Positions 1-64,000 of a stretch of DNA of 64,000 bases are shown piece after piece. The notes beneath the pieces are model-generated. The model was not told where the DNA came from, ran no database searches, and saw only the letters and a list, made by a program, of their open reading frames with translations. This DNA comes from Rubrobacter aplysinae (GTDB lineage Bacteria; Actinomycetota; Rubrobacteria; Rubrobacterales; Rubrobacteraceae), in assembly GCF_001029505.1 (NCBI RefSeq), contig NZ_LEKH01000008.1:62001-126000 (forward strand), written 5' to 3'. How positions within the stretch are numbered: position 1 is the stretch's first letter; each line of letters opens with the position of its first letter. Both the position numbers and the translations under genes were made by a program.

Positions 1-108
1 GCCAAAGAGGGCCGTGACATCCTGGCGGAGAACACCCCGCAGAACGTCTACACCGAGACGACGATGCTCGACGCGGCCCGGCGGGCCGTCGAGCTGGCGC
101 ACGGTTAA
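1..108 (+). CDS. sucC: Succinyl-CoA synthetase beta subunit, C-terminal end (partial)
   Basis: The window opens inside a frame that reads 35 residues to a TAA stop. The tail begins AKEGRDILAENTP and ends RRAVELAHG, the usual C-terminus of the ADP/GDP-forming succinate-CoA ligase beta chain. This subunit carries the ATP-grasp domain that joins succinate and CoA in the TCA cycle. The assignment leans on sucD, the alpha subunit, starting 54 bp downstream on the same strand, which is the standard operon order. Only the last part of the gene is present, so start and catalytic residues cannot be seen. Confidence 0.85.
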   Translation, partial: AKEGRDILAENTPQNVYTETTMLDAARRAVELAHG

Positions 109-136
109 CGGAACGCGTTAACAGAAACTAGATAAA

Positions 137-162
137 GCCAGAGAAGGCCAGAGGAGGCAGAG
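137..162 (+). repeat. 10-bp tandem repeat containing the sucD ribosome binding site
   Basis: GCCAGAGAAG (137-146) is followed by GCCAGAGGAG (147-156) and a partial third unit GCAGAG that runs into the TTG start codon. The AGGAGG Shine-Dalgarno sequence of sucD lies inside units two and three. Confidence 0.75.
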
Positions 163-1047
163 TTGCCGATACTCGTAGACGAGAACACGCGCCTGGTGGT
201 TCAGGGCATCACCGGCCGGGAGGGCGCGTTCCACACCGGCCGTATGGTCGAGGGCGGCACCCAGGTCGTCGCCGGGGTAACGCCGGGCAAGGGCGGCCAG
301 GAGTCGCAGGGCGTACCGATCTTCAACACCGTGAGCGAGGCCGCCCGCGAGACCGGGGCCAACGCCAGCGTCATCTTCGTGCCGCCCGCCTTCTCGGGGG
401 ATGCGATCTTCGAGGCGCTAGACGCCGGGATACAGACGGTCTGCTGTATCACCGAGGGCGTGCCCGTACAGGATATGCTCCGCGTCTCCGGCTACATCGC
501 GAGCAAGGACGCCACGCTTATCGGGCCAAACTGTCCGGGTGTGATCTCCCCGGAGCAGTCAAACGTCTCCATCATGCCCCAGGACATCTTCAAGCAGGGC
601 AACGTCGGCGTCGTGAGCCGCAGCGGAACGCTTACCTACCAGGTGGTCAATGAGCTGACACAACGCGACATTGGCCAGTCCACGGCGGTCGGCATCGGCG
701 GCGACCCGATCATCGGGACGAACTTCGTCGAGATTCTGGAGAAGTTCGAGGCCGACCCGCAGACCGAGTGCGTGGTCATGATCGGCGAGATCGGGGGCAA
801 CGCCGAGCAGCTCGCCGCCGAGTACATCCAGTCGGAGATGAAGACCCCGGTGGTCGCCTACATCGCGGGCTTCACCGCCCCCGAGGGCAAGACGATGGGC
901 CACGCCGGGGCGATAGTCTCCGGCGGCGACTCCACCGCCGAGGCAAAGAGCGAGGCGCTGAGGCGCTCCGGCATCCAGGCCGCCGAGAATCCCTCCGAGG
1001 TTGCGGAGCTGGTCGCCGACGCCCTCGGAGTCTCCTCGGCCACGTAG
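163..1047 (+). CDS. sucD: Succinyl-CoA synthetase alpha subunit
   Basis: This subunit binds CoA through an N-terminal Rossmann domain and carries the phosphorylated histidine of succinate-CoA ligase, which interconverts succinyl-CoA and succinate with formation of ATP or GTP in the TCA cycle. The 294 residues match the family length. Visible signatures are the CoA-binding GITGREG near residue 16, the GPNCPG loop at 121-126, and the active-site [10 protein letters not shown] with the phosphohistidine at about His247. The start is TTG at 163 behind an AGGAGG site. It follows sucC in an operon that ends at a strong hairpin terminator. Confidence 0.97.
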
Positions 1048-1085
1048 CTCACCAAGCTCATCTAGAGCGAGGCGGGTTTTGTATA

Positions 1086-1128
1086 GAAAGAGGGCGCGTG
1101 TACCGGGCGCGCCCTCTTTCGGCTTTTC
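1086..1128 (+). terminator. Rho-independent-type terminator after sucCD
   Basis: A perfect 13-bp stem (1086-1098 with 1108-1120) with a 9-nt loop is followed by GGCTTTTC. It sits 38 bp after the sucD stop. Confidence 0.85.
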
Positions 1129-1129
1129 G

Positions 1130-1184
1130 CTGTTCCTCGTTGATGCTCACTGTTCCTCGTTGATCGCCCGGGAGAGGCGTATAC
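1130..1184 (+). promoter_or_regulatory. Direct repeats and -10 element upstream of trkA
   Basis: A perfect 15-bp direct repeat CTGTTCCTCGTTGAT occurs at 1130-1144 and 1150-1164, a 20-bp period (two helical turns). It lies just before TATACT at 1179-1184, a plausible -10 box, with no good -35 hexamer. This suggests an activator site in front of the potassium uptake genes. The repeats are seen; the function is inferred. Confidence 0.5.
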
Positions 1185-1251
1185 TATCGGCCTTGTGAGC
1201 TTCGTGGACTATACAGCCGCTTCTCTCGGGTATTTCGGGGAATAGTACGCC

Positions 1252-2589
1252 GTGCGCGTCTTTATAGTCGGGGCGGGAGAGGTCGGGTTCAGCACGGCCC
1301 ACATGCTCTCCCGCGAGGGGCATCAGATCACGATGATCGAGGAGAGCCAGAGCCTCGTGGAGCGGGTCGGGGACCAGCTAGACGCGCTGGTGATCCAGGG
1401 CAACGGCGCGAGCCCGAAGATACTCCGGGAGAATGGCGCGAGCAGGGCGGATCTCCTCATAGCCGTCACCGACTCAGACGAGGTGAACATCACCGCCTGC
1501 GTGGTCGCCAAGACCCAGGGCGTGGAGCGCACCGTCGCCCGGATAAGAAACAACGACTACTACGATACCAGGGACCCGTTCGCCACGGACATACTGGGGA
1601 TAGACTTCGTCATCCACCCCGAACGCGCCGCCGCCGAGGAGATCCGGGAGGCCCTCCGGGTGCCGGGCTCGGTCAACGTCGAGACCTTCGCCGGGCGGAG
1701 TATCGAGGTGGCGGAGGTCGCGATCAAGAGCGACTCACCGGTCGTGGGGCGGGCGATCCGGGAGGTAAAGTTTCCGCAGCGGAGCCTGATCGTGGGCGTC
1801 GTGCGCAAGGGCGACGCCATCGTGCCGAAGGGCGACACCGTGCTACAGGAGGAGGATCACATCTTCCTCATCAGCGAGCGGCGTCACATCCACAAGGTCG
1901 TGGCGGCGGTGACGAAGAACACGCGCAAGATAGACGAGGTGATGATCTTCGGTGGCGGCCGCATCGGGCTGCGTCTGGCGCTGGCGCTGGAGAGCGACGG
2001 CGTCTCCGTAAAGGTCATAGAGAAGGACGCCGAGCGCGCCCGGTACGTCGCGACCCGCTTGCGAAAGGGCCTGGTACTGCACGACGAGGGCGTCTCGCGC
2101 GACTTCCTCTTACAGGAAGGCGTGAACCAGACGGACGCCTTCGTGGCCGCGACCGGCGACGACCGGGCGAACCTGCTAGCGAGCCTGTACGCCCGCCAGC
2201 TCGGGGCGCGCACCACCGTCTCCATAAACAGCCGCGCCGAGTTCTCGCCGCTCTCGGAGGCGCTCGGGGTGGACGTGCCCATCGCCCCGAGGCTCCTGAC
2301 GGCGGGCGCTATTCTGCGCTTCGTGCGCGAGGGCGACGTGGTCGCGGTAACGCTGCTGGAGACCGGGGCCGAGATGATCGAGCTCAGGGTCCCGGACAGG
2401 TGCCGGGTAGCGGGCCGGCAGCTCGCCCAGATCCGCTTCCCTCCAGGCGTGATAGCGGGCGCGATTCTCCGCAACGGCGAGGTGATAATTCCGGGCGGCG
2501 AGGACGTGCTGATGCCGGGCGACGACGTGGTGGTCTTTACCGTAGAAGCCGCGGTGGACGAGGTAGAGAGGCTCTTTTCCCCTTCGTAG
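1252..2589 (+). CDS. trkA: Trk potassium uptake regulatory subunit TrkA
   Basis: This is the cytosolic, nucleotide-binding gating ring of a Trk/Ktr K+ uptake system. The 445 residues hold two RCK units: an NAD-binding Rossmann fold starting MRVFIVGAGEVG, a TrkA_C domain around residues 140-225, then a second Rossmann fold (FGGGRIG, about residue 230) and a second TrkA_C ending near 440. This full-length tandem form is the usual TrkA architecture. Start is GTG at 1252. It is followed 9 bp later by trkH, the membrane partner, so the two are surely co-transcribed. RCK_C domains can bind c-di-AMP in some bacteria; nothing here proves that. Confidence 0.95.
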   Translation: MRVFIVGAGEVGFSTAHMLSREGHQITMIEESQSLVERVGDQLDALVIQGNGASPKILRENGASRADLLIAVTDSDEVNITACVVAKTQGVERTVARIRNNDYYDTRDPFATDILGIDFVIHPERAAAEEIREALRVPGSVNVETFAGRSIEVAEVAIKSDSPVVGRAIREVKFPQRSLIVGVVRKGDAIVPKGDTVLQEEDHIFLISERRHIHKVVAAVTKNTRKIDEVMIFGGGRIGLRLALALESDGVSVKVIEKDAERARYVATRLRKGLVLHDEGVSRDFLLQEGVNQTDAFVAATGDDRANLLASLYARQLGARTTVSINSRAEFSPLSEALGVDVPIAPRLLTAGAILRFVREGDVVAVTLLETGAEMIELRVPDRCRVAGRQLAQIRFPPGVIAGAILRNGEVIIPGGEDVLMPGDDVVVFTVEAAVDEVERLFSPS

Positions 2590-2598
2590 GGGGAGCCC

Positions 2599-4047
2599 AT
2601 GCATCCCCGCCTCATAGCCAGCGCCGTGGGGATAGTCGTCGCGTCCGGCGGGACCGTGATGCTGGTGCCCGCCCTCTACGCCCTGCTCACGGGCGGCTCC
2701 GTACTGATCCTGCTGGTCCCCGCCCTGGCGGCGGTCACGATAGGGATCGCCACCTTCGCCGTCCTCCGGCCCCGGTCGCGGGCAATGTACACCTCGATCC
2801 GGGACGTGTTCCTGATCGTGGTCCTGAGCTGGTTCGGGGTGGCGATGGTCGGGACACTGCCTTACATCCTGTCCGGGACCCTGAGCCCGGTCGAGGCCTA
2901 CTTCGAAGCCATGGCGGGCTTCACGACCACCGGGGCCTCGAATCTCGTTCAGATCGAGGAGGTCGAGCCCGCGCTGCTCCTGTGGCGGAGCCTCACCCAG
3001 TGGACCGGCGGCATCGGTATCGTCTTGCTGTTCGTCGCGGTCGGGCCGCTCGTGGGCTTCGGGTCGAGCCAACTCTACTCCGCGGAGATGCCGGACCCGG
3101 TCGGGGAGCGGATCACCCCGCGGATTCGGGACACCGCAAAGGGTCTGGCCTACATATATCTGGTCCTGACCGCGGGCGGGGTCGCCGCGCTCTGGGTAGC
3201 GGGTATGGGGCTCTTCGACGCCCTGAATCATTCCCTCACGACCGTCGCGACGGGAGGCTACTCCACCCGCTCGGAGGGCATAGGAGCATTCGACTCCGTG
3301 CTCGTCGAGCTCGCGATAACGGGCGGCATGCTGCTCTCGGGTTCGAGCTTCGTGGTCTACTTTCTGGCCGCGCAGGGCCGGCTGCGGCGGGTGGCGGGAA
3401 ACCGGGAGATAATCGCCTACTTCACGTTCTTCGTCGTGGGCGCGGTGGTGGTGGGCACCGGGCTCCTGACCAACAACGAGCGCGACACCTTCGGCGCGGC
3501 GGCGCTCGACGCAGTCTTCCACAGCGCAAGCCTGCTAACGGGCACGGGGTACGCAACCGCCGACTGGGGTAGCTGGGACCCGCTCTCGGCGAGCGTGCTG
3601 ATGGTCCTGATGGCCATAGGAGGCTGCGCCGGCTCGACGAGCGGCGGGATCAAGGTGGTGCGCGTAATCCTGCTGGCCCGGCACGCCGCCCAGGAGGTGT
3701 TCCGCATCATCCACCCCCGGGCCGTTACCCCGCTGCGCCTCGGCCAGCAGGTGATCCCGGAGCGGCTACGCACGGCGTTCCTCGGGTTCTTCTTCCTGTA
3801 CGCCCTGACCCTGGTGATCGGCACGATCCTGATCTCACCCTACGTGCCCACGTCCGGGCAGGCATTCGGGGCGGTCTTCGCGTGCCTGAACATCACCGGC
3901 ACGGCGCTCGGACCCGTCGGGGACACCGCGTTCTACGTCGGGCTCCCGGCGGTCGCGAAGGTCGAGCTGACCATCTTCATGCTGCTCGGCAGGCTGGAGC
4001 TCTTCACCTTGCTCGTCGTGCTTACCCCGGCCTTCTGGCGGCGCTAG
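2599..4047 (+). CDS. trkH: Trk potassium uptake channel subunit TrkH
   Basis: This integral membrane subunit forms the K+ translocation path gated by TrkA. The 482 residues are strongly hydrophobic, with four pseudo-repeats each containing a pore loop. Selectivity-type motifs are FTTTGAS (about residue 112), TTVATGGYSTR (about 214), SASLLTGTGYATADW (about 309) and NITGTALGPVG (about 430). ATG start at 2599 lies just behind GGGGAG. It converges on the ggt gene with a 10-bp gap. Confidence 0.95.
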   Translation: MHPRLIASAVGIVVASGGTVMLVPALYALLTGGSVLILLVPALAAVTIGIATFAVLRPRSRAMYTSIRDVFLIVVLSWFGVAMVGTLPYILSGTLSPVEAYFEAMAGFTTTGASNLVQIEEVEPALLLWRSLTQWTGGIGIVLLFVAVGPLVGFGSSQLYSAEMPDPVGERITPRIRDTAKGLAYIYLVLTAGGVAALWVAGMGLFDALNHSLTTVATGGYSTRSEGIGAFDSVLVELAITGGMLLSGSSFVVYFLAAQGRLRRVAGNREIIAYFTFFVVGAVVVGTGLLTNNERDTFGAAALDAVFHSASLLTGTGYATADWGSWDPLSASVLMVLMAIGGCAGSTSGGIKVVRVILLARHAAQEVFRIIHPRAVTPLRLGQQVIPERLRTAFLGFFFLYALTLVIGTILISPYVPTSGQAFGAVFACLNITGTALGPVGDTAFYVGLPAVAKVELTIFMLLGRLELFTLLVVLTPAFWRR

Positions 4048-4057
4048 ATTTCCGGGC

Positions 4058-5659
4058 TCAGACGAAAGCCGTACCGCCGCTGCGACGGGGGTCGGCGGCG
4101 GCCTCGATCTCGCCCTCGGGGGTAAGCCGCACGGCGTTCACGCCGCCGAAGTACATGTCGGGGCCGTCGTAGGACAGGATACGGTCGTACCCGGCGGTCG
4201 CGGAGGCTGCGCGGGAGCCGGCCTCGTACGCGAGGAGGCTACCCTCCGGCAGATCCTCGGCGTGAAAGCGTGGCGCCCGCACAGCCTCGGCCAGCGGCAA
4301 ATCGTGATCCAGGACTCCGACCAGCGTCTGGAGTATGGCGGTGGGGATACGCGATGCGCCGGGTGAGCCGAGGGCGACGATGCCGCCCGCCTCCGAGGAA
4401 ACGACGGTCGGGCTCATGCTGGATATAAGCCTCTCGCCCGGCGAAAGTGCGTGGAAGCCGCGCGGGTTCAGCTCCGGCTCTCCGAGCGTGTTGCCCATCG
4501 GGATGCCGGTTCCGGGCACCACTAGCCCCGAGCCATAGCCCATGCTCTGGGTTATGGAGACGGCGAGGCCGCTCTCGTCAACGCAGGAGAGGTGCGTGGT
4601 GTGCGGCGAGCCGAAGCCCTCCGATATCTTTCGGCGCTGGGCCTCGGCGTATTCCTCGCCGGTCAGCCGCCCGGCGACGCGGAGGTTCTCCGCGCCGTCG
4701 GTGTACGCCGTGGCCCGATCCGCGAGGGCGAGCCGCATGGCCCCGGCCACGAGCGCGGCGTAGTCCTCGTCGGGGAGGGTGGAGATCTCCTGCCCCGAGA
4801 GCACCCGCAGCATCTGGGCCAGCGTCGGCCCTCCGGCGGACGGCGGTCCGTTGGTGTGGATCTCACCGCGCCCGTACCCGACGGTCAGGGGCTCGCGGAC
4901 GACGGCCTCGTACTCTTCGAGATCCCTCTGGGTGATGATGCCGCCCATCCCGAGGACGTACTCCGACACGCGCCGCCCGAGCTCGCCCCGGTACAGGTAG
5001 TCCGCCCCCCTCTCGCCCACCGCTTCGAGCGTCCGGGCGAGCTCCGGGAAGCGCACCTCCTCGCCCTCACGGTACACCCGCTCGCCGCCGTCACTACCGG
5101 AATCCCGGGTGTAGAAGGTCCTGCGGGTCTCATCCGTAAGCCGCAGCACCTCCTCGGCAACCACGAGCCACAGGGCGCTCGTCCTGCACAGGTAGAACCC
5201 CTCACGGGCGAGCCGGGTCGCGGGCGCGAGCGTCTCCCTCAGAGTGAGCCTGCCGTGGCGCCGTAGCAGCGTCTCCCAGCCCCGCAGGGCCCCCGGCACG
5301 GCGCAGGAGGCGGCGCCGACGGTGGATCTTATCCCGGCGCCGTACTTCAGGATCTTTGTCTCCGCCCAGCCGCCCGAACCGAACCTCTCCTGCGGCAGCC
5401 CCTTGCCGGGCATCGCGTCGTAGTAGTCTACGAGCTCCGCTCTTTTCCCAACGCCGCCCGGCGGGCGGACCAACGCGAACCCGCCGCCGCCGATGGAGCT
5501 CATCAGGGGCTCGGTCACGCCTACGGCGGCTGCGGCGGCAACGGCGGCGTCGGCTGCGTTGCCCCCGGCGTGGTAGATCTCGGTGGCTGCCCCGGCGGCG
5601 TACGGGGTGCCCGCCGCGGCGGCGAAGCGTGTTGCGCCCACTGTCTCGTTGTCTTCCAT
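4058..5659 (-). CDS. ggt: Gamma-glutamyltransferase (autoprocessed Ntn-hydrolase)
   Basis: This family hydrolyses or transfers the gamma-glutamyl group of glutathione and related amides. The 533 residues are normal for the proenzyme. The N-terminal GGNAADAAVAAAAAVGVTEP and the processing-site sequence SPHTTHLSCVDESG are diagnostic; the nucleophile exposed by self-cleavage would be Thr354. The small subunit carries the oxyanion-type GSPGASRIPTA stretch. No signal peptide is visible, so it may act in the cytoplasm. Mycothiol, not glutathione, is the usual thiol in actinobacteria, so the substrate may be another gamma-glutamyl compound (inference). It is divergent from the pncB-type gene. Confidence 0.93.
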   Translation of the reverse strand: MEDNETVGATRFAAAAGTPYAAGAATEIYHAGGNAADAAVAAAAAVGVTEPLMSSIGGGGFALVRPPGGVGKRAELVDYYDAMPGKGLPQERFGSGGWAETKILKYGAGIRSTVGAASCAVPGALRGWETLLRRHGRLTLRETLAPATRLAREGFYLCRTSALWLVVAEEVLRLTDETRRTFYTRDSGSDGGERVYREGEEVRFPELARTLEAVGERGADYLYRGELGRRVSEYVLGMGGIITQRDLEEYEAVVREPLTVGYGRGEIHTNGPPSAGGPTLAQMLRVLSGQEISTLPDEDYAALVAGAMRLALADRATAYTDGAENLRVAGRLTGEEYAEAQRRKISEGFGSPHTTHLSCVDESGLAVSITQSMGYGSGLVVPGTGIPMGNTLGEPELNPRGFHALSPGERLISSMSPTVVSSEAGGIVALGSPGASRIPTAILQTLVGVLDHDLPLAEAVRAPRFHAEDLPEGSLLAYEAGSRAASATAGYDRILSYDGPDMYFGGVNAVRLTPEGEIEAAADPRRSGGTAFV

Positions 5660-5721
5660 AGTTGGCTATCATACCCACAGCCGGAGGCACACGCCCGGCG
5701 TTTAACCGAGAAGGAGCCAGA

Positions 5722-6900
5722 TTGCCGACAGAGGATGCCGGACAGACGCCGCGACCGCGCTTCAACACCGCCTCCGACGAGGAGATAATGGAGGGTAACG
5801 TCGCGGACGTGTACTTTCACCGCACGATGGAGGTGCTCGGGTCCCGGGGACTTGCGGACGTGGAGACCCACGCCGAGGTAAGCCTCAAGACCAGCGACCC
5901 CGACGCCTGGTTCGTGCTCGCCGGCCTCGACGAGGTGGCGCGGCTTTTCGAGGATGAGGACGAGGTGGAAGTCCGGGCCGCGCCGGAGGGCACCGTCTGC
6001 CGGCCCTACGAGCCCGTCCTGACCCTCTCCGGTCCCTACGGAGCCTTCGCCGAGCACGAGACGGCGATCCTGGGCTTTCTGTGCCAGGCCTCGGGGGTGG
6101 CGACCGGCGCGGCCCGCTGCAAGCTCGCCGCCGGAGACCGCCCGGTGACCTCCTTCGGGGCGCGCCGGATGCACCCCGCGATCACGCCCATGATCGAGCG
6201 CGCCGCCTATCTCGGCGGCTGCGACGGGGTGGCCGTGGACCTCGCCGCCAGACGTCTGGGCATCCCCGCGACCGGCACCGTACCGCACGCGCTCGCCCTC
6301 GTCCTGGGCTCGACCGCCGAGGCCGCCCGGGCCTTCGACGAGGCGATACACGCCTCCGTGGCGCGCACCATCCTCATAGACACCTACGACGACGAGAAGT
6401 TCGGCGCGCTGATAGCCGCCGACGCCATACCGGACTCCATCTCCGCCGTGCGCCTGGACACGCCGGGCAACCGCCGGGGAGACTTCCGGGACCTGATGCA
6501 GGAGGTGCGCTGGGAGCTCGACCGCCACGGCTACGGCCACGTCGGCATGTTCGCCTCCGGCGGCATCGGCGTGGACGACATCCTCCACCTGAATCCGATC
6601 TGCGACGCCTACGGGGTCGGCGGCGCGATAGCCTCCGCGCCGATGGTCGACTACTCCCTGGACATCGTCGAGGTCGCCGGCGAGGATCGCTCCAAGCGCG
6701 GCAAGCGCGGCGGCCGCAAGCGGCTACTAAACATGCCGGACGGCTCCCGCAGAACGGTGCCCGCGGCCACGGACGTCCCGGAGGCCGCCACGGACCTGCT
6801 AACCCCGCTCGGAGAGCTGTACCCGAGCCGGGAGACCTCGGTGGAAACACAGCGCGACAGGGTGCTCTCCCAGCTCGCCACGGGCGAGTACACCCTGTAA
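5722..6900 (+). CDS. pncB: Nicotinate phosphoribosyltransferase
   Basis: The enzyme joins nicotinate to PRPP to form nicotinate mononucleotide, the entry step of NAD salvage. The 392-residue form belongs to the compact archaeal/actinobacterial branch: an N-terminal phosphoribosyltransferase-like segment, then the hallmark FGARRMHPAI (about residue 153), and a TIM-barrel core with ASGGIGVDDI and a late VGGAIASAP phosphate-binding loop. An upstream ATG at 5662 is in frame, but TTG at 5722 has AAGGAG (5711-5716) five bases before it and leaves a 62-bp divergent promoter region with ggt, so TTG is preferred. Confidence 0.92.
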   Translation: MPTEDAGQTPRPRFNTASDEEIMEGNVADVYFHRTMEVLGSRGLADVETHAEVSLKTSDPDAWFVLAGLDEVARLFEDEDEVEVRAAPEGTVCRPYEPVLTLSGPYGAFAEHETAILGFLCQASGVATGAARCKLAAGDRPVTSFGARRMHPAITPMIERAAYLGGCDGVAVDLAARRLGIPATGTVPHALALVLGSTAEAARAFDEAIHASVARTILIDTYDDEKFGALIAADAIPDSISAVRLDTPGNRRGDFRDLMQEVRWELDRHGYGHVGMFASGGIGVDDILHLNPICDAYGVGGAIASAPMVDYSLDIVEVAGEDRSKRGKRGGRKRLLNMPDGSRRTVPAATDVPEAATDLLTPLGELYPSRETSVETQRDRVLSQLATGEYTL

Positions 6901-6947
6901 GCGGAGATCACAGTGGGCCTTGTGCCGTTCTCCGGCCGAGCCGAGGA

Positions 6948-7556
6948 TCACGCGCCGCCAGTGTGGATCACGAGATAGTACCCACACTCTCCTTCGCCCG
7001 CGTTATCGAAGCGGTGCGGCACGTCGGCCTCGAAGTAGACCGCGTCTCCCGCTTCGAGCACGTGCTCCTCGCCGCCGAGCACCGCCCTCAACCGTCCCCG
7101 CTCGACCACGACGTGCTCCTCGACCCCTTTGCGGTGCGGCGGGAACTCACCGGAGGTCGAGCCCACCGGTATCACGTTGTACACGAGCTCTACGCCGCTC
7201 CCGGCGGTGCTCGGTGAGATCGCCTGCCGCTCGAACCCCGTCTGCGGGTCGCGCATTACCCGCCTCCCCCCACGTGGGATCACGACCACGGCCCCACGCT
7301 CTTCCGTCTCTATGAGCCGTGTCAGGGTAACGCCCAGCCCCTCGGCGACCCGGGCCGCCACCACGAGCGTCGGGTTCTTCTCGCCTCGCTCCAGCTTGGA
7401 TAACATGGCCCGGCTTACCCCGGCCCTCTCCGCGAGCCCGTCCAGGGTAAGCCCGGCCTCCCGCCGCAGGGCCTTTACCCTCCCCCCGAGCCTCTCGGAG
7501 GACACGGCCTCCGCCGCCCCGCCGCTCACTGCACCGCTTGTAGTCTCTTCCTGCAT
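6948..7556 (-). CDS. XRE-family HTH regulator with C-terminal cupin domain
   Basis: A one-component repressor of the XRE-cupin type, 202 residues. The N-terminal HTH reads VKALRREAGLTLDGLAERAGVSRAMLSKLERGEKNPTL-like at about residues 26-65. The C-terminal cupin (about 125-200) has the hallmarks GEFPPHRKGVEEHVVV and ALEAGDAVYFEADVPH-type spacing. Family members bind small molecules in the cupin barrel. It is transcribed away from the lactate-permease-like gene with 20 bp between start codons, so it very likely controls that transporter and itself. There is no Shine-Dalgarno site before its ATG; a TAGAAT box 12 nt upstream suggests a nearly leaderless message. Confidence 0.93.
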   Translation of the reverse strand: MQEETTSGAVSGGAAEAVSSERLGGRVKALRREAGLTLDGLAERAGVSRAMLSKLERGEKNPTLVVAARVAEGLGVTLTRLIETEERGAVVVIPRGGRRVMRDPQTGFERQAISPSTAGSGVELVYNVIPVGSTSGEFPPHRKGVEEHVVVERGRLRAVLGGEEHVLEAGDAVYFEADVPHRFDNAGEGECGYYLVIHTGGA

Positions 7557-7560
7557 TTGG

Positions 7561-7574
7561 TAGAAGTTATTCTA
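7561..7574. promoter_or_regulatory. Perfect inverted repeat between regulator and permease starts
   Basis: TAGAA-GTTA-TTCTA fills most of the 20-bp gap between the ATG codons of the XRE-cupin gene and the permease. A related half, TGGTAGATATTCT, overlaps the permease start. It is placed as an operator that would block both promoters. Confidence 0.6.
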
Positions 7575-7576
7575 TC

Positions 7577-9010
7577 ATGGTAGATATTCTCCGGCTATCT
7601 GTTGCGGCCGCGCCTTTCGTGGTGGCGGGCGTCGTTCTCGTCGGGCTGCGGCGCTCGGCCACGCTCTCCGGCGTCGCGACGCTGGCGGCGGCGGTTCTGG
7701 CGGCGTTGGCCGGGGTGTATCTGTGGTCCGGGCCGGGGGGCGGCGAGTTCCTCCGGGCGATGGTCGGGGCTCTCGCCGACGGGGGGTACACGTCTATGCG
7801 GGTACTGTACGTGCTCTTTGGCGGGTTGCTGCTCTACAACCTGCTCCGCGCGGGCGGGGCCGTGGACGAGGTCTCGCGGTATCTGGGGAGGCTGGAGCCG
7901 GACGGGGTGCGGCTGGCGGTGCTGGTGGTGGTCGGGGTCGGGCCTTTTTTCGAGTCGGTCACCGGCTTCGGGGTCGCGGTGGTTATCAGCGCCCCGATAC
8001 TGCTGGCGGCCGGGTTTTCGCCGTTGCGGGCGGCGGTGCTCGCGAGCTGGGGGCAGTGCGCCGTGCCCTGGGGCGCGCTCGGGGTGGGGACCGTGATCGG
8101 GGCGGATCTCGCGGGGATGACCTTCGGGGAGCTATCCGACGCGAGCGCGTTCCTGAGCCTGCCGCTGTTCGTGGTCTTCGCCGTCTCGGCGGCCCTGCTC
8201 GCGGGCGGTAAAGGCGGGCTGCGCCGGGCGTGGCCCGAGGCGGCGGTGCTCGGAGGCGTGGCGGGGGTCGCCACGCTGGTCAACAGCCTTTTTCTCGTGC
8301 CGGAGCTCTCCGGCGCGGCCGGGGGAATCTGCGCCGCCGCCTTGTTCGTGGCCCGGCGGCGGGCCAGGCTCACGGGCGTCGCGCCGCCGGTCCGGCCGCT
8401 CCTGCCCTACGCTCTGCTGGTCGCGCTGCTCGCGGCGGTTAGCGCCGGTCCCGCAGCAGGGTACCTGGAGCGGATGGGGCCCGTACTCGCCGGGCCCGGG
8501 ACCCCGCTCATACTCTCCGGGGCGTTCGCCGCAATGCTGCTGGGTGTTGGCCCGGATCGGGCGCTACGGGCGCTGAGGGGCACCCTGGTGCAGTGGCTGC
8601 CGACGGCGGGAGCGGTGCTGACCTTCGTTCTGGCCGGTCAGGTGGTCGCCGCCTCCGGGGCGGCGGGAGTGCTGGCCTCGGGCGCGGCCTCGCTGGGCCC
8701 GTTGTATCCGCTCGCGGCCCCGGTGTTCGGGGCGCTCGGCGGGGCTTTAGCCGGATCGAACGCCGCCTCGAACGCGCTCTTCATGCCTCTGCAGGCGGAG
8801 TCGGCCCGCGCCCTCGGAGAGCCGGTCGGGCTCGTGGCCGCCGTGCAGAACGTCGCGGGGAGTCAGGCGAGCATGCTGGCGCCCCAGCGCGTCGTGCTGG
8901 CCGCCACGGCAACGGGACTGGTAGGTCGGGAGGGTGAGATCGTACGCTCCGCCCTGCCGCCGGTGACCGTCTGCGTCGGGATACTGGCTATTCTGGGGCT
9001 CGTGACGTAG
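7577..9010 (+). CDS. lldP: L-lactate permease (LctP/LldP family)
   Basis: A multi-spanning proton-coupled uptake protein for lactate or a similar 2-hydroxy acid (glycolate). The 477 residues are nearly all hydrophobic. The family landmarks are VGPFFESVTGFGVAVVISAPIL (about residues 116-137), the SWGQCAVPWGALGVGT segment, and GALAGSNAASNALFMPLQ with VQNVAGSQASMLAPQRVVLA near the C-terminus. It is somewhat shorter than Escherichia coli LldP, mainly at the N-terminus. The divergent XRE-cupin gene is the likely regulator. No lactate dehydrogenase lies nearby, so the exact substrate is not fixed. Confidence 0.9.
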   Translation: MVDILRLSVAAAPFVVAGVVLVGLRRSATLSGVATLAAAVLAALAGVYLWSGPGGGEFLRAMVGALADGGYTSMRVLYVLFGGLLLYNLLRAGGAVDEVSRYLGRLEPDGVRLAVLVVVGVGPFFESVTGFGVAVVISAPILLAAGFSPLRAAVLASWGQCAVPWGALGVGTVIGADLAGMTFGELSDASAFLSLPLFVVFAVSAALLAGGKGGLRRAWPEAAVLGGVAGVATLVNSLFLVPELSGAAGGICAAALFVARRRARLTGVAPPVRPLLPYALLVALLAAVSAGPAAGYLERMGPVLAGPGTPLILSGAFAAMLLGVGPDRALRALRGTLVQWLPTAGAVLTFVLAGQVVAASGAAGVLASGAASLGPLYPLAAPVFGALGGALAGSNAASNALFMPLQAESARALGEPVGLVAAVQNVAGSQASMLAPQRVVLAATATGLVGREGEIVRSALPPVTVCVGILAILGLVT

Positions 9011-9018
9011 CCGCGGGG

Positions 9019-9870
9019 TTAGGCCCCGCCGGGGTACGCCTCCGGGCGGCGGTTCAGGAGCGAGGGGAACTCGGTGCGGAAGCGCCGCAGGTATTCGATG
9101 TCGAGGTCCGCGAGGGCGTAGCCGTCGCGGTCCGGGCAGGTGGCGAGCACCGTACCCCAGGGGTCCACGATCATGGACCGCCCGTAGGTCCAGCGACCGT
9201 CGGCCTTCTGTCCCCACTGGGCCGGGGCGATCACGTACGCTTGGTTCTCGACGGCCCGGGCGCGGAGCAGTAGCTCCCAGTGGTCCTTGCCGGTCTGGAG
9301 GGTGAAAGCCGCCGGTACCGCCAGCGCCTCCGCCCCGTCCAGCGCGAGCGAGCGGTAAAGCTCCGGGAAGCGCACGTCGTAGCAGACGGAGAGCCCGAGC
9401 CTCGCGCCTCCGGCGTCCGCCGTCACCACCTCCGAGCCGGGGGCCATAGAGGCGCTTTCAAGATACTCCCGGTCCGGGGCCTTCACGTCAAAGAGGTGGA
9501 CCTTGCGGTACACGGCGGTCAACGCGCCGGAAGGAGCGAAGAACGTGGAAGTGTTGTACATCTTCTCCGAGCCGCCGACGCTCTCCAGGATCGAGCCCCC
9601 GAGGAGGTACACGCCAAGCTCTCGGGCAAGACCGCCGAGGAAGTCGGTCGTGGGTCCGGGGACCGGCTCGGCGGCCTCCAGGTAGGCATTTTCGAGGCCG
9701 TGACAGCTCCACAACTCGGGGAGGGCGATGAGCCGCGCACCGGAGGCGGCGGCGGACCGGATCAGGGCCTCCGCGGTCGCCTTGTTCTCTTCCTTGTCCG
9801 GGGTGGACGACATCTGTATGGCCGCCGTCAGCATGTTGAGTCCCCTGTCTGTATCCGGCGTATCCGGCAT
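9019..9870 (-). CDS. Carbon-nitrogen hydrolase (nitrilase superfamily, omega-amidase-like)
   Basis: Cytosolic amidase of the nitrilase fold. The Glu-Lys-Cys triad is visible as LPEL (Glu52), VYRKVHLFD (Lys123) and SVCYDVRFPELYR (Cys163), numbered from the chosen start. The last motif is typical of the Nit1/Nit2 branch, which deaminates omega-amides of keto acids or deaminated glutathione. Start ATG at 9870 has GGGAGG five bases upstream; a frame seven codons longer lacks such a site. The N-terminus (MPDTPDTDRG) contains a 9-bp coding repeat. It converges with the permease gene, 8 bp apart. Confidence 0.92.
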   Translation of the reverse strand: MPDTPDTDRGLNMLTAAIQMSSTPDKEENKATAEALIRSAAASGARLIALPELWSCHGLENAYLEAAEPVPGPTTDFLGGLARELGVYLLGGSILESVGGSEKMYNTSTFFAPSGALTAVYRKVHLFDVKAPDREYLESASMAPGSEVVTADAGGARLGLSVCYDVRFPELYRSLALDGAEALAVPAAFTLQTGKDHWELLLRARAVENQAYVIAPAQWGQKADGRWTYGRSMIVDPWGTVLATCPDRDGYALADLDIEYLRRFRTEFPSLLNRRPEAYPGGA

Positions 9871-9893
9871 CCAGCCTCCCTGGTGATCCACAC

Positions 9894-9932
9894 TAAACCT
9901 TGTTACCTATAAACCTTGTTACCTACGGTAAC
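9894..9932. repeat. 16-bp perfect tandem repeat with overlapping palindrome upstream of the nitrilase gene
   Basis: TAAACCTTGTTACCTA occurs twice back to back (9894-9909, 9910-9925). The second copy runs into GTTACC-TAC-GGTAAC, a perfect 6-3-6 inverted repeat (9918-9932). The block starts 24 bp upstream of the nitrilase start codon, so it probably overlaps its promoter. Confidence 0.7.
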
Positions 9933-9990
9933 CCACGGTATCAGACTCCGGCGCTTCTCTGGAAATTAAGCGCCGGTTAGGTAGTCGGCG

Positions 9991-12069
9991 TTACGCTGGC
10001 GTCGTAGGGTCCGGCTCGCCGAGCACGGAGACCTCATACCCCGCCTTGCTCCGATATTTGACCCTGTACATCGCGGCGTCGGCCTCACTCAACAGATTCT
10101 CCGGGAGATACTTCTGGGCGCGGCCTGGCGGGACCACGGCGACCCCGAGGCTGACCGTGATCGAGGCCCGCCCGGCATCCTCCCCGAGATCCAGCGGCCC
10201 CTGCAAAGCTCCGATAATCCTCTCCGATAGGGCCGCGCTCTCGGTCTCGCCGGTGTTTTCCAGCATCAGGACGAACTCGTCTCCGCCCAGCCGGCAGATG
10301 GTGTCTCCCGGCCTCAAACACTCGCTCAGGCGTCCGGCGACTGCCCTGAGAAGCCTGTCTCCGGCCTCGTGGCCGCTACTGTCGTTGATCTTCTTGAAGT
10401 CATCCAGGTCCATGAAGAGTACGGAGACGGGCTCCTCGCGACGGCTGGCGCGGGCCAGGGCATTATCCAGCCTGTCCATAAAGAGGCTCCGGTTGGGCAG
10501 CTCCGTCAGAGAGTCGTGAAAGGCCCGGTAAGAAAGCTCCTCTTCGAGCATCCGGCGTTCGGTCACGTCGTTCTGGATGCCGACGAAGTTCGTCAGGTTC
10601 CCCGCAGCGTCCCGGACGGGGGCGACGTAGAGCTCATTGTAGAAAAAGGTGCCGTCTTTTCTGTAGTTGCGAATGGTGCATGAGTACTCCCGGCCGGCGG
10701 CTATGGCCTCGGCCAGGGCGGCTAGCTCCGGCTGCTCCCGGTCTTCACTCTGAAAGATCCGGCAGTTGCGCCCGAGTATCTCCTCCGGCTCGTAGCCACT
10801 CAACCTCTGGAAGGCGGGGTTTACGTAGATTATCGGGTTGTCTTCCAGGCTGGGATCCGTGATCAGCACCCCGTTAGAGCTGGCCTCTAGCGCCCGATCC
10901 TTCATCCGGCTCTGGGCCTCGGCCAACCGGCGCTCGGTAACGTCGATGGCGATACAAACCGCCCCCTCGACCCTGCCGGACTCCCCGAGTAACGGGGAGT
11001 AGCGAGTCTCGAAGTAGGAGCCGTGGTGCTCGACGGTATCCGCGACCTCCTCGCCCGCCAGCACCCGCCGGTTGTTCTCCAGTATCCTGGGCTCGTCGCG
11101 GTGCAGCTCGAAGACCGAATGGCCCACGACCTCGTTCTGTCCGGCTCCGAGCGCCGCGAGCCCCTGACCCTCGGATAAGGTAAAAACACCCTCCGAGTCC
11201 AGGGCAAACAGGACCACGGGCGCCCCGCTGGCGACGACCCGCCGCAGTTGCTCGCTCTCGCGCAGGCTCCTCTCCGCCTCCCGGCGCTCTGTGATGTCCC
11301 GGGCGTGCACGATCACGCCCTCCACGCCGGGCTCGTCCAGCAGGTAGGTCCCGACGCCCTCTATCCAGCGATAAGACCCGTCGGCCCCCAGGAAACGATA
11401 CTCCGTCGTATGCCCGAAGGGTCTGTCTGGCGGGTCGTCTGCCGGACCGTCCGGCGGTTCGCCAACCGCCTCGCCGGAGTCCAACCTGACGAGTGTCCGC
11501 CGGGTGTCTTCTACGACCCGGGGTAGGTCTTCGGGATGAATGTAGTCCAGGACGTTCATCCCGGCGGCGACGGACTCGGCCGGATCGTAGCCGTAGACCT
11601 CCTTGAAGGCCGGGTTCGCGTACAGCAACTTGCCCGTCGTGGAGACCAACTTGACTACCTCGAGAGAGCTTTCCACGATGGCCCGGAACCGCCGCTCGCT
11701 CTCGAAAAGGGCCCGGCGCGCCTCTAAGCGCCCGGTCACGTCCCGCGAGCTACACACTATCTCCGTCGCCCCGGACCCCGATATGGCGCTGGTGCAAACC
11801 GTCTCCAGCCAGCGCCAGGAGCCGTCCCGGCGCAGCCAGCGGAGCTCTAAAGGGAGACTCGCACCGGGCTCGCTCGTGGACTCGCGGAAAGCTCTCTCGC
11901 CCGCCGCCATGTCTTCAGGGTGGATAAAGTCCAGCACGCTCCAGCCGACCATCCCGTCGGCCGGGATACCGAGCACCCTCTCGGCTCCGGCGCTCTGGGC
12001 CACGACGATACCGCTGGCGTCAACGACCGTTACGAGGTCCCAGACCCCGCTCTCAAGCTCTCTACTCAC
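9991..12069 (-). CDS. Multi-PAS sensor diguanylate cyclase with a LOV-type domain
   Basis: A 692-residue sensor predicted to make c-di-GMP. Order: PAS (about 10-115), PAS (130-265), PAS (270-385), a LOV-like PAS (395-505), GGDEF (525-680). The cyclase core is intact: GGDEF at residues 595-599 with an RPGD inhibitory I-site five residues before it, so product feedback is expected. The fourth sensor has the blue-light signature GRNCRIFQ with the photoactive-type cysteine at Cys436, plus NYRKDG, FYNELYVAPV and VGIQNDVTER, which match flavin-contacting positions of LOV domains. No transmembrane segment is seen, so it should be cytosolic. No EAL or PilZ partner lies nearby. PAS ligands 1-3 are unknown. 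Confidence 0.93.
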   Translation of the reverse strand: MSRELESGVWDLVTVVDASGIVVAQSAGAERVLGIPADGMVGWSVLDFIHPEDMAAGERAFRESTSEPGASLPLELRWLRRDGSWRWLETVCTSAISGSGATEIVCSSRDVTGRLEARRALFESERRFRAIVESSLEVVKLVSTTGKLLYANPAFKEVYGYDPAESVAAGMNVLDYIHPEDLPRVVEDTRRTLVRLDSGEAVGEPPDGPADDPPDRPFGHTTEYRFLGADGSYRWIEGVGTYLLDEPGVEGVIVHARDITERREAERSLRESEQLRRVVASGAPVVLFALDSEGVFTLSEGQGLAALGAGQNEVVGHSVFELHRDEPRILENNRRVLAGEEVADTVEHHGSYFETRYSPLLGESGRVEGAVCIAIDVTERRLAEAQSRMKDRALEASSNGVLITDPSLEDNPIIYVNPAFQRLSGYEPEEILGRNCRIFQSEDREQPELAALAEAIAAGREYSCTIRNYRKDGTFFYNELYVAPVRDAAGNLTNFVGIQNDVTERRMLEEELSYRAFHDSLTELPNRSLFMDRLDNALARASRREEPVSVLFMDLDDFKKINDSSGHEAGDRLLRAVAGRLSECLRPGDTICRLGGDEFVLMLENTGETESAALSERIIGALQGPLDLGEDAGRASITVSLGVAVVPPGRAQKYLPENLLSEADAAMYRVKYRSKAGYEVSVLGEPDPTTPA

Positions 12070-12382
12070 GACGCCCGCCGGACTCTAGCCAGCCCAGAGG
12101 GCACGCCGCGGCACGCGTCGAGAGGCTTTTCACATTAATTCTGCGAGCTCTATAGAGCATAAAACCGGCGATCCTCCACGCAAAACGGTCATGCACGATG
12201 TCTTCCACCGTAATCGGGGACGTACACCTCGGGTGTGGTAGATATTACTGGAGCAATGAGACCGTCCCCGCTTGCTCCCCTAACGTACCCGCAACGTCTA
12301 TACGTTACGCGGAATGCGGGGGATCAGTAACCTGATGAACGCCCTCGAACGTTTACGCCACCGTTTTGGTTACCGTCTTACG
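12070..12382. other. Gene-free gap with a nested hairpin (12215-12270)
   Basis: The 313-bp gap lies between the ftcD stop and the diguanylate cyclase start, both on the minus strand. It contains a perfect 8-bp stem CGGGGACG (12215-12222) with CGTCCCCG (12263-12270) that encloses a second hairpin ACACC-TCG-GGTGT (12224-12236). There is no poly-T run. No coding frame or tRNA is evident. It could be a leader RNA structure of the cyclase gene or a weak terminator of ftcD. Confidence 0.45.
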
Positions 12383-13315
12383 CTACTCCCCGGAGGTAGT
12401 TCCGGAGGGACGGTCGGGGAGGCGCATCCGGTACTCCAGCACGTCCCCGGGCTCCAGAGCGGGGAGCGCGAGATGGTGGCGGGCCGTCTGGAGCAGCGCC
12501 TCCAGGGGCATGAGCCCTATGAGCTCTGTAGACTCAACCCGCGCCCCGCGCTCGGCGGCGAGCTCCCGCACGCGCTCTACGGCGGTCGGGAGCGAGGTCT
12601 TGGAGAGGTCCACGAGGTTCATCGAGACCTGGGCCTTTCCGGCGACCGGGAGGCCGATCGCCTTGACCCCGAGCATCCCACCGTCGCGTTCGCGCAGGCG
12701 GGCCGCAATGTCCCGCGCCACCCCCACGTCGGCGGTGTCGAGAAAAGCGTTGTAGGCGACGAGAAACGGCCTGGCCCCGACGACGACGGCGCCGAGCGCG
12801 GGATTCAGTTCGGCAGGGCCGTAGTCCGGCCTCCAGCCCTCTTCCCCGGCACGGGCCGCGAGACCCTCGTAGCCACCGCGCCGGATCTCGGCCAGGTTAC
12901 GACGGTGCGGGGCGGTGGCGGCCGACTCGTACAGGTACACGCCGAAGCCGAGCCCGCCGATCCTCTCCCCGGCCCGTCTGGCGAGCCGGGCCGCATCCTC
13001 CAGCGTCGCGCCTTCGAGCGGCACGAAGGGCAGCACGTCCAGCGAGCCGACCCGAGGGTGCTCGCCGGTCTGGGTGGAGAGGTCTATCTCTTCGGCGCAG
13101 GCCCGGGCAAGCGCGGTGGCGGCCTCCAGGAGCGGCTCCTCTTCCCCGGCCAGGGTGAGCACGCTCCGGTTGTGGTCCGCGTCGCTCGTGAGCCCGAGCA
13201 CGCGCACTCCGGGCACGGCGCGCACCCTTCCGGCGATGCGCTCCACCTTTGCAGGGTCCCGGCCCTCGCTAAAGTTCGGGACCGCCTCGAACAGGCGCGG
13301 CTGCCCTTCCGCCAT
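12383..13315 (-). CDS. ftcD: Glutamate formimidoyltransferase
   Basis: This enzyme moves the formimino group of N-formimino-L-glutamate to tetrahydrofolate during histidine breakdown. The 310 residues cover only the transferase half; there is no cyclodeaminase domain. Landmarks are FEAVPNFSEGRD at the N-terminus, SDADHNRSVLTLAG, TGEHPRVGSLDVLPFVPL, and the late substrate-binding VSMNLVDLSKTSL and ELIGLMP. ATG start has GGAGGT upstream. No hut genes are adjacent; the next gene upstream is a GH15 enzyme only 16 bp away, so it may share that transcript. Confidence 0.94.
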   Translation of the reverse strand: MAEGQPRLFEAVPNFSEGRDPAKVERIAGRVRAVPGVRVLGLTSDADHNRSVLTLAGEEEPLLEAATALARACAEEIDLSTQTGEHPRVGSLDVLPFVPLEGATLEDAARLARRAGERIGGLGFGVYLYESAATAPHRRNLAEIRRGGYEGLAARAGEEGWRPDYGPAELNPALGAVVVGARPFLVAYNAFLDTADVGVARDIAARLRERDGGMLGVKAIGLPVAGKAQVSMNLVDLSKTSLPTAVERVRELAAERGARVESTELIGLMPLEALLQTARHHLALPALEPGDVLEYRMRLPDRPSGTTSGE

Positions 13316-13331
13316 CAGCTACCTCCGCCTT

Positions 13332-15176
13332 TTACCCGAGCGCCCGGTCGAGCTTGGTGGCGGCGCTTATGAGACCGAGGTGGGTAAAGGCCTGGGGGAA
13401 GTTGCCCAGGGCCTCGCCGGAGCTGCCGACCTCCTCCGCGTAGAGCCCGAGGTGGTTGGAGTAGGAGAACATCTTCTCCAGGGCGAGCCGGGCCTCCTCG
13501 AGCCTGCCGGCCTGGGTGAGACACTCGACCAGCCAGAACGAGCACAGGCTGAAGCTGCCCTCCTCGCCCTCCAGGCCGTCCGGAGCCGAGTCACCCACCT
13601 CGTAGCGATCGACGAGGCTGTCGTGGGCGAGCTCTTCCTGGATGCGGTCCAGGGTCGAGAGCCAGCGCGGGTCGGTCGGGCCGACGAACTTCACGAGCGG
13701 CATCAGGAGCAGTGAGGCGTCCAGGGCGTCGGTGTCGTAGTGCTGGACGAAGCTCTCCCGCTCCGAGCTATAGCCTTCCGCCATGATCTGCTCGTAGATC
13801 CTGTCCCGCTCCGTTAGCCAGTTTCCCTCTCCGGCCGGGAGCCCGCGCTGGCGCGCGATACGCCCGGCCCTCTCCAGGGCGACCCAGCTCATGAGCTTCG
13901 AGGAGACGAAGTGCTGGCGGCCGCCCCGGACCTCCCACATCCCCTCGTCCGGCTGGTCCCAGTTCTCCGAAAGCCAGTCCAGCAGCCGACGCAGCCGCTG
14001 CCACAGGTCGTAGTCCAGGGGCGCGCCGTGCTTGTTGTACAGATACGCCGCGTCCAGGACCGCGCCGTAGATGTCGAGCTGGAGCTGACCGTGGGCGTCG
14101 TTGCCGACCCGCACGGGCCTGGACTCCCGGTATCCCTTGAGGTGCGTTAGCTCCTCTTCGGGTATCTGGGAGCGGCCGTCTATGCCGTATAGCGGCTGCA
14201 GGAGCCCCTCCGCGGAGCCGTCGCCGCAGCGGTCGCGGAGGTAGTTCATGAAGCTCCCGGCCTCCTCGTTGAATCCGAGCGCGATCAGGGCGTACAACGC
14301 GAATCCCGCGTCGCGGAGCCAGGCGTAGCGGTAGTCCCAGTTGCGCTCGCCTCCGAGGCTCTCTGGTAGGCCCATCGTGGGCGCGGCAACCAGGGCGCCG
14401 GTCGGCGCGTAGACCATGAGCTTCAGCATGAGGGCGGAACGGTATATCTCCTCGCGCCAGCGACCGTGGTAGGTGCACTTGGAGATCCAACCTCGCCAGT
14501 AGTCGAGCGTATCCTGCAGTAGCTCCTCAAAGCTTTGCTCCAAAAGCGCGGCTTCCGGCCCCTCACCGTCCTCTAGCTCTGAAAGAACGAAGGTCGCGCT
14601 CTCGTCGCTTTTCAGGGAGAACCGGGCCCGGGCGCTGCCTCCTGTATCGCCACCTCCGCCTTCCGAGAGGGGTACGTCGGCAGAGAGCCCGAGGCGCAGC
14701 CCGGCCCCCTCGAACACGAGCCCGCTCTCTCCGGAGGTGAGGCTATGGTCGGCGCGGGCGTAGTCGAAGGCCGGGCTGCACTCGACGTCGAGCGTCATCT
14801 CGCCCCGGACGCAGCGCACGTTGCGGATCAGGCGGTGCCGGTCATCCTCCCGCTCGGGTACGGGCATGAAGTCCAGTATCTCGACCACGCCCTCGGGTGA
14901 GAGAAAGCGGGTCAGCAACACGTTCGTGTTCGGCAGATATAGCTGCTGGCTGCGGGCGTACTCGGTGGGCCGCAGGGAGAAATGCCCGCCCTTCTCGTCG
15001 TCAAGGATAGAGCAGAACACGCTCGGGGAGTCGAAGGCCGGCAGGCACAGCCAGTCTATGGTCCCTTCCGCCCCGACGAGCGCGGCGGTGTGCAAGTTCC
15101 CTATCACTCCGTGATCCTCTATCGGCAGATAACCCAAGGTCCCCCCGCTCGTATCCCGATTCTGTCCCTGGGGCAC
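13332..15176 (-). CDS. Glycoside hydrolase family 15 protein (glucoamylase/trehalase-like)
   Basis: An inverting alpha-glucosidase-type enzyme. The 614 residues show the two-part GH15 layout: an N-terminal beta-sandwich opening YLPIEDHGVIGNLHTAALVG and a catalytic (alpha/alpha)6 barrel. In the barrel, GERNWDYRYAWLRDAGF and GMWEVRGGRQHFVSSKLMSW are the usual substrate-site motifs. This branch, common in actinobacteria, includes trehalases as well as glucoamylases, so trehalose is a plausible substrate. There is no signal peptide. The frame opens at GTG 15176 without an obvious ribosome site; TTG at 15137, preceded by a GGGGGG run, is a good alternative. It shares a divergent promoter region with the PucR-HTH gene. 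Confidence 0.93.
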   Translation of the reverse strand: MPQGQNRDTSGGTLGYLPIEDHGVIGNLHTAALVGAEGTIDWLCLPAFDSPSVFCSILDDEKGGHFSLRPTEYARSQQLYLPNTNVLLTRFLSPEGVVEILDFMPVPEREDDRHRLIRNVRCVRGEMTLDVECSPAFDYARADHSLTSGESGLVFEGAGLRLGLSADVPLSEGGGGDTGGSARARFSLKSDESATFVLSELEDGEGPEAALLEQSFEELLQDTLDYWRGWISKCTYHGRWREEIYRSALMLKLMVYAPTGALVAAPTMGLPESLGGERNWDYRYAWLRDAGFALYALIALGFNEEAGSFMNYLRDRCGDGSAEGLLQPLYGIDGRSQIPEEELTHLKGYRESRPVRVGNDAHGQLQLDIYGAVLDAAYLYNKHGAPLDYDLWQRLRRLLDWLSENWDQPDEGMWEVRGGRQHFVSSKLMSWVALERAGRIARQRGLPAGEGNWLTERDRIYEQIMAEGYSSERESFVQHYDTDALDASLLLMPLVKFVGPTDPRWLSTLDRIQEELAHDSLVDRYEVGDSAPDGLEGEEGSFSLCSFWLVECLTQAGRLEEARLALEKMFSYSNHLGLYAEEVGSSGEALGNFPQAFTHLGLISAATKLDRALG

Positions 15177-15250
15177 ATATTAGCTCGGCGGCCCGCGTTT
15201 TGCGGCCGGAGCCCGGATCTCACTCCTCTCGCAGGCTCCCGTAGCTCCCA

Positions 15251-15284
15251 TATAATGTGGCTTAATGTAGCTTGATGCGGCTGT
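15251..15284 (+). promoter_or_regulatory. -10 box followed by a 10-bp tandem repeat
   Basis: TATAAT at 15251-15256 is followed by three 10-bp units: ATGTGGCTTA, ATGTAGCTTG and ATGCGGCTGT (15255-15284). They lie 60-90 bp before the HTH gene at 15345, so they are probably in the early transcribed leader. No clear -35 is seen. Confidence 0.5.
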
Positions 15285-15344
15285 TATGGCTGACGTGGCG
15301 CGGAGGCGGTCTCAGAATGTCCCCGGACCTGTAGAGGAGAGCGA

Positions 15345-15665
15345 TTGCCGGATATCGGCTCCCTGTTGCAAGAGCTCGCGCGCTCTCCGAGCCTGGAGCC
15401 TTTCCAAAGGCTTCTGGACCCGCTGATCTCCCACGACCGCGAGCGCGGCGGCGACCTCCTCCGGACCCTCACCGTCTTCTTCGAGTGCTCGGAGAACGCC
15501 AGCGAGGCCGCGGACAGGCTCTTCTTGCACCGCAACAGCGTCCCCTACCGGCTGGAGCGCGTCCGGGAGCTTACCGGGCTAGACTACAGGGACAACCTGG
15601 ACAGGCTGGCCCTGAGGCTGGCTCTGCTGGCGCTGCACGAAGAGACCGACGAGGAGGACAAATGA
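15345..15665 (+). CDS. Stand-alone PucR/CdaR-type helix-turn-helix protein
   Basis: A 106-residue protein corresponding only to the C-terminal DNA-binding end of PucR/CdaR regulators. The diagnostic stretch is LLRTLTVFFECSENASEAADRLFLHRNSVPYRLERVRELTGLD (about residues 38-80). The effector domains of normal family members (over 300 residues) are absent, and the short upstream gap leaves no room for a decayed copy. TTG start has GAGGAG upstream. Its stop overlaps the start of the Mop-like gene (ATGA), so the two are translationally coupled. A role in molybdate regulation is inferred from context only. Confidence 0.85.
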   Translation: MPDIGSLLQELARSPSLEPFQRLLDPLISHDRERGGDLLRTLTVFFECSENASEAADRLFLHRNSVPYRLERVRELTGLDYRDNLDRLALRLALLALHEETDEEDK

Positions 15666-15886
15666 GCAGGATGAGCGCGCGAAACCGGATGCCCGGGACG
15701 GTAAACGAGGTGGTCAAGGGAGACACCACGGCGAAGGTCTCGCTCCAGGTCGGGGACAACCACATCGTGTCCCTGATCACGCGCGAGAGCGCCGACGAGC
15801 TAGGTCTCGAGCCCGGCCAGCGGGTCGTCGCGCTGGTAAAGGCCACCGACGTGATGCTCATGACCGAGGATGGCGAGACGGCCTAA
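15662..15886 (+). CDS. Molybdopterin/molybdate-binding (TOBE/Mop) protein
   Basis: A 74-residue single Mop domain: MPGTVNEVVKGDTTAKVSLQVGDNHIVSLIT, then DELGLEPGQRVVALVKATDVMLMT. Molbindins of this size bind molybdate or tungstate oxyanions as oligomers and store or sense them. The same fold forms the ligand domain of ModE regulators. Coupling to an upstream HTH-only gene makes the pair look like a ModE split into two polypeptides. It converges with modB, whose stop lies 21 bp downstream. Confidence 0.9.
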   Translation: MSRMSARNRMPGTVNEVVKGDTTAKVSLQVGDNHIVSLITRESADELGLEPGQRVVALVKATDVMLMTEDGETA

Positions 15887-15907
15887 AGACACCGCCTGAA
15901 GCAAAGG

Positions 15908-16783
15908 CTATAGCCGGGTCGTCTCGGCCCTGAGCAGATACCTGACGGTGAAGATCACGGCGAAGGCGAACCCGAGCACCAGCACGGATAGCGCGACGGC
16001 GGCGTCCAGGTCGCCCTGGAACACGGCGTAGATCGCGAGCGGCACCGTCTGGGTAACGCCCGGAAGGCTGCCCGCGAACACTATAGTCGCCCCGAACTCC
16101 CCGAGCGCCCTGGCCCAGGCCGTGATCGCACCCGCGACCAGCGCCGGGAATGCGAGCGGCACCGTCACCCGGAAGAAGGCCGCTAGCCGGTCGGCCCCGT
16201 CCACGAGCGCCGCCTCCTCAACGCTGCGCTCGACCCCGGCGAAGCCCGTGGCGGCCTGCCGCACGTAGAACGGCGCGGCGACGAAGAGCTCGGCCATCAC
16301 GACGGCGACCGTGGTAAAGCTGACCGTTATCCCGAGGGCCGAGAGCGGCTCCCCCACGAGCCCGAACCTCCCGAAGGCGAGGAGCAGCGCGATCCCGGCC
16401 GCCGAGGGCGGCAGGACTATCGGGAGCTCTATAAGGGCGTTCAGGGCCCGGCTTCCGGGGAACTCGTACCGGGCAAGCAGATACGCCGCCGGGGTTCCGA
16501 GTAGGATCAGGATCGCCATCGTGGCCGCCGTGGTCTTCAGGCTCAGGGCCAGCGCCTGTAGCGCGACGGGCGAGGCCATCGCGCCCCACGCGTTCTCGCT
16601 CACCGTCCACACCACTAGGCTCACGAGCGGCAGCGCTATGAACCCCGCCAGCAGCCCGAGCGCGGCTATCGCGAGCCCGCCGGCGATCCCCTCACGCCGT
16701 AAGAGAGCCCCGGACAGCCCCCGCTTCCGCCGCTTACGCAGCTTTCGTGGATTGTCCCGCTCGCGCCTCTCGCCTTTTTTCAA
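15908..16783 (-). CDS. modB: Molybdate ABC transporter permease
   Basis: Membrane subunit of the ModABC importer. It has 291 residues: a very basic cytosolic N-tail (MKKGERRERDNPRKLRKRRKRG) and about six transmembrane helices. The EAA-type loop that docks to the ATPase is seen as EEAALVDGADRLAAFFRVTVP near residue 190, and the family segment ARALGEFGATIVFAGS follows. It lies 30 bp downstream of modA. The cognate ATPase modC is not in this window, so a ModC encoded elsewhere must serve it. Confidence 0.94.
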   Translation of the reverse strand: MKKGERRERDNPRKLRKRRKRGLSGALLRREGIAGGLAIAALGLLAGFIALPLVSLVVWTVSENAWGAMASPVALQALALSLKTTAATMAILILLGTPAAYLLARYEFPGSRALNALIELPIVLPPSAAGIALLLAFGRFGLVGEPLSALGITVSFTTVAVVMAELFVAAPFYVRQAATGFAGVERSVEEAALVDGADRLAAFFRVTVPLAFPALVAGAITAWARALGEFGATIVFAGSLPGVTQTVPLAIYAVFQGDLDAAVALSVLVLGFAFAVIFTVRYLLRAETTRL

Positions 16784-16813
16784 AGTCTTTCAGTCCCCGG
16801 CAGCCGGGCGAAG

Positions 16814-17638
16814 CTACCCGTCAACGGTCTCGAAGCCCCAGCTATCGAGGGAGTCCTGGCCTTTCTCGGAGATCGTAAACTCCACCCACTTCCGGGCCAG
16901 AGCCGGGCTCTCGGAGGATTCGAGGGTGGCTATCGGGTAGGAAGCCGGGACGTTGAGACCGGGGGGGATCTCGACCACCCGCACGTCGTCCCGGATCTCC
17001 GGCGTAACGTCAGAGGCGTATCCGAAGGTCGCGTCGGCGTCTCCGGTGGCCACCCGGCCCACCGCGGCCCGCACGTCGGCCTCTCTGGAGACCACGTTGC
17101 CCTGTACGCTCCTCTGGAAGCTCTCGCCATACTCCGGCTCCCCGGCGGCTCTGGAAACTATCTCTTCGGCATACTCGGCGGCGGGCACCTCCTCCTGGGC
17201 GAGCACGAGCCTCGTGCCGGGCTGCGAGAGATCTCCAAAGTTCTCTATGCCCGCCGGGTTACTCTCCGGCACTATCACGACCTCACGGTTGGTGGCGAAG
17301 GTCACCGGCTCGGTCCGGGTAAACCCCGTACTCCGTACGGAGTGCATCTGGGGACCATCCGCCGATGCGAACACGTCCGCCGGCGCGCCCTGGCGGATCT
17401 GGGCCGCCAGCGTCGAGCTCCCGGCGAAGTTCAGCCTCACCTCCACCCCCGGATTCTCCCGCTCGAAGTCCCCCGCGATCTCACCGAAGGCGTCCGAGAG
17501 CGAGGACGCCGCGAACACGGTTAGCGTCTTCTCCCCGGCGGGCTGCCCCGAAGCAGAGCCCCCGCACCCCGCCGCGAAGGCCGGCGTGCAGACCGCAAGG
17601 ACCAGCAGCATCACCGCTCGGCGGGCACCGGCGGGCAC
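16814..17638 (-). CDS. modA: Molybdate-binding lipoprotein ModA
   Basis: Extracellular solute-binding subunit that captures molybdate or tungstate. A lipoprotein signal with lipobox FAAGC precedes the mature domain. Family motifs are LTVFAASSLSDAFGEI, FAGSSTLAAQIRQGAPADVFASAD, and the C-terminal YPIATL...ARKWVEF. An open frame extends to 17695 (ATG), but GTG at 17638 has GGAGG six bases upstream and gives a normal signal peptide; ATG at 17644 is a third choice. The start region carries a perfect 10-bp tandem repeat (17621-17640). It leads a modA-modB operon without modC. Confidence 0.93.
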   Translation of the reverse strand: MPAGARRAVMLLVLAVCTPAFAAGCGGSASGQPAGEKTLTVFAASSLSDAFGEIAGDFERENPGVEVRLNFAGSSTLAAQIRQGAPADVFASADGPQMHSVRSTGFTRTEPVTFATNREVVIVPESNPAGIENFGDLSQPGTRLVLAQEEVPAAEYAEEIVSRAAGEPEYGESFQRSVQGNVVSREADVRAAVGRVATGDADATFGYASDVTPEIRDDVRVVEIPPGLNVPASYPIATLESSESPALARKWVEFTISEKGQDSLDSWGFETVDG

Positions 17639-17640
17639 CG
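17621..17640. repeat. 10-bp tandem repeat at the modA start
   Basis: GCGGGCACCG is perfectly repeated (17621-17630, 17631-17640). It overlaps the preferred GTG start, so slippage here would alter the N-terminus or the reading frame. Confidence 0.7.
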
Positions 17641-18028
17641 GCATCCTCCGGCCGCGCCGGTCCCGTGTATAGGAGCTCCTCACCATAATGCTCATGCTAG
17701 ACGAGGCGTTGCGCGAGTTCCCTGTGCAGGCTGCACAAAGATTTGCCTCACTTGACTTTTACTTGCCTTAGAGCGCGCTCGAAGGTGTAGCAAGGCAGCG
17801 TCGAGCTCCAGAGACCGGGCGAGGATGAGACCGCCGGGCGGTGCATCCGGCTCCGTATCTGGCTCCAGATAACCAGAGCTCCACACAACGCCTGTAAATG
17901 TACGGTACGCTATTCGGCGGAGCCCAGACTTCCGCGACGGCCCACACGCCGGGCTCCGGTATGTCTGGTCCGTGCGGGAGAGGTTTCAAGACAGGTAGAG
18001 TATGGCAGCCACGATACGGAGGTAACAC
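17639..18028. other. Divergent regulatory gap with a perfect 16-bp palindrome (17856-17871)
   Basis: The gap separates modA (minus) from the UPF0173 gene (plus). TATCTGGCTCCAGATA at 17856-17871 is a 7-2-7 perfect inverted repeat, typical of a dimeric repressor site. A weaker CCAGAC...GTCTGG pair (17924-17929, 17963-17968) lies closer to the plus-strand gene. It does not resemble the Escherichia coli ModE box. No coding frame is convincing here. Confidence 0.5.
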
Positions 18029-18760
18029 GTGGAAGAGATGCTTGGCGGGGTCAGGATCACGTACCTCGGGCACGCGACGTTCAGGTTGACCACGCCCGGG
18101 GACGAGCAGATCATCGTGGACCCCTTTATCCAGGACAACCCGACCACGCCGGAGGAGCTCAAGAGCATCGGCGAGCTGGACACGATGCTAATCACCCACG
18201 GCCACTTCGACCACTTCGCCGACGCCGTATCGCTGGCCCAGGAGACCGGCGCGAGGACGGTGTCGAACTTCGAGATCTACACCTACCTGCAGGGCAAGGG
18301 CGTAGAGGCCGCAGAGCCCATCCAGAAGGGCGGCACCGCCCAGGCCGGCGGCATAAAGGTCACGGCGACAAACGCCTTCCACTCCTCGTCCATACAAGAT
18401 GACGACGGCTCCCTGATATACGGCGGCGAGCCGGTGGGATACGTTATCGAGTTCGAGAGCGGCTTCAGGCTGTATCACGCGGGCGACACCGCCCTGTTCG
18501 GCGACATGCGTCTGATCGGAGAGCTGTACCGCCCGGACCTCGCCATACTCCCGATAGGCGACCGGCTCACGATGGGCCCCTACGAGGCGGCGCACGCGGC
18601 GAGGCTGCTCGGCGTCCGGCACACCGTCCCGGTCCACTACGACCCGAACGTGCTCCCGCTGTTTACCGGCACCCCGCAGGAGTTCCGCAAGCAACTAGAC
18701 GCCATCGCACCCGGCGTCGACATGCACGCCCTGAACCCCGGGGATCACCTCTCCTCGTAG
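18029..18760 (+). CDS. UPF0173-family metal-dependent hydrolase
   Basis: Metallo-beta-lactamase fold protein of 243 residues. Metal ligands are visible as TYLGHATF at the N-terminus, THGHFDHFAD (residues 56-64), YHAGDTALFGDM and the final PVHYDP. These features and the length define the UPF0173 (YtkL-like) family, whose substrate is not established. Start is GTG at 18029 behind GGAGGT (18018-18023). The gene ends at a strong hairpin terminator and appears monocistronic. Confidence 0.93.
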   Translation: MEEMLGGVRITYLGHATFRLTTPGDEQIIVDPFIQDNPTTPEELKSIGELDTMLITHGHFDHFADAVSLAQETGARTVSNFEIYTYLQGKGVEAAEPIQKGGTAQAGGIKVTATNAFHSSSIQDDDGSLIYGGEPVGYVIEFESGFRLYHAGDTALFGDMRLIGELYRPDLAILPIGDRLTMGPYEAAHAARLLGVRHTVPVHYDPNVLPLFTGTPQEFRKQLDAIAPGVDMHALNPGDHLSS

Positions 18761-18789
18761 GCTCGTCGGCGAACGCAACCGGAGAACTT

Positions 18790-18824
18790 GAGGCCCCGGG
18801 GGAGAACCCCGGGGCCTCTCTATA
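18790..18824 (+). terminator. Hairpin terminator after the UPF0173 gene
   Basis: Perfect 12-bp stem GAGGCCCCGGGG (18790-18801) with CCCCGGGGCCTC (18807-18818), loop GAGAA, then TCTATAA. It is symmetric enough to act for the convergent gene too. Confidence 0.75.
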
Positions 18825-18845
18825 ACCGCCTCCCTCGCCCCTCAG

Positions 18846-19544
18846 CTACTCTTTCCGGCCATCCTCCTCGCCATCACGGCTGACGGCACCGTTGTCTCCG
18901 TGGGGGTACTCGTAGGGGTACTGCTTCTCGTCCCTGGTTTCCTCGGGCGACGGCCTCCGGGCGGCCTCCTCGGAGCGGGCCAGGCGGCGGCCCCGGAGTA
19001 GTCCGACCAGGGCTCCGGCGACACCGAGGAGCAGGGCGCGCAGCACGAAGTTGGAGATAGACTGGCCGAGGCTCCCGAGCGTCGGGGGGGCGAGATCCTC
19101 TTCGATCTGGGCCGCTGTGACGGGCTCTGCGGGGTCGGAGAACCGGTCGCCGAGCTCCTCTATGTAGGCGACGATGCGCGGCGCGGCGTCAGAGGCGTAG
19201 GTCTGCATGGGGCCGGAGAGCACGGTTGCCTGCAAGAACACCATGATTATCAGGGCGATGCCGACTATAACCGCAACGAGGGTGGCCGCCAGCGTACAGT
19301 CACGGAGCAGCAGGGACCGGTAGGAAACGCCCTCATCCAGCCTCTCGGGGGTGGTACGCAAGGCGGCCAGTATCCCGATGATCAGGAACGCGGCCAACGC
19401 GAGCGTGGTGCGGAAGTCCTCTATTACGGCGAGGATCCAACCCGGCGTCCCCGAGGCGTCGAGCAGTAGGAAGTGAAGATTGGCTGCCAACGCCACGACC
19501 ACCGCTACGATCCCGTAGAGTATCCCCGTCCTGAACGGTCCCAA
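18846..19544 (-). CDS. Four-helix membrane protein of unknown function
   Basis: No family is recognised. The 232 residues show four hydrophobic segments at about 5-27, 36-62, 84-108 and 163-187. There is a polar loop between helices three and four (TYASDAAPRIVAYIEELGDRF) and a highly charged C-terminal tail rich in Glu, Arg and Asp. Both hydrophobicity and tail suggest an inner-membrane protein with a cytosolic tail. It converges on the UPF0173 gene and is separated from the ydcF-like gene by 147 bp, so it is probably a single-gene transcript. Confidence 0.8.
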   Translation of the reverse strand: MGPFRTGILYGIVAVVVALAANLHFLLLDASGTPGWILAVIEDFRTTLALAAFLIIGILAALRTTPERLDEGVSYRSLLLRDCTLAATLVAVIVGIALIIMVFLQATVLSGPMQTYASDAAPRIVAYIEELGDRFSDPAEPVTAAQIEEDLAPPTLGSLGQSISNFVLRALLLGVAGALVGLLRGRRLARSEEAARRPSPEETRDEKQYPYEYPHGDNGAVSRDGEEDGRKE

Positions 19545-19691
19545 AAGCTTCTCCAGCTCCTAACAGAAATCTAGAACGTCTGCGAAAGTCTCTAGCCGCC
19601 ACCGGCGACAGGCGCAGGGTACACCATGCCGTCACGGGGGTTTGTGAGCTTTCACGCCGCGTGGCTGATTGTGCGTGGCGCGGGCCGGACG

Positions 19692-20312
19692 CTACCCGGA
19701 TGGACGCCACAGACGGTACCAGATCGCGGCCCCGGCCTCCCGGACGAGCTGCGCCCGGCGTTTGGCGGGTTGCCGCCACATGGGACTCCCGGTTACGGGC
19801 TCCGGGCGGGGCCGCAGACCCTCGGCCCGGAATGCCGCGGCCGCGCGCACGCAGTGCAACGGGTCCGTGACCAGTACGACCTCCTCAACGGCCAGCCGCC
19901 GCGCGATAACCGCCACGTGGTGAGCCGACTGACGGGTGCTATGCGAGGCGGCCTCCCGGATGATCCGGCCCTCCGGCACGCCCTCACCGGCCAGTATCCC
20001 GGCCATTACCTCGGCCTCGCTCGGCGGATGGTCCCCGAGGCCGCCGCTCACGACGATCCACCCCTCCTCGTCAAGCTCCCCCCGCGCGTACATCCTGCCC
20101 GCGTGCCGGGCCCGCGAGGCCAGCGTCCGGCTCGGCACGCCTCCGGGACGCACCTGGGCTCCGAGAACTACGGTCAGGGTACGGCATCCGGGAAGTCTGC
20201 TCCGCAGGAGCGCCGTCAGCCCGCCCCGGTAAACGCGCAGCAGGAGCAGAAGATCCCGTCCGGCGCCGACGATCCTGCCGCCTGTAGAGCCCTTACCAGT
20301 CTCCTTACCCAT
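19692..20312 (-). CDS. YdcF-like (DUF218) protein
   Basis: A 206-residue DUF218/SanA-like protein. The core reads LTVVLGAQVRPGGVPSRTLASRARHA near residue 47, then WIVVSGGLGDHPPSEAEVM, REAASHSTRQSAHHVA, and VVLVTDPLHCVRAA. These are the conserved Gly, Glu, Ser/Thr and His positions of the family, whose members are linked to envelope or nucleotide-ligand functions that remain poorly defined. It overlaps the mobA stop by 8 bp and is the last gene of a prsW-mobA-ydcF operon. Confidence 0.85.
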   Translation of the reverse strand: MGKETGKGSTGGRIVGAGRDLLLLLRVYRGGLTALLRSRLPGCRTLTVVLGAQVRPGGVPSRTLASRARHAGRMYARGELDEEGWIVVSGGLGDHPPSEAEVMAGILAGEGVPEGRIIREAASHSTRQSAHHVAVIARRLAVEEVVLVTDPLHCVRAAAAFRAEGLRPRPEPVTGSPMWRQPAKRRAQLVREAGAAIWYRLWRPSG

Positions 20313-20970
20313 CTCTCTCCCCGGTCACGGCCCGGGCGCGGGCGAGATCCTCCGGCGAGTTCACGTTCATCAGGAGCAGCTCCGGCTCCCCGAACCGGCG
20401 CAGCTCGTCCTCGGCGATCTCCTCCACCTCCGGCAGCCGCTCTATGAGCTCCCGCATTGCGCTCACCCCCGCATCCAGCGCCTCGCCCACGGCGACGAGC
20501 GCCCCCGCGTCGTAGGCGGCGCACAGCGGCTCCCGACGCCCTCTGTACCGGGGCAAGACGGCGTGCGCCCCGCCCGCACGCAGCCGCCGCAGCGTCTCCC
20601 GGACGAGACCCGGAGATAGGTACGGCATGTCGCCCGCGGCCACGAACGCCGCCGGGTACCGGGCCTGGCGCAGACCAGCCTCCAGACCGGCCAGCGGCCC
20701 CGCGCCCGCAGCGCCGCCGCCGGGGCCGCCGGGGCGCATGTCACGGGCCAGCCGCGCCCCGTCCGGCAACCCGACGGGCTCCTCGTCTCCGACGGTCACG
20801 ACTACCACCTCTTCGCAGACTTCGTCGAGGGCGTCGTAGACCCGGCGGAGTATCGGCACGCCGTCCACGGTAAGGGCCAGCTTGTCACGGCCCATGCGGC
20901 GGCTCTGGCCGCCGGCGAGCACCACGCCCGAGGCCCGCTTCTCACGAGCCTCACGCGTCTCACGCGTCAT
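20305..20970 (-). CDS. mobA: Molybdenum cofactor guanylyltransferase
   Basis: MobA attaches GMP to molybdopterin to form the MGD cofactor of DMSO-reductase-type enzymes. The 221 residues start with a charged tail encoded by a 9-bp repeat, then the nucleotidyltransferase signature VVLAGGQSRRMGRDKLAL (about residues 16-33). Further motifs are VAAGDMPYLSP and VNSPEDLARA. It overlaps prsW by 4 bp and ydcF by 8 bp. It lies 3 kb from modAB, supporting a molybdoenzyme-using lifestyle, although no molybdoenzyme is in the window. An NTP-transferase for another cofactor (MobA/MocA group) cannot be excluded. Confidence 0.88.
   Translation of the reverse strand: MTRETREAREKRASGVVLAGGQSRRMGRDKLALTVDGVPILRRVYDALDEVCEEVVVVTVGDEEPVGLPDGARLARDMRPGGPGGGAAGAGPLAGLEAGLRQARYPAAFVAAGDMPYLSPGLVRETLRRLRAGGAHAVLPRYRGRREPLCAAYDAGALVAVGEALDAGVSAMRELIERLPEVEEIAEDELRRFGEPELLLMNVNSPEDLARARAVTGERDG
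20942..20968. repeat. 9-bp coding repeat at the mobA N-terminus
   Basis: TCACGAGCC, TCACGCGTC, TCACGCGTC in tandem encode, on the minus strand, the start MTRETREARE. The unit length keeps the reading frame. Confidence 0.7.
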
Positions 20971-21959
20971 GGCTCATACACGGAGGCGCCGGCCCCCCGG
21001 TGCTCCGCGATGCGGCCTCTGAGGTACCGGAGCCGGTACTCCTGGGGCGCGGCGTGCGAGATGCGCGATAGACGCTTTGTGAAAGCGAGGTCCACGGCCG
21101 CCGCGTGAACCTGGCGCGCACGGTGCCACTCGATCGGGTGTCCCGTGAAAAAGAGCCGCGCGTAGTACAGGGTGCGGCGGAAGTACGTCGGCAATATCCC
21201 GTACTCCGCCGCGCTGATAGATCCCCCCACCTCGTCCCGGAGCTCGTTTCTTATGACCCGGCGCTCGACCCAGAGCCACGCCGCGATGAGCACCGCGTAT
21301 CCCGCCAGCACGAAGAGCAGCACCACGTAGGCCGCGGGCCCGAAAACCGAGGCCATGAAGTTGAAAGTCCCGTGCAAGAGCATGGCTCCGCCGAGGCCGA
21401 CGAGCGGGAGGAGCACCTTCAGGGAACGGTAGCGCACCCACGGTATGAGCCCGACGCCGATGCCCGTGAGCGAGGTAAACGCGGCGTGGGCGAAGCCGCC
21501 GAAGAGCCGGCGGACCACGAAAGTCTCCGGCCCGGCCTGGGCGTAGTAGAGGAGGTCCTCAACTATAGAGAACCCGAAGCCGACCGCCGAACCGTACACG
21601 ATCCCGTCCATCACGCCGGAGAACTCGACTACCCCCCGCCGCCGGTGCACCACAAAAGAGACCAGGAACACTATGAACACCGCGAGTCCCTTCCAGAACT
21701 CCTCCACCACCGGAGCCACGAAAACGGCGGTCACGAAGCTCACCACCCTCTGGTCCACGCTCGCCACCTCGGTCAGCGTGACGGCGGAGAGCGTGTTGAA
21801 CAGCAGCGAGAACACCACCGCGACCGAGAACCCCCAGATGAAAACCGGCAGCACGTATCGCAGGGCCTCGCGCTCGTACAGGTCCACGGACCGGATAAAC
21901 AAGAGGTACACGAGCGCCTGTAGCACGCCCGCGCCCGCCAGAGAGAGGTTTATCGCCAC
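20967..21959 (-). CDS. prsW: PrsW-family intramembrane metalloprotease
   Basis: Polytopic membrane protease of 330 residues. The catalytic signature is present: PVVEEFWKG (EE-x-x-K at 86-90), FSIVED (F-x-x-x-E, 130-134) and two later His positions (GGFAHAAF and LLHGTFNF). In Bacillus, PrsW performs site-1 cleavage of an anti-sigma factor. No anti-sigma factor is encoded nearby. GTG start has only a weak ribosome site. It overlaps mobA by 4 bp. Confidence 0.92.
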   Translation of the reverse strand: MAINLSLAGAGVLQALVYLLFIRSVDLYEREALRYVLPVFIWGFSVAVVFSLLFNTLSAVTLTEVASVDQRVVSFVTAVFVAPVVEEFWKGLAVFIVFLVSFVVHRRRGVVEFSGVMDGIVYGSAVGFGFSIVEDLLYYAQAGPETFVVRRLFGGFAHAAFTSLTGIGVGLIPWVRYRSLKVLLPLVGLGGAMLLHGTFNFMASVFGPAAYVVLLFVLAGYAVLIAAWLWVERRVIRNELRDEVGGSISAAEYGILPTYFRRTLYYARLFFTGHPIEWHRARQVHAAAVDLAFTKRLSRISHAAPQEYRLRYLRGRIAEHRGAGASVYEP

Positions 21960-22042
21960 CCGGCCCCCGCCGGCACCCGGCCCCCGCGGGGACCACGAGG
22001 ACCAATAACGAGACTCAGGGACAAACCGGCCACCCGGAGGAG

Positions 22043-22088
22043 TATACTCTTATGAGAAACTCGGAGAAGTTCAGAGAAATTTAGAGAA
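22043..22088 (+). promoter_or_regulatory. -10 box followed by four 10-bp-spaced GAGAA repeats
   Basis: TATACT (22043-22048) precedes GAGAA at 22054, 22064, 22074 and 22084, each exactly 10 bp apart. The array lies about 90-125 bp before the flavin reductase start and is probably in its untranslated leader. Confidence 0.55.
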
Positions 22089-22178
22089 GTCTGTCCCCGA
22101 CCAACGGTGTCCACGACCCGCTCGCCTCACGCTTGGCCCACGGGATCAGCGTGAGGGGCGTTAGATAGGACGGATACA

Positions 22179-22676
22179 GTGGAGAAAGATCTTCGAGACG
22201 ACGAATCCATAGCGGGGGCCCTCGGCTATCTCACCCACGGCGTGTACGTGCTCGGCTCCCGGCGCGGCCGCGAGGTGACGGCGATGGCCGCCGCCTGGGT
22301 GACCCGGGCCTCGGAGAGGCCGCCCTGCGTCGCCGTCGCGGTTAGAGACGACCGCTACACCCGCGACATCGTGGCCGAGAGCAGCGTGTTCTCCCTGAGC
22401 GTGCTGCGCGAGGATCAGGTAAACGTCGCCACCTACTTCGGGGACACGAGCGGCGAGTACCACGACAAGTTCCAGGGCATACCCTACGGCAAGACCCCGG
22501 CCGGGGCCCCGTTTCTCCTGGACTGCCTGGCATATCTCGACTGCCGCGTGCTGGACACCGTCCGCGCCGGGGACCACACGGTCTTCGTCGGCGAGGTGAC
22601 CGCCGCCGAGACGCTGTACACGGACGAGCCCCAGCTCATCTACGACCCCGACGAGTACGAGGAGGCGCTGAACTAG
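22179..22676 (+). CDS. Flavin reductase-like domain protein
   Basis: A 165-residue FMN-binding split-barrel protein of the flavin reductase family. Landmarks are ALGYLTHGVYVLGSRRG, VTAMAAAWVTRASERPPCVAVAV, and the late HTVFVGEVTAAE. Members reduce FMN/FAD with NAD(P)H for partner monooxygenases or bind flavin in diflavin systems. The start is GTG at 22179 and the stop directly abuts the RidA start, so the two form an operon. No partner monooxygenase is adjacent. Confidence 0.9.
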   Translation: MEKDLRDDESIAGALGYLTHGVYVLGSRRGREVTAMAAAWVTRASERPPCVAVAVRDDRYTRDIVAESSVFSLSVLREDQVNVATYFGDTSGEYHDKFQGIPYGKTPAGAPFLLDCLAYLDCRVLDTVRAGDHTVFVGEVTAAETLYTDEPQLIYDPDEYEEALN

Positions 22677-23171
22677 ATGTCCGAGAGCAATTCCGGAAGC
22701 GTCGAGCAACGTCTGCGAGAGCTGGGGCACGAGCTGCCGCAGGCCCCCACCCCCGCCGGCTCCTACGTGCCGGCCGTGAGGTCCGGGGACTTGATCTTCA
22801 CCGCGGGCCAGCTCCCGCTGGTCGAGGGGACTCCGGCCTACACCGGCAAGGTGGGCGACGGCGTCTCTAACGTCTCGCCCGAGGAAGCGCAGAAAGCGGC
22901 GGAGATCTGCACCCTGAACGCCCTGGCGGCGGTCGAGTCCGCCGGGCCGGGCACGCTGGACCGGATACGGCGCGTGGTCAAGGTAACGGGGTTCGTCGCC
23001 TCCGCGCCAAGCTTCAACGGGCAGCCCACCGTGCTGAACGGAGCCTCCGAGCTGCTCGGTGAGGCGCTGGGTGAGGCCGGGTTACACGCCCGCAGCGCGG
23101 TGGGCGTCGCCGAGCTGCCCTTCGACGCGCCCGTAGAGGTGGAGCTTGTCGTGGAGATCTCCGGGGACTGA
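22677..23171 (+). CDS. RidA/YjgF family protein
   Basis: A 164-residue member of the RidA superfamily, longer than canonical RidA (about 130) and closer to the YjgF-like subgroup with an N-terminal extension. The motifs are YVPAVRSGDLIFTAGQLPL, GKVGDGVSNVSPEEAQKAAEICTLNALAAV, and ARSAVGVAELPFDAPVEVELVVEI. The conserved Arg that binds the imine substrate in canonical RidA appears in the ARSAVGVAELP segment. ATG follows the flavin reductase stop with no gap, so translation is coupled. Imine hydrolysis is the family role; the exact substrate is unknown. Confidence 0.92.
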   Translation: MSESNSGSVEQRLRELGHELPQAPTPAGSYVPAVRSGDLIFTAGQLPLVEGTPAYTGKVGDGVSNVSPEEAQKAAEICTLNALAAVESAGPGTLDRIRRVVKVTGFVASAPSFNGQPTVLNGASELLGEALGEAGLHARSAVGVAELPFDAPVEVELVVEISGD

Positions 23172-23197
23172 GCGTAAGGCCCGGCGGCTCCCGGTAA

Positions 23198-24949
23198 CTA
23201 GGCTCCGCGTCCGGTCGGGGCCGGGGCCTCCGGCTCCAGGGGCTTGTAGGTGTCCGTGTTCAGCGCGCCGTTCTCGACCACGCTCCCGTCCTCCACTACC
23301 TTCCGGGTGGACCGCCAGCGGGTGGTCTCACCGTTATCCGAGAGCTTGCGGGAGGACATCTCCACCTCACGGTCTGTCGGCTGCCCATAGACCCGGGAGA
23401 CGACCTCGCCGGTCTCTTCTTCCACGCTCTCCTCGAGGAGCAGATAGCCGCCGGTGTTGTTGCGGAGCTTGAGATCCAGGGACCCGAACCACACCGTGGC
23501 GTCGAAGCCGGGCCGGATGTACGGCAGCTCCGCGTAGTGCGGGCTACGCTCCACCACCTCCAGACCCGCGTAGTTCGCGGCCATGTACAGGGTGGAGGCG
23601 ACCTGGCACAGTCCGCCGCCGAGGGCGGTGTCTATCTTGCCGTCCACGATCACGGCAGAGGGCTCGTAGCGTTGTATCGGGGCGGTCGCCGCGTTGAAGG
23701 AGAAGGTCTCGCCGGGAGCCAGGATGGTGCCGTCCACCGCGCCGGAGGCGGTGCGGAGGTTCTCCACCCGGGGCGGCTCGTCGTAGACCCGGTAGCTCGT
23801 CTTGAACTCCCCGAGCATCGTGTTCGGCCTCGCGGCCTCCGCCTCCTGCGTCGTGAAGTCCGGCGCCATGGTTGAGACCGGCACCTCGTAGCGGTGACGG
23901 CCCTCGAAGATTCCGGCCCCGATCTCATCCAGCAGCCGCTCCGTCTGGACCTCCTGCCCGCTCTCCGCCGGCTCCACCTCCACGCCGCCGCGCTCGCCGC
24001 TTACGAGCCGGGCCGACACGGGCTCCCGCTCCAGCGTCCCGAGCGCGGCGGAGAGCTCTCCGCCGAGAGCCTTACGGTCGAGCTCCAGATCTCCGTCCGA
24101 GAGCCGCAGAGAGCCCGCCACCCGTTCCGAGGAGAGCGTCCACCGCCTGTCGCCCCGGGCCAGCACCAGCGGCTCCCCCACCGCCCGGCGCGCCCTCTGC
24201 AGGGCCTCTTCCCTACCGGAAGCGTCGAGACCGGACTTTGTCTTTTGCCCGGCAAGCTCCGCATCCGGGCTGAGGTCCCGGATCGCCCGCTCCGCGCTCT
24301 CGACCGTCGCGCCTACCTCCACCTCGTATCCTTCCCGGAATGCGACAAGCTCGACACCGGAGCCCGCCAACCGGACCGCGGAGCCGCCTCCAGACCCTGG
24401 AGCACCCGGAGAGGCCGGAGAGCCGCCCCCGAGACGTGAGGCGACTCCTTCGACCTCGGCCCGCAGATCATCCGGCCTGTAGTCTACGGCGGGCGGTATC
24501 TGCGTGAGCCCGAGCGCCGCCCCGGCACGCTGCCGGAGCCGGGCGAACACGCCGCCTTCCCGCCCGACGGCGTACGCCCGCCCGGCGGTCGTCGCGGCGT
24601 CGAGGCGGAGCCCGATCTCGCCCGCCGGTATCACCGCCCGCTCTCCGGCGCCTTTCAGGGCTATCTCATTCAGCTTCTCCGAGGCGTGATCCTCCAGAGC
24701 GGCGCGGGCCTCGGACCGGGTCATGCCGCCAAGATCCACCTCTCCGGCGCTCACTCCCCGATGTATCTCGTTTGAGTTGAGCAGGTAATCCGCCGCCACG
24801 AGGGCGCACAGCAGCGCGGCGAAGATACCGGCTGCGACGGCCACCCGGCCGGGGATTACGCGGCCGGGCTTCTCCGCCTCACCCCGGGCGAGAAAGCCCG
24901 CCGGTATGCCTTCCTTGCTATAGCTCACGGCTCTCTCCCCGAGCCTCAA
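23198..24949 (-). CDS. VanW family protein with peptidoglycan-binding-like domain
   Basis: A 583-residue envelope protein with one N-terminal transmembrane anchor (about residues 36-57). A putative peptidoglycan-binding domain follows (GVSAGEVDLGGMTRSEARAAL, about 67-200), with a second similar stretch. The C-terminal VanW domain (about 390-520) includes RVENLRTASGAVDGTILAPGETFSFN and GGGLCQVASTLYMAA. VanW accompanies some vancomycin-resistance clusters, but stand-alone copies like this YoaR-type protein are common and are not evidence of resistance. It is divergent from the glutaredoxin gene across 174 bp. Confidence 0.92.
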   Translation of the reverse strand: MRLGERAVSYSKEGIPAGFLARGEAEKPGRVIPGRVAVAAGIFAALLCALVAADYLLNSNEIHRGVSAGEVDLGGMTRSEARAALEDHASEKLNEIALKGAGERAVIPAGEIGLRLDAATTAGRAYAVGREGGVFARLRQRAGAALGLTQIPPAVDYRPDDLRAEVEGVASRLGGGSPASPGAPGSGGGSAVRLAGSGVELVAFREGYEVEVGATVESAERAIRDLSPDAELAGQKTKSGLDASGREEALQRARRAVGEPLVLARGDRRWTLSSERVAGSLRLSDGDLELDRKALGGELSAALGTLEREPVSARLVSGERGGVEVEPAESGQEVQTERLLDEIGAGIFEGRHRYEVPVSTMAPDFTTQEAEAARPNTMLGEFKTSYRVYDEPPRVENLRTASGAVDGTILAPGETFSFNAATAPIQRYEPSAVIVDGKIDTALGGGLCQVASTLYMAANYAGLEVVERSPHYAELPYIRPGFDATVWFGSLDLKLRNNTGGYLLLEESVEEETGEVVSRVYGQPTDREVEMSSRKLSDNGETTRWRSTRKVVEDGSVVENGALNTDTYKPLEPEAPAPTGRGA

Positions 24950-25123
24950 AACACCCTCCGGCCGGTCGTGGGCTGCAGCGGCGGCGCGAGGATATTATAC
25001 AGGCGCTCCGGGCCCGGCCCCCGGTTCGAGACCGGAGCTGCTCCAGGGCCCTGGCGGCGTGAGTTATACTCTTTTTGCAATATCTCGTAAATACGTCGTA
25101 ACCATTAGCAGAGGAGGCCGGAG

Positions 25124-25375
25124 ATGGCGGTCGCACAGCAGAGCGAAGGTTCCATAAAGTTGTACACGGGGAGCTACTGTCCCTACTGCCGGGTCGTGAA
25201 GAAAGAGCTAGACCGGCTGGATCTGGGCTACGAGTCCGTGGACGCCGACGCCGACGGCCGGGACACGGTCATAGAGCTCTCGGGGCAGCGGGCGATACCG
25301 ATCCTGACCATCGGCGACGAGGTGCTCGTGGACTCCAGCAACATCGTGCGCGAGCTGCGCAAGCGTTATAGCTAG
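25124..25375 (+). CDS. Glutaredoxin-like protein
   Basis: Small 83-residue thioredoxin-fold protein with a CPYC dithiol active site (residues 19-22). The cis-proline motif RAIPILTIGD and helix VDSSNIVRELRKRY follow. Such proteins reduce disulfides or deliver electrons to ribonucleotide reductase and to mycothiol-type systems. ATG start has a strong GAGGAGG site. Promoter-like ATACTCTTTTTGCAATA sequence lies upstream. Confidence 0.92.
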   Translation: MAVAQQSEGSIKLYTGSYCPYCRVVKKELDRLDLGYESVDADADGRDTVIELSGQRAIPILTIGDEVLVDSSNIVRELRKRYS

Positions 25376-25435
25376 CGGTACTCCACACCCCGAATATCCC
25401 AGGTTTCCGGGCGCGGCCGGGGCGGTACGCATTTG

Positions 25436-26134
25436 ATGGCCACCCCTGGCGGGCCCGGCACCCTGGAGATCTTCTTCGTGCGCCACGGCCAGTCCACGGC
25501 GAACGCCGGGGGCGTGTGGCAGGGCCAACTGGAGTTTCCGCTCTCGGAGCTCGGGCGGGAGCAGGCGCGCCGTGCCGGAGCGGCGCTCGCCCGCACGGGC
25601 CTTTTCTCGGCCGTCTACGCGAGCCCGCTCGCCCGGGCCTCCGACACGGCCCATATTATCGCGGAGGAGATGCGGCAGTCCGGCGGGTTCTCTGGAGAGG
25701 TCGTGGAGCTAGCGGGTCTGACCGAGCGCCACGGCGGTATCCTCCAGGGCCGCTCGTTCGAGCAGACCCGGACGGAGAGGCCGGAGCTCGTAGAGAAGTT
25801 CCGCGGCCTGCCCGAAGAGGAGGCGTGGTCTCTCGTGGGCGCGGAGACCGACCGCCAACTAATGGAGCGTTTCGGCGGAGCCGTCCAGAGTATACGGGGC
25901 ATTTCCGGGGCCGGGAGAGGGTCGCGGGCGGTCGTCGTGGCCCACGGCGGCGTGCTCCGGGCGTTTCTCCGGGCGACCTTCGGCGGCGACGTCCTGCCCG
26001 CCAATACCCGGGCGCCGAACGCCTCCCTCACCCGGGTTTTCTGGAAGAACCCGGGAGATCCCGAGGACAAGCCGGAGCTTCTGGAGCTGGCGGACACCTC
26101 ACACCTGGATGATCTAGGCAATACAGGCGGCTAG
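25436..26134 (+). CDS. Histidine phosphatase family protein
   Basis: Phosphoglycerate-mutase-like fold. The phosphorylatable histidine lies in FFVRHGQSTAN (RHG at 16-18), a second Arg in YASPLARASDTAH, and the catalytic VVVAHGGVLRAFLR near residue 180. The 232 residues and GILQG insert resemble broad-specificity phosphatases rather than glycolytic PGM. ATG at 25436 is preceded in frame by TTG, which is an alternative start. The physiological substrate cannot be told from sequence. Confidence 0.9.
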   Translation: MATPGGPGTLEIFFVRHGQSTANAGGVWQGQLEFPLSELGREQARRAGAALARTGLFSAVYASPLARASDTAHIIAEEMRQSGGFSGEVVELAGLTERHGGILQGRSFEQTRTERPELVEKFRGLPEEEAWSLVGAETDRQLMERFGGAVQSIRGISGAGRGSRAVVVAHGGVLRAFLRATFGGDVLPANTRAPNASLTRVFWKNPGDPEDKPELLELADTSHLDDLGNTGG

Positions 26135-26180
26135 TCCCTGTTAGGGCTCCCTTGACCCTGGAGGCCCGGCCTTATGCGGT

Positions 26181-26861
26181 TTATTCGGTCTGGCGCACGC
26201 GGCGGGCGTTCGGGCCCCGGTCGTTCTCGCCGACCTCGTAACCGACCTTGCTGCCGGGCTCTAGCGCGGAGGAGTCGCCCTTGACCTCGGAGTGGTGGAA
26301 AAAGAGGTCCTCCCCGGTCGGCCGGATGATGAAACCGTAGCCCTTGTCCGGGTCGAACCACTTGATCCTGCCGTTCTCCCCGGCAGGGTCCGTCTGTCCG
26401 CCGTCGGAGCCGGCTCCGCCCGTACTCTCACCCATACCGGCCGAGCCGAGCAGGGAAGCCAGAGAGATCCCCTCCCCGTTACCGCCCGACGCCGCCTCCG
26501 GGGTAGAGTCGTTGTCGATCTCCAGGACTATCGAGTCCTCGGAGATCTTGACCAGTACGGACTCCACACCGGCCCAGTACTCCTGCCAGACGGGATCCTC
26601 GGAGATGGAGGGGTCGAGCCAGAGGCCGTAGCCGTCGCGGTCGCCGTGATCCAGAACGCCCTCGAAGACGTTGCCGGGCAGCCCTTCGCGTGAGCCCCGC
26701 TCTCGGCGGTAGATGTCGTTTCTGGACCGGAAAGACTGTACCGAGGAGGCGCTCGTACCGAGTGCATCCGCGATCCAGTCGTCCGTCTTGCCGGCGTCTA
26801 CCCACTCCCGGATCTGCTTCATGTGCGGTTTTAGTGCTATGCGCTTTTTGGAATCTGCCAT
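26181..26861 (-). CDS. HTH-cold shock domain fusion protein
   Basis: A 226-residue protein with a C-terminal cold-shock (OB-fold) domain from about residue 163: GRIKWFDPDKGYGFI (RNP1) and DLFFHHSEV (RNP2). This binds single-stranded RNA/DNA. The N-terminus (about 8-55) looks like a winged or homeo-like HTH: MKQIREWVDAGKTDDWIADALGTSASSVQSF. The middle has an unfamiliar Trp/Glu-rich segment (WLDPSISEDPVWQEYWAGVESVLVKISEDSIVLEI) and a Gly/Ser/Asp-rich linker. Typical cold-shock proteins are only about 67 residues, so this is a larger fusion, perhaps a regulator that senses nucleic acid. GAGGAG lies about 10 bases before ATG. Confidence 0.85.
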   Translation of the reverse strand: MADSKKRIALKPHMKQIREWVDAGKTDDWIADALGTSASSVQSFRSRNDIYRRERGSREGLPGNVFEGVLDHGDRDGYGLWLDPSISEDPVWQEYWAGVESVLVKISEDSIVLEIDNDSTPEAASGGNGEGISLASLLGSAGMGESTGGAGSDGGQTDPAGENGRIKWFDPDKGYGFIIRPTGEDLFFHHSEVKGDSSALEPGSKVGYEVGENDRGPNARRVRQTE

Positions 26862-27193
26862 AACTTTTCCGACTCCTCTGTTAACCTGGCTTTATCCGAA
26901 CCCCGGATTTTCGAAACGATTGGAATTCTCGGTACTCCAGAATATCGTCTTGTTCTTTCTACATCTTACCATTCACCATACACCCTCAAACACCGTAATG
27001 CCGCGTAAAATGGAGAGTAACAATTACTCCGAAGCATGCCTTTTCAGTATGCGCCGTAATACATGACGACTGACGTTACGCATATCCCGGGCCTCGAGTT
27101 GCAGGGCGGGCCGGGGAGTCCGAAAAATGTTCTAGGTGACTTTCGGGTAATAGCATGGCAAGTGGCCGGGCCCGGAGCGGAGCCCGGCGGGCG
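26862..27193. other. AT-rich 332-bp leader/gap with palindrome and hairpin
   Basis: This stretch is much richer in A and T than its surroundings. A palindrome GAGTAA-CAA-TTACTC sits at 27015-27029. A 7-bp GC stem GCCGGGC (27165-27171) with GCCCGGC (27182-27188) follows the stop of the next upstream minus-strand gene and can serve as its terminator. The rest would be the long 5' leader of the HTH-cold-shock gene. No coding frame is convincing. Confidence 0.5.
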
Positions 27194-27976
27194 TCAGTCG
27201 GCTCCCTCGGTCTCTCCGGGATCCGGCTCGACGGGAGTTTCTTCCTCCCTGGCGGGCTCCGGGAAGTCCGTCACACCTTCCCGGTACAGGTCCTCCAGCA
27301 TGGCTCCGACTACCGGGGCCGGGAGGTCGAGGATCAGCGCGACGCCCTCTCCGGCCGCCAGCGTCTCGTACTCATCAGTCATAGTCAGACCCAGCGCGGA
27401 CAGCGCCCCGGAGACCTCGGGCGTGGGCTCCAGAGTGTTGCCCCCGGCGGCGACCCGCAGAAACTGGACCCTGGGCAGGTCGAATCCCGAGACCACCCCG
27501 ACGACCGGCTCTGTACCGTAGATGCGACGGCGGATAAAGAGGCGGGTATCGTAGGAGTCGGCCCAGCGCCGCAGGACCTCTCTCTCTTCGAGGTAATTGT
27601 ACTGGGCGACGCGGTGCTGGAACTGCCCCAGCAGCCTGCCGGCGAGCCGCCGGAGGCCCTCGTCGCCGAAGAACCACTCCGGGCCTTCGGCATTCATCAG
27701 CCCGCTAACGCGCGGGATGGTGAGCTCCTCCTCGGGGTCGTCGTAGGTCCGGCGGAACTCGCGCACCATCTCACGCACCTCATCCCTGGGCCATTCACCC
27801 TGCATGAGCGCGGCTTCGTAGATCACGAGCGACGCCTGATCGTGCTCCGACATCTCCTCGTCTACCCGGCGGGCCGCTCTTTCCAGCCGCCGCTCGTAGT
27901 CGCCGAGGTTCTTTAGCTTCGAGGCCGCGGTCTCGAGTCCCCGGTCCACCCCGACCGCCTCAGACTTCTCCGACAA
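27194..27976 (-). CDS. Protein of unknown function
   Basis: Not recognised. The 260 residues are mostly hydrophilic with predicted long helices in the first half (for example SKLKNLGDYERRLERAARRVDEE) and a mixed second half. The second half has a conserved-looking WFFGDEGLRRLAGRLLGQFQHRV and a C-terminal acidic tail. There is no signal peptide or membrane helix. It is flanked upstream by a pair of 19-bp direct repeats and downstream by a hairpin, so it is likely a single-gene unit. The arrangement does not indicate a function. Confidence 0.75.
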   Translation of the reverse strand: MSEKSEAVGVDRGLETAASKLKNLGDYERRLERAARRVDEEMSEHDQASLVIYEAALMQGEWPRDEVREMVREFRRTYDDPEEELTIPRVSGLMNAEGPEWFFGDEGLRRLAGRLLGQFQHRVAQYNYLEEREVLRRWADSYDTRLFIRRRIYGTEPVVGVVSGFDLPRVQFLRVAAGGNTLEPTPEVSGALSALGLTMTDEYETLAAGEGVALILDLPAPVVGAMLEDLYREGVTDFPEPAREEETPVEPDPGETEGAD

Positions 27977-28034
27977 AATCTCTCCATCAGGTACGCTTGC
28001 AGTCCTCTAAAAATCCTCAAAATCCACGGATCAT

Positions 28035-28079
28035 CGTAAACGAACCGCCGTGAGGGCCACCGTAAACTAATCGCCGTAA
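28035..28079. repeat. 19-bp imperfect direct repeat upstream of the unknown gene
   Basis: CGTAAACGAACCGCCGTGA (28035-28053) and CGTAAACTAATCGCCGTAA (28061-28079) match at 16 of 19 positions with a 26-bp period. They lie about 60-100 bp before the 27194-27976 gene start, in promoter range. Confidence 0.5.
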
Positions 28080-28173
28080 ATATACAGCATTCGGACGGCA
28101 CCCCGGAGCAACCCGGCCCGATCTTCCCCAACCGCCTCTCCCCTACCGGCTCTGCCGCGGGCCCACCACAAGC

Positions 28174-28401
28174 CTACTGCAGAAGCTCTTCAAGACCGAA
28201 GATGCCGGGCGCGGTGCGCCGGAAAGGGGTCTCGGGATTGTCGCGGACGTCGGTCGAGAGGCGGGCGCGCATGGTGTTTTGTGGCGTCGCCCCCGCACTG
28301 TCGAGGTAGCCCTGATACAGAGCTATCTCTGTTATATCCGCGTAGTGCAGAGGGCGGCCGGCCTCGCGCAGCACCTCGGCGGCCGCGGACTTGAAGTCCA
28401 A
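28174..28401 (-). CDS. Small HARE-HTH domain protein
   Basis: A 75-residue protein that is essentially one winged-helix HARE-HTH domain: AAAEVLREAGRPLHYADITEIALYQGYLDSAGATPQNTMRARLSTDVR, ending in FGLEELL. The fold is shared with the RNA polymerase delta subunit, ASXL proteins and some restriction systems. Start is TTG, 10 bp after the pheA stop, so it belongs to the pheA operon. Why a DNA-binding-like peptide would be coupled to phenylalanine biosynthesis is unknown; an RNA-polymerase-associated role is one possibility. Confidence 0.85.
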   Translation of the reverse strand: MDFKSAAAEVLREAGRPLHYADITEIALYQGYLDSAGATPQNTMRARLSTDVRDNPETPFRRTAPGIFGLEELLQ

Positions 28402-28411
28402 GCCCCGGCGG

Positions 28412-29584
28412 CTACTCGGGCTCGCCGGCGGGCATCTCGGGGTAGGCCCCGATCAGGCCCACGTAGGTACACCGCTCCTCCAGGGCGGCGAGCGCCCGTG
28501 TAACCTTCTCGTCCTCGGGATGTCCTTTCAGGTCCACGAAGAACACGTAGGTCCACGCCCGCTGGCGGCTCGGGCGGCTCTCGATGCGGGTGAGGTTTAT
28601 ATCCTCGGCCGAGAATACCCCGAGGGCGTCTATCAGGCCGCCGGGACGATCCTTGAACGCGAAAACCACGGTAGTCTTGTCCCGGCCCGTGCGCCCGGCC
28701 CAACCGCGCCCGATCACGATAAACCGCGTCGCGTTCGCCCGGGAATCCTGGATGTTGCGGGCGAGGACCGCCAGCCCGTGTGACTCCGCGGCGAGCAGGC
28801 TGCCCACGGCGGCGGTGCCGGGCTCCTCGGCGGCCCGACGGGCGGCCTCTCCGGTGGACTCGACCTCCTCTACGTTAGCCCGGGGCAACTCCCGGCGCAG
28901 CCAGGCCGCTGCCTGGGACAGCGCCATCGGGTGCGAGCGCACCGTCTCTATGCTCTCAAGCGAGCTGCCCCTGGCGAGCAGGTTCTGGGAGACGGGCAGG
29001 TAGACCTCGCCGCAGATCTTCAGGGGGCTCGACATCAGCTCGTCGAAAGTGTGGGATACCGTGCCTTCCATGGAGTTCTCGACCGGCACCACGCCGTGCT
29101 GGGCGTCGCCGCTCTCCACCCGGGCAAAGACCTCCGCCACAGTGGACTCCGGCTCTAGCTCCACGCTGCGCCCGAACGAGCGCCGCGCCGCCTCCTGGGT
29201 AAAGGTCGCCTCCGGTCCGAGATAGGCGACCTTCAGCGAGGCTTCGAGCGAGATGGAGCTGGAGATGATCTCCCGAAACACGCTCTCCAGTCCCCGGCGC
29301 GGGAAGTCTCCCTCACTAAGGCTCGCCACCCGGTCGAAGACCTTACGCTCGCGGTCCGGGGCGTAGGCATGAAGCCCCCGGGCATGCTTGACCTCCCCGA
29401 CGCGCCGCGCCAGCCTCGCCCGCCGGTCGAGCAGCCGCACGAGCTCGCCGTCCACCTCGTCTATGCCCTCTCTGAGCCCCTCCATCTCCGCCGGAGATGC
29501 CTCTTCGGATGAGCCCGTCTCGGGGTAGCCCTCTTGGTGGCTCGGTTCGTGGCTCGGTTCGTGCTTCGGGGGCTCGGTGGTCAT
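28412..29584 (-). CDS. pheA: Bifunctional chorismate mutase/prephenate dehydratase
   Basis: This enzyme converts chorismate to prephenate and then to phenylpyruvate, committing to phenylalanine. Domains in order in the 390 residues: a Ser/Glu/His-rich tail, an AroQ-type chorismate mutase helix bundle (about 35-115; EIDEVDGELVRLLDRRARLARRVGEVK-like), prephenate dehydratase (about 117-290; KVAYLGPEATFTQEAA, PVENSMEGTVSHTFDEL, ATRFIVIG), and an ACT regulatory domain (about 305-380; FAFKDRPGGLIDAL, NLTRIESRPS). The ACT domain predicts feedback inhibition by phenylalanine. The N-tail contains a 12-bp coding repeat (HEPSHEPS). ATG has AGGAGA upstream. Confidence 0.96.
   Translation of the reverse strand: MTTEPPKHEPSHEPSHQEGYPETGSSEEASPAEMEGLREGIDEVDGELVRLLDRRARLARRVGEVKHARGLHAYAPDRERKVFDRVASLSEGDFPRRGLESVFREIISSSISLEASLKVAYLGPEATFTQEAARRSFGRSVELEPESTVAEVFARVESGDAQHGVVPVENSMEGTVSHTFDELMSSPLKICGEVYLPVSQNLLARGSSLESIETVRSHPMALSQAAAWLRRELPRANVEEVESTGEAARRAAEEPGTAAVGSLLAAESHGLAVLARNIQDSRANATRFIVIGRGWAGRTGRDKTTVVFAFKDRPGGLIDALGVFSAEDINLTRIESRPSRQRAWTYVFFVDLKGHPEDEKVTRALAALEERCTYVGLIGAYPEMPAGEPE
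29539..29562. repeat. 12-bp coding repeat at the pheA N-terminus
   Basis: GGCTCGGTTCGT is perfectly duplicated (29539-29550, 29551-29562), giving HEPSHEPS-like residues just after the start. A repeat unit of four codons preserves the frame. Confidence 0.75.
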
Positions 29585-29899
29585 ACTCTGAGGTCTCCTG
29601 TCTCTGAACCGGAACCCGGGAGGCCCCGGTGGTAGAAATCGTTGCGGCAGCGGTCGTGGCAGGGCTCCGGAGGGAAGGCCGGCGCGGGCTCATCCCTCCC
29701 GGGTAAATCGCCTTATCCGGGCCGCTTTCACCCGAGACACCCGGGACATTCGGGCGTCTCCGCCGCGATCCTGAAACGCAAAGTCGCCACAAAGTCTGGC
29801 ATGAACCTGGAAGCTACCAGAGTTATCCCCGCCAGTCAAAACAGGGTGAAACGAGGTGAAACGAGGCGAAACGAGGCAAGAGACACGCGGTTTCGCGGG
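29585..29899. other. pheA promoter gap with a 10-bp tandem repeat
   Basis: Three 10-bp units GGTGAAACGA, GGTGAAACGA and GGCGAAACGA run from 29845 to 29874. On the minus strand they are followed by TTGACT and, 17 bases on, TAGCTT, a plausible pheA promoter. No T-box signature or leader peptide was seen. No gene is evident in this 315-bp gap. Confidence 0.5.
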
Positions 29900-30598
29900 C
29901 TAGGCTTTCCCGAGCTCGGAGAGGGCCTGATGGTCCTTGAGGGTTATGCGCCCGCTCTCTATGGAGATCACATCCCGGTTGCGCAGCTCGTTGAGCACCT
30001 TGGTCACCGACTCCCGGGTCGAGGCGACCATGGCGGCGAGGTCCTGGTGGGTGAGCCTGAGGTCTATGGTCACCGGCCCCCCGCCATCTCCCTCGCCGAA
30101 CTTGCGGGACAGTATCGGGAGCAGGTTCGCGAGCCGGACCTCAGTCTCCCGGGGCAGCAGGCACTTGACCAGCTCCTCGTACTGTACGAGCCTGAACTCG
30201 AGCAGCGTCATGACCTTGAGCGCGACCTGCGGCTCCTGACGAATAGCCCGCTCCATGAACACCTTCGGCACCTTGGTGATCTTGCTCTCCGTAATAGCCT
30301 CGGCGTAGGCGAGCTGTACGGTCTCTCCGGCGAAGGCCAGGTGACCGAAGATGTCCCACGGCTTCAAAAGGCGCAGGGTAGCCTCCTTGGTGCCGGAGTA
30401 GGGACTAAACAGCTTCACCACCCCGGAGGTGAGGATGTACAGCGCGTCGCCGTACTCTCCCTCCCGGTATATGGCCTCCCCCGGCGGATACGTGCGGTCG
30501 GCCGAGGCGACCCCCATCTCCTGTAGCAGCCCCAGGAGCCCGCGACACTCCTGCTCCTGCAGCTCCTTGATCTCCGGCCAGGAGAACTCAGCCTCCAA
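29900..30598 (-). CDS. Crp/Fnr-family transcriptional regulator
   Basis: Cyclic-nucleotide-binding-fold sensor with a C-terminal winged HTH. The chosen 232-residue form is the family length. The N-terminal jelly roll includes YPPGEAIYREGEYGDALYILTSGVVKLF (about 35-62) and the helix-turn-helix LTHQDLAAMVASTRESVTKVLNELRNRDVI (about 180-210). TTG at 30598 has GGGGAGG (30604-30610) five bases away. A longer frame to 30796 has no such site and a non-conserved N-terminus. There is no Fnr-type cysteine cluster, so it is not an obvious Fe-S sensor; cAMP-binding Arg/Ser residues are also not clear. Confidence 0.92.
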   Translation of the reverse strand: MEAEFSWPEIKELQEQECRGLLGLLQEMGVASADRTYPPGEAIYREGEYGDALYILTSGVVKLFSPYSGTKEATLRLLKPWDIFGHLAFAGETVQLAYAEAITESKITKVPKVFMERAIRQEPQVALKVMTLLEFRLVQYEELVKCLLPRETEVRLANLLPILSRKFGEGDGGGPVTIDLRLTHQDLAAMVASTRESVTKVLNELRNRDVISIESGRITLKDHQALSELGKA

Positions 30599-30904
30599 GA
30601 CGTCCTCCCCTGGACGCGTTCGGGGCCGGGCAGCCGGAGGCTGCATGACTCGCATGACGTGCGGAGTAGATTTGATACATAAATCGGTGCATAAGAGGGT
30701 AGTGTACATTACGAGCCAACTACGGGCGAGCCTCGCGCACGGTCCCTCGCCAGCCCCTGCGAGGACCGTGGGACTCCAAGGCTCCAAGAAACGCAAGATA
30801 CGAATTTACCAACCACACTCCCGCCAGAGAGACGGCGAGTAGTCTATAATAGGTATCTAGTCTACAAAGGTCCACACAGGCGACGGCTAAAGGGGAGCTA
30901 CAGG
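30599..30904. other. Divergent gap with a bulged 12-bp hairpin
   Basis: A strong stem CACGGTCCCTCGC (30738-30750) with GCGAGGACCGTG (30759-30770), one bulged C and an 8-nt loop, lies between the Crp-type gene and the small membrane peptide. TATAAT at 30845-30850 is a likely -10 box for the plus-strand peptide. TAGTCTA occurs on each side of it (30840, 30858). There is no coding frame worth calling in the gap. Confidence 0.5.
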
Positions 30905-31072
30905 GTGCGCGAGCGGCTATCAATCGGAATACTGGTCGGCGTGCTGATCTTCCTCATCGCATTCGTGTTCGCGATACTGGGCAAGGGAGAGTACCAGCCT
31001 CCGACCTCGGAGGAAGGTATGTCGGGTACGGGTCCGGAGGTTGCGCTGGTGGCCCCGGCCTCTCTAGACTGA
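30905..31072 (+). CDS. 55-residue single-pass membrane peptide
   Basis: A short GTG-initiated frame (MRERLSIGILVGVLIFLIAF...) of 55 residues with one confident transmembrane helix at about residues 6-25. A polar Pro/Glu/Ser-rich tail ends APASLD. AGGGGAG lies upstream, and a TATAAT box lies at 30845. No family is recognised. It is too short for a usual gene-length cut-off, but has a start, ribosome site and promoter. Its stop overlaps the convergent HmoA-like gene by 9 bp. Confidence 0.65.
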   Translation: MRERLSIGILVGVLIFLIAFVFAILGKGEYQPPTSEEGMSGTGPEVALVAPASLD

Positions 31073-31381
31073 GCCGCCGCCCGGCTCACGCTCCACGGCG
31101 ATCTCGTAGGAGCCCATCTCCGGGTGTCCGGAGAGAAATCCGGAGTCTCCGCTCCCCCTGTGGGCGGCCCGGAAAGAGTCGCTCTGGACCCAGGCATCGA
31201 AGTCTTCTCGGGTCTGCCAGCGGGTGATCACGAGTACCTCGGTCTCGTCCTGCGAGCGGAGCACCTCCATCGAGACGAACCCCGGAAAATCCTGCACGTC
31301 GCCCCGACTTCCCGAGAACCTCTCCACCACCTCGTCGGCCCTGCCTTCTTTTACCGGCAAACGGTTGGTAATAGCTATCAT
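31064..31381 (-). CDS. Antibiotic biosynthesis monooxygenase domain protein (HmoA/IsdG-like)
   Basis: A 105-residue ABM-fold protein. It has the heme-oxygenase triad positions of IsdG/HmoA enzymes: Asn6 (ITNRLPVKEG), Trp64 (FDAWVQSDSFRAAH) and His74. The segment VITRWQTREDFDAWV is typical. These enzymes open the porphyrin ring of heme and free iron. Heme degradation is therefore likely but not proven, because the fold also includes quinol monooxygenases. ATG has GGAG upstream. Confidence 0.88.
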   Translation of the reverse strand: MIAITNRLPVKEGRADEVVERFSGSRGDVQDFPGFVSMEVLRSQDETEVLVITRWQTREDFDAWVQSDSFRAAHRGSGDSGFLSGHPEMGSYEIAVEREPGGGSV

Positions 31382-31878
31382 CCAAACTCCTTCTCTGGCC
31401 TCCAGCCCGGCGCGGCCGTGTGATTCTGGGCCGCAAAGATGCTGGTGAAAGTATAGACTTTATAAAATCCTGAAAATCAGGTCAGGCGGGTTCTAGACTA
31501 ACCTGGACTAGCCGTCCTCCGACCTTTAGTATATCTTCCTCCGGAGGGTGCCCCTTATGGGAGCCTCGGCAGCGGCGGCTGTCGCGAAAGATTGCAGAGA
31601 GACTGCAGGAAACCTTCGTGATGATCCATGCGTATAAGCCCGTGCGTAGTTGAAGATAACGAGCATAACGCCTCCGGGCGCGCGGGATGTGAGAAAGCGA
31701 TGTGAGAAAGAATGTGCGGTAAATGTGATCCGCAACCCAAAAGCCCGGTAAAACGAGCGCCAAGGTGGTTTAGGAGCGGAGTAGCGGTGGTAAAGTTAAT
31801 AGTAGTTCCTGAAACTGATTTCGGTAACGTGGAACGCCGGGAGGCGGGCCAGGGGTTTTCAGCCACGGGAGGCCTGGG
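31382..31878. other. 497-bp unexplained leader before the sigma factor
   Basis: No convincing coding frame, tRNA or known riboswitch is seen. It contains a small hairpin CCTGA-AAA-TCAGG (31470-31482) and the palindrome CCTCCGGAGG near 31538. A perfect 12-bp tandem repeat GATGTGAGAAAG sits at 31686-31697 and 31699-31710. AT-rich promoter-like words, for example TAAAGTTAATAG, lie about 90 bp before the sigma gene. Such a long leader suggests several promoters or an RNA-based control. Confidence 0.4.
31686..31710. repeat. 12-bp direct repeat in the sigma factor leader
   Basis: GATGTGAGAAAG is perfectly repeated with one base between copies (period 13 bp). A third partial word AATGTG follows. 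Confidence 0.6.
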
Positions 31879-32781
31879 TTGAGTACTAAGAGTAGCACGG
31901 AGAAGAGCCTTGAGAAGAAGATGGAGAGCCTGAAAGCGGCCAGAGAGGCCGAGACGCCCGAGCTGCTCGCGAAGTACCTGGCGCACATCGGCCAGGGCAA
32001 CCTGCTGACCCACGCCGAGGAGATCGACCTCTCCCAGAGGGCCGAGCAGGGCGACGGGCGTGCCCGGGCGCGCCTGATCGAGAAGAACCTCCGGCTGGTG
32101 GTGAGCGTCGCCAAGAAGTACCGGGGCTACGGGCTGCCTTTCGAGGACCTTATACAGGAGGGTAACATTGGCCTGATGAAGGCGGTCGAGAAGTTCGACC
32201 CCGACCGGGGCTACCGCTTCTCGACGTACGCGACGTGGTGGATCCGGCAGGCCGTGCAGCGCGCCGTCGCCGATAAGGGCCGGACGATCCGGGTGCCGGT
32301 ACACATGACGGAGAAGATCCGCAAGGTTGGCCGCGCCTACAACGAGCTCTCCGTAGAGTTCGAGCGCGAGCCCACCGAGGAAGAGGTCGCCAAGAAGCTA
32401 GAGTGGAGCATGGACGAGGTCCGCATCACCATGAGCGCGATGCCGGACGCCACGAGCCTCGACCAGCCGGTCTCCAGTGAGGATACGGCCTCCCAGCTCG
32501 GGGACTTCATAGAGGACGACAAGGTCTCCGACACCCCGGACACGGTAATGAAGGACATGGAGACCGTGCAGCTCAAGGAGGCCATCGAGCGACTTCCCGA
32601 GCGTGCCCGCTACGTGCTGGTCCGCCGATACGGCCTCGACGACCGCGATCCGGCCACCCTCGCAGACCTCGGCGACGAGCTGGACATCTCCCGCGAGCGG
32701 GTACGCCAGCTCCAGCGCGAGGCGGAGCGCATCCTGAAAGGCGGCGAGTACGGGCGCATCCTGCGCGACGCCGTAGCTTAG
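31879..32781 (+). CDS. sigA: Primary-type RNA polymerase sigma-70 factor
   Basis: A 300-residue RpoD/SigA-like factor. A short charged head replaces region 1.1; region 1.2 starts [19 protein letters not shown]. Region 2 contains [63 protein letters not shown]-type residues, and region 3 starts [13 protein letters not shown]. Region 4 ends [33 protein letters not shown], binding -35 elements. Start is TTG at 31879 with GGGAGG upstream. The length fits either a housekeeping or a group-2 factor; the near-complete primary motifs favour housekeeping. A hairpin terminator follows. Confidence 0.93.
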
Positions 32782-32822
32782 ATATAGCTTAACCCTAGAT
32801 AGAACCAACATTTTCCGCCATC

Positions 32823-32852
32823 AGAGGGGCCGGAGGCATCTCCGGTCCCTCT
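32823..32852 (+). terminator. Hairpin terminator after the sigma factor gene
   Basis: A 13-bp stem (one G-U pair) joins AGAGGGGCCGGAG (32823-32835) to CTCCGGTCCCTCT (32840-32852) with a GCAT loop, 42 bp after the stop. Confidence 0.75.
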
Positions 32853-32891
32853 CGTGTCTCTCCACCCGGACTCTGATAGTCTCGCCGGATC

Positions 32892-33536
32892 TTGCCACGA
32901 TCCTACCGCAAAGCGTTCCGGGGCTCCATCGCGGCGTTCATCTTGCTCTCCGCCGTGACCGGAGCGGGCTGGATGCGCGGCGTGGATATGCTGGTCCTGA
33001 GGGCGTCCCAGGCTCCGGCCTCCGCTTTGCTGGACGCGATCTCGGAGGCTTTCTCGCTCGCCGGCGGGATCTTCGTGACAGTAGCCCTCACCGGCGCGCT
33101 GGTCACGGTCCTTTACGTGCGCGGTAGACGAGCGCTCGCGAGCCGGCTCGCGGCGGCTTTCGTGGCGGCGAGCGTGATCGAGGTCGCCCTGAAGTTGTAT
33201 CTGCCCGTGCCGCCCCTCCCGCTACAGTATCTACGCGCAGGCCCGGAAGACCTTATAGTAAGCCTGCCGAACCCGTATCCGAGCGGCCACATGATGAGGT
33301 GCGTCTTTCTGGCCGGGGCCGTCGCGTCGCTGTGGCCCTCACGCCCGGTGCGGACGGCGGCGGTAATGCTCGTGGTAGCGATGGCGGCTACCCGGGTGTA
33401 CCTCGGCGTACACTGGGCCTCGGACGTCGTGGGCGGCGCGCTCCTCGGGGCCGCAGCCCTGGCCTGGGCGCTTGGCCGGTACAGTCGGGGGAGCGGAGCC
33501 GATTCTAGAATCCAGCACAAGGAGCGTGTAAGGTGA
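32892..33536 (+). CDS. PAP2-superfamily phosphatase
   Basis: A 214-residue membrane acid phosphatase of the PAP2 type. The active-site motifs are YPSGHMMR (about residues 129-136) and ATRVYLGVHWASDVVGG (about 165-181), with five or so transmembrane helices. The first KxxxxxxRP motif is less clear. Such enzymes act on undecaprenyl diphosphate, phosphatidate or similar lipid phosphates. TTG start at 32892 lacks a strong ribosome site. Its last codons overlap the start of the MBL-fold gene by 4 bp. Confidence 0.9.
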   Translation: MPRSYRKAFRGSIAAFILLSAVTGAGWMRGVDMLVLRASQAPASALLDAISEAFSLAGGIFVTVALTGALVTVLYVRGRRALASRLAAAFVAASVIEVALKLYLPVPPLPLQYLRAGPEDLIVSLPNPYPSGHMMRCVFLAGAVASLWPSRPVRTAAVMLVVAMAATRVYLGVHWASDVVGGALLGAAALAWALGRYSRGSGADSRIQHKERVR

Positions 33537-34294
33537 GAGTAACCGTGGTGGGCTCGGGGACGGTGGTGCCCCGATTGGACCGGCGCCAGAGCTGCGTCGT
33601 GGTGAATTGCGGTGGTGAGACCATAGCCCTGGACCTGGGCGCCGGGGCGATACACGGGATGCTTCACGCCGGCCTAGACCCTTTCAGCCTGGACCGGATC
33701 TTCTTTACCCACCTCCACCCCGACCACACCTCGGAACTGATCCCGCTACTCTTCTCCACGAACTACAGCGACCCCGCCAACCCCAGAGAACGGCCTCTAA
33801 TGCTAGCCGGTCCCGAGGGCTTTGCCAAGTTCTGGGACCTTATTGGCCAAGCCTACAATGGCTGGCTCTCGGGAGACTACCAGGCCACGCTTGAACTACC
33901 GGTACAACATTCCGAACAGAGAGAGTTCGGCGGCTACCATTTGAGCTGGGCCCCGGCGCAGCACCGCCCCGAGAGCATCGCCTACCGTATCGAAGAGCCG
34001 GGCGGCGAAAGCCTAGTGTACACGGGCGACACGGAGTATTCGGAGTCGGTAGTCGATCTGGCACGCGGGGCACACACCATGATCGTAGAGTGCTCCTTCC
34101 CGGACGATTCACCGGTGCCCGGCCACCTTACCCCCAAAGGAGTCGCCGGGATGGCCCGCGAGGCGGGCGTAAGCCGGGTAGTGCTCACCCACATCTTCCC
34201 CCCGGCGGACGAGCTGGACCTCGTATCCGAGGTGGGCCGGGGCTATGCCGGGGAGGTGATCGTCGCGAGCGACGGCCTAGAGCTAACCCTCTAG
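33533..34294 (+). CDS. MBL-fold metallo-hydrolase (RNase Z-like)
   Basis: A 253-residue metallo-beta-lactamase fold enzyme. The metal-binding signature is FFTHLHPDHTSEL (about residues 59-71), with later ligands in LVYTGDTEYSESV and VLTHIFPP. The N-terminus MRVTVVGSGTVVPRLDRRQSC resembles the RNase Z/ElaC branch, but without the exosite arm, so the substrate is uncertain. It overlaps the PAP2 gene at GTGA, giving a two-gene operon. Codon use is similar to its neighbours. Confidence 0.9.
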   Translation: MRVTVVGSGTVVPRLDRRQSCVVVNCGGETIALDLGAGAIHGMLHAGLDPFSLDRIFFTHLHPDHTSELIPLLFSTNYSDPANPRERPLMLAGPEGFAKFWDLIGQAYNGWLSGDYQATLELPVQHSEQREFGGYHLSWAPAQHRPESIAYRIEEPGGESLVYTGDTEYSESVVDLARGAHTMIVECSFPDDSPVPGHLTPKGVAGMAREAGVSRVVLTHIFPPADELDLVSEVGRGYAGEVIVASDGLELTL

Positions 34295-34477
34295 GTAAGG
34301 GTTATAGAGTCGCTGGAAGCCGGAGAAGGTTCAGACTGTACCGGGGCTCGACTGTATTGGAGGAGCTTGAGGTAAGTATCTCGTGCGACGCTTTAGCGGC
34401 CCGAGCCCGATACGTTACTAACGCCTGCCTCTTTGCTCCGCACGTGTCATCCAGCCCAGCGTGGTTACGGGTGGAGA

Positions 34478-36322
34478 TCACCCGCAAGAATGCTCGTCCA
34501 GTGTCAGCCTCTCGGTCGTCGGTGTCTGGCCACGCGGTAGAGTCGTCTCCTTGATGTACACCAGTCGCAGGCTCTCCAGTGTATCTCCGCCAGAGTGTCG
34601 CGTATTCCACGAGCCGCAGAGGTAACTGGCGAAGTTCTCGCGTTGCTCTCTCTGTAGGCTCTGACTCCTCCAGGAGTCTTCGTATCCGGTGATGGTCAGG
34701 AACTCCAGATACTTGTGCCACGGCTCGTTCCCTACCGAGCCCGCGATATCCCGGGGTTTATCGTATGAGACCTTCTGGATACCGTAATCTCCGCGGACGA
34801 CGGAGAGTAAGTCCGTCTGCCCTCCGTTGTCGAGCTCTCCGGGGATCACCCACCACCCGTCGTCCCTGGGAGGGCTGGGGGCGAACATCCCCCAGCTCTG
34901 TGACAGTCCTAGGAAGGGACCAAGCGGGTATGCGGGCGTCGGCATGGAGAACGAAGAAACCGTGCTAACGTTCCAAGAGAAAACGTAGACCACGAGCAAG
35001 AGCGCGAGTACGTTGGTTGCGAGCGAGGACCTTAGCGAGACCGCCAAATCCCCCGACGCCGTTCCGTCCCGCCCACACCGTTCGTCAGGATTCCTATCGC
35101 CCGCTTCATCTGAACCGGACGAGCCCGACGAATCTGAAAAGTCTAAAGAGCGAGAGTCCTCTGAAGCGTGCGGGCCCTGGCCGGCGGCGTCCTCAACCAG
35201 GCCGTTTCGTCCCGCCAGGCTGTAGACGTACGAGTTTCTCATCCCCACCGGTGAGGAGATCCAGTTCCAGAGGGAGTCGAGATAGCTCCGGGCCGCGCGG
35301 AGGAACCCGGCTTGCGGGTGCCCGGCGAGACGCTTTCCGGGAGGCTTTCCAAAGCGCGCAGGGGCGAGCCGTCCGGAAAGTAGGCTTCGTAACCACGGAA
35401 GGACTCTGTCCCAGAACGCTCCCGGTAGGAAACAGACCATACAGAACGCGCTAACGAACGGGAACATGCCGACCTCCATGGTAAGCCAGATGCCGAAATG
35501 AAGGCCCATGAAGGACACTATGGCCGCCATCCTCGCCAGGCCGTTGAAGAGCGGGCTAAACAGCAGTAGAGGTCCGAAGGCTTCGAGCAGGATCGTGGCG
35601 AACGTCAGGACCATTAGTAAGCCGGGGAAGTTGAGCAGGTAAGAGCCGAGCTGTGTGGTTAGCTGGTCGTTACTCAGCGTGTAGTACAAGGCCGTGCCGT
35701 CCCGCCACTCCTCACCCGTCTTCAGGACCGCCGTGAACCAGTACAGAAAGGCTATCTGCAAAAACAGGGCGACCACACCCATCGAGAAGAACCGCATAGA
35801 GAGCCTCGCGGGCCTCTCACGCGTTTCTCGTGCCCTGTTCCTGATACGGTCCAAGGACCACACGGCCCCGAGTGGCAGGAAGATGCCCCAGAAGAGCAGC
35901 AAATGCAGGAGGTGATCCCCGGCGTTGAGCGTCAGCGGGTTGCGGAGCTGGATCGAGAGCACCAGCAACCACACGACGAAGGTAGAGAGGCGCGTGCGGT
36001 AGCCGAGTAGCAGAGATAGCGCCGCCAGCGCCGTGACGCCAAACAGCACCGCCTGAAACTCGGGCGTACCGTTCAACAGGTTCAACGAGAAGGAATACGA
36101 GCTAAAGAACCCGTCGTTCTGCAATAGCTCGGAGCGGGGCAGGATCCCCCGGTCGGAGTAGAAAGCCGTCAGGCTGGTGGAGCGAATGGCGAGACTGGCG
36201 AGCACCAGCAACGCCAGCACGCCGCGGAACACGGCGAGTGACCTCAGATCCGCGCTAAAGACCTCGACGAACTTCGCCTTCGCCCGGTGCCCCAACGACA
36301 CCTGCCGGTGAGCCTCACTCAA
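34478..36322 (-). CDS. HTTM-domain membrane protein
   Basis: A 614-residue polytopic protein. The N-terminal 330 residues match the HTTM (vitamin K-dependent gamma-carboxylase-like transmembrane) domain: DLRSLAVFRGVLALLVL, FYSDRGILPRS, LLLGYRTRLS, NPLTLNAGDHLLHLLLFWGIFLPLGA, and AFLYWFTAVLKTGEEWRDGTALYY. A disordered acidic stretch (SEDSRSLDFSDSSGSSGSDE) leads to another helix and a C-terminal periplasmic-type domain with SQSWGMFAPSPPRDDGWWVIPGELDNG. This architecture is seen in other bacteria; the reaction is not known. The TTG start lacks a clear ribosome site; a TTG nine codons in is possible. Confidence 0.88.
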   Translation of the reverse strand: MSEAHRQVSLGHRAKAKFVEVFSADLRSLAVFRGVLALLVLASLAIRSTSLTAFYSDRGILPRSELLQNDGFFSSYSFSLNLLNGTPEFQAVLFGVTALAALSLLLGYRTRLSTFVVWLLVLSIQLRNPLTLNAGDHLLHLLLFWGIFLPLGAVWSLDRIRNRARETRERPARLSMRFFSMGVVALFLQIAFLYWFTAVLKTGEEWRDGTALYYTLSNDQLTTQLGSYLLNFPGLLMVLTFATILLEAFGPLLLFSPLFNGLARMAAIVSFMGLHFGIWLTMEVGMFPFVSAFCMVCFLPGAFWDRVLPWLRSLLSGRLAPARFGKPPGKRLAGHPQAGFLRAARSYLDSLWNWISSPVGMRNSYVYSLAGRNGLVEDAAGQGPHASEDSRSLDFSDSSGSSGSDEAGDRNPDERCGRDGTASGDLAVSLRSSLATNVLALLLVVYVFSWNVSTVSSFSMPTPAYPLGPFLGLSQSWGMFAPSPPRDDGWWVIPGELDNGGQTDLLSVVRGDYGIQKVSYDKPRDIAGSVGNEPWHKYLEFLTITGYEDSWRSQSLQREQRENFASYLCGSWNTRHSGGDTLESLRLVYIKETTLPRGQTPTTERLTLDEHSCG

Positions 36323-36606
36323 ACCGGGAGCCTTCTACCATGAACACAGGGCTCAATTCGGGTGTAACCCTCGCACACATACAGAACCTCGCATAACTCT
36401 TGACACGTCAATCAATATCAACCAGCGTCATTCGTTATCGTAACGACCAGGGGCCGATCCCGTTTGGGACGGCCACTCCGGAGACATTATTATCTTATAT
36501 AGGAAACTTTAGTGTCAAACACTTGCGGTATTCGGAGCCCGGTTGCGTCGGGCATTCAGGGCGGGCGTCGTTGGGGTGGTGCTTTCCTCGAGGGGGTCGC
36601 CTGGGG

Positions 36607-37029
36607 CTATTGGCCCGTTAGTCCGGCGCACTCGCGGCAATGGCCGTGGAGTGTGATCTCGTGCCAGTCGGTGACGAAACCGGTCTCGCGCTCGACCTGT
36701 AAGGCGAGGTACTCCATGAGCTCTTCGTTGAACTCGATCACGCGCCCGCACTCGCGGCAGCGGGCGTGGTGGTGTACGCGCTCGGTGGCGAGCTCGTAGC
36801 GGGAGTATCCCTCTCCGAAGTCCTCCTTGCGCACGACGCCGAGCTCGGTCAGGAGGTCCAGCGTCCGGTAAACCGTGGAGAGCCCGAGCTCCGGGTGCGG
36901 TCCCTTTACCCGGTCGTACAGATCCTCCGCCGACAGGTGCCGCTCACCCTCCAGCTCGCGCACGATCACACGCCGCTGGTTCGTGAGCCGGTAGCCTTTC
37001 TCCCTGAGTAGCTGCTCGAACTCGACCAT
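36607..37029 (-). CDS. Fur-family metal-responsive repressor
   Basis: A 140-residue Fur-type protein. The winged helix opens LLREKGYRLTNQRRVIVREL (about 7-26), then HLSAEDLYDRVKG and GLSTVYRTLDLLTELGVVRKED. The metal region has HHHARCRECGRVIEF and HGHCRECAG, two CxxC pairs forming a structural zinc site. Metal specificity (iron, zinc or peroxide-sensing) cannot be fixed from the sequence. A near-palindromic AT-rich site lies 28-50 bp upstream, likely for autoregulation. It sits downstream of a large MMPL transporter. Confidence 0.93.
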   Translation of the reverse strand: MVEFEQLLREKGYRLTNQRRVIVRELEGERHLSAEDLYDRVKGPHPELGLSTVYRTLDLLTELGVVRKEDFGEGYSRYELATERVHHHARCRECGRVIEFNEELMEYLALQVERETGFVTDWHEITLHGHCRECAGLTGQ

Positions 37030-37057
37030 GCCGCTAGTCTAGCCGCAGGGCGTAACA

Positions 37058-37079
37058 ATATCAAGAATTAATCTTAAAC
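37058..37079. promoter_or_regulatory. Possible Fur/Per-type box upstream of the fur-like gene
   Basis: The AT-rich palindrome AAGAATTAATCTT at 37063-37075 (two mismatches) stands in otherwise GC-rich sequence, 28-50 bp before the ATG. It fits an autoregulatory Fur-family operator. Confidence 0.45.
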
Positions 37080-37115
37080 GAGAAGGACTCGGGCCGGGTT
37101 GCGGCTCCAGACCGG

Positions 37116-39599
37116 CTACTCCTCGGGGTCGTGCTTCGCGCCGTGGAAGATCTTCTTGCGGCCGCCGGGCCACCAGTTCCAGTCTCCGAGGATGCGCATC
37201 AGGGCCGGTACGAGCATGATGCGGATTATGGTCGCGTCCACCAGGATGGCGACCGCGAGCCCAAGCCCGATGGCCTTGGTAATGATGATCTCGGCAAACG
37301 CGAACGCCCCGGTGACCACGACCAGTATCGCCGCCGCCGAGGTGATGATCCCCGCCGTGGAGACCAGCCCCTTGCGCACGCTCACGGAGTTCGGCTCACC
37401 GCTCTCGTAGGCCTCGCGCATGCGGGAGAGCAGGAACACCTCGTAGTCCATCGAGACGCCAAAGATGGTACAGAACATCAGGATGGGTAGGGTGGAGTCC
37501 ACGAACCCTAGGGGCGTGAAGTTCAAGAGCCCGGAGAGGTGGCCGTCCTGAAAGACCCATACAACGGCCCCGAAGCTGGCCGTCAGGCTGAGCATGTTCA
37601 CGATCACGGCCTTCAGCGGTATGAACACGGAGCGGAAGGTGAAGAACAGGACCAGGAAGGTCACGCCGAGCACGAAGGCGAGGGCGTAGGGCGCGGTCCC
37701 GTAAAGGCTGCTTATGAAGTCCGCCTGGCCCGCGGACAACCCCCCGACGAGGAAGCTCGTGCCCGCCGGGGCCGCGACGTCCCGCACTTCGTCCACGGTC
37801 TGGCGGGCCTGTTCATCGTAGGGGCTCGACTCGGTAACAGCCTGTATCAGGGTGCGGTCCCCGCCCACGTAGGTGTCCAATGCCTGCTGTATCTCCTCCG
37901 AGTCCCGGGCCTGCTCAGTATCGAAGAAGTTCGCCACGCCCTGTGGGGTGACCTGTATCCCATCGCCTTCGTTCGAGATCCCCTGCGGTAGATCCGGGAC
38001 CCGCCCCTCGATCCCCTCCTGGGCCCGGCTCTCGGCCTCCTCGCGTATCCGCTCCTCCGTGCCGGGCGGCACGGTACCGAGCCGCGACTCCACCTCGTCC
38101 AGCTGATTTTGGACCTCCTCGTCTACCCTCTGGGCGGCCTGTTCCTCGGCGTCGGCGCGGGCCTCGGAGACCTCTCTGGCGTACTCCCGGGCCCCCTCCT
38201 CCCCCACGGCGTAGATGCTGTCCACGCTCTCCACACCCCCGAGGCCGCCGACGCGCCCGGCGAGTTTCTGCGTGGCGGCCAGGGAATCTGCGCTCAGGGG
38301 GTCGTCCGGCGTTTCGGCGAGTATCTGCACCGGGTTCAGAGCCGCGTAGTCGAACTCCTGTTTCAGAAGGTCGTCCCCGGCGCGGGACTCGTAGCTTTGG
38401 GGCAGCACGCTCGCCTCCGGCACGCCGACCTTCATGTGCTCCACCGGGTACAGGAGCGCGGCGAGCAGGGCCCCAACGGCCACGATCACAATCACGGGCC
38501 GCCGCATTACGGCCTCCGCGCTGCGGCCCCAGAACCCCGCCTCCGTGGCCTCGAACGAGCGCCTGCGGCGAATGGAGAGCGCGTTTACCCGGTGTCCGAG
38601 GATTCCGAGCATTGCCGGCAGGAGGGTGAGCGCCGCCGCAACCGCGACGAACACCACCGTAACCCCGGCCACCCCGATAGAGCGCATGAACATGAACGGG
38701 AAGAAGAGCAGCCCGGAGAGCCCGATCAGGACCGCCGTCCCGGAGAAGAAGATGGAGCGTCCCGCCGTCGCCACCGTCCGCGGCACGGCCTCCGCCGGCT
38801 CGTGCTCCTCTAGCTCTTCGCGGAAGCGGCTCACGGCGAACAGGGCGTAGTCTATGCCGAGCCCGAGCCCGAGCATCGTGGCGATGGAGAGCGAGAAGAT
38901 GGACATGTCGTAGGTGCCGGATAGGAAGTAGAGGAGGGCCAGGGTGGTCACAACGCTCGCCCCGCCGACGAGCACCGGCACCCCGGCGGCCACGATGCTG
39001 CCAAAGGCCACGACCAGGATCACGAGCGCCAGCGGGAACGCGTAGGCCTCGGCCCGGCGGATATCGTCGTTGCTCGCCTCCTGGATGTCCAGGTACACGG
39101 CGGGCGCGCCGGTAACATAGGTCTCTAGCTCGCCGTCGTTCCCCGACTCCACCCGGCTACGGACCTCCTCGACGAGGTCCTGGGTCTCGTTTGCAGAGGC
39201 GTCGAAGCCCACGAGCGCGTAGGAATCGGTGCCGTCCTCGCTGACGAGGCGCTCGTCGCCCGAGGAGGCGTAGGTGGTAATGGAGCTAGACTCCTCCATG
39301 TCGCGCACGCCTCCGAGAGCCTCGCGCGCTCGGCGCTGGAACTCTTCGCCGCGGGCGTCGGCATTCTCACCGCCCTCGAAGACCACGGTAAGGGTGGCCG
39401 GGGAGAAGCCGAAGTCCTCCTCCAGAGCACCACGCACCTGCTCGGCCTCGGTCCCCGCCCCGTCGAAGCCGCCGCCCTTGAGCCGGTCGGCCAGGTTCGG
39501 CGCGAAGAACGCGCCGGCGATCATGATCACCGCCCACACCGCCACGACGGCCCACCGGTAGCGGTAGGTAAAGTGTCCCAGACCGGCGAAGACCTTCAA
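37116..39599 (-). CDS. MMPL-family RND transporter
   Basis: An 827-residue membrane exporter with the twofold RND layout: TM1, a large extracytoplasmic loop (about 45-175), then five helices including GLGLGIDYALFAVSRFREELEE near residue 245. The half is repeated, with a long Glu-rich second loop and IFGVSMDYEVFLLSRMREAYESG near 725. The two conserved GxxxDY motifs are the proton-relay marks of MMPL. Actinobacterial members export lipids or hydrophobic compounds. TTG start has GGAGG upstream. Substrate is unknown. It is the second in line behind the MFS transporter but separated by 104 bp. Confidence 0.94.
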   Translation of the reverse strand: MKVFAGLGHFTYRYRWAVVAVWAVIMIAGAFFAPNLADRLKGGGFDGAGTEAEQVRGALEEDFGFSPATLTVVFEGGENADARGEEFQRRAREALGGVRDMEESSSITTYASSGDERLVSEDGTDSYALVGFDASANETQDLVEEVRSRVESGNDGELETYVTGAPAVYLDIQEASNDDIRRAEAYAFPLALVILVVAFGSIVAAGVPVLVGGASVVTTLALLYFLSGTYDMSIFSLSIATMLGLGLGIDYALFAVSRFREELEEHEPAEAVPRTVATAGRSIFFSGTAVLIGLSGLLFFPFMFMRSIGVAGVTVVFVAVAAALTLLPAMLGILGHRVNALSIRRRRSFEATEAGFWGRSAEAVMRRPVIVIVAVGALLAALLYPVEHMKVGVPEASVLPQSYESRAGDDLLKQEFDYAALNPVQILAETPDDPLSADSLAATQKLAGRVGGLGGVESVDSIYAVGEEGAREYAREVSEARADAEEQAAQRVDEEVQNQLDEVESRLGTVPPGTEERIREEAESRAQEGIEGRVPDLPQGISNEGDGIQVTPQGVANFFDTEQARDSEEIQQALDTYVGGDRTLIQAVTESSPYDEQARQTVDEVRDVAAPAGTSFLVGGLSAGQADFISSLYGTAPYALAFVLGVTFLVLFFTFRSVFIPLKAVIVNMLSLTASFGAVVWVFQDGHLSGLLNFTPLGFVDSTLPILMFCTIFGVSMDYEVFLLSRMREAYESGEPNSVSVRKGLVSTAGIITSAAAILVVVTGAFAFAEIIITKAIGLGLAVAILVDATIIRIMLVPALMRILGDWNWWPGGRKKIFHGAKHDPEE

Positions 39600-39703
39600 G
39601 CTCCGGCCTCCGGAGATGGCGTCGAGGTTCGCATGGCCGTAATCTTACCCAAAGCCGGACGAGTGACAGGGGCCGCGATCACACGTTCCGCCGGAACCGG
39701 GCT

Positions 39704-40963
39704 CTAGGCTCGTTTCTTACGCGGTTCCTTACGCAGCCTCTCACCGGTGTCGCCGGAGCGCGGCAGCGTGAGCGTCATGACGAGGCCCACTACCGGCAGG
39801 ACGGCCATCGCGAGCAGGGCCCCGCGAACCCCGGCGCCGTCGGCCACCGCCCCGAGCAGCGGCGACGCGAGGCCGCCGAGCCCGATGGAGAATCCCATGG
39901 TTATTCCGGCGGCGAGCCCGATCCTGGCCGGCAGGTACTCCTGGCCCATCACCACCGTGGTCCCGAACGTGCCGATGATCGCCGCCCCGGTCAGCGCGAT
40001 CACCACGAAGCCCAGGACGGTCCCGGAGTAGGTAAAAGCCACGAGCAGCGGCCCGAGCACGATCATCGAGGCCGCGAGTATCGTGCGCCGCCCGAAGCGG
40101 TCGGCCAGCGGCCCCGCCGCGAGCGTCCCTACCGCGCCGGAGAACAGCATCACCGAGAGCGCGGCGTTCCCGACGGCCACCGACTCGCCGAGGACCACCG
40201 TATAGTACTGGGCCACGAGCAGCACCAGCCCGAAGTACAGCACGGACCGTGCCGTCACCACCCCGACCATCACGGTAAAGGGCCGCCACTCCTCCCGCTT
40301 CTCGCCGGAGTCTTCCGCCGAGAGTGCGGCCTCCGGGCCGTTGCCAAGTGCGGGCCTGAAAGCCCTCAGGCGCGAGAGCTCCAGGAACATTACCGCCGAC
40401 ATCACGGCCGCCGGGAGGAAAAGCAGGAGTGTACCGGGCATCCCGAAGGCGAGTACCGCCGGGGTGGCGAGCACGGGACCGAGCGCGAACCCCGCGTTCC
40501 CGCCCACGGAGAAGAAGCTCATGCCCGTGGCCCTGCGGGAGCCGGAGACGTAGTTCGCAAAGCGCGCGGCCTCGGGGTGGAAGGCGGCGACCCCGATCCC
40601 GCTGAGGACGATACAGGCCAGGATCAGGGGATAACCGGGCACCACCCCGACGAGCGAGATCCCGACCCCGGCTGCCAACAGCCCGAGCGGCATGAGTGCC
40701 GGGAGCGAGCGCCCGTCCGAGAAGTACCCGAACAGCGGCTGCACCACCGAGGAGCTGATCGTGGCCGCTAGCAGCAGCGTGCCGGCCGCCGCCAGGGAGA
40801 TGCCACGCTCTGCCACGAGCAGCGGCAAGAGCGCGGCCACGGCCCCCTGATTCACGTCCGTGAACAGATGGCCGCCGGACAGCACGCTCATCGCCCGCCG
40901 GTCCACGCCCTTTACGCCGTTTGCACCCTTACGCGCCCCGGCGCTCACCCGGCTCACCTTCAA
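39704..40963 (-). CDS. MFS transporter (FSR-like)
   Basis: A 419-residue 12-helix major facilitator. The start SVLSGGHLFTDVNQGAVAALLPLLVAERG with the GYFSDGRSLP loop and ASGSRR-type segments resembles the fosmidomycin-resistance (FSR) group of exporters. The exported compound is not known. Start is TTG inside the stop of sppA (TTGA), with the GGAGGAG site embedded in the sppA tail, so the two genes are translationally coupled. Confidence 0.9.
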   Translation of the reverse strand: MKVSRVSAGARKGANGVKGVDRRAMSVLSGGHLFTDVNQGAVAALLPLLVAERGISLAAAGTLLLAATISSSVVQPLFGYFSDGRSLPALMPLGLLAAGVGISLVGVVPGYPLILACIVLSGIGVAAFHPEAARFANYVSGSRRATGMSFFSVGGNAGFALGPVLATPAVLAFGMPGTLLLFLPAAVMSAVMFLELSRLRAFRPALGNGPEAALSAEDSGEKREEWRPFTVMVGVVTARSVLYFGLVLLVAQYYTVVLGESVAVGNAALSVMLFSGAVGTLAAGPLADRFGRRTILAASMIVLGPLLVAFTYSGTVLGFVVIALTGAAIIGTFGTTVVMGQEYLPARIGLAAGITMGFSIGLGGLASPLLGAVADGAGVRGALLAMAVLPVVGLVMTLTLPRSGDTGERLRKEPRKKRA

Positions 40964-42639
40964 CTCTCCTCCAGAAGCTCATACGGCAGTATCGTCCACG
41001 TCCGGGGCGTCCGGAGATCCCGCGCCGAGTCCAGGGTATCCCACAAGGTCTCCGCCGGATTGGTGCCCGGAGAAGGGCGTGCGGAGCGGGGAGGCTTTAT
41101 CTTTATCCAGCCCGCCTTCCCATCCAGCCCGGCGAGCTCGCGGGCCTGTTCCACCGCGTCCTCGAAGCCCCCGATATCGTCCACGAGGCCCCTGTCGAGA
41201 GCCTCCTCCCCGGTCCACACTCGTCCCCCGGCGAGGGGCTCCACGTCCTCAGCGGGCATGTCCCGGCCCCGGGCGACCCTGTCCTTGAACTCCTCGTAGA
41301 ACCCTCCTAGCTGGGCGCGGAGTACGGACAGCTCGTCTTCGTCCGGGCGCCGAGTGGTATCGAGCAGCCCGGCCCGAGCGCCGCGCTCGACCGAGACCGG
41401 CGTGATCCCGGCCTTGCCGTAGACTCCCGAGAGCACCGGGCGGGTTATGACCACGCCTATGGAGCCGGTGGTGGTGTTGCGGCGGGTGAGTATCCTGCTC
41501 GCGGCGGCGGAGACGTAGTAGCCGCCGGATGCCGCGTACTCCCCCATCAGCACGACCACGGGCTTCTTGCGGCGGATGCGGTCTACCTCGCGCCAAATCA
41601 GGTCCGACGCCAGCGCGTCGCCGCCCCGGGAGTCCACGCTAAACAGCACCGCCCCGACCGACCGCGCCGCCTCCGCCCGCCGTAACGCCCCGATCACGGT
41701 CTCGCTGCCGGCCTGCTCCCCGCCGACGAACGGCACCGGCACCGGGAGCCGCCGGCTCCTGCCGCGCACGATCACCCCCGACAACGGGACCACTCCTACC
41801 CGCGTACCCCGTCTGAGCCGCCGGTACGGCCTGCGCAGTACCTTCCGTGCCGCCTCCCACTCCCGGACGCTCGCCCCGGACTCGTCGCCGAGACGGGCGG
41901 GCAGCTCGTCCTCGTACACAGCGCCGTCTAGCAACCCGGCCTCGACGGCCCCGGCCGCGCTGTAAGGTGCGGAGTCCACGAGCTCCCGCGCCCGCTCCCC
42001 GGTCACCGAGCGCCCCTCGGAGATCGCGGATATTACGCTCTCGAACCTGCGCTCGACCAGCCGCTCGGTCTGCTCGCGTGCCTCCGGGGAGAAGTCGTTG
42101 CGGGTAAACGTGTCCCCGGCCGACTTGTAGGGCGAGACGGCCACCACCTCCGCCTCGGCCCCGATCCTGTCCAGCGCATCCTTGAGGAAGTTGACCCGCG
42201 TGCCGACCCCGACGACCCCCACGGTAGACAGCGGGGATGCGAGCACCTCGTCTGCGGCGCAGGCCATGTAGTAGGAACGGGTATCCGGCTCCTGCAGATA
42301 CACGACCACCCGCCCGCCGCCGGAGCGGAAGGCCGAGATCTCTCGCCGCAACTCCTCCAGAGCAGCCCAGCCCGCGTCGAGCTCTTGGACCCGGAGGATC
42401 ACACCCCGCGCACGGCCGTCTCCAGAGATGCGACGCAGGCGGGACCGGACCTCCTCCAGGCTCGGCGGGACCGGCGCGCCGCGAACCCCGAGCCTCCTCA
42501 AAAGCCCCGTCTCCGGCGCAAACTCCGGCAACGCGCCCGAGACCTGTATAACCACATACTCCGGGGCACGGCCGAGCGAGCGACGCACGTTGGAGAGCAG
42601 GATCCAGAGGTTCGCGAAGAAGCTAGAGATTACAGACAT
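40960..42639 (-). CDS. sppA: Signal peptide peptidase SppA (double-domain type)
   Basis: A 559-residue membrane serine protease of the long, duplicated SppA type. It has an N-terminal membrane segment (about 5-17). The general base is Lys172 in VVAVSPYKSAGD and the nucleophile Ser371 in MGEYAASGGYYVSAAA, the same Lys/Ser pairing across domains as in Escherichia coli SppA. It degrades signal peptides left in the membrane. ATG start has AGGAG upstream. Three phased GTTACA copies precede it. Confidence 0.93.
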   Translation of the reverse strand: MSVISSFFANLWILLSNVRRSLGRAPEYVVIQVSGALPEFAPETGLLRRLGVRGAPVPPSLEEVRSRLRRISGDGRARGVILRVQELDAGWAALEELRREISAFRSGGGRVVVYLQEPDTRSYYMACAADEVLASPLSTVGVVGVGTRVNFLKDALDRIGAEAEVVAVSPYKSAGDTFTRNDFSPEAREQTERLVERRFESVISAISEGRSVTGERARELVDSAPYSAAGAVEAGLLDGAVYEDELPARLGDESGASVREWEAARKVLRRPYRRLRRGTRVGVVPLSGVIVRGRSRRLPVPVPFVGGEQAGSETVIGALRRAEAARSVGAVLFSVDSRGGDALASDLIWREVDRIRRKKPVVVLMGEYAASGGYYVSAAASRILTRRNTTTGSIGVVITRPVLSGVYGKAGITPVSVERGARAGLLDTTRRPDEDELSVLRAQLGGFYEEFKDRVARGRDMPAEDVEPLAGGRVWTGEEALDRGLVDDIGGFEDAVEQARELAGLDGKAGWIKIKPPRSARPSPGTNPAETLWDTLDSARDLRTPRTWTILPYELLEES

Positions 42640-42664
42640 AGACTCCTATCTTACACCCGCCCCG

Positions 42665-42690
42665 TGTAACTGACTGTAACTGGTTGTAAC
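42665..42690. promoter_or_regulatory. Three TGTAAC copies with exact 10-bp phasing
   Basis: TGTAAC begins at 42665, 42675 and 42685. On the minus strand this reads GTTACA-N4-GTTACA-N4-GTTACA, 26-51 bp before the sppA ATG. The spacing is like that of OmpR/PhoP-family response regulator sites, which bind 10-11-bp direct repeats. Confidence 0.55.
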
Positions 42691-42756
42691 GGGCTGCTTC
42701 CCGGCGGAGCGGGAGCGCGGAGGCCGTATCGCAGAGGCCGTATGGTAGACTCTTTT

Positions 42757-42771
42757 CAAGAATGATTATTA
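42757..42771 (+). promoter_or_regulatory. Per/Fur-type box before the second fur-family gene
   Basis: CAAGAATGATTATTA at 42757-42771 matches the PerR box consensus (TTATAATNATTATAA) at 10 of the 14 defined positions, including the AAT-N-ATT core. It is 34 bp before the ATG. Confidence 0.6.
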
Positions 42772-42805
42772 GTCGGGTACACCACAAGAATCGCGGGAGC
42801 CTGTG

Positions 42806-43237
42806 ATGGCCGTAGTCAGCGAGCAAGATGTGCGCGATAAGCTGCGGCTCTCGGGGTACACGATGACCTCCCAGCGCCGGGCCGTACTGGACGCCCTTGA
42901 GTCGTCCTCGGGCCATCCTTCGGCGGAGGACGTGTACCTGCTGGTCAAGAGGCGCAACCCCCGAGTCGCGCTCGGGACCGTGTACCAGGCACTCTCAGTC
43001 CTAGAAGAGGTCGGGGTCATAGAGTCCAAGCGCTGGTCGGACTCCCCGACTCGCTACGACGTCAACACCGTGCCCCACACCGACGTCCGCTGCCTGAAGT
43101 GCGGCGCGGTGGACGAGGTGCCCGGCGTCGAGTACGGAGGGCTCGAGAACACCGTGCACGCGAACACGGACTACCAGGTCACGAACGTCTCGCTCGTTAT
43201 CGAGGGCCTCTGCCCCGCCTGCCAGAAGGAAAGCTAA
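42806..43237 (+). CDS. Fur-family repressor (PerR-like)
   Basis: A 143-residue Fur-family regulator. The DNA-binding part reads KLRLSGYTMTSQRRAVLDALESSSGHPSAEDVYLLVK, then RNPRVALGTVYQALSVLEEVGVIES. The metal-binding part has HTDVRCLKCGAVDEV and GLCPACQ, the two CxxC pairs of a structural zinc. A Per-type box directly upstream points to autoregulation and peroxide sensing, although PerR, Fur and Zur cannot be separated reliably by eye. An in-frame GTG lies one codon upstream; ATG at 42806 is chosen. Confidence 0.92.
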   Translation: MAVVSEQDVRDKLRLSGYTMTSQRRAVLDALESSSGHPSAEDVYLLVKRRNPRVALGTVYQALSVLEEVGVIESKRWSDSPTRYDVNTVPHTDVRCLKCGAVDEVPGVEYGGLENTVHANTDYQVTNVSLVIEGLCPACQKES

Positions 43238-43358
43238 CCCCCCGGCGGGTCTCCCACACTAGAGAATCCCACGACACGCGGCGCGCTCCCCGATTGCGCG
43301 GGACGTTCGAGGCCGCGCCTTTACCCCGAATCTTGCCGGGGTTAACCTGAACGGCGCC

Positions 43359-44762
43359 ATGTCTTCCGCAGAGGATACAGACCCGCCGCATCCACCCTCC
43401 GGGGCTCCAGAGCCCGGCGAGTACCACGAGGCCCTGAGCCGGGAGGAGAGGCTCGTCCGGTTGATCCGGGAGATAGAGCAGGCCGCCGGCGGCCTCGCGG
43501 AAGGGGTGTCCGGGGAAGAGGCTACGGGTGAGTCGCAGGAGCACAGTCGGAAGCCGGACGGGCCGGAGGCGCTCAGAGACGCCGCCCGGCGCTGGAGCGG
43601 GGAGTTGGATCTCGTCCGCCGGGGCTCCGGAGAACCCGTAGGGTCACGAAGCCCCAACCAGAACCGTGAAGAGCATCTGCAAAGGCTCCTGGCGGAGAAG
43701 GACGCCGAGCTACGTACGCTCCGAGTCGCCGCCGCCGGGCGGGAGCTGGATCTCCAGCGGGAGCACGCCACGGAGTCGCGGCGTCAGCAAGAGGAGATAG
43801 CGTCGCTCAAGCAGCGGCTCGCGGAGGCCGAGGAGACGTCCAGTGCGGCCCGCGACGAGGAACTGCGAGAGGTCAAGCGGCTCGCCTACGAGCGCGAGAG
43901 CGAGCTACGCCGGGCAAGCGCCGAGAAGCTCTCCGAGGCCAAGCGGGACGCGGAGCGCAGGATCTCCGCGCTCCGGGCCCAGCGCGAGGCGGATAACAGG
44001 TCCCTCACCCAGACCCACGCCACCGAGAGGGCCCGTAAGCAAGAGGAGCTGGAGAGCCTGCGTCTCCGGCGGCTCTCCGAGACCCGGGTCTACGGTAGCC
44101 GCCTGGAGGAGCTGGCCCGGGATAGCGCCGGGGTGCGCACCTCGCTAGAGGAGGCCGTCGCAAAGCTGCGCGAGAAGCATGAGGCGGAGCGCGCCCGGCT
44201 CGCGGAACGCGTCGAGGTCCTGGAAGAAGAGCTGGAGGAACAGGAGGCCATAACGGTAGGCCTGCTCGCGGAGCTCGGCTACCTGCGCGGCGGGCACCGT
44301 CACCCTGAGCTACCCGGCTCTCCGGGCTCCGCGGGAGAGCTGGAGAAGAAAGAGGAACGGCCGCGGGACGAGAATCAATACAGGACACACAAGGTGCAAG
44401 AAGTTCTGCGGGAACTGCGGGAGATGGGCGAGGTCAGGTCCCCCGGCGACCTGCTCGGAGAAGGGCTCACGCTCTTCAACGAGAGCGAGCACGTAAACGT
44501 GATACGCGCAATCTGCAAGTCCCTCGGCGAGCCGGAGGTCTACGCGACGCTGGAAGACCGGTCCGGAACCACGATAATAACGCTCCTCTGGGCCGGCATG
44601 AACTGGCGGCGTTACGTGTCGGAGCCCCGGGCAGCGGACGGGCCAAAGGTATACCTCGCCGGATACGGGGAGGGCGACCACCAGCCTCCCCTCCCGGAAC
44701 CGGGGCCCAACGCCCGGCTCGACGCGCAGGGTCTACTTGCCCTCGGCGTCCGCCCCCTCTGA
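43359..44762 (+). CDS. Long coiled-coil protein with an unknown C-terminal domain
   Basis: Not recognised. The 467 residues start with a Pro/Gly-rich low-complexity head. A long charged heptad-rich region follows, about residues 110-310, full of Glu, Arg, Leu and Gln and resembling SMC-like or KfrA-type coiled coils. A compact C-terminal domain from about 345 includes YRTHKVQEVLRELREMGEV, INVIRAICKSLGEPEVYATLE and LWAGMNWRRYVSEP. No signal peptide or membrane helix is seen. The C-terminal region may bind nucleic acid or a protein. It converges with, and overlaps by 30 bp, the next gene. Confidence 0.75.
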   Translation: MSSAEDTDPPHPPSGAPEPGEYHEALSREERLVRLIREIEQAAGGLAEGVSGEEATGESQEHSRKPDGPEALRDAARRWSGELDLVRRGSGEPVGSRSPNQNREEHLQRLLAEKDAELRTLRVAAAGRELDLQREHATESRRQQEEIASLKQRLAEAEETSSAARDEELREVKRLAYERESELRRASAEKLSEAKRDAERRISALRAQREADNRSLTQTHATERARKQEELESLRLRRLSETRVYGSRLEELARDSAGVRTSLEEAVAKLREKHEAERARLAERVEVLEEELEEQEAITVGLLAELGYLRGGHRHPELPGSPGSAGELEKKEERPRDENQYRTHKVQEVLRELREMGEVRSPGDLLGEGLTLFNESEHVNVIRAICKSLGEPEVYATLEDRSGTTIITLLWAGMNWRRYVSEPRAADGPKVYLAGYGEGDHQPPLPEPGPNARLDAQGLLALGVRPL

Positions 44763-45260
44763 AGCCTCCTGCCTCGCGGCTTCTCTTTTGGACTTGGCCC
44801 GCTCCCGGGCCTCTCTCTTGCGGGAGACCTCCAGGTTATGCGTATACACCTCTTCCCCGCGCCGCGCCCCCAGGTAGGCCGCGGCCACTGAGACCGCGAA
44901 GAGCGCGGCGGTAAAGAGTATCTCCCCGCCCGTTCTGAGGTTCGCGAGAGGGTCCTGCTCTGTCTCGAAAAACAGGAGGGTGCCGAGGTTCACCGCCAGA
45001 GAGACGGCGAACGAGATCACCGCCACCGCCACGCCGTGCAGCCTGCGCCAGAAAGGGGCCCGGTAGCTCGCCAGCATCCCCCCGAAGTAGAAAGCCATAC
45101 CAACCACCACGGCCACGACGAGCCCGATGAAAGGCGTCATGCGGGCGCCCTCGATGCCCATGAAGACCGTGAACACCGGGGCCACGATACCCAGCAGCAC
45201 GATGCCCCCGATCACGAGCGCCAGGATCATACCGAACACGATTGCGATAAGGCTTCTCAT
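44733..45260 (-). CDS. Membrane protein of unknown function
   Basis: A 175-residue protein with five hydrophobic segments at about 4-26, 39-60, 78-98 and 108-130 (the first is long enough to be two helices), followed by a Lys/Arg/Glu-rich tail ending EASEGADAEGK. ATG at 45260 begins directly at the first helix (MRSLIAIVFGMILALVIGG). A longer frame to 45410 adds 50 unconvincing residues. No family is recognised. No Shine-Dalgarno site is seen before the ATG, so the message may be leaderless. Its end overlaps the coiled-coil gene. Confidence 0.75.
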   Translation of the reverse strand: MRSLIAIVFGMILALVIGGIVLLGIVAPVFTVFMGIEGARMTPFIGLVVAVVVGMAFYFGGMLASYRAPFWRRLHGVAVAVISFAVSLAVNLGTLLFFETEQDPLANLRTGGEILFTAALFAVSVAAAYLGARRGEEVYTHNLEVSRKREARERAKSKREAARQEASEGADAEGK

Positions 45261-45321
45261 CTGGGGAGATTGTAACAGCGGCCCCGCCCCCGCCCGGTAA
45301 GATGCCGCACACGGCCCCGTA

Positions 45322-45846
45322 CTATCCGGCTTCCTCCAGCGCAGCGACGAGCTCCCGGCAGAAGTCCGGGATGTCCGGCACCACCCGGCCCCACACGATG
45401 TTGCCGTCACGGAACGCGGCCTCGTCCGCCCACTCGGCTCCGGCGTTCACGAGGTCGTCCTTTATCCCCAGAGACCCCGTGGCCCGGCCGCCGCCCACTA
45501 TACCGGCCGATATACCGACCAGCCCGCCGTGGCAGATGATCCCGACCGGCTTCCCCGCCTCGTGCACCATCCTAACGAGGGTCGTGATCTCCTCGTAACG
45601 CCGCAGCTTGTCCGGGGCCCAGCCGCCCGGTATCACGAGCCCGGCGAGCCCGTCCGCATCTACCTCACCGGCGGTAACGTCCGCCCGTCCCTCGAGACCG
45701 TGCTTCCCGGAGACCGGCTCGAGATCCGGCCCCACCGAGACGACCTCCGCACCTTCTTCCCGGAGACGCATCACCGTCACCCAGTACTCCAGATCCTCGA
45801 ATCCCCCGGCCACCAGGACGGCCACCCTCTTACCCCGTAGCCTCAC
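45322..45846 (-). CDS. DJ-1/PfpI family protein
   Basis: A 174-residue class I glutamine-amidotransferase-like protein of the PfpI/DJ-1 type. The fold begins RVAVLVAGGFEDLEYWVTVMRLREEGAEV, and the nucleophile elbow is GIICHGG with the Cys-His pair near residues 101-102 of the chosen start. Members act as chaperones, glyoxalases or proteases. GTG at 45846 has GGAGAGGAG upstream, and the frame extended to 45948 has no support. The start lies inside the end of recQ (17-bp overlap), so translation of the pair is coupled. Confidence 0.9.
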   Translation of the reverse strand: MRLRGKRVAVLVAGGFEDLEYWVTVMRLREEGAEVVSVGPDLEPVSGKHGLEGRADVTAGEVDADGLAGLVIPGGWAPDKLRRYEEITTLVRMVHEAGKPVGIICHGGLVGISAGIVGGGRATGSLGIKDDLVNAGAEWADEAAFRDGNIVWGRVVPDIPDFCRELVAALEEAG

Positions 45847-48109
45847 GCCCGCTCCTCTCCTCGTCCCTACCGCTCCTGACACCCCCGGAAAGCAACGCGT
45901 CGACCTCCCGGCGCGCCTCCTCGCCCCCGGACTCGAGCGCCCGGGCAAGCTCGGGAACCGCCTCTGAGCCGAGACCCTCGGACAATAGACTCCCGGCGCG
46001 TTTTAGATGCACCTCATAGCCTCTGACCTCGTTACCGGTACTGTGGGGATCACCCCCGCCCCCGGCGTCCGCTCCGGCCTCTTTGGGCTCCTCGGGTTCC
46101 TCACCCCGGACGAGGGCCAGTATCTCCTCGCCGTATCGCGCCGCCCGGCGCAGCCCGACACCTTTTATCGCGCCGAGCTCGTGGGTGGTTCGCGGCTTGA
46201 GGGCCGAGATCTCCTCTATGTGAGAGTTGTGGAGCACGACGTACGCCGGAACCTTCTGCCGGCTGGACTGCTCGGAGCGCCAGCGCCGCAGCCGCTCGAA
46301 AAGCTCCGGGTCCGGTTCGGGGCCGCCTCCCGCCCCCGAACCGCCGGGGACCGCGTCAGGCACCACCGGCGCGGCCAGCGCCTCTCCTCGGGCCTCTGTA
46401 CGTATCTCCGTGCGGGCACCTCCGCGACTCTCTCCGAGACACACGTCGCACCCGCCGCAGGGAGCGACCTCTTCCTGATCCCCGAAGCGCCGCAGTAGAT
46501 GCTCCCGCCGGCAGCTATCGAGCTCGGCGTAGGCTCTCACCTCGTCGAGCTGGTCGTAGGCTCTTCCTTTACGGCGCTTGAGCCGGCTCGAAACGTCCCG
46601 CCGGCTCGGGCCGTCGAGGTGGTTCCGGCGCAGCCTCACGTCCACCAGGGCCCCGCGGGGCACGGCCTCCGCGACTCCGGAGGCCATCATCCGGTACACG
46701 GAGGCCTGGGCAACCGCCGGACGGACCCCGGCGCGCCGGGCGAGCTCTGGCAAGCCTATATCACCGCCGCCGGGCATCGCGGCGTGTACGGCGGACATCT
46801 CGGGGCGCATCTCACCCGGCTCCTCCTCGACCCGGCGCACCTCGAGCTCGGCCCACAGATCATAGCCCCGCCGCAGGAGGCCGGCGTCCTCCAGCCCCGC
46901 GAGCAGCACGCCCGCCATGTCCCGCTCCACCCCGCCAAGGCCATCCAGCGACCCGGGAGGCAGGCTCACGTGCCCATCGTCTCCGGCGGCCCGGGCCAGC
47001 GCGGCAAAGAACTCCCCGGCCTCGTCCTCGCCGCCACTCACCCCCAGTAGCCGCTTCCGCCTCCCCAGGTCCTCGCCGCGGTAGACTAGGACGCACGTCG
47101 CGGGGGCCCCGTCCCTGCCGGCCCGCCCGGACTCCTGCAGGTAATTCGGCAGGCTGGGCGGAGCGGCGGCGTGTATTACGAAGCGCACGTTGGGCTTGTC
47201 CACCCCCATCCCGAAAGCCACCGTCGCGACCACCACGGAGAGCTCGTCGGTCATGAAACGCTCCTGCACCCCCGAGCGCTCCCCGTCGCCGAGGCCGGCA
47301 TGATAATGCTCGGCGTCGAGCCCGGCCCGCCGCAACTCCGCCGCCAGCTCCTCGCACTCCTTACGGGTGAAGCAGTACACGATCCCGGAGCCACCCGAGG
47401 CCCGCGCCGTTTCGAGCACCAGCGGCAGCTTCTCGGCCTTCTTTTTTGCCGGTATAACCCTGTACGTGAGGTTTGGTCTGTTGAAACCGGTTACGACCAC
47501 CTCCGGCTCGCGCATCCCGAGCGCCCGCAGCACGTCCTGTCTCACCTGCGGGGTGGCCGTGGCCGTCAGGGCCAGGACGGGCGGGCTCCCAAGATCCCTT
47601 ATCGCCTTCGGCAGAAACAGGTAATCCGGGCGGAAGTCGTGTCCCCACTCGGAGATGCAATGCGCCTCGTCGACGACGAAAAGCCCCACCCCGGAGGCCG
47701 CGCCCCGCAGCGAGAGCACGAACTCCATCGAACGCAGCCTCTCCGGCGCCACGAGCAGCATCTTGATCTCCCCGTTGCGCACACGGCGCTCTACCTCCCA
47801 GCGCTCCTCCGGGGTTAGCCCGGAGTGCAGCGCGGCCGCCCCTTCTACCTGACTCTGAAGCAGAGAGTCAACCTGGTCTTTCATCAGGGAGATCAGCGGC
47901 GAGACGATTACCGTCAGGCTGTCCAGCATGAGCGCCGGTATCTGGTAGCAGAGGCTCTTGCCGCCTCCGGTGGGCATTACCCCGAGGGTGTCCTTGCCGG
48001 AGAGTACCGCCTGTATTACCTCCTCCTGCCCCTCTCGGAAGGAGTCGAAGCCAAAGACCTCTTTTAGGACCTTGCGCGGCATATCCTCGGTGCTACGTGC
48101 CCCGTGCAT
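45830..48109 (-). CDS. recQ: ATP-dependent DNA helicase RecQ
   Basis: A 759-residue 3'-5' helicase for recombination and fork repair. Domains in order: helicase 1 with Walker A VMPTGGGKSLC (about 45-55) and VVDEAHCISEWGHDFRPDY; helicase 2 with SGIVYCFTRKECEEL, HAGLGDGERS and YLQESGRAGRDG; a zinc-binding module with RREHLLRRFGDQ...PCGGCDVC; a winged helix; and an HRDC domain (ELFERLRRWRSEQSSRQKVPAYVVLHNS). A Gly/Glu-rich C-tail of about 90 residues is unusual. The start may be a few codons downstream of 48109. It overlaps the PfpI-like gene. Confidence 0.95.
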   Translation of the reverse strand: MHGARSTEDMPRKVLKEVFGFDSFREGQEEVIQAVLSGKDTLGVMPTGGGKSLCYQIPALMLDSLTVIVSPLISLMKDQVDSLLQSQVEGAAALHSGLTPEERWEVERRVRNGEIKMLLVAPERLRSMEFVLSLRGAASGVGLFVVDEAHCISEWGHDFRPDYLFLPKAIRDLGSPPVLALTATATPQVRQDVLRALGMREPEVVVTGFNRPNLTYRVIPAKKKAEKLPLVLETARASGGSGIVYCFTRKECEELAAELRRAGLDAEHYHAGLGDGERSGVQERFMTDELSVVVATVAFGMGVDKPNVRFVIHAAAPPSLPNYLQESGRAGRDGAPATCVLVYRGEDLGRRKRLLGVSGGEDEAGEFFAALARAAGDDGHVSLPPGSLDGLGGVERDMAGVLLAGLEDAGLLRRGYDLWAELEVRRVEEEPGEMRPEMSAVHAAMPGGGDIGLPELARRAGVRPAVAQASVYRMMASGVAEAVPRGALVDVRLRRNHLDGPSRRDVSSRLKRRKGRAYDQLDEVRAYAELDSCRREHLLRRFGDQEEVAPCGGCDVCLGESRGGARTEIRTEARGEALAAPVVPDAVPGGSGAGGGPEPDPELFERLRRWRSEQSSRQKVPAYVVLHNSHIEEISALKPRTTHELGAIKGVGLRRAARYGEEILALVRGEEPEEPKEAGADAGGGGDPHSTGNEVRGYEVHLKRAGSLLSEGLGSEAVPELARALESGGEEARREVDALLSGGVRSGRDEERSGREATG

Positions 48110-48145
48110 CTCGTGGAGATCCGGGCTTTGGTGAGCCTCGATACC

Positions 48146-49054
48146 TCAGTCCCGCTCTTGTCGGTTACGCTCCCGACGCGCGGCCTGCCGGCTATTGGAG
48201 AAGCGCGGGGCCTGGCGGCGCTCCTGGGTGCCGCCCCGGTGCCTATCACGTTGGCCGACCGGGGCCTCCACCGGACGTTCCGAGGTCTCAATCAGGGTAT
48301 TCATCACCCTCCGGGCTTCCTCCCGGACGCTGCCGTAGGCCAGCTTGAAGCCCAGCCCGGGCACAGCCACCGCCGGCGGGAGCGCCAGGAGGTACAGCGG
48401 CTCGTAGACGCCGGCTATGGCCGCCGGTATCGAAAGGGTGGCGCCCAGTATCCCGGCGAGTGAAAGGTATTCTCCCCGCTGCTCGTAGAGATCGGCGGTC
48501 ATCTCGACCCCGCATCCCCCCGGACGTTCGTCCACGACCAGCTCTATGCAACGGGCCTTTAGCAGGGGTCTTTCTCCCGGGAGATCCAGGGCCCGCCGTA
48601 GCATGCCCAGGGCGTCGCCCGGGTCCCACAGGGAGCCGGAGTCCGTGCTGCGCCGCATCTTGAGCCCCTGCTCCGCACGCAGTAGATGCTCCAGGCGCTC
48701 GCGTGCCAGTTGAGGCGGCGTCCCGAGCTGGCGCTCTATCCTCACGCGGGAGTGGCCGTAAAGCCTGTGCGTCAGGGTTTGAGCCTCCGCATACCGCCCG
48801 CTGGCACGTTCCGATATGGCCTCCCACACGCGCTCTCTGGGTACTCCGGCGCGATCCGCGGCCTCGGCGAGAGCTTCCGGGGAAATGCCCCGGGAACGTC
48901 TGCCACCGCGTGGACCACCGCTCATACCAACGGCGTTGAGCTCTACGGCCCTCCGCAGAACCGCCTCCGCCTCTGCCGGTCCGAGGCGCACGCCCTTATC
49001 TTCGGGGCTTTTAGGGCTTTTAGGACTTTTGGAACCGTTTTGCCGCTCTCGCAA
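48146..49054 (-). CDS. Protein of unknown function with a membrane hairpin
   Basis: No family is recognised. The 302 residues start with a KSP repeat encoded by three 9-bp units, then a helical basic region (VERRAVELNAVG, ISPEALAEAADRAGVPRERVWEAISE) that looks like a helix-turn-helix-like segment. A hydrophobic hairpin follows near residues 200-235 (YLSLAGILGATLSIPAAIAGVYEPLYLLALPPAVAVPGLG), then an Arg-rich tail. It is close to recQ and pgsA on the same strand, with 11 bp to pgsA, so it may belong to the pgsA transcript. Confidence 0.75.
   Translation of the reverse strand: MRERQNGSKSPKSPKSPEDKGVRLGPAEAEAVLRRAVELNAVGMSGGPRGGRRSRGISPEALAEAADRAGVPRERVWEAISERASGRYAEAQTLTHRLYGHSRVRIERQLGTPPQLARERLEHLLRAEQGLKMRRSTDSGSLWDPGDALGMLRRALDLPGERPLLKARCIELVVDERPGGCGVEMTADLYEQRGEYLSLAGILGATLSIPAAIAGVYEPLYLLALPPAVAVPGLGFKLAYGSVREEARRVMNTLIETSERPVEAPVGQRDRHRGGTQERRQAPRFSNSRQAARRERNRQERD
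49015..49041. repeat. 9-bp coding repeat (KSP) at the N-terminus of the 48146-49054 gene
   Basis: GGGCTTTTA, GGGCTTTTA, GGACTTTTG in tandem encode SKSPKSPKSP on the minus strand. The unit keeps the frame. Confidence 0.75.
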
Positions 49055-49064
49055 CCCGGAGCGC

Positions 49065-49625
49065 CTAGCGGCTCTCGCCAGCCGCAGCGGCGAAGATCCT
49101 CGGGGCGTCCTTGAAGTAGGACCAGCCGGAGATCACGGTGAGCACGACCGCGACGAGCATCAGGATCCAGCCTACGGTGAGCAGGGTGTCCGCCGGTCCG
49201 ATACCGGCGTAGCCGACGAGCAGAACGAACACCGCGAGGCTCTGGGAGTTCATCTTGGCCTTGCCCCAGCTATTGGCCGCTATAACCTCCCCGCTCTCCA
49301 GGGCGACCATCCTGAGACCGGTAACTCCAAACTCCCGGATGACCATGATCGCCGCCATCCAGGCCGCCATTACTCCTTCACCGACGAGCACGAAGAACAG
49401 GGACACGATCAGCGCCTTGTCGGCTATGGAGTCCATCAGCTTACCGAAGTTGGTCACCTTGCCGCTGCTGCGCGCCGCCACGCCGTCCAGGTAGTCGGTG
49501 ATCAAAGCCGCGACGTACAGAACCACCGCCAGCGTCAACGCGCCGGGGAACGGTATGTAGATGGCCAGCATGATTGGCGCGACTCCCACAAGACGCGCGA
49601 CCGTTAGCTGATTGGCGAGATTCAT
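49065..49625 (-). CDS. pgsA: CDP-diacylglycerol-glycerol-3-phosphate 3-phosphatidyltransferase
   Basis: Membrane enzyme that makes phosphatidylglycerophosphate. The 186 residues hold the CDP-alcohol phosphotransferase signature D-G-x2-A-R-x8-G-x3-D-x3-D, seen as DYLDGVAARSSGKVTNFGKLMDSIADK (about residues 44-70), and four to six transmembrane helices. Actinobacterial relatives include inositol-phosphate transferases, so the head group is a small uncertainty, especially with an inositol-phosphate synthase in the window. The gene is downstream of the NADH dehydrogenase region but separated from it by 243 bp containing a hairpin. Confidence 0.93.
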   Translation of the reverse strand: MNLANQLTVARLVGVAPIMLAIYIPFPGALTLAVVLYVAALITDYLDGVAARSSGKVTNFGKLMDSIADKALIVSLFFVLVGEGVMAAWMAAIMVIREFGVTGLRMVALESGEVIAANSWGKAKMNSQSLAVFVLLVGYAGIGPADTLLTVGWILMLVAVVLTVISGWSYFKDAPRIFAAAAGESR

Positions 49626-49783
49626 CCTATCCCTGCCGTCTCTGGCTCTCGTGTATCACCCGTAACACGCACACTTCTCAAAGCCGTCTCGAAACCATCC
49701 CCTGCTAGCCCTGCGAAACTATTTGGACGCGTCGAACATGTCCAAGCTAGCACCTTTGGCCGAAACGCTCAAGAGGTTCAAGA

Positions 49784-49816
49784 GGCCGGACCCTATCCGG
49801 AGGATGGGATCCGGCC
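49784..49816 (-). terminator. Hairpin downstream of the NADH dehydrogenase gene
   Basis: A 15-bp stem (49784-49798 with 49802-49816) with one mismatch and one G-U pair and a 3-nt loop lies 53 bp past the ndh stop on the minus strand. It lacks a long U tract. Confidence 0.6.
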
Positions 49817-49868
49817 CTTATCAACCTCGACGTAAGGTTACGGTAGAGGGTTAAACAACCGGCACGAC

Positions 49869-51248
49869 CTACTCGTCGGAGCCCCGGAGCTGGGTAACAG
49901 CGGGACGCATGAAGAGGCCGAGGATCCAGTCCGCCGCGATTCTGGCCTTGCTCTGCGGGCTCTGGAGGCGGAACAGGTAGGCCGCCCTCCAGAAAAGCGC
50001 GGCCCAGAGGCCGGTGAAGCGGACGCCCATGACCTCGTTGACGGCAAAATCCCCGCCGATCTCGACGAGCTGACCGATAGGCTTGTACTCGAAGTGGGCC
50101 ATCTCCTCTTCGCGGCCGTCTATCGTCTTCAGGATGTTATCCGCGACGGCGTAGCCCTGCTGGTTGGCGGCCTGCGCGGTGGGCGGCGAGAAGTTGCCCT
50201 TGCCGTCCGGCACGGCGGCGCAGTCGCCGATGGCCCACACGCCCGGCGTGTCCTCCACGCGCATGTACTCGTCCACCTTGATGCCGTTGCGCTCGTCGTA
50301 AGGCAGGCCGAGCTCGGAGATCGCGGAGTTTGGCCGGTTTCCGGCGGTCCATACCACGTTTTCGGTGTAGATCTCGGTGTCGTCGTTGAGCTTTACGCGG
50401 TCCTCGGTGATCTCCCGCGCCAGCGTCCCGGTACGGACCTCTATCCTCTTGTGTACGAGCTGCCCCCGGGCCGCGTTCTGCAGGGCGGGGTCTATCTCCG
50501 GCAGGATGTTCGGCAGCCCTTCGAGCAGGATGATCCTGACCCGGTTGGCGTCTATGTTCGGGTAATCCGGGGCGAGCGCCTCGTGGACCAGGGAGTGGAT
50601 CTCGGATGCGGTCTCCACGCCCGTCGCTCCGGCGCCTATCACGACGAAGGTCAGCTTGGAGTCCGGCACGTCGCCCCGCATCATCGAGACTTCCTCGAAG
50701 CGCTCGATCACGCGGTTGCGGATTCGCTCTGCGTCCTCGACGCCCTTCATCTTCAGGCTGTTCTCCTCCACACCCGGTATGCCGAAGAAGTTGGGCTGGC
50801 CACCGAGAGAAAGCACGAGATGGTCATACGGGAAGTCCCGGCCCCCGGCGGTCACGGTCTTGTTCTCCGTGTCCACGCTCTGCAGCTCGGCCCGCCGGAA
50901 GCTCGCCCCGGCGAAGACCAGAGCCCGTCTCAGGGGCTGGGCCACGTTCCGGCTATCTATGTCGCTGGAGACGATGCCCGGCACCATCGGCCAGAAGGTA
51001 AAGAAGTTGTCCTTAGCGAGCACCAGGACGCCCACGTCGTTGCGCGACTTGATCTTCTCCATGAGCTTCGTGGCCGCCGAGTAACCCCCGAAGCCACCCC
51101 CCACGACCAGCACCTTCTCCTCGAACTGATCATACCGGGGCTTCTCCCACGGCGCGTAGCGGGGGCTCGGGTTCAAAGCCCTCCTGAGAGCCCCGAATGC
51201 CAGCGCGGTCCCGCCTACCGCCAGACCGGTGTTCACCAACTTGCTCAT
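49869..51248 (-). CDS. ndh: Type II NADH dehydrogenase-like FAD oxidoreductase
   Basis: A 459-residue flavoprotein predicted to pass electrons from NADH to quinone without proton pumping. The N-terminus has a hydrophobic lead (about 3-22), then FAD Rossmann VLVVGGGFGGYSAA (about 46-59), NAD-binding VVIGAGATGVETA (about 203-215), and the second FAD contact VWAIGDCA (about 345). The lead may be a membrane anchor or a twin-domain signal. ATG has GGAGG upstream. Its promoter lies in a 290-bp AT-rich gap. Alternative annotation: sulfide:quinone-type relative, but no extra catalytic cysteines are seen. Confidence 0.9.
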   Translation of the reverse strand: MSKLVNTGLAVGGTALAFGALRRALNPSPRYAPWEKPRYDQFEEKVLVVGGGFGGYSAATKLMEKIKSRNDVGVLVLAKDNFFTFWPMVPGIVSSDIDSRNVAQPLRRALVFAGASFRRAELQSVDTENKTVTAGGRDFPYDHLVLSLGGQPNFFGIPGVEENSLKMKGVEDAERIRNRVIERFEEVSMMRGDVPDSKLTFVVIGAGATGVETASEIHSLVHEALAPDYPNIDANRVRIILLEGLPNILPEIDPALQNAARGQLVHKRIEVRTGTLAREITEDRVKLNDDTEIYTENVVWTAGNRPNSAISELGLPYDERNGIKVDEYMRVEDTPGVWAIGDCAAVPDGKGNFSPPTAQAANQQGYAVADNILKTIDGREEEMAHFEYKPIGQLVEIGGDFAVNEVMGVRFTGLWAALFWRAAYLFRLQSPQSKARIAADWILGLFMRPAVTQLRGSDE

Positions 51249-51540
51249 TTAGAGACCTCCATCGGCTCTTTGGGTCGCAGCTTTTCCGTTTAGTGCCTCA
51301 AAAGACGCTCACGCACGTAATGTTTCGTTACAAATATACTACAAGATTATACGAGAGCGTCGAGCGCAGACTGTGAATCAAACCCAAAGCCCTGCTCCGG
51401 TGTCCGCCCGGGGCCCTCCTTCGAGCCTCATTCTACCCGTTTTCCGGGAGGCGGAACCCGGTGGACGGCGGGGAGCGGGAGCCGCGCGCGGATGCACGGC
51501 CCCGTCCCACGGAGATACGGCCTTTCGCGGGCTCGAGGCT
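51249..51540. promoter_or_regulatory. Probable ndh promoter region
   Basis: On the minus strand TATAAT and TATATT occur about 100 bp before the ndh ATG (near 51340-51355), in a short AT-rich stretch, with GTAATGTTTCGTTAC (imperfect palindrome) between them and the gene. The remaining part near 51400-51530 shows no gene. Confidence 0.4.
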
Positions 51541-52971
51541 CTACCTTACCCGGGGGCCGTCTTCACCCGAGGTTTCGGAGAGTAGCGTGTTACCTCCTCT
51601 GAAGTAGCTCCTCGTCTCTCTAACCACGACCCCGGCGAGTATCAGGAGACCTACAAGGTTCGGCAACGCCATGAGGCCGTTCATAACGTCGGCGAAAAGC
51701 CAAGCGGGGCTAAGGGCACCTTCAGTGGAGCCAAACCGCGCCCCAATAAAGATAACGGCTATAAAGACCAGACGGTAAGGTAGCACGCCGCCGCGGCCGA
51801 ACAGGTACACCATGTTGCGCTCTCCGTAGTAGGCCCAGGTGATGAGTGTAGAGAAGGCGAAGAGAGCAAGCCCGACGGCGAGCAGCACAGTGCCAAAGGA
51901 CCCAAGCGACTCGGAGAACGCCGCTTGCGTGACCCTAGCACCGGAGCCTTCGTAGCCACTGCCACTCCATACTCCAGCGGTAACTATGGCAAGACCGGTA
52001 AACGAGCAGACTACTATCGTGTCTATAAAGGTCTGGGTCATCGAGACCGCCCCCTGACGCACCGACGAGGTGGTCTGGGCCGCCGCCGCAGCTATCCCGC
52101 CGGTACCGAGACCAGACTCGTTGGAGAAGATGCCCCGGGCAACACCAGAAGAGAGCACCGCGACGAAGCTAACTCCCGCAAAACCGCCGACAGCTGCGGT
52201 GCCAGTGAAAGCGTCGGATACCACGACCGCGATGGCCCCTGGAACCTGGGTTATGTTGAGCAAAATTATCAGAGCGGCTGAGAGTATGTAGAGGACTGCC
52301 ATGAGAGGAACAAAGAATGAGGTGAACCTTCCTATCCAGCGTATGCCGCCCAGGATCACGATTCCGGCGCCCACAGTTAGCACAAGTCCGGTGATCCAGA
52401 GGGGGACTCCGAATGCCTGGTTTACCGCTGAAGAGGTCTCAAAAGATTGCACGGCGTTACCTATACCGAACGCCGCGATTGCGGCAAACACCGCGAACAG
52501 CGTACCCAGGGTACGTCCTAGTCGGCCTCCTATGCCCCGGCTCAAGTAGAACATAGGCCCCCCGGCCTTCTCACCGACGGCATCCGTGTCCCTGTACTTT
52601 ACGCCCAGCACGGCCTCGGAGTACTTCGTCGCCATGCCGAACAGGGCGGTTACCCACATCCAGAACAGCGCGCCGGGGCCACCGATCAGTATCGCGGCAC
52701 CCACACCGCCGATGTTACCCGTACCGAGCGTACCAGCGAGCGCCGTAGCCAGCGCCTGATAGTGAGATATATCGCCCTCGCTGGTAGCCTCTCTTCTTTT
52801 GACCAGCGCCAGATTTAAAGCGGAGCCGAGTTCTCGGAACTGTAGCCCACGCAACATTATGGTGAGCAAGATGCCAACCCCGAGCAGCAACGGCACCAGC
52901 AGTCCCGTTACCCCAAACAGAGAGTTACCCCAAATATACCCGCTTAGCCCCCCAAGTAGGTCTTCAATCAC
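51541..52971 (-). CDS. Alanine/glycine:cation symporter (AGCS family)
   Basis: A 476-residue multi-spanning sodium- or proton-coupled amino-acid transporter. AGCS landmarks: NSLFGVTGLLVPLLLGVGILLTIMLRGLQFRELG, TALAGTLGTGNIGGVGAAI (about 80), MFYLSRGIGGRLGR, and GIFSNESGLGTGGIAAAAA (about 290). GTG at 52971 has AAGGGGAGG nine bases upstream; the frame to 53007 is less likely. Codon use is more AT-rich than that of its neighbours, and noncoding AT-rich DNA follows on the other side, which may point to acquisition from another genome. Confidence 0.92.
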   Translation of the reverse strand: MIEDLLGGLSGYIWGNSLFGVTGLLVPLLLGVGILLTIMLRGLQFRELGSALNLALVKRREATSEGDISHYQALATALAGTLGTGNIGGVGAAILIGGPGALFWMWVTALFGMATKYSEAVLGVKYRDTDAVGEKAGGPMFYLSRGIGGRLGRTLGTLFAVFAAIAAFGIGNAVQSFETSSAVNQAFGVPLWITGLVLTVGAGIVILGGIRWIGRFTSFFVPLMAVLYILSAALIILLNITQVPGAIAVVVSDAFTGTAAVGGFAGVSFVAVLSSGVARGIFSNESGLGTGGIAAAAAQTTSSVRQGAVSMTQTFIDTIVVCSFTGLAIVTAGVWSGSGYEGSGARVTQAAFSESLGSFGTVLLAVGLALFAFSTLITWAYYGERNMVYLFGRGGVLPYRLVFIAVIFIGARFGSTEGALSPAWLFADVMNGLMALPNLVGLLILAGVVVRETRSYFRGGNTLLSETSGEDGPRVR

Positions 52972-53199
52972 AGACTTGCTCCTCCCCTTGACTCGACCGC
53001 CCGGCAACCGTGGTGGCTAATGGCTCGGCCCAAGAGAGTCCCCACTCCCCGAAACTTCCGCCCAAATTCCACCCCATACCCCCGCTGCCAGCCGGATCGC
53101 ACGACAACGTCCAGGCAACACACCTATAGGAGAGCAAGATAAGGACTTTTCGCGCCCCTGTCTATGGCCGGATGGAGAAAGGGGTCAGCAACCAGACTT

Positions 53200-53604
53200 T
53201 CAGGCCTCCCCAATCGCGACCCGTACGGTCCTCGTGCGGGGGCCGTCGAACTCAGCCAGAAAGATACCCTGCCAGCGACCGAGGTCCGGCTCGCCGTTGC
53301 GGACGAGCAGGGACTGCGACGGCCCGAAGAGGCTCGTGAGCAGATGGGAGTCGCTGTTACCCTCGGCGTGATCGAAGCGCACGTCCAGGGCATTTAGAAA
53401 CGCCCGGCAGGCGGCGGCCAGGTCGCGGGGAACGTCGCGGTCGGCATCCTCGTTTACGGTTACGGCTGCGGTGGTGTGAGTCGAGGAGATCACGCAGAAA
53501 CCGTCCTCTACCCCGGCCTCCCGCACTGCGCGCCGAACCTCGCCGGTTATGGAGATCAACTGGTACCGCTCTCCGGTCTCCACCCTTACGTCACTTACCC
53601 GCAT
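53200..53604 (-). CDS. YjbQ family (UPF0047) protein
   Basis: A 134-residue protein of the YjbQ/UPF0047 family. The signature SSTHTTAAVTVNEDADRDVPRDL is visible near residue 41, with HAEGNSDSHLLTSLFGPS and GRWQGIFLAEFDGPRTRTV following. One family member has thiamine-phosphate synthase side activity, but the main cellular role is unsettled. ATG at 53604 has a GAGAGGAGCGGAG purine tract; the frame to 53655 adds 17 residues beyond the family length. Confidence 0.9.
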   Translation of the reverse strand: MRVSDVRVETGERYQLISITGEVRRAVREAGVEDGFCVISSTHTTAAVTVNEDADRDVPRDLAAACRAFLNALDVRFDHAEGNSDSHLLTSLFGPSQSLLVRNGEPDLGRWQGIFLAEFDGPRTRTVRVAIGEA

Positions 53605-54116
53605 CTCCGCTCCTCTCCGCAGGGTCAACTCGTAGCCTGGCATGGTAGCTGCCACGACCAGCCCTTACAGAGCCACAGGCCTCACCACTATCCACGAGTC
53701 CGGGGGCCCCGTCACGGCCAGACCGAGCAGGTACAGTCTCCGAGGTCGCCGGGAGCGTGCAACCCCGGACGGGCGTTGCGGCTCGTGTCGCGGCCCTGAA
53801 ACCCTAAAAATTACGGACCAAGAAAAACCCGGTCAAAGGCACGACTCTCGACGCCGATTCGTAGCGTGGATAGCGCAGAAGATCATACAAGGCCCCGGGG
53901 CGTTGCACCTCTGGAGGGGGGTCTCCGTACCGGGGCCTTACCTTATTATCCTCCGGTCTTTGTGTACATTCTATTTCGAGCCTGTAACGGTATTGTTAAT
54001 GTTTGGGGCAGAGCTTAACGGTGGGGAATGGTAAAGATTGACCGCGCGTGGGCGCGGCTGAATTTTATGGGATCTCCGAGCGGTTAGAGAGTGGGGAATG
54101 TGGATCCCGGATACGG
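53605..54116. other. Longest gene-free gap; AT-rich island with hairpins
   Basis: No convincing gene. AAGGCCCCGG (53889-53898) pairs perfectly with CCGGGGCCTT (53930-53939) around a 31-nt loop. CCGCGC-GTGG-GCGCGG (54042-54057) is a small terminator-like stem followed by CTGAATTTT. Between them is a low-GC stretch of about 100 bp. The decamer GTGGGGAATG appears at 54021 and 54091, 70 bp apart. It separates yjbQ and the AGCS gene from the AlkA-like gene. Confidence 0.45.
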
Positions 54117-54836
54117 CTAACCTCCCGGCCCATCCTCCGGCGGGGCGTCCAGTGACTCCCACAGGTAGATACAGGCCAGGGTGCGGTGTGGACGCCAGGG
54201 GTGGGAAAGGCCGCGCAATTCGCCGGGGCTAGGCATCTCGGAAAGACTGTAGGCTTTTTGTGCGGCGCGGCGGATGCCGAGGTCTCCGACCGGGAGTACG
54301 TCGGGGCGATCCAGGTGGAACATCAGGAACATGTCGGCGGTCCACCGGCCGAGTCCCCGGACCGCGACGAGCCGATCCGCAACCTCCTCGTCGGTGAGGA
54401 GGTGCAGCGAGCCGAGATCCAGCTCCCCAGACTCCGCGTGGCGGGCGAGTTCCCGGAGATACTCGGCCTTGCGGCCGGAAAGCCCGGCGGCGCGGAGATC
54501 TGCTTCTCCGGCGGCGAGCACCTCGGCCGGCGAAGGGGTACGGCCTCCGAACAGGGCGGTCAGGCGCTCGTAGATGGTGCGGGCAGCTTTCGTGGAGAGC
54601 TGCTGCCCTACTATGGAGCGTACCAGCGCGCCGTAGGCGTCTTTGGGACGGCCCCTACGGCGGCGGGTGCGGTCCAGCGGCCCGATCCGGCTCACGAGCG
54701 CGGCTATCACCGGGTCTGGACCGGCGCGTAGATGCTCAAAACCCGCCTCTACGTCGGGACGAGAGGCGGGGTCCTGGGGGCGATGCTCTGGCAACGGGGA
54801 GACTCCCGGCACGTTGACCGGAGGCTCGTCAGGCAA
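54117..54836 (-). CDS. DNA-3-methyladenine glycosylase 2 family protein (AlkA-like)
   Basis: A 239-residue HhH-GPD base-excision enzyme for alkylated purines. The core reads YGALVRSIVGQQLSTKAARTIYERL (about 68-92), the helix-hairpin-helix LVAVRGLGRWTADMFLMF (about 156-173), and the catalytic aspartate Asp185 in PVGDLGIRR. It lacks the C-terminal cysteine cluster of endonuclease III, as expected for the MAG/AlkA branch. ATG start. It has no close operon partner; the SufT-like gene lies 29 bp upstream on the same strand. Confidence 0.93.
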   Translation of the reverse strand: MPDEPPVNVPGVSPLPEHRPQDPASRPDVEAGFEHLRAGPDPVIAALVSRIGPLDRTRRRRGRPKDAYGALVRSIVGQQLSTKAARTIYERLTALFGGRTPSPAEVLAAGEADLRAAGLSGRKAEYLRELARHAESGELDLGSLHLLTDEEVADRLVAVRGLGRWTADMFLMFHLDRPDVLPVGDLGIRRAAQKAYSLSEMPSPGELRGLSHPWRPHRTLACIYLWESLDAPPEDGPGG

Positions 54837-54865
54837 ACAGGGCCCGGCCGGAGGCTACCCGGCGT

Positions 54866-55168
54866 CTACCGGCCGAAGAATAGCTTGGCGGCCGGGCTCA
54901 TCATCTCCGGGCTCCACATGGGCTCGAAGGTGAGCTGGGTGTTGGTGGTCTCCACACCCTCTATCGCCAGGGTCTCGGTCTCTACCTGCTCCTGGATCAT
55001 ATCCCCCACGGGGCACATGGGGCTCGTCAGGGAGAACTTCACGTCCACGTGACGGCCGTCCTCGTGGACCTCGACGTCGTAGATCAAACCAAGCTCCACG
55101 AGGTCCATCCCGATCTCGGGGTCTATGACGTTTCTAAGCTGATCCCGCACGCGCTCTTCGGTTAGCAC
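54866..55168 (-). CDS. DUF59/SufT-like Fe-S assembly protein
   Basis: A 100-residue MIP18-family (DUF59) protein. The signature NVIDPEIGMDLVELGLIYDVEV (about 13-34) and TSPMCPVGDMIQEQVE with the conserved Cys52 are clear. Members support iron-sulfur cluster maturation. GTG start at 55168 follows GAGGTG within an A-rich leader on the minus strand that contains three CGAAAAA-like words. A palindrome TTTACAGCAATTGTAAA lies about 130 bp upstream. Confidence 0.92.
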   Translation of the reverse strand: MLTEERVRDQLRNVIDPEIGMDLVELGLIYDVEVHEDGRHVDVKFSLTSPMCPVGDMIQEQVETETLAIEGVETTNTQLTFEPMWSPEMMSPAAKLFFGR

Positions 55169-55178
55169 CCTTTCACCT

Positions 55179-55202
55179 CTTTTTTCGCCGCTTTTTTCGT
55201 CT
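55179..55202. repeat. 12-bp repeat in the SufT leader
   Basis: CTTTTTTCGCCG (55179-55190) is followed by CTTTTTTCGTCT (55191-55202), a 12-bp period. It is rich in A on the coding strand. Confidence 0.55.
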
Positions 55203-55294
55203 CTCTCGCCTTTTTCGCCTTCTGGAGCTCCCGCCCAGGGCTTTCGCCGGGGCGATGAGGCTTACTCCGCCTGCACTGCTCCGCACGCCTCGGC

Positions 55295-55311
55295 TTTACA
55301 GCAATTGTAAA
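55295..55311. promoter_or_regulatory. Palindromic operator-like site upstream of the SufT gene
   Basis: TTTACA-GCAAT-TGTAAA is a perfect 6-5-6 inverted repeat in GC-rich sequence, about 130 bp before the SufT-like start and about 110 bp beyond the ino1 stop. Confidence 0.45.
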
Positions 55312-55423
55312 TTCTCCGGCCCGGTTTTCCACTCCCAGCTATTTCTCTCCTCCTTCTCCGGCCCCTCTTCTCCGGCCACCTGGGAGCAGAGCCCAGCCCG
55401 GGAGCGCATGGAAAGGTGAGGAC

Positions 55424-56707
55424 TCAAGAGACTTCCGAGATGGCGACCAGCTCCTGTTCCAGGCGGTGGAGTTGTCGGAAGAGGTCGTGCTCGGGATGTA
55501 GGCCTTCCGGGGTCATCGGGCTCTTGAAGTAGAAGGAGAGCCAGTCCTGGACGCCTCCCATGCCGGATCTCCGGGCCAAATCTAGAAGTAGCGCGAGGTC
55601 CAGCACCAGCGGGGCGGCGAGGATGGAGTCGCGGGCGAGGAGGTTTATCTTGATCTGCATCGGGTACCCGAGCCAGCCGGTGAGGTCCGCGTTGTCCCAG
55701 CCCTCCTTCGCGTCGCCGCGAGGCGGATAGTAGTTGATGTCCACGGTGTGGGACATGCTCTCGTACAGCTCGGGGTATAGGCCGGGGTCCAGGATGCTCT
55801 CGAGAGCGGAGAGCTTGGAGACCTCCTTGCTCTTGTGGCTCTCCGGGTCTTCTAGCACCATGCCGTCGCGGTTGCCGAGGAGGTTGGTCGAGAACCAGCC
55901 TTCGAGCCCGAGCGCCCGGGCGCGAATTCCGGGGGCGAGGATGGTCTTTATGAGGGTCTGGCCGGTCTTGAAATCCTTCCCGGCCACGGGGACACCGAGC
56001 TCTGCGGCGAGTTGTAGCAGGGCGGGTATCTCGACGGCCAGGCTCGGCGCGCCATTGGCGTAGGGAACCCCCTCCCGGATGGCGGCGTAAGCGTAGATCA
56101 TGGCCGGCGAGATCGCGGGGTCCGACTCTTCGAGCGCCCGCTCGAAGTCCTCCAGGCCGTGGTGGGCCTTCCGGGGTTGGGCGTAGGCCTCGGTCGAGGC
56201 GCAGGAGATCATGACCACCCGGTCCAGGCCGTTGACCCGCTTGAACTCACGGATGTCCTCCCGCACGAGCTCCGCTGCCTCTCGCAGAGACGTGTAGCTC
56301 TTTACGTGTGACCCCTCCAGCCGGCTCACATAACGGGGGTCGAAGACGGCCGCCATGGGCTCGATGGCCCGGAGGCATTCACGGGCGGACTCCAGGTGGG
56401 CTTCGGAGAGCACGCCGGCGGCTCTCGCGGCCTCGTACCCGTCGTCGGCGACGACGTCCCAGCCGCCGACTACGATATCTCCGACGCTGGAGAGCGGGAC
56501 GATATCCTTTATCCTTCGCGCCTTCTCCCCGGCGGCGTCCCGGATAACGCCGAGCTGGGTCAAGGAGCCGACGGGGTCGGTCTCTCCACGCCGGATCAGG
56601 TCCAGCCCGGCGGCGAACGTCGTGGCCACGGAGCCCAGCCCCGGAATCAGCACCCCGAGCCTGCCGGAGGACCGCTCCGGCTCTTCCGCATGATCCGTTC
56701 GTTGCAT
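55424..56707 (-). CDS. ino1: Myo-inositol-1-phosphate synthase
   Basis: The enzyme cyclises glucose-6-phosphate to inositol-1-phosphate, the source of inositol phospholipids, mycothiol and inositol-based compatible solutes. The 427 residues have the NAD-binding start VLIPGLGSVATTFAAGLDLI and the family motifs GGWDVVADDGYEAA, SCASTEAY, AGKDFKTGQTLIK (about 245-257), GWFSTNLLGNRDG, and YPMQIKINLLARDSILAAPLVLDLALL. ATG at 56707 has AGGGAGCAG upstream; the frame extended to 56737 is less likely. Inositol-1-phosphate is used by di-myo-inositol-phosphate-making Rubrobacter, so this fits the suspected lineage. Confidence 0.94.
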   Translation of the reverse strand: MQRTDHAEEPERSSGRLGVLIPGLGSVATTFAAGLDLIRRGETDPVGSLTQLGVIRDAAGEKARRIKDIVPLSSVGDIVVGGWDVVADDGYEAARAAGVLSEAHLESARECLRAIEPMAAVFDPRYVSRLEGSHVKSYTSLREAAELVREDIREFKRVNGLDRVVMISCASTEAYAQPRKAHHGLEDFERALEESDPAISPAMIYAYAAIREGVPYANGAPSLAVEIPALLQLAAELGVPVAGKDFKTGQTLIKTILAPGIRARALGLEGWFSTNLLGNRDGMVLEDPESHKSKEVSKLSALESILDPGLYPELYESMSHTVDINYYPPRGDAKEGWDNADLTGWLGYPMQIKINLLARDSILAAPLVLDLALLLDLARRSGMGGVQDWLSFYFKSPMTPEGLHPEHDLFRQLHRLEQELVAISEVS

Positions 56708-56901
56708 CTGCTCCCTGCCTTTTCTCGCGCTTCTCACCGGCTACCGGTGGAGCTTAACCTGAGACCGGCAGAGCCGTGGATCCTTCTCCTCTTCCGAGTC
56801 GTTTAGACCCTGATTATTTAGAGAGCACCTCTCATGGCACTCATCCACCGTTTAGCGGGGTTTATACGCAACATCTTGCGGATAACCGGAAATGTCAGGG
56901 G

Positions 56902-58125
56902 TCAAGCAGGCTGGCGGATAATGACGAGGGCGACGAGAAACATGGTGGCGGCCAGCCCGGCGGCGGCGTAGTAGGCACCGGTAATGCCCAGCGCGGCGGC
57001 CGAGGCACCCATGACGAGCGGCCCGATGGTCTGGCCCAGACGGAGGCCCATGCCGTTCAGGGCTAGCAGTGCGCCCCGGCTCTCGGAGGAGGTGGACCCG
57101 GCGAGCAGGGAGAAGATGTTCGGGAGGTTTATCCCCTGCGCGACCCCGAAGATCACGGTGGGTATGAGCAAATACGGGAGCGCGGGCATCAGGGGTATTG
57201 CGGATAGCGCCACGGCGTACAGCACGAACGCGATCCTCACGAGAGTCATTCCGTCCACGATTCGGGCGATACGTCCCAGCTGCAAAGAGGTCAGGGCCGT
57301 GGTGAAGGACGCGCTCGACAGGATCAGACCGACCAGCAGGGGCGAGGCGCCGAAGGAGCCGTCGAGCAGGATCGGGAGGTACGTGATCTGGGGCCCGTAC
57401 AGGATCACGAACGTGACCAGCGTGGCGCCCAGCAGCCCGGCGGTGCGCCGGTCCTTGAGGCTGTCCCGGATGTCTCTGAAATACTGTTTGAGGCTCTCCC
57501 CGCCCTCCGGCTCGGGGTTATGCAGGAAGAACAGCACCAGCAGGCCCACGGGGACGGCCACCAGGGGTAGAGCGAAAGGGTAGTGCCAGCCCAGTATGGC
57601 GAGAGCGCCGCCAATCGCCGGGTAGCTACCCGTGCCCAGGGAGAGGATACTGGAGTTGTAGCCCATCGCCGTATCGCGGTCGTTGCCGGAAAAGATGTCG
57701 CCGATCATGGTCACGTTGATCGTGCCGAGCGCCGCGGCGCCGCAGCCCTGTAGAAAGCGCAGGATCAGCAGCGCCTCTATACCCGGAGCCAGCGCGCACG
57801 CGCCACCGGCGATACCGAAAAGAAACAGGGAGGGCACGAGCACCCTTTTGCGTCCGAGCCGGTCCGAGAGGATACCGAGAACCGGAGTCAGCGCTACCCC
57901 CGGCAGGGTAAACACCGTGAGCAGCAGCCCGACCCGGCCTGCTGAGAGTCCAAGCTCTTCCGAGACCTCCGGCAGCGCCGGGGTTATAACGGCCGCCCCC
58001 ATGACGGCCATCAGGGTCACGGCGAAGATGATCCGCAGGTTGTGGTTCCTGTGGACCGGTTGCCCGCCCCCGCTCTCTCCCGCCGCGCTCACGAGGACGA
58101 AAGTTAGCACCTCTGCATACCTCAC
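56902..58125 (-). CDS. MFS transporter (DHA1-like)
   Basis: A 407-residue 12-helix major facilitator with the DHA1-type motif A GILSDRLGRKRVLVPSLFLFG after helix two and helix five motif C-like GGALAILGWHYPFALPLVAVP. These suggest a drug or metabolite exporter. The N-terminal 30 residues before the first helix are polar. The substrate is unknown. It stands alone between ino1 and the Nudix gene. Confidence 0.9.
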   Translation of the reverse strand: MRYAEVLTFVLVSAAGESGGGQPVHRNHNLRIIFAVTLMAVMGAAVITPALPEVSEELGLSAGRVGLLLTVFTLPGVALTPVLGILSDRLGRKRVLVPSLFLFGIAGGACALAPGIEALLILRFLQGCGAAALGTINVTMIGDIFSGNDRDTAMGYNSSILSLGTGSYPAIGGALAILGWHYPFALPLVAVPVGLLVLFFLHNPEPEGGESLKQYFRDIRDSLKDRRTAGLLGATLVTFVILYGPQITYLPILLDGSFGASPLLVGLILSSASFTTALTSLQLGRIARIVDGMTLVRIAFVLYAVALSAIPLMPALPYLLIPTVIFGVAQGINLPNIFSLLAGSTSSESRGALLALNGMGLRLGQTIGPLVMGASAAALGITGAYYAAAGLAATMFLVALVIIRQPA

Positions 58126-58181
58126 GTAGCGATGGCATACACAAGGCGTGCGCCGGAGGCAAGGCTACGGGCGTGAGGCCG

Positions 58182-58907
58182 TTAGCCTGGACTCCAGCCG
58201 AGGCGGCACAGGAGCCCGGCGGTCATCGCGGCGGTTGCGCCCCAGATCTCGTACCGCCGCAGCGTCCCCCCGCCGCCGACGGTGACGCCGTCCACGGCGA
58301 AGACCGGCACCTCGTAGCGGCGGCCGTCGCGGCTCCACGGGACCCGCTGGAAGGCGCTGCCGGACATCAGGTCCGCGAGGGGCACGGTGAAGATCTCCTC
58401 CACCTCTTCGGGGGCGAGCGCAAGCTCCGCCCTGGTGGGCAGCAGGCCGACGAACGGGCTTACCCGGTAGTCGCTCGGGGGAATGTACATCTCCTCCAGC
58501 TGGCCGAGGATCTCGATCTCCGCTCGCGGGAGACCAACCTCCTCGCGGGTCTCGCGTAGCGCCGTCTCCAGCAGCGAGCCGTCGGAAGGCTCCATGCCGC
58601 CGCCGGGGAATGAGATCTGCCCCGCGTGATCCTGCAGGTGGCCTTTTCTGAGCGTGTACAGGACGTGCGCCCCCCCGGCGTGGGGTATCACGGGTATCAG
58701 CACGGCGGCGCGGCGGGAGCCGTTATTCGGCGGCGGAGTCCTGGGGCGTCTGTGGCCGGTTTCGAGGTCCACGGGCGAGAAGCTCTCGTACACCTCGCGC
58801 CAGCCCTCGAAAGGGGTCGCGGTCGCGGCCCTCAGCCGGGACTCGAAGCCCCCGGGCGAGCCATTCGGTGCGGTGTCGGCGTCGTTTTCCTGATCCGGTT
58901 GCGTCAC
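58182..58907 (-). CDS. Nudix hydrolase (CoA pyrophosphatase-like)
   Basis: A 241-residue Nudix enzyme. The LRKGHLQDHAGQISFPGGGMEPSDG stretch and the Nudix box GGGMEPSDGSLLETALRETREEVGL (about residues 104-128) match CoA diphosphatases (NudL type), which split CoA or its derivatives into phosphopantetheine and 3',5'-ADP. Two overlapping CGGTAGCT words lie just upstream at 58961-58977. A related ADP-ribose or 8-oxo-dGTP substrate cannot be ruled out. Confidence 0.88.
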   Translation of the reverse strand: MTQPDQENDADTAPNGSPGGFESRLRAATATPFEGWREVYESFSPVDLETGHRRPRTPPPNNGSRRAAVLIPVIPHAGGAHVLYTLRKGHLQDHAGQISFPGGGMEPSDGSLLETALRETREEVGLPRAEIEILGQLEEMYIPPSDYRVSPFVGLLPTRAELALAPEEVEEIFTVPLADLMSGSAFQRVPWSRDGRRYEVPVFAVDGVTVGGGGTLRRYEIWGATAAMTAGLLCRLGWSPG

Positions 58908-58994
58908 GCGTCCAATGATAGATCATGGCCACGACGCCTTCCGTGCGCGCCCGTACGCTCCGGTAGCTCGGTAGCTCCGGCGGGCGCTACGGAA

Positions 58995-60113
58995 CTACGA
59001 AGAGCCATCCGCGGCGGACTCGGCGGACTCGGTTCCAAATGCCGGCATTACGGCCGGTATGTCTATGCCCTCCTCGGCGTAACGGCGGTGGAGGCGCTTC
59101 ATAAACTCGTGCTTTACCGCGAACTGGTCCACGAACTCCCGGATGGTCAGGATCACGGAGAAGTCGACGCTCATCTCTCCGAAGTTGTTATAGCGGACGA
59201 GCGGCTCCGTCTCGGCGACGCAGCCGGGGACCTCCTGCAGGATCTCACGCCCGACCTCCAGCGTCACCTCCTCGACGCGGGCGAGGTCCATGCCGTACCC
59301 GACGCGGGCCGGAATGATGAGCGAGAGCTGCTTGCCCGGCTGATAGTAGTTGGTGATGATGGAGTTCGACATCGTCGAGTTCGGCACGATGATGGTGTTG
59401 TTGTTCAGGGACCGGATCGTGGTGTTGCGCCAGGTTATGTCGGTGACGTAGCCCTCGTCACCGGACTCCAGACTCACGTAATCGTTTGGCCGCAGCTGGC
59501 GCGAGAGGATTATAACTATGCCCGAGAAGAAGTTGGCGAGCGTCTCCTGCAAGGCCAGGGCCACGGCAAGACCACCGACACCGAGAGCCGTGAGTATCGG
59601 GGCGACCGCCACGCCGATGGACTGGAGCGAGATCAAGCCCGCCAGCGTGAAGATCACGATCCCGGAGACGTTCACCAGCAGCGACGAGGATGGCAGACCC
59701 TTGATCTGGCTCGTGTACAGCTTTATGAAGCCGTTGGCTATCCGGGTCAGGAGCACCGCCACAGAGATGATAAAGGCCACGGTCAAGCCGGAGGTGACCA
59801 CGTTGAAGAGCGTGACGTTGTCGCCGCTTCCACGCTCGAAGAAGGTGAGAGAGCCACTGTACGCCGCCAAGTAGATCCCGATCAGACCGAACCACACGGT
59901 GACCACGTAGCGCAGCGAGTCAAAGATGATGTCGTCGCTATACCAGTAGTTACTCGAGGCTCGATAACGTAGCCAACGCAGCACCGTCTTCTCGAAGATA
60001 AACCCGAGGACGAACCCACCGAACACCAGAGCCAGCGGCACCAGATACCGCATGGCACTGTTCTCTCCACCGGACCAGGTAACGTCAGCTATACGTGTGA
60101 GCAGCTCTCTCAA
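58995..60113 (-). CDS. Small-conductance mechanosensitive channel (MscS family)
   Basis: A 372-residue tension-gated channel that releases solutes on hypo-osmotic shock. There are about five transmembrane segments. The pore helix carries the MscS signature LGVGGLAVALALQETLANFFSGIVIILSRQLRPNDYV (about 187-224). The beta domain follows with GYVTDITWRNTTIRSLNNNTIIVPNSTMSNSII, and a C-terminal alpha/beta domain ends the protein. It lies next to the potassium and envelope genes only by chance; its operon partner is not obvious. Confidence 0.94.
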   Translation of the reverse strand: MRELLTRIADVTWSGGENSAMRYLVPLALVFGGFVLGFIFEKTVLRWLRYRASSNYWYSDDIIFDSLRYVVTVWFGLIGIYLAAYSGSLTFFERGSGDNVTLFNVVTSGLTVAFIISVAVLLTRIANGFIKLYTSQIKGLPSSSLLVNVSGIVIFTLAGLISLQSIGVAVAPILTALGVGGLAVALALQETLANFFSGIVIILSRQLRPNDYVSLESGDEGYVTDITWRNTTIRSLNNNTIIVPNSTMSNSIITNYYQPGKQLSLIIPARVGYGMDLARVEEVTLEVGREILQEVPGCVAETEPLVRYNNFGEMSVDFSVILTIREFVDQFAVKHEFMKRLHRRYAEEGIDIPAVMPAFGTESAESAADGSS

Positions 60114-60340
60114 CTATTGCCTCCGGCTCGACACGCGGAGCTTTCTCGCACCGCGCCAACTTCTATAAACCGCTCCGGCAAGATTCTCTCACGCCGGGCG
60201 GCGGGAGTATATTATGTCGCTCGGGAGCTTTACACGGATTCTACGGGCGCCGCCGCGAAACCTTCCGAGGAGTCAAACGCAGCGGGCGGCATCGTCTATT
60301 CTGGGACGCTCCGGATACTGAGTGGAGGTTGTATAAACCT

Positions 60341-60787
60341 ATGACGAGGCGCGAGCCCACCAAGCGAGAGCTTTATCCGCACTTTCTACAGCTACAGACG
60401 CGCTGGATGGACAATGATGTCTACGGTCACGTAAACAACGTCATCTACTACTCGTACTTCGATACCGTGGTAAACGAGTACCTGATCTCCTCCGGCGTGC
60501 TGGATATCTCCGGCGGGGAGGTCATAGGCCTCGTGGCGCACACCGAGTGCGACTACTTCGCGCCCCTCTCGTTTCCGCAAAAGGTGGACGCCGGGCTGCG
60601 CGTCGAGCGCCTGGGCGGATCGAGCGTGACCTACGAGATCGGGCTGTTCGACCCCGGCTCCGACGAGGCGGTGGCCGTGGGAAGCTTCGTACACGTCTAC
60701 GTGGACCGCGAGACCCGGCGCTCCACCGGCCTCCCGGCGCCGCTCAGAGAAGCGCTGGAAAGGTTAACCACCGGCGGCACCGGATAG
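60341..60787 (+). CDS. 4-hydroxybenzoyl-CoA thioesterase fold protein (acyl-CoA thioesterase)
   Basis: A 148-residue hotdog-fold thioesterase. The catalytic DVYGHVNNVIYYSYFDTVVNEYL (Asp about residue 24) and the GLVAHTECDYFAPLSFPQKVDAGL segments are typical of the YbgC/4HBT class that hydrolyses acyl-CoA. ATG at 60341 is preceded by GGAGG at 60324-60328, a slightly long 12-base spacing; a TTG four codons upstream abuts the site and is less likely. It is divergent from the MscS gene. Confidence 0.9.
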   Translation: MTRREPTKRELYPHFLQLQTRWMDNDVYGHVNNVIYYSYFDTVVNEYLISSGVLDISGGEVIGLVAHTECDYFAPLSFPQKVDAGLRVERLGGSSVTYEIGLFDPGSDEAVAVGSFVHVYVDRETRRSTGLPAPLREALERLTTGGTG

Positions 60788-60838
60788 CCCGAGCAGGTTT
60801 AAACGGTGTGATCGAGGATGGGAGCCTCTTCGTATATC

Positions 60839-61621
60839 TCAGTCTCCGTGGAGCCACTCCCGGAGCTGGTGCCGGGCGTTGAAGAAGGATCTGTAGGAGA
60901 GCAGGCCGACGGAGATCGCGGCGATAGAGACGCTGCCGAGCAGCATGTACAGCACGACCATCTGCAGGCGCACCGCTTCGAGCGGGTCCGCCCCGCCGAT
61001 GATCATGCCGGCCATCGCCCCGGGCAGGAACACTATACCGGCGGTCTTTGTAGAGTCTATAAGCGGTATCAGCGCGCTTTTCAGGGAGCTCTTGACTATC
61101 GGGGAGAGGGCGACGCGCCCGGTCGCCCCGAGCGCGAGGGCCGCCTCGACCTTGTCGCGCTGCTCGCGCACGTCGTCCCGGACCCGCACCAGCGTCAGGC
61201 TCGTCGCGTTCATGGAGTTCCCGATAACCATGCCGCCGAGCGGGATCAGGTACCGCGCCGTCGGTGGGATCACGCCGAGCAGTAGCAGAAGTCCCAGGGT
61301 ACACAGCGCCGCCAGCGCCACGGCCCCGGTGGCGAGCGGCAGCGCGCCCGGCACCTCGGCGGAGCGCCGCGAGGAGGTCCAGCCCGCGAAGCCCACCATC
61401 GCGGCGAGGAGCAGGACCACGTACCCCACGCCCTCCAGCCCGAAGATGAAGTTTATGACGTAGCCTATCGCCGCGAGCTGGACGAAGGAGCGCACCACCG
61501 CAATACCAAGGTCCTTCTCCAACTCGAGCCGCTGCCAGAGGCTGAGGGCAACCGCCACCGCGACCAGCGCGAGCGCGAGCAGCCCCGAGACCAGGGTGGA
61601 AAGACCCTGTACATCTCCCAC
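60839..61621 (-). CDS. fetB: FetB-like ABC exporter permease (UPF0014)
   Basis: A 260-residue membrane protein of the UPF0014/FetB family with about seven helices. The region YVINFIFGLEGVGYVVLLLAAMVGFAGWTSSRR and IPLGGMVIGNSMNATSLTLVRVRDDVREQRDKVEAALALGAT is diagnostic. GTG at 61621 gives exactly the FetB length, and its ribosome site overlaps the fetA stop at TAGGGGTG. In Escherichia coli FetAB exports iron and relieves oxidative stress. It partners the upstream ATPase. Confidence 0.88.
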   Translation of the reverse strand: MGDVQGLSTLVSGLLALALVAVAVALSLWQRLELEKDLGIAVVRSFVQLAAIGYVINFIFGLEGVGYVVLLLAAMVGFAGWTSSRRSAEVPGALPLATGAVALAALCTLGLLLLLGVIPPTARYLIPLGGMVIGNSMNATSLTLVRVRDDVREQRDKVEAALALGATGRVALSPIVKSSLKSALIPLIDSTKTAGIVFLPGAMAGMIIGGADPLEAVRLQMVVLYMLLGSVSIAAISVGLLSYRSFFNARHQLREWLHGD

Positions 61622-61623
61622 CC

Positions 61624-62340
61624 CTACGAGCCCCCGGAGACCAGCCTGCGGGCCTCCCGTCCGGCGGCCGAGAAGAACTCTCCGGTCCGCCATTGGCCCA
61701 CGCTCTGCCCGGCGGATAACAGCACCACGCTATCGGCCACGCGCCGGACCTGCTCCAGGTCGTGGCTGACGAGCATCACGGTCAGGCCGGAACGGTCGGC
61801 CAGGTCCCGGATCATACCTTCCATGCCGCGGCGGGCCGCCTCGTCCAGCGAGCTCGTAGGCTCGTCCATGAGGAGAGCCTGCGGCCGGAGCGCGAGCGCC
61901 CGGGCCACGGAGACCCGCTGCTGCTGGCCCACGGAGAGGCTCTGGGGGTCACGGCTGCACAAGGAGCCGTCCAGGCCCACGCTATCCAGCAGAGCCTCCA
62001 CATCCGCCACCGAACCCGCGAGCCGGGCGCCGTAGATCACGGCGTCCTCGACCGTATCCCCGAAAAGCGCCGGTAGCTGCAGGACCATCCCAACCCGGCG
62101 TCTCAGTGCTAGCGTATCCAGCAGTCTCGTTGGCTCGCCGTCCAGATAAACCTCGCCGGAGGTTGGCTCGATCAGGCGATTCACGGCCCGGAGGAGGGTG
62201 CTCTTTCCCGCCCCGGAGGGACCGACGACCGCCGTCACCTCTCCCGTTACCGCCGAAACGTCCACGCCCGCGAGTATCTCCGTCCCCTGCCGGACGTACC
62301 GGAGGTCTTCTACCCGGATCTTCTCTGTCATCGCGCCCAT
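61624..62340 (-). CDS. fetA: ABC transporter ATP-binding protein (FetA-like)
   Basis: A 238-residue ABC ATPase. Walker A is GPSGAGKST (about residues 40-48), the Q-loop VGMVLQLPALF, signature LSVGQQQRV, Walker B ALLMDEPTSSLD, and the switch His in MLVSHD. It sits directly before the FetB permease, with overlapping stop and start, so the pair forms an iron-export-type ABC system. A second ATG (position 4) is an alternative start. The Fur-family regulators elsewhere in the window could control it, but no box is seen at its promoter. Confidence 0.88.
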   Translation of the reverse strand: MGAMTEKIRVEDLRYVRQGTEILAGVDVSAVTGEVTAVVGPSGAGKSTLLRAVNRLIEPTSGEVYLDGEPTRLLDTLALRRRVGMVLQLPALFGDTVEDAVIYGARLAGSVADVEALLDSVGLDGSLCSRDPQSLSVGQQQRVSVARALALRPQALLMDEPTSSLDEAARRGMEGMIRDLADRSGLTVMLVSHDLEQVRRVADSVVLLSAGQSVGQWRTGEFFSAAGREARRLVSGGS

Positions 62341-62525
62341 CCCGGCGGCGGATGGACCCCCGTCACCGGCTCGTCAAGCTCGTCCATAAGAGAAAACTAG
62401 CGGAGCCGGCCCGCAAATGCCACGATCTCACGCTACTAGCGAACGGGGTCTTACCCCCAGACGGCCCGGAGGAGCTAGAGGGAAATCCTGGATCACATGC
62501 CCTCTTTGGCGCTGTATCTAGTGCC

Positions 62526-63299
62526 CTACCTGACGCCCTCCCGGATCTCCTCGTCGCGCCGCCAGCGCAGGGCCCGGACGAGGTCCTTGCGGATGCGGCG
62601 GCTCGTAAAGAGCGCGGCGACCGCGATCACGAACAGCCCGATGGCGACCGCCACCTCGACCCACTCTCCGGTGACCAGACCGGCTCCAAGACCTACCGTG
62701 AACACCTTCGGGGAGGCGGTGACGAAGGTGACCGCCGCGAACTGCCACAGCGGCAGCCGGTGGGCCAGGCCGGCGGCGAGGCTCACGAAGTTGAACGGTA
62801 TCGGCATGACCACCCTGAAGAACAGCAGCTCGCGCCAACCGCCCAGGCCCCGGTCCAGGACCCGGTCCACAAGCTCCATGCGGCCCTCGCCCACCAGCCT
62901 GCTAACCAGTCCCCGCCCGGCCCAGCGGGAGAGCACGAACAGTATGCAGGCGCCCAGCGTATCCCCGGCCGCCGTGAGCAGAACCCCTCCGATGAGCCCG
63001 AAGAGCGCGCCGGAGGCGACGTTCAACGGGTATCCCACTACGGGGATAGTCATGAAGACCAACGCCTTCGCCAGCACGTAGGTTAGCGGGGCGAGCGCGC
63101 CCGTCTGCTCGACCCACTCCCGCAGGATCAGCCCGACCGCCTGTACCTGTTCCAGCCAGACGGAGACCCGCCCGACGCCGCCTACCGCCTGTACGACGAG
63201 AAAGCCCACCGCGAGCAGAGCCAGTAGCGAGATCAGGGCGACCAGAAGCGTCTTGCGCCACGGCTTGATCGCCCATGTGATCCGCCTCAAATGACTCAT
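62526..63299 (-). CDS. TVP38/TMEM64-family (VTT domain) membrane protein
   Basis: A 257-residue polytopic protein with a VTT/SNARE-associated domain. The key segments are PVVGYPLNVASGALFGLIGGVLLTAAGDTLGACILFVLSR (about 82-121) and FFRVVMPIPFNFVSLAAGL (about 158-178), which correspond to the domain's re-entrant loops. Relatives include DedA-like lipid scramblases and transporters of undecaprenyl phosphate. ATG at 63299 has GAGGCGGCA upstream; a long open frame to 63710 is not coding. It is divergent from a second VTT gene. Confidence 0.9.
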   Translation of the reverse strand: MSHLRRITWAIKPWRKTLLVALISLLALLAVGFLVVQAVGGVGRVSVWLEQVQAVGLILREWVEQTGALAPLTYVLAKALVFMTIPVVGYPLNVASGALFGLIGGVLLTAAGDTLGACILFVLSRWAGRGLVSRLVGEGRMELVDRVLDRGLGGWRELLFFRVVMPIPFNFVSLAAGLAHRLPLWQFAAVTFVTASPKVFTVGLGAGLVTGEWVEVAVAIGLFVIAVAALFTSRRIRKDLVRALRWRRDEEIREGVR

Positions 63300-63329
63300 T
63301 GCCGCCTCTCCTCTACTCGTGTATCTTGC

Positions 63330-63369
63330 GCTTATGTCGTTAATGAAGATGAATCTCAATAGCATAAGC
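63330..63369. promoter_or_regulatory. Inverted repeat in the divergent VTT promoter region
   Basis: GCTTATG (63330-63336) and CATAAGC (63363-63369) form a perfect 7-bp inverted pair 26 bp apart. They lie 31-70 bp before the first VTT gene and about 140-180 bp before the second. Confidence 0.45.
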
Positions 63370-63510
63370 ACGGTAGGCCTTCCACGGTCATTAGTCAAGG
63401 GCGTGGTCGTAGAAGATATAGCGGGTAGCGGAGCCGTCGGAAGCCGGTCTCCTCTATACCCTCTATGCCTCACGGACTCCGCAGGCTTCGTATCTGCGGG
63501 GGCGTAGCCC

Positions 63511-64000
63511 GTGCAGGGGCCCATCGCGGCGCCGGCGGCCCCCGGCTCCCGGGGTTCCGGCCGGACCCGCGTGCGCTGGGGGGCGGTTGCCGGCGTCGTC
63601 TTCATTCTGGCCCTCGCGGCCGGGATGCCGCTCCTCGGCCTCGGAGAGCGGCTGCGGGAGGCGGTGGAGCAGACCGGGGCCTGGTCCCCGGTGGTGTACG
63701 TCGCGGCCAAGGCGGCGGCTACCGTGGTGGCCCCTTTTAGCGGGGTCCCGTTGAAGGCGGCTTCGGGGGCGCTTTTCGGGGTCGCGGGCGGTATCTTCTA
63801 CTCGGTGCTCGGGGATGTAATCGGGGGCTGCCTGTGTTTCTGGGGGGCGCGGCTCCTGGGAAGAAACACCGTCGAGCGCGTCGCGGGTAAGGGTAGCCTG
63901 GACCGTGCGGAGGAGTCCGTCTGCTACGCCGGAGGGTGGAGGGCGCTGTTGTTCGGGAGGCTCGCGCTCTCCTCGGTGTACAACCTGGTCAGCTACGCCG
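63511..64000 (+). CDS. VTT-domain (TVP38/TMEM64-like) membrane protein, partial at window end
   Basis: An open frame of 163 residues starting at GTG 63511, the first start codon after an in-frame stop (63505-63507), and running off the window end. It shows a Gly/Ala/Pro head, one transmembrane segment (VAGVVFILALAAGMPLLGLG), then AAKAAATVVAPFSGVPLKAASGALFGVAGGIFYSVLGDVIGGCLCFWGARLLG and RALLFGRLALSSVYNLVSYA. This is the same order of VTT motifs as in its divergent neighbour, so the two are paralogues. Confidence 0.8.
   Translation, partial: MQGPIAAPAAPGSRGSGRTRVRWGAVAGVVFILALAAGMPLLGLGERLREAVEQTGAWSPVVYVAAKAAATVVAPFSGVPLKAASGALFGVAGGIFYSVLGDVIGGCLCFWGARLLGRNTVERVAGKGSLDRAEESVCYAGGWRALLFGRLALSSVYNLVSYA

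Follow-up and report, generated by a model that had tools for sequence, protein, structure and literature searches.

Four LOV-activated diguanylate cyclases (LadC), two of them with a 21-residue linker, have been characterised and all are activated by light (PMC10396304). The short-linker enzymes AoLadC and DpLadC, in which 21 residues connect the two domains, were activated approximately 15-fold in vitro, while a long-linker LadC, with 35 residues, displays more than 10,000-fold switching (PMC10396304). Here we describe a gene of Rubrobacter aplysinae, located in a 64,000-nucleotide stretch of the genome (hereafter the window), which probably encodes a soluble, dimeric, blue-light-regulated diguanylate cyclase that receives three extra PAS inputs. 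Such an enzyme would add the Rubrobacter family to the lineages in which light controls c-di-GMP synthesis; a literature search combining Rubrobacter and LOV returned incidental matches only.

Pfam divides the 692-residue protein into four PAS stretches and one GGDEF domain (Table 1). The start cannot be situated far 5' of the GTG codon, as an in-frame stop is located six codons before it. The gene is preceded by 313 intergenic bases and has neighbours on the same strand on both sides, a formiminotransferase gene (12383-13315) and a carbon-nitrogen hydrolase gene (9019-9891). A sigma-70 promoter scan around the gene and an RNA family search of the whole window both returned no matches.

Table 1. 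Features of the LOV-GGDEF gene, in window coordinates
Feature	Position	Strand	Basis
Whole gene, 692 aa, GTG start, PAS-PAS-PAS-LOV-GGDEF	9991..12069	minus	ORF translation, Pfam
PAS1 (residues 8-115)	11725..12048	minus	Pfam; genus-mate alignment, weak conservation (35%); PDB search without LOV matches
PAS2 (residues 127-268)	11266..11691	minus	Pfam, PDB search, alignment
PAS3 (residues 274-383), sensor best kept in genus-mate (66%)	10921..11250	minus	Pfam, PDB search, alignment
LOV (residues 385-506)	10552..10917	minus	PDB search, LOV profile, predicted structure
LOV-GGDEF linker, 21 residues (D501 of DVT to L521 of DSLT)	10507..10569	minus	Count as in PMC10396304; helix in predicted model
GGDEF diguanylate cyclase domain (residues 514-680), motif GGDEF 595-599	10030..10530	minus	Pfam 150.7 bits; alignment; PDB matches including PleD
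I-site RxxD (RPGD, residues 586-589), site of product inhibition, ends five residues ahead of GGDEF	10303..10314	minus	Motif

Judged by its sequence, the fourth sensor domain is a LOV domain, with a similarity to this class that lies far beyond chance. When the domain alone was searched against the PDB the best matches were almost all solved LOV photoreceptors (E down to 5e-31), the first of which include PF5-LOV, Meiothermus LOV, PpSB2-LOV, aureochrome and YtvA. The matches of PAS1-3 were weak in E-value and fell on period/ARNT-like and sensor-kinase PAS domains; none to a LOV domain was convincing, PAS2 reaching Brucella LOV-HK only at an E of at least 0.002. A profile built from 63 LOV domains of the Rubrobacteraceae, with the source genus left out, gave a score of 184 bits for the fourth domain and of 2-11 bits for the three preceding ones, while with a non-LOV PAS profile the fourth domain reached 122 bits; for PAS1 and PAS2 the order of the two profiles was reversed. 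The cysteine of the GxNC motif (C436; codon 10764-10762, minus strand), which would form the flavin adduct, is present together with the flavin-contacting polar residues N435, R437, Q440, R444, N468, N478 and Q499, among them the Asn/Asn/Gln contacts by which LOV domains are recognised. The initial annotation had proposed, from short motifs, a LOV domain at 10480-10890 fused to a cyclase. All the quoted motifs are there (GRNCRIFQ 433-440, at 10773-10750; NYRKDG 468-473; FYNEL 476-480; GIQND 497-501), and the PDB matches and the LOV profile place the Cys436 region with LOV families and not with other PAS domains. The extent of the domain needed revision, being slightly wider at the upstream end (Table 1).

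The fold predicted for the protein points in the same direction. Homologs aligned only to single domains, MAFFT stacked PAS fragments on the LOV columns, and the AlphaFold2 model (40 sequences) was limited to the LOV-GGDEF part, residues 376-692, where the mean pLDDT was 93. A Foldseek search of this model against PDB chains gave as its first match MsLadC (8c05), a LOV-activated diguanylate cyclase (E 1.7e-28). In agreement with the assignment by sequence, the LOV part superposed on the solved LOV domain of Brucella (6ph2) at 1.1-1.2 Å over 117 columns (TM 0.90 of the target). VIA-align, in which the LOV part was barely sampled, matched the model mostly to GGDEF structures. Sequence, profile and predicted fold together bear out the fusion of LOV to GGDEF.

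The flavin pocket of the domain is atypical, a point that the initial annotation did not raise. Residues 438 and 439 are Ile-Phe, where nearly all LOV domains contain Phe-Leu, and Phe at 439 is unique to this protein among 65 distinct family LOV domains; when 396 Actinomycetota genomes were scanned with a DNA pattern the Phe form was found once, in this gene, and the canonical form at 61 sites in 42 genomes. Position 453, which is Arg in 60 of the 65 family domains, is Ala here, which removes one arginine from the cluster that binds the FMN phosphate, and the only other Ala occurs in the ortholog of a genus-mate. Between these two orthologs 17 of the 20 pocket positions are identical, compared with 51 of 95 elsewhere in the LOV domain (p = 0.008), the list of pocket positions following AsLOV2 numbering. 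In PpSB1-LOV the equivalent of F439 (L56) touches the FMN ribityl chain or phosphate, the equivalent of A453 (R70) is one of four phosphate-binding arginines, and mutation of R61 and R66 accelerated dark recovery 280-fold (PMC5314338). In the protein described here R61 is retained as R444, and the position of R66 is occupied by L449. It is fair to infer that the photocycle is altered, and perhaps faster, and the rare substitutions make this natural pocket useful for photocycle studies. The atypical pocket is also the reason why strict published LOV motif filters reject the protein, which contains seven of nine highly conserved LOV residues where a heuristic search filter demands at least eight (PMC9098866), the two misses being I438 for F64 and F439 for L65 of YtvA.

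Other variants of the pocket were observed in passing. LOV-like PAS-GGDEF proteins of Methylomonas/Methylomicrobium (L040-L042) carry GRNLSFLQ and GIIDD, lack the cysteine and the I-beta glutamine, and provide a natural non-photochemical comparison. In three family genomes (G034, G015 and G003; loci L125, L168 and L161, respectively) a LOV domain located directly before GGDEF has Ala in place of the Gln of NCRFLQ (NCRVLA/NCRFLA).

The output domain had been described as an intact GGDEF with an I-site, and both are indeed present. GGDEF, DLDDFKKIND, GHEAGD, the Lys of AMYRVK and RPGD are all retained, as are the catalytic columns that are invariant in a 40-sequence GGDEF alignment, so that the active-site motif and the metal and GTP residues expected of a diguanylate cyclase are complete. 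The linker between LOV and GGDEF comprises 21 residues, as it does in all seven direct LOV-GGDEF fusions among the family loci. With respect to the LadC definition (PMC10396304), the motifs N(Y/F)xxx(G/D)xx(F/L)xN, DxLT and GG(D/E)EF are found as NYRKDGTFFYN, DSLT and GGDEF, and the linker has one of the two defining lengths (21 or 35 residues). The protein is nevertheless excluded by the filter of that study, as it contains three extra PAS domains, and FQRLSGY and GRNCRIFQ each depart from the motif at one position. We therefore describe it as working like a short-linker LadC and not as a LadC.

Photoactivity and light control of c-di-GMP synthesis are inferred from these features, and a plausible sequence of events can be proposed. 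The LOV domain would bind FMN, and blue light would generate the C436-flavin adduct. Q499 and strand I-beta may relay the adduct signal to the linker, where a shift in coiled-coil register would change how the two GGDEF domains of the dimer face each other. By analogy with the short-linker LadC enzymes, light would most likely boost the cyclase modestly, in the region of 15-fold, and not act as an all-or-none switch. The N-terminal PAS1-3, linked to LOV through the A'-alpha helix, would add other inputs, so that the enzyme probably responds to several signals, light among them; the amount of product would be capped by the I-site.

It could be argued that the same photoreceptor acts with the opposite sign, such that blue light represses a cyclase that is active in darkness. 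A LOV-GGDEF fragment from Mesorhizobium loti behaved in this way in Escherichia coli, where blue light lowered the reporter from 145 to 30 Miller units (PMC9098866), and the sign is hard to predict because linker registers are of near-equal stability (PMC10396304). As all four characterised LadC enzymes, including the two with the linker length seen here, are activated by light (PMC10396304), we consider repression unlikely, although it deserves some weight. An alternative that starts from the pocket is that the LOV domain has drifted, binding flavin poorly or reverting too fast, and that control has passed to PAS1-3 or to redox or flavin sensing. The rarity of I438-F439 and A453, whose counterparts in PpSB1-LOV contact the FMN ribityl chain or phosphate (PMC5314338), is what such drift might produce, as is the shortfall of one residue in the published filter. 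Decay, however, should first remove C436, both Asn residues, Q440 and Q499, all of which are retained, and the cysteine-less LOV-like PAS-GGDEF proteins that do exist (L040-L042) differ from this one. Furthermore, the pocket positions are better conserved between the two orthologs than the rest of the domain, which makes a loss of photoactivity less likely. Drift is, in our view, improbable.

Doubt might also be directed at the output, in that the GGDEF domain could be a receptor module for c-di-GMP or GTP and not a cyclase. The C-terminal motif does depart from the usual form (VKYRSKAG in place of AKxxGxN), but the preservation of the catalytic motifs and the I-site, together with the Pfam score of the domain (Table 1), renders this reading very improbable. 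The c-di-GMP receptors found in the source genome (see below) also count in favour of a cyclase. We thus favour a blue-light-regulated diguanylate cyclase, most likely activated by light.

The suggestion in the initial annotation that a LOV-GGDEF enzyme with three further PAS domains is uncommon in this lineage was too strong. The ortholog in the genus-mate (G001, the sole genus-mate compared) has the same PAS-PAS-PAS-LOV-GGDEF order, with identities of 58% in LOV, 66% in PAS3 and 35% in PAS1, and 38 of the 39 family genomes, among them all 22 of good quality, encode LOV domains. Many of these domains reside in LOV-GAF-SpoIIE phosphatases and LOV histidine kinases, and often also in multi-PAS c-di-GMP proteins; outside the genus the next-best relatives, among those examined at full length, are LOV-GGDEF-EAL proteins. 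In the source genome itself, each of the three clear LOV domains belongs to a c-di-GMP protein, the first being the window enzyme. The second protein, on contig 5 (L148:286-3621), is MHYT-PAS-GGDEF-EAL-LOV-PAS, and the third, on contig 3, is PAS-LOV-multi-PAS-GGDEF-EAL. The contig 5 protein is a membrane protein in which the light sensor follows the output domains, and it has NCRFLH instead of NCRFLQ.

The LOV phosphatase typical of the family seems to be absent from the source genome. A PAS-GAF-SpoIIE protein on contig 2 (L189:364-2106) has the layout of the widespread LOV-GAF-SpoIIE proteins, and its first domain carries no LOV signature. A decayed LOV domain in this counterpart was considered and rejected, as the first domain lacks the LOV motif. 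At G000:C6:172185-172471, a LOV/PAS query is matched in halves by two short frames lying side by side (L006, L008), which may be the parts of a PAS gene interrupted by a frameshift.

The source genome encodes 12 GGDEF and 6 EAL domains, and a PilZ search of it returned no match. Candidate receptors of other types are present. They comprise a WhiG sigma factor, for which a PDB search ranked a chain named WhiG (7lq4) first, a PilB-type ATPase that contains an MshEN domain and is encoded next to pilT- and pilC-like genes, and two c-di-GMP-I riboswitches. Riboswitch 1 (C8:56604-56733, minus strand; L210:2605-2734) is on the contig of the LOV-GGDEF gene, 15 kb away and just outside the window, approximately 42 bases before a gene encoding a secreted subtilase; riboswitch 2 (C12:31352-31482, minus strand; L211:3352-3482) leads a beta-helix protein gene flanked by apparent sugar-nucleotide genes. 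The c-di-GMP produced might possibly act on WhiG through its anti-sigma partner, on the two riboswitches and on the pilus extension ATPase with its MshEN domain. Type IV pili, c-di-GMP riboswitches and the sigma factor WhiG, which are known or visible in Rubrobacter, may in this way be linked to blue light.

A scan for WhiG/flagellar-type promoters, with spacings of 14-16 and covering about 1.8 Mb of the 3.19-Mb genome, showed that both riboswitch leaders lie directly downstream of a match (TAAA-N16-xCCGATAA, spacing 16, one mismatch each). As such a promoter precedes the riboswitch, c-di-GMP could act twice on one transcript, at the promoter through RsiG-WhiG and again in the leader. The other two LOV genes also have WhiG-type promoters, with zero mismatches on contig 3 (L149:2247-2274) and one on contig 5 (L148:71-98), and among 13 GGDEF/EAL genes of the source genome these are the only two that do; the window gene has none, even at two mismatches. 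Within the 1.8 Mb, with up to one mismatch allowed, the pattern occurs at 17 distinct places and its reverse at 3, and a scan of 400 kb of a related complete genome (G008) gave no matches. Across the family, the promoter precedes 5 of 11 LOV genes with a recognisable GGDEF/EAL output, none of 17 with a PP2C output, none of 8 with a HisKA_3-type kinase output and 2 of 16 unclassified LOV genes (the two appear to encode hybrid histidine kinases), compared with 2 of 375 control frames. A search for an RsiG motif in the same 1.8 Mb of the source genome revealed no candidate. It is conceivable, if rather doubtful, that the components form a closed circuit, in which blue light would act on the three LOV enzymes, and c-di-GMP on an RsiG/WhiG promoter and a class-I riboswitch carried by the same transcripts, two of the enzymes being WhiG-dependent and the window enzyme, whose atypical pocket may cycle fast, serving as an input independent of WhiG. 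LOV and riboswitches do not come up in the main text of the WhiG paper, and the association of WhiG promoter, riboswitch and LOV outside the window is the more unusual lead.

The architecture of the window enzyme is not unique, and the protein adds to the known LOV-GGDEF kind a member with an unusual pocket and stacked sensors. In common with AoLadC and DpLadC, GGDEF follows LOV directly through a 21-residue linker, and the adduct cysteine and the DxLT and GGDEF motifs are present. These enzymes, however, consist of one LOV and one GGDEF domain only, whereas three PAS domains precede LOV here, Ser replaces Thr in FxxxT (FQRLSGY) and Phe replaces Leu in CRFLQ (NCRIFQ); the I-site is also absent from AoLadC. 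MsLadC shares the domain order and was the first structural match, but its 35-residue linker permits caging, a conformation that 21 residues should not allow (PMC10396304). The LOV-deltaQ-GGDEF-EAL protein of M. loti (WP_140774521.1) similarly contains a LOV-controlled GGDEF within a larger protein (PMC9098866), although the I-beta glutamine is missing there and an EAL domain is present, while the Rubrobacter enzyme retains Q499 and has no EAL. Of the LOV domains whose photochemistry is known, those of YtvA and the short LOV proteins PpSB1 and PpSB2 are among the nearest by sequence and fold, but they serve other outputs, and the pocket described here differs in I438, F439 and A453, and in L449 at the position of PpSB1 R66. 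Finally, the LOV-GAF-SpoIIE (PP2C) proteins of the Rubrobacteraceae come from the same genome family and contain a related LOV domain (about 60% identity), which in those proteins is coupled to a phosphatase and not, as here, to a cyclase.
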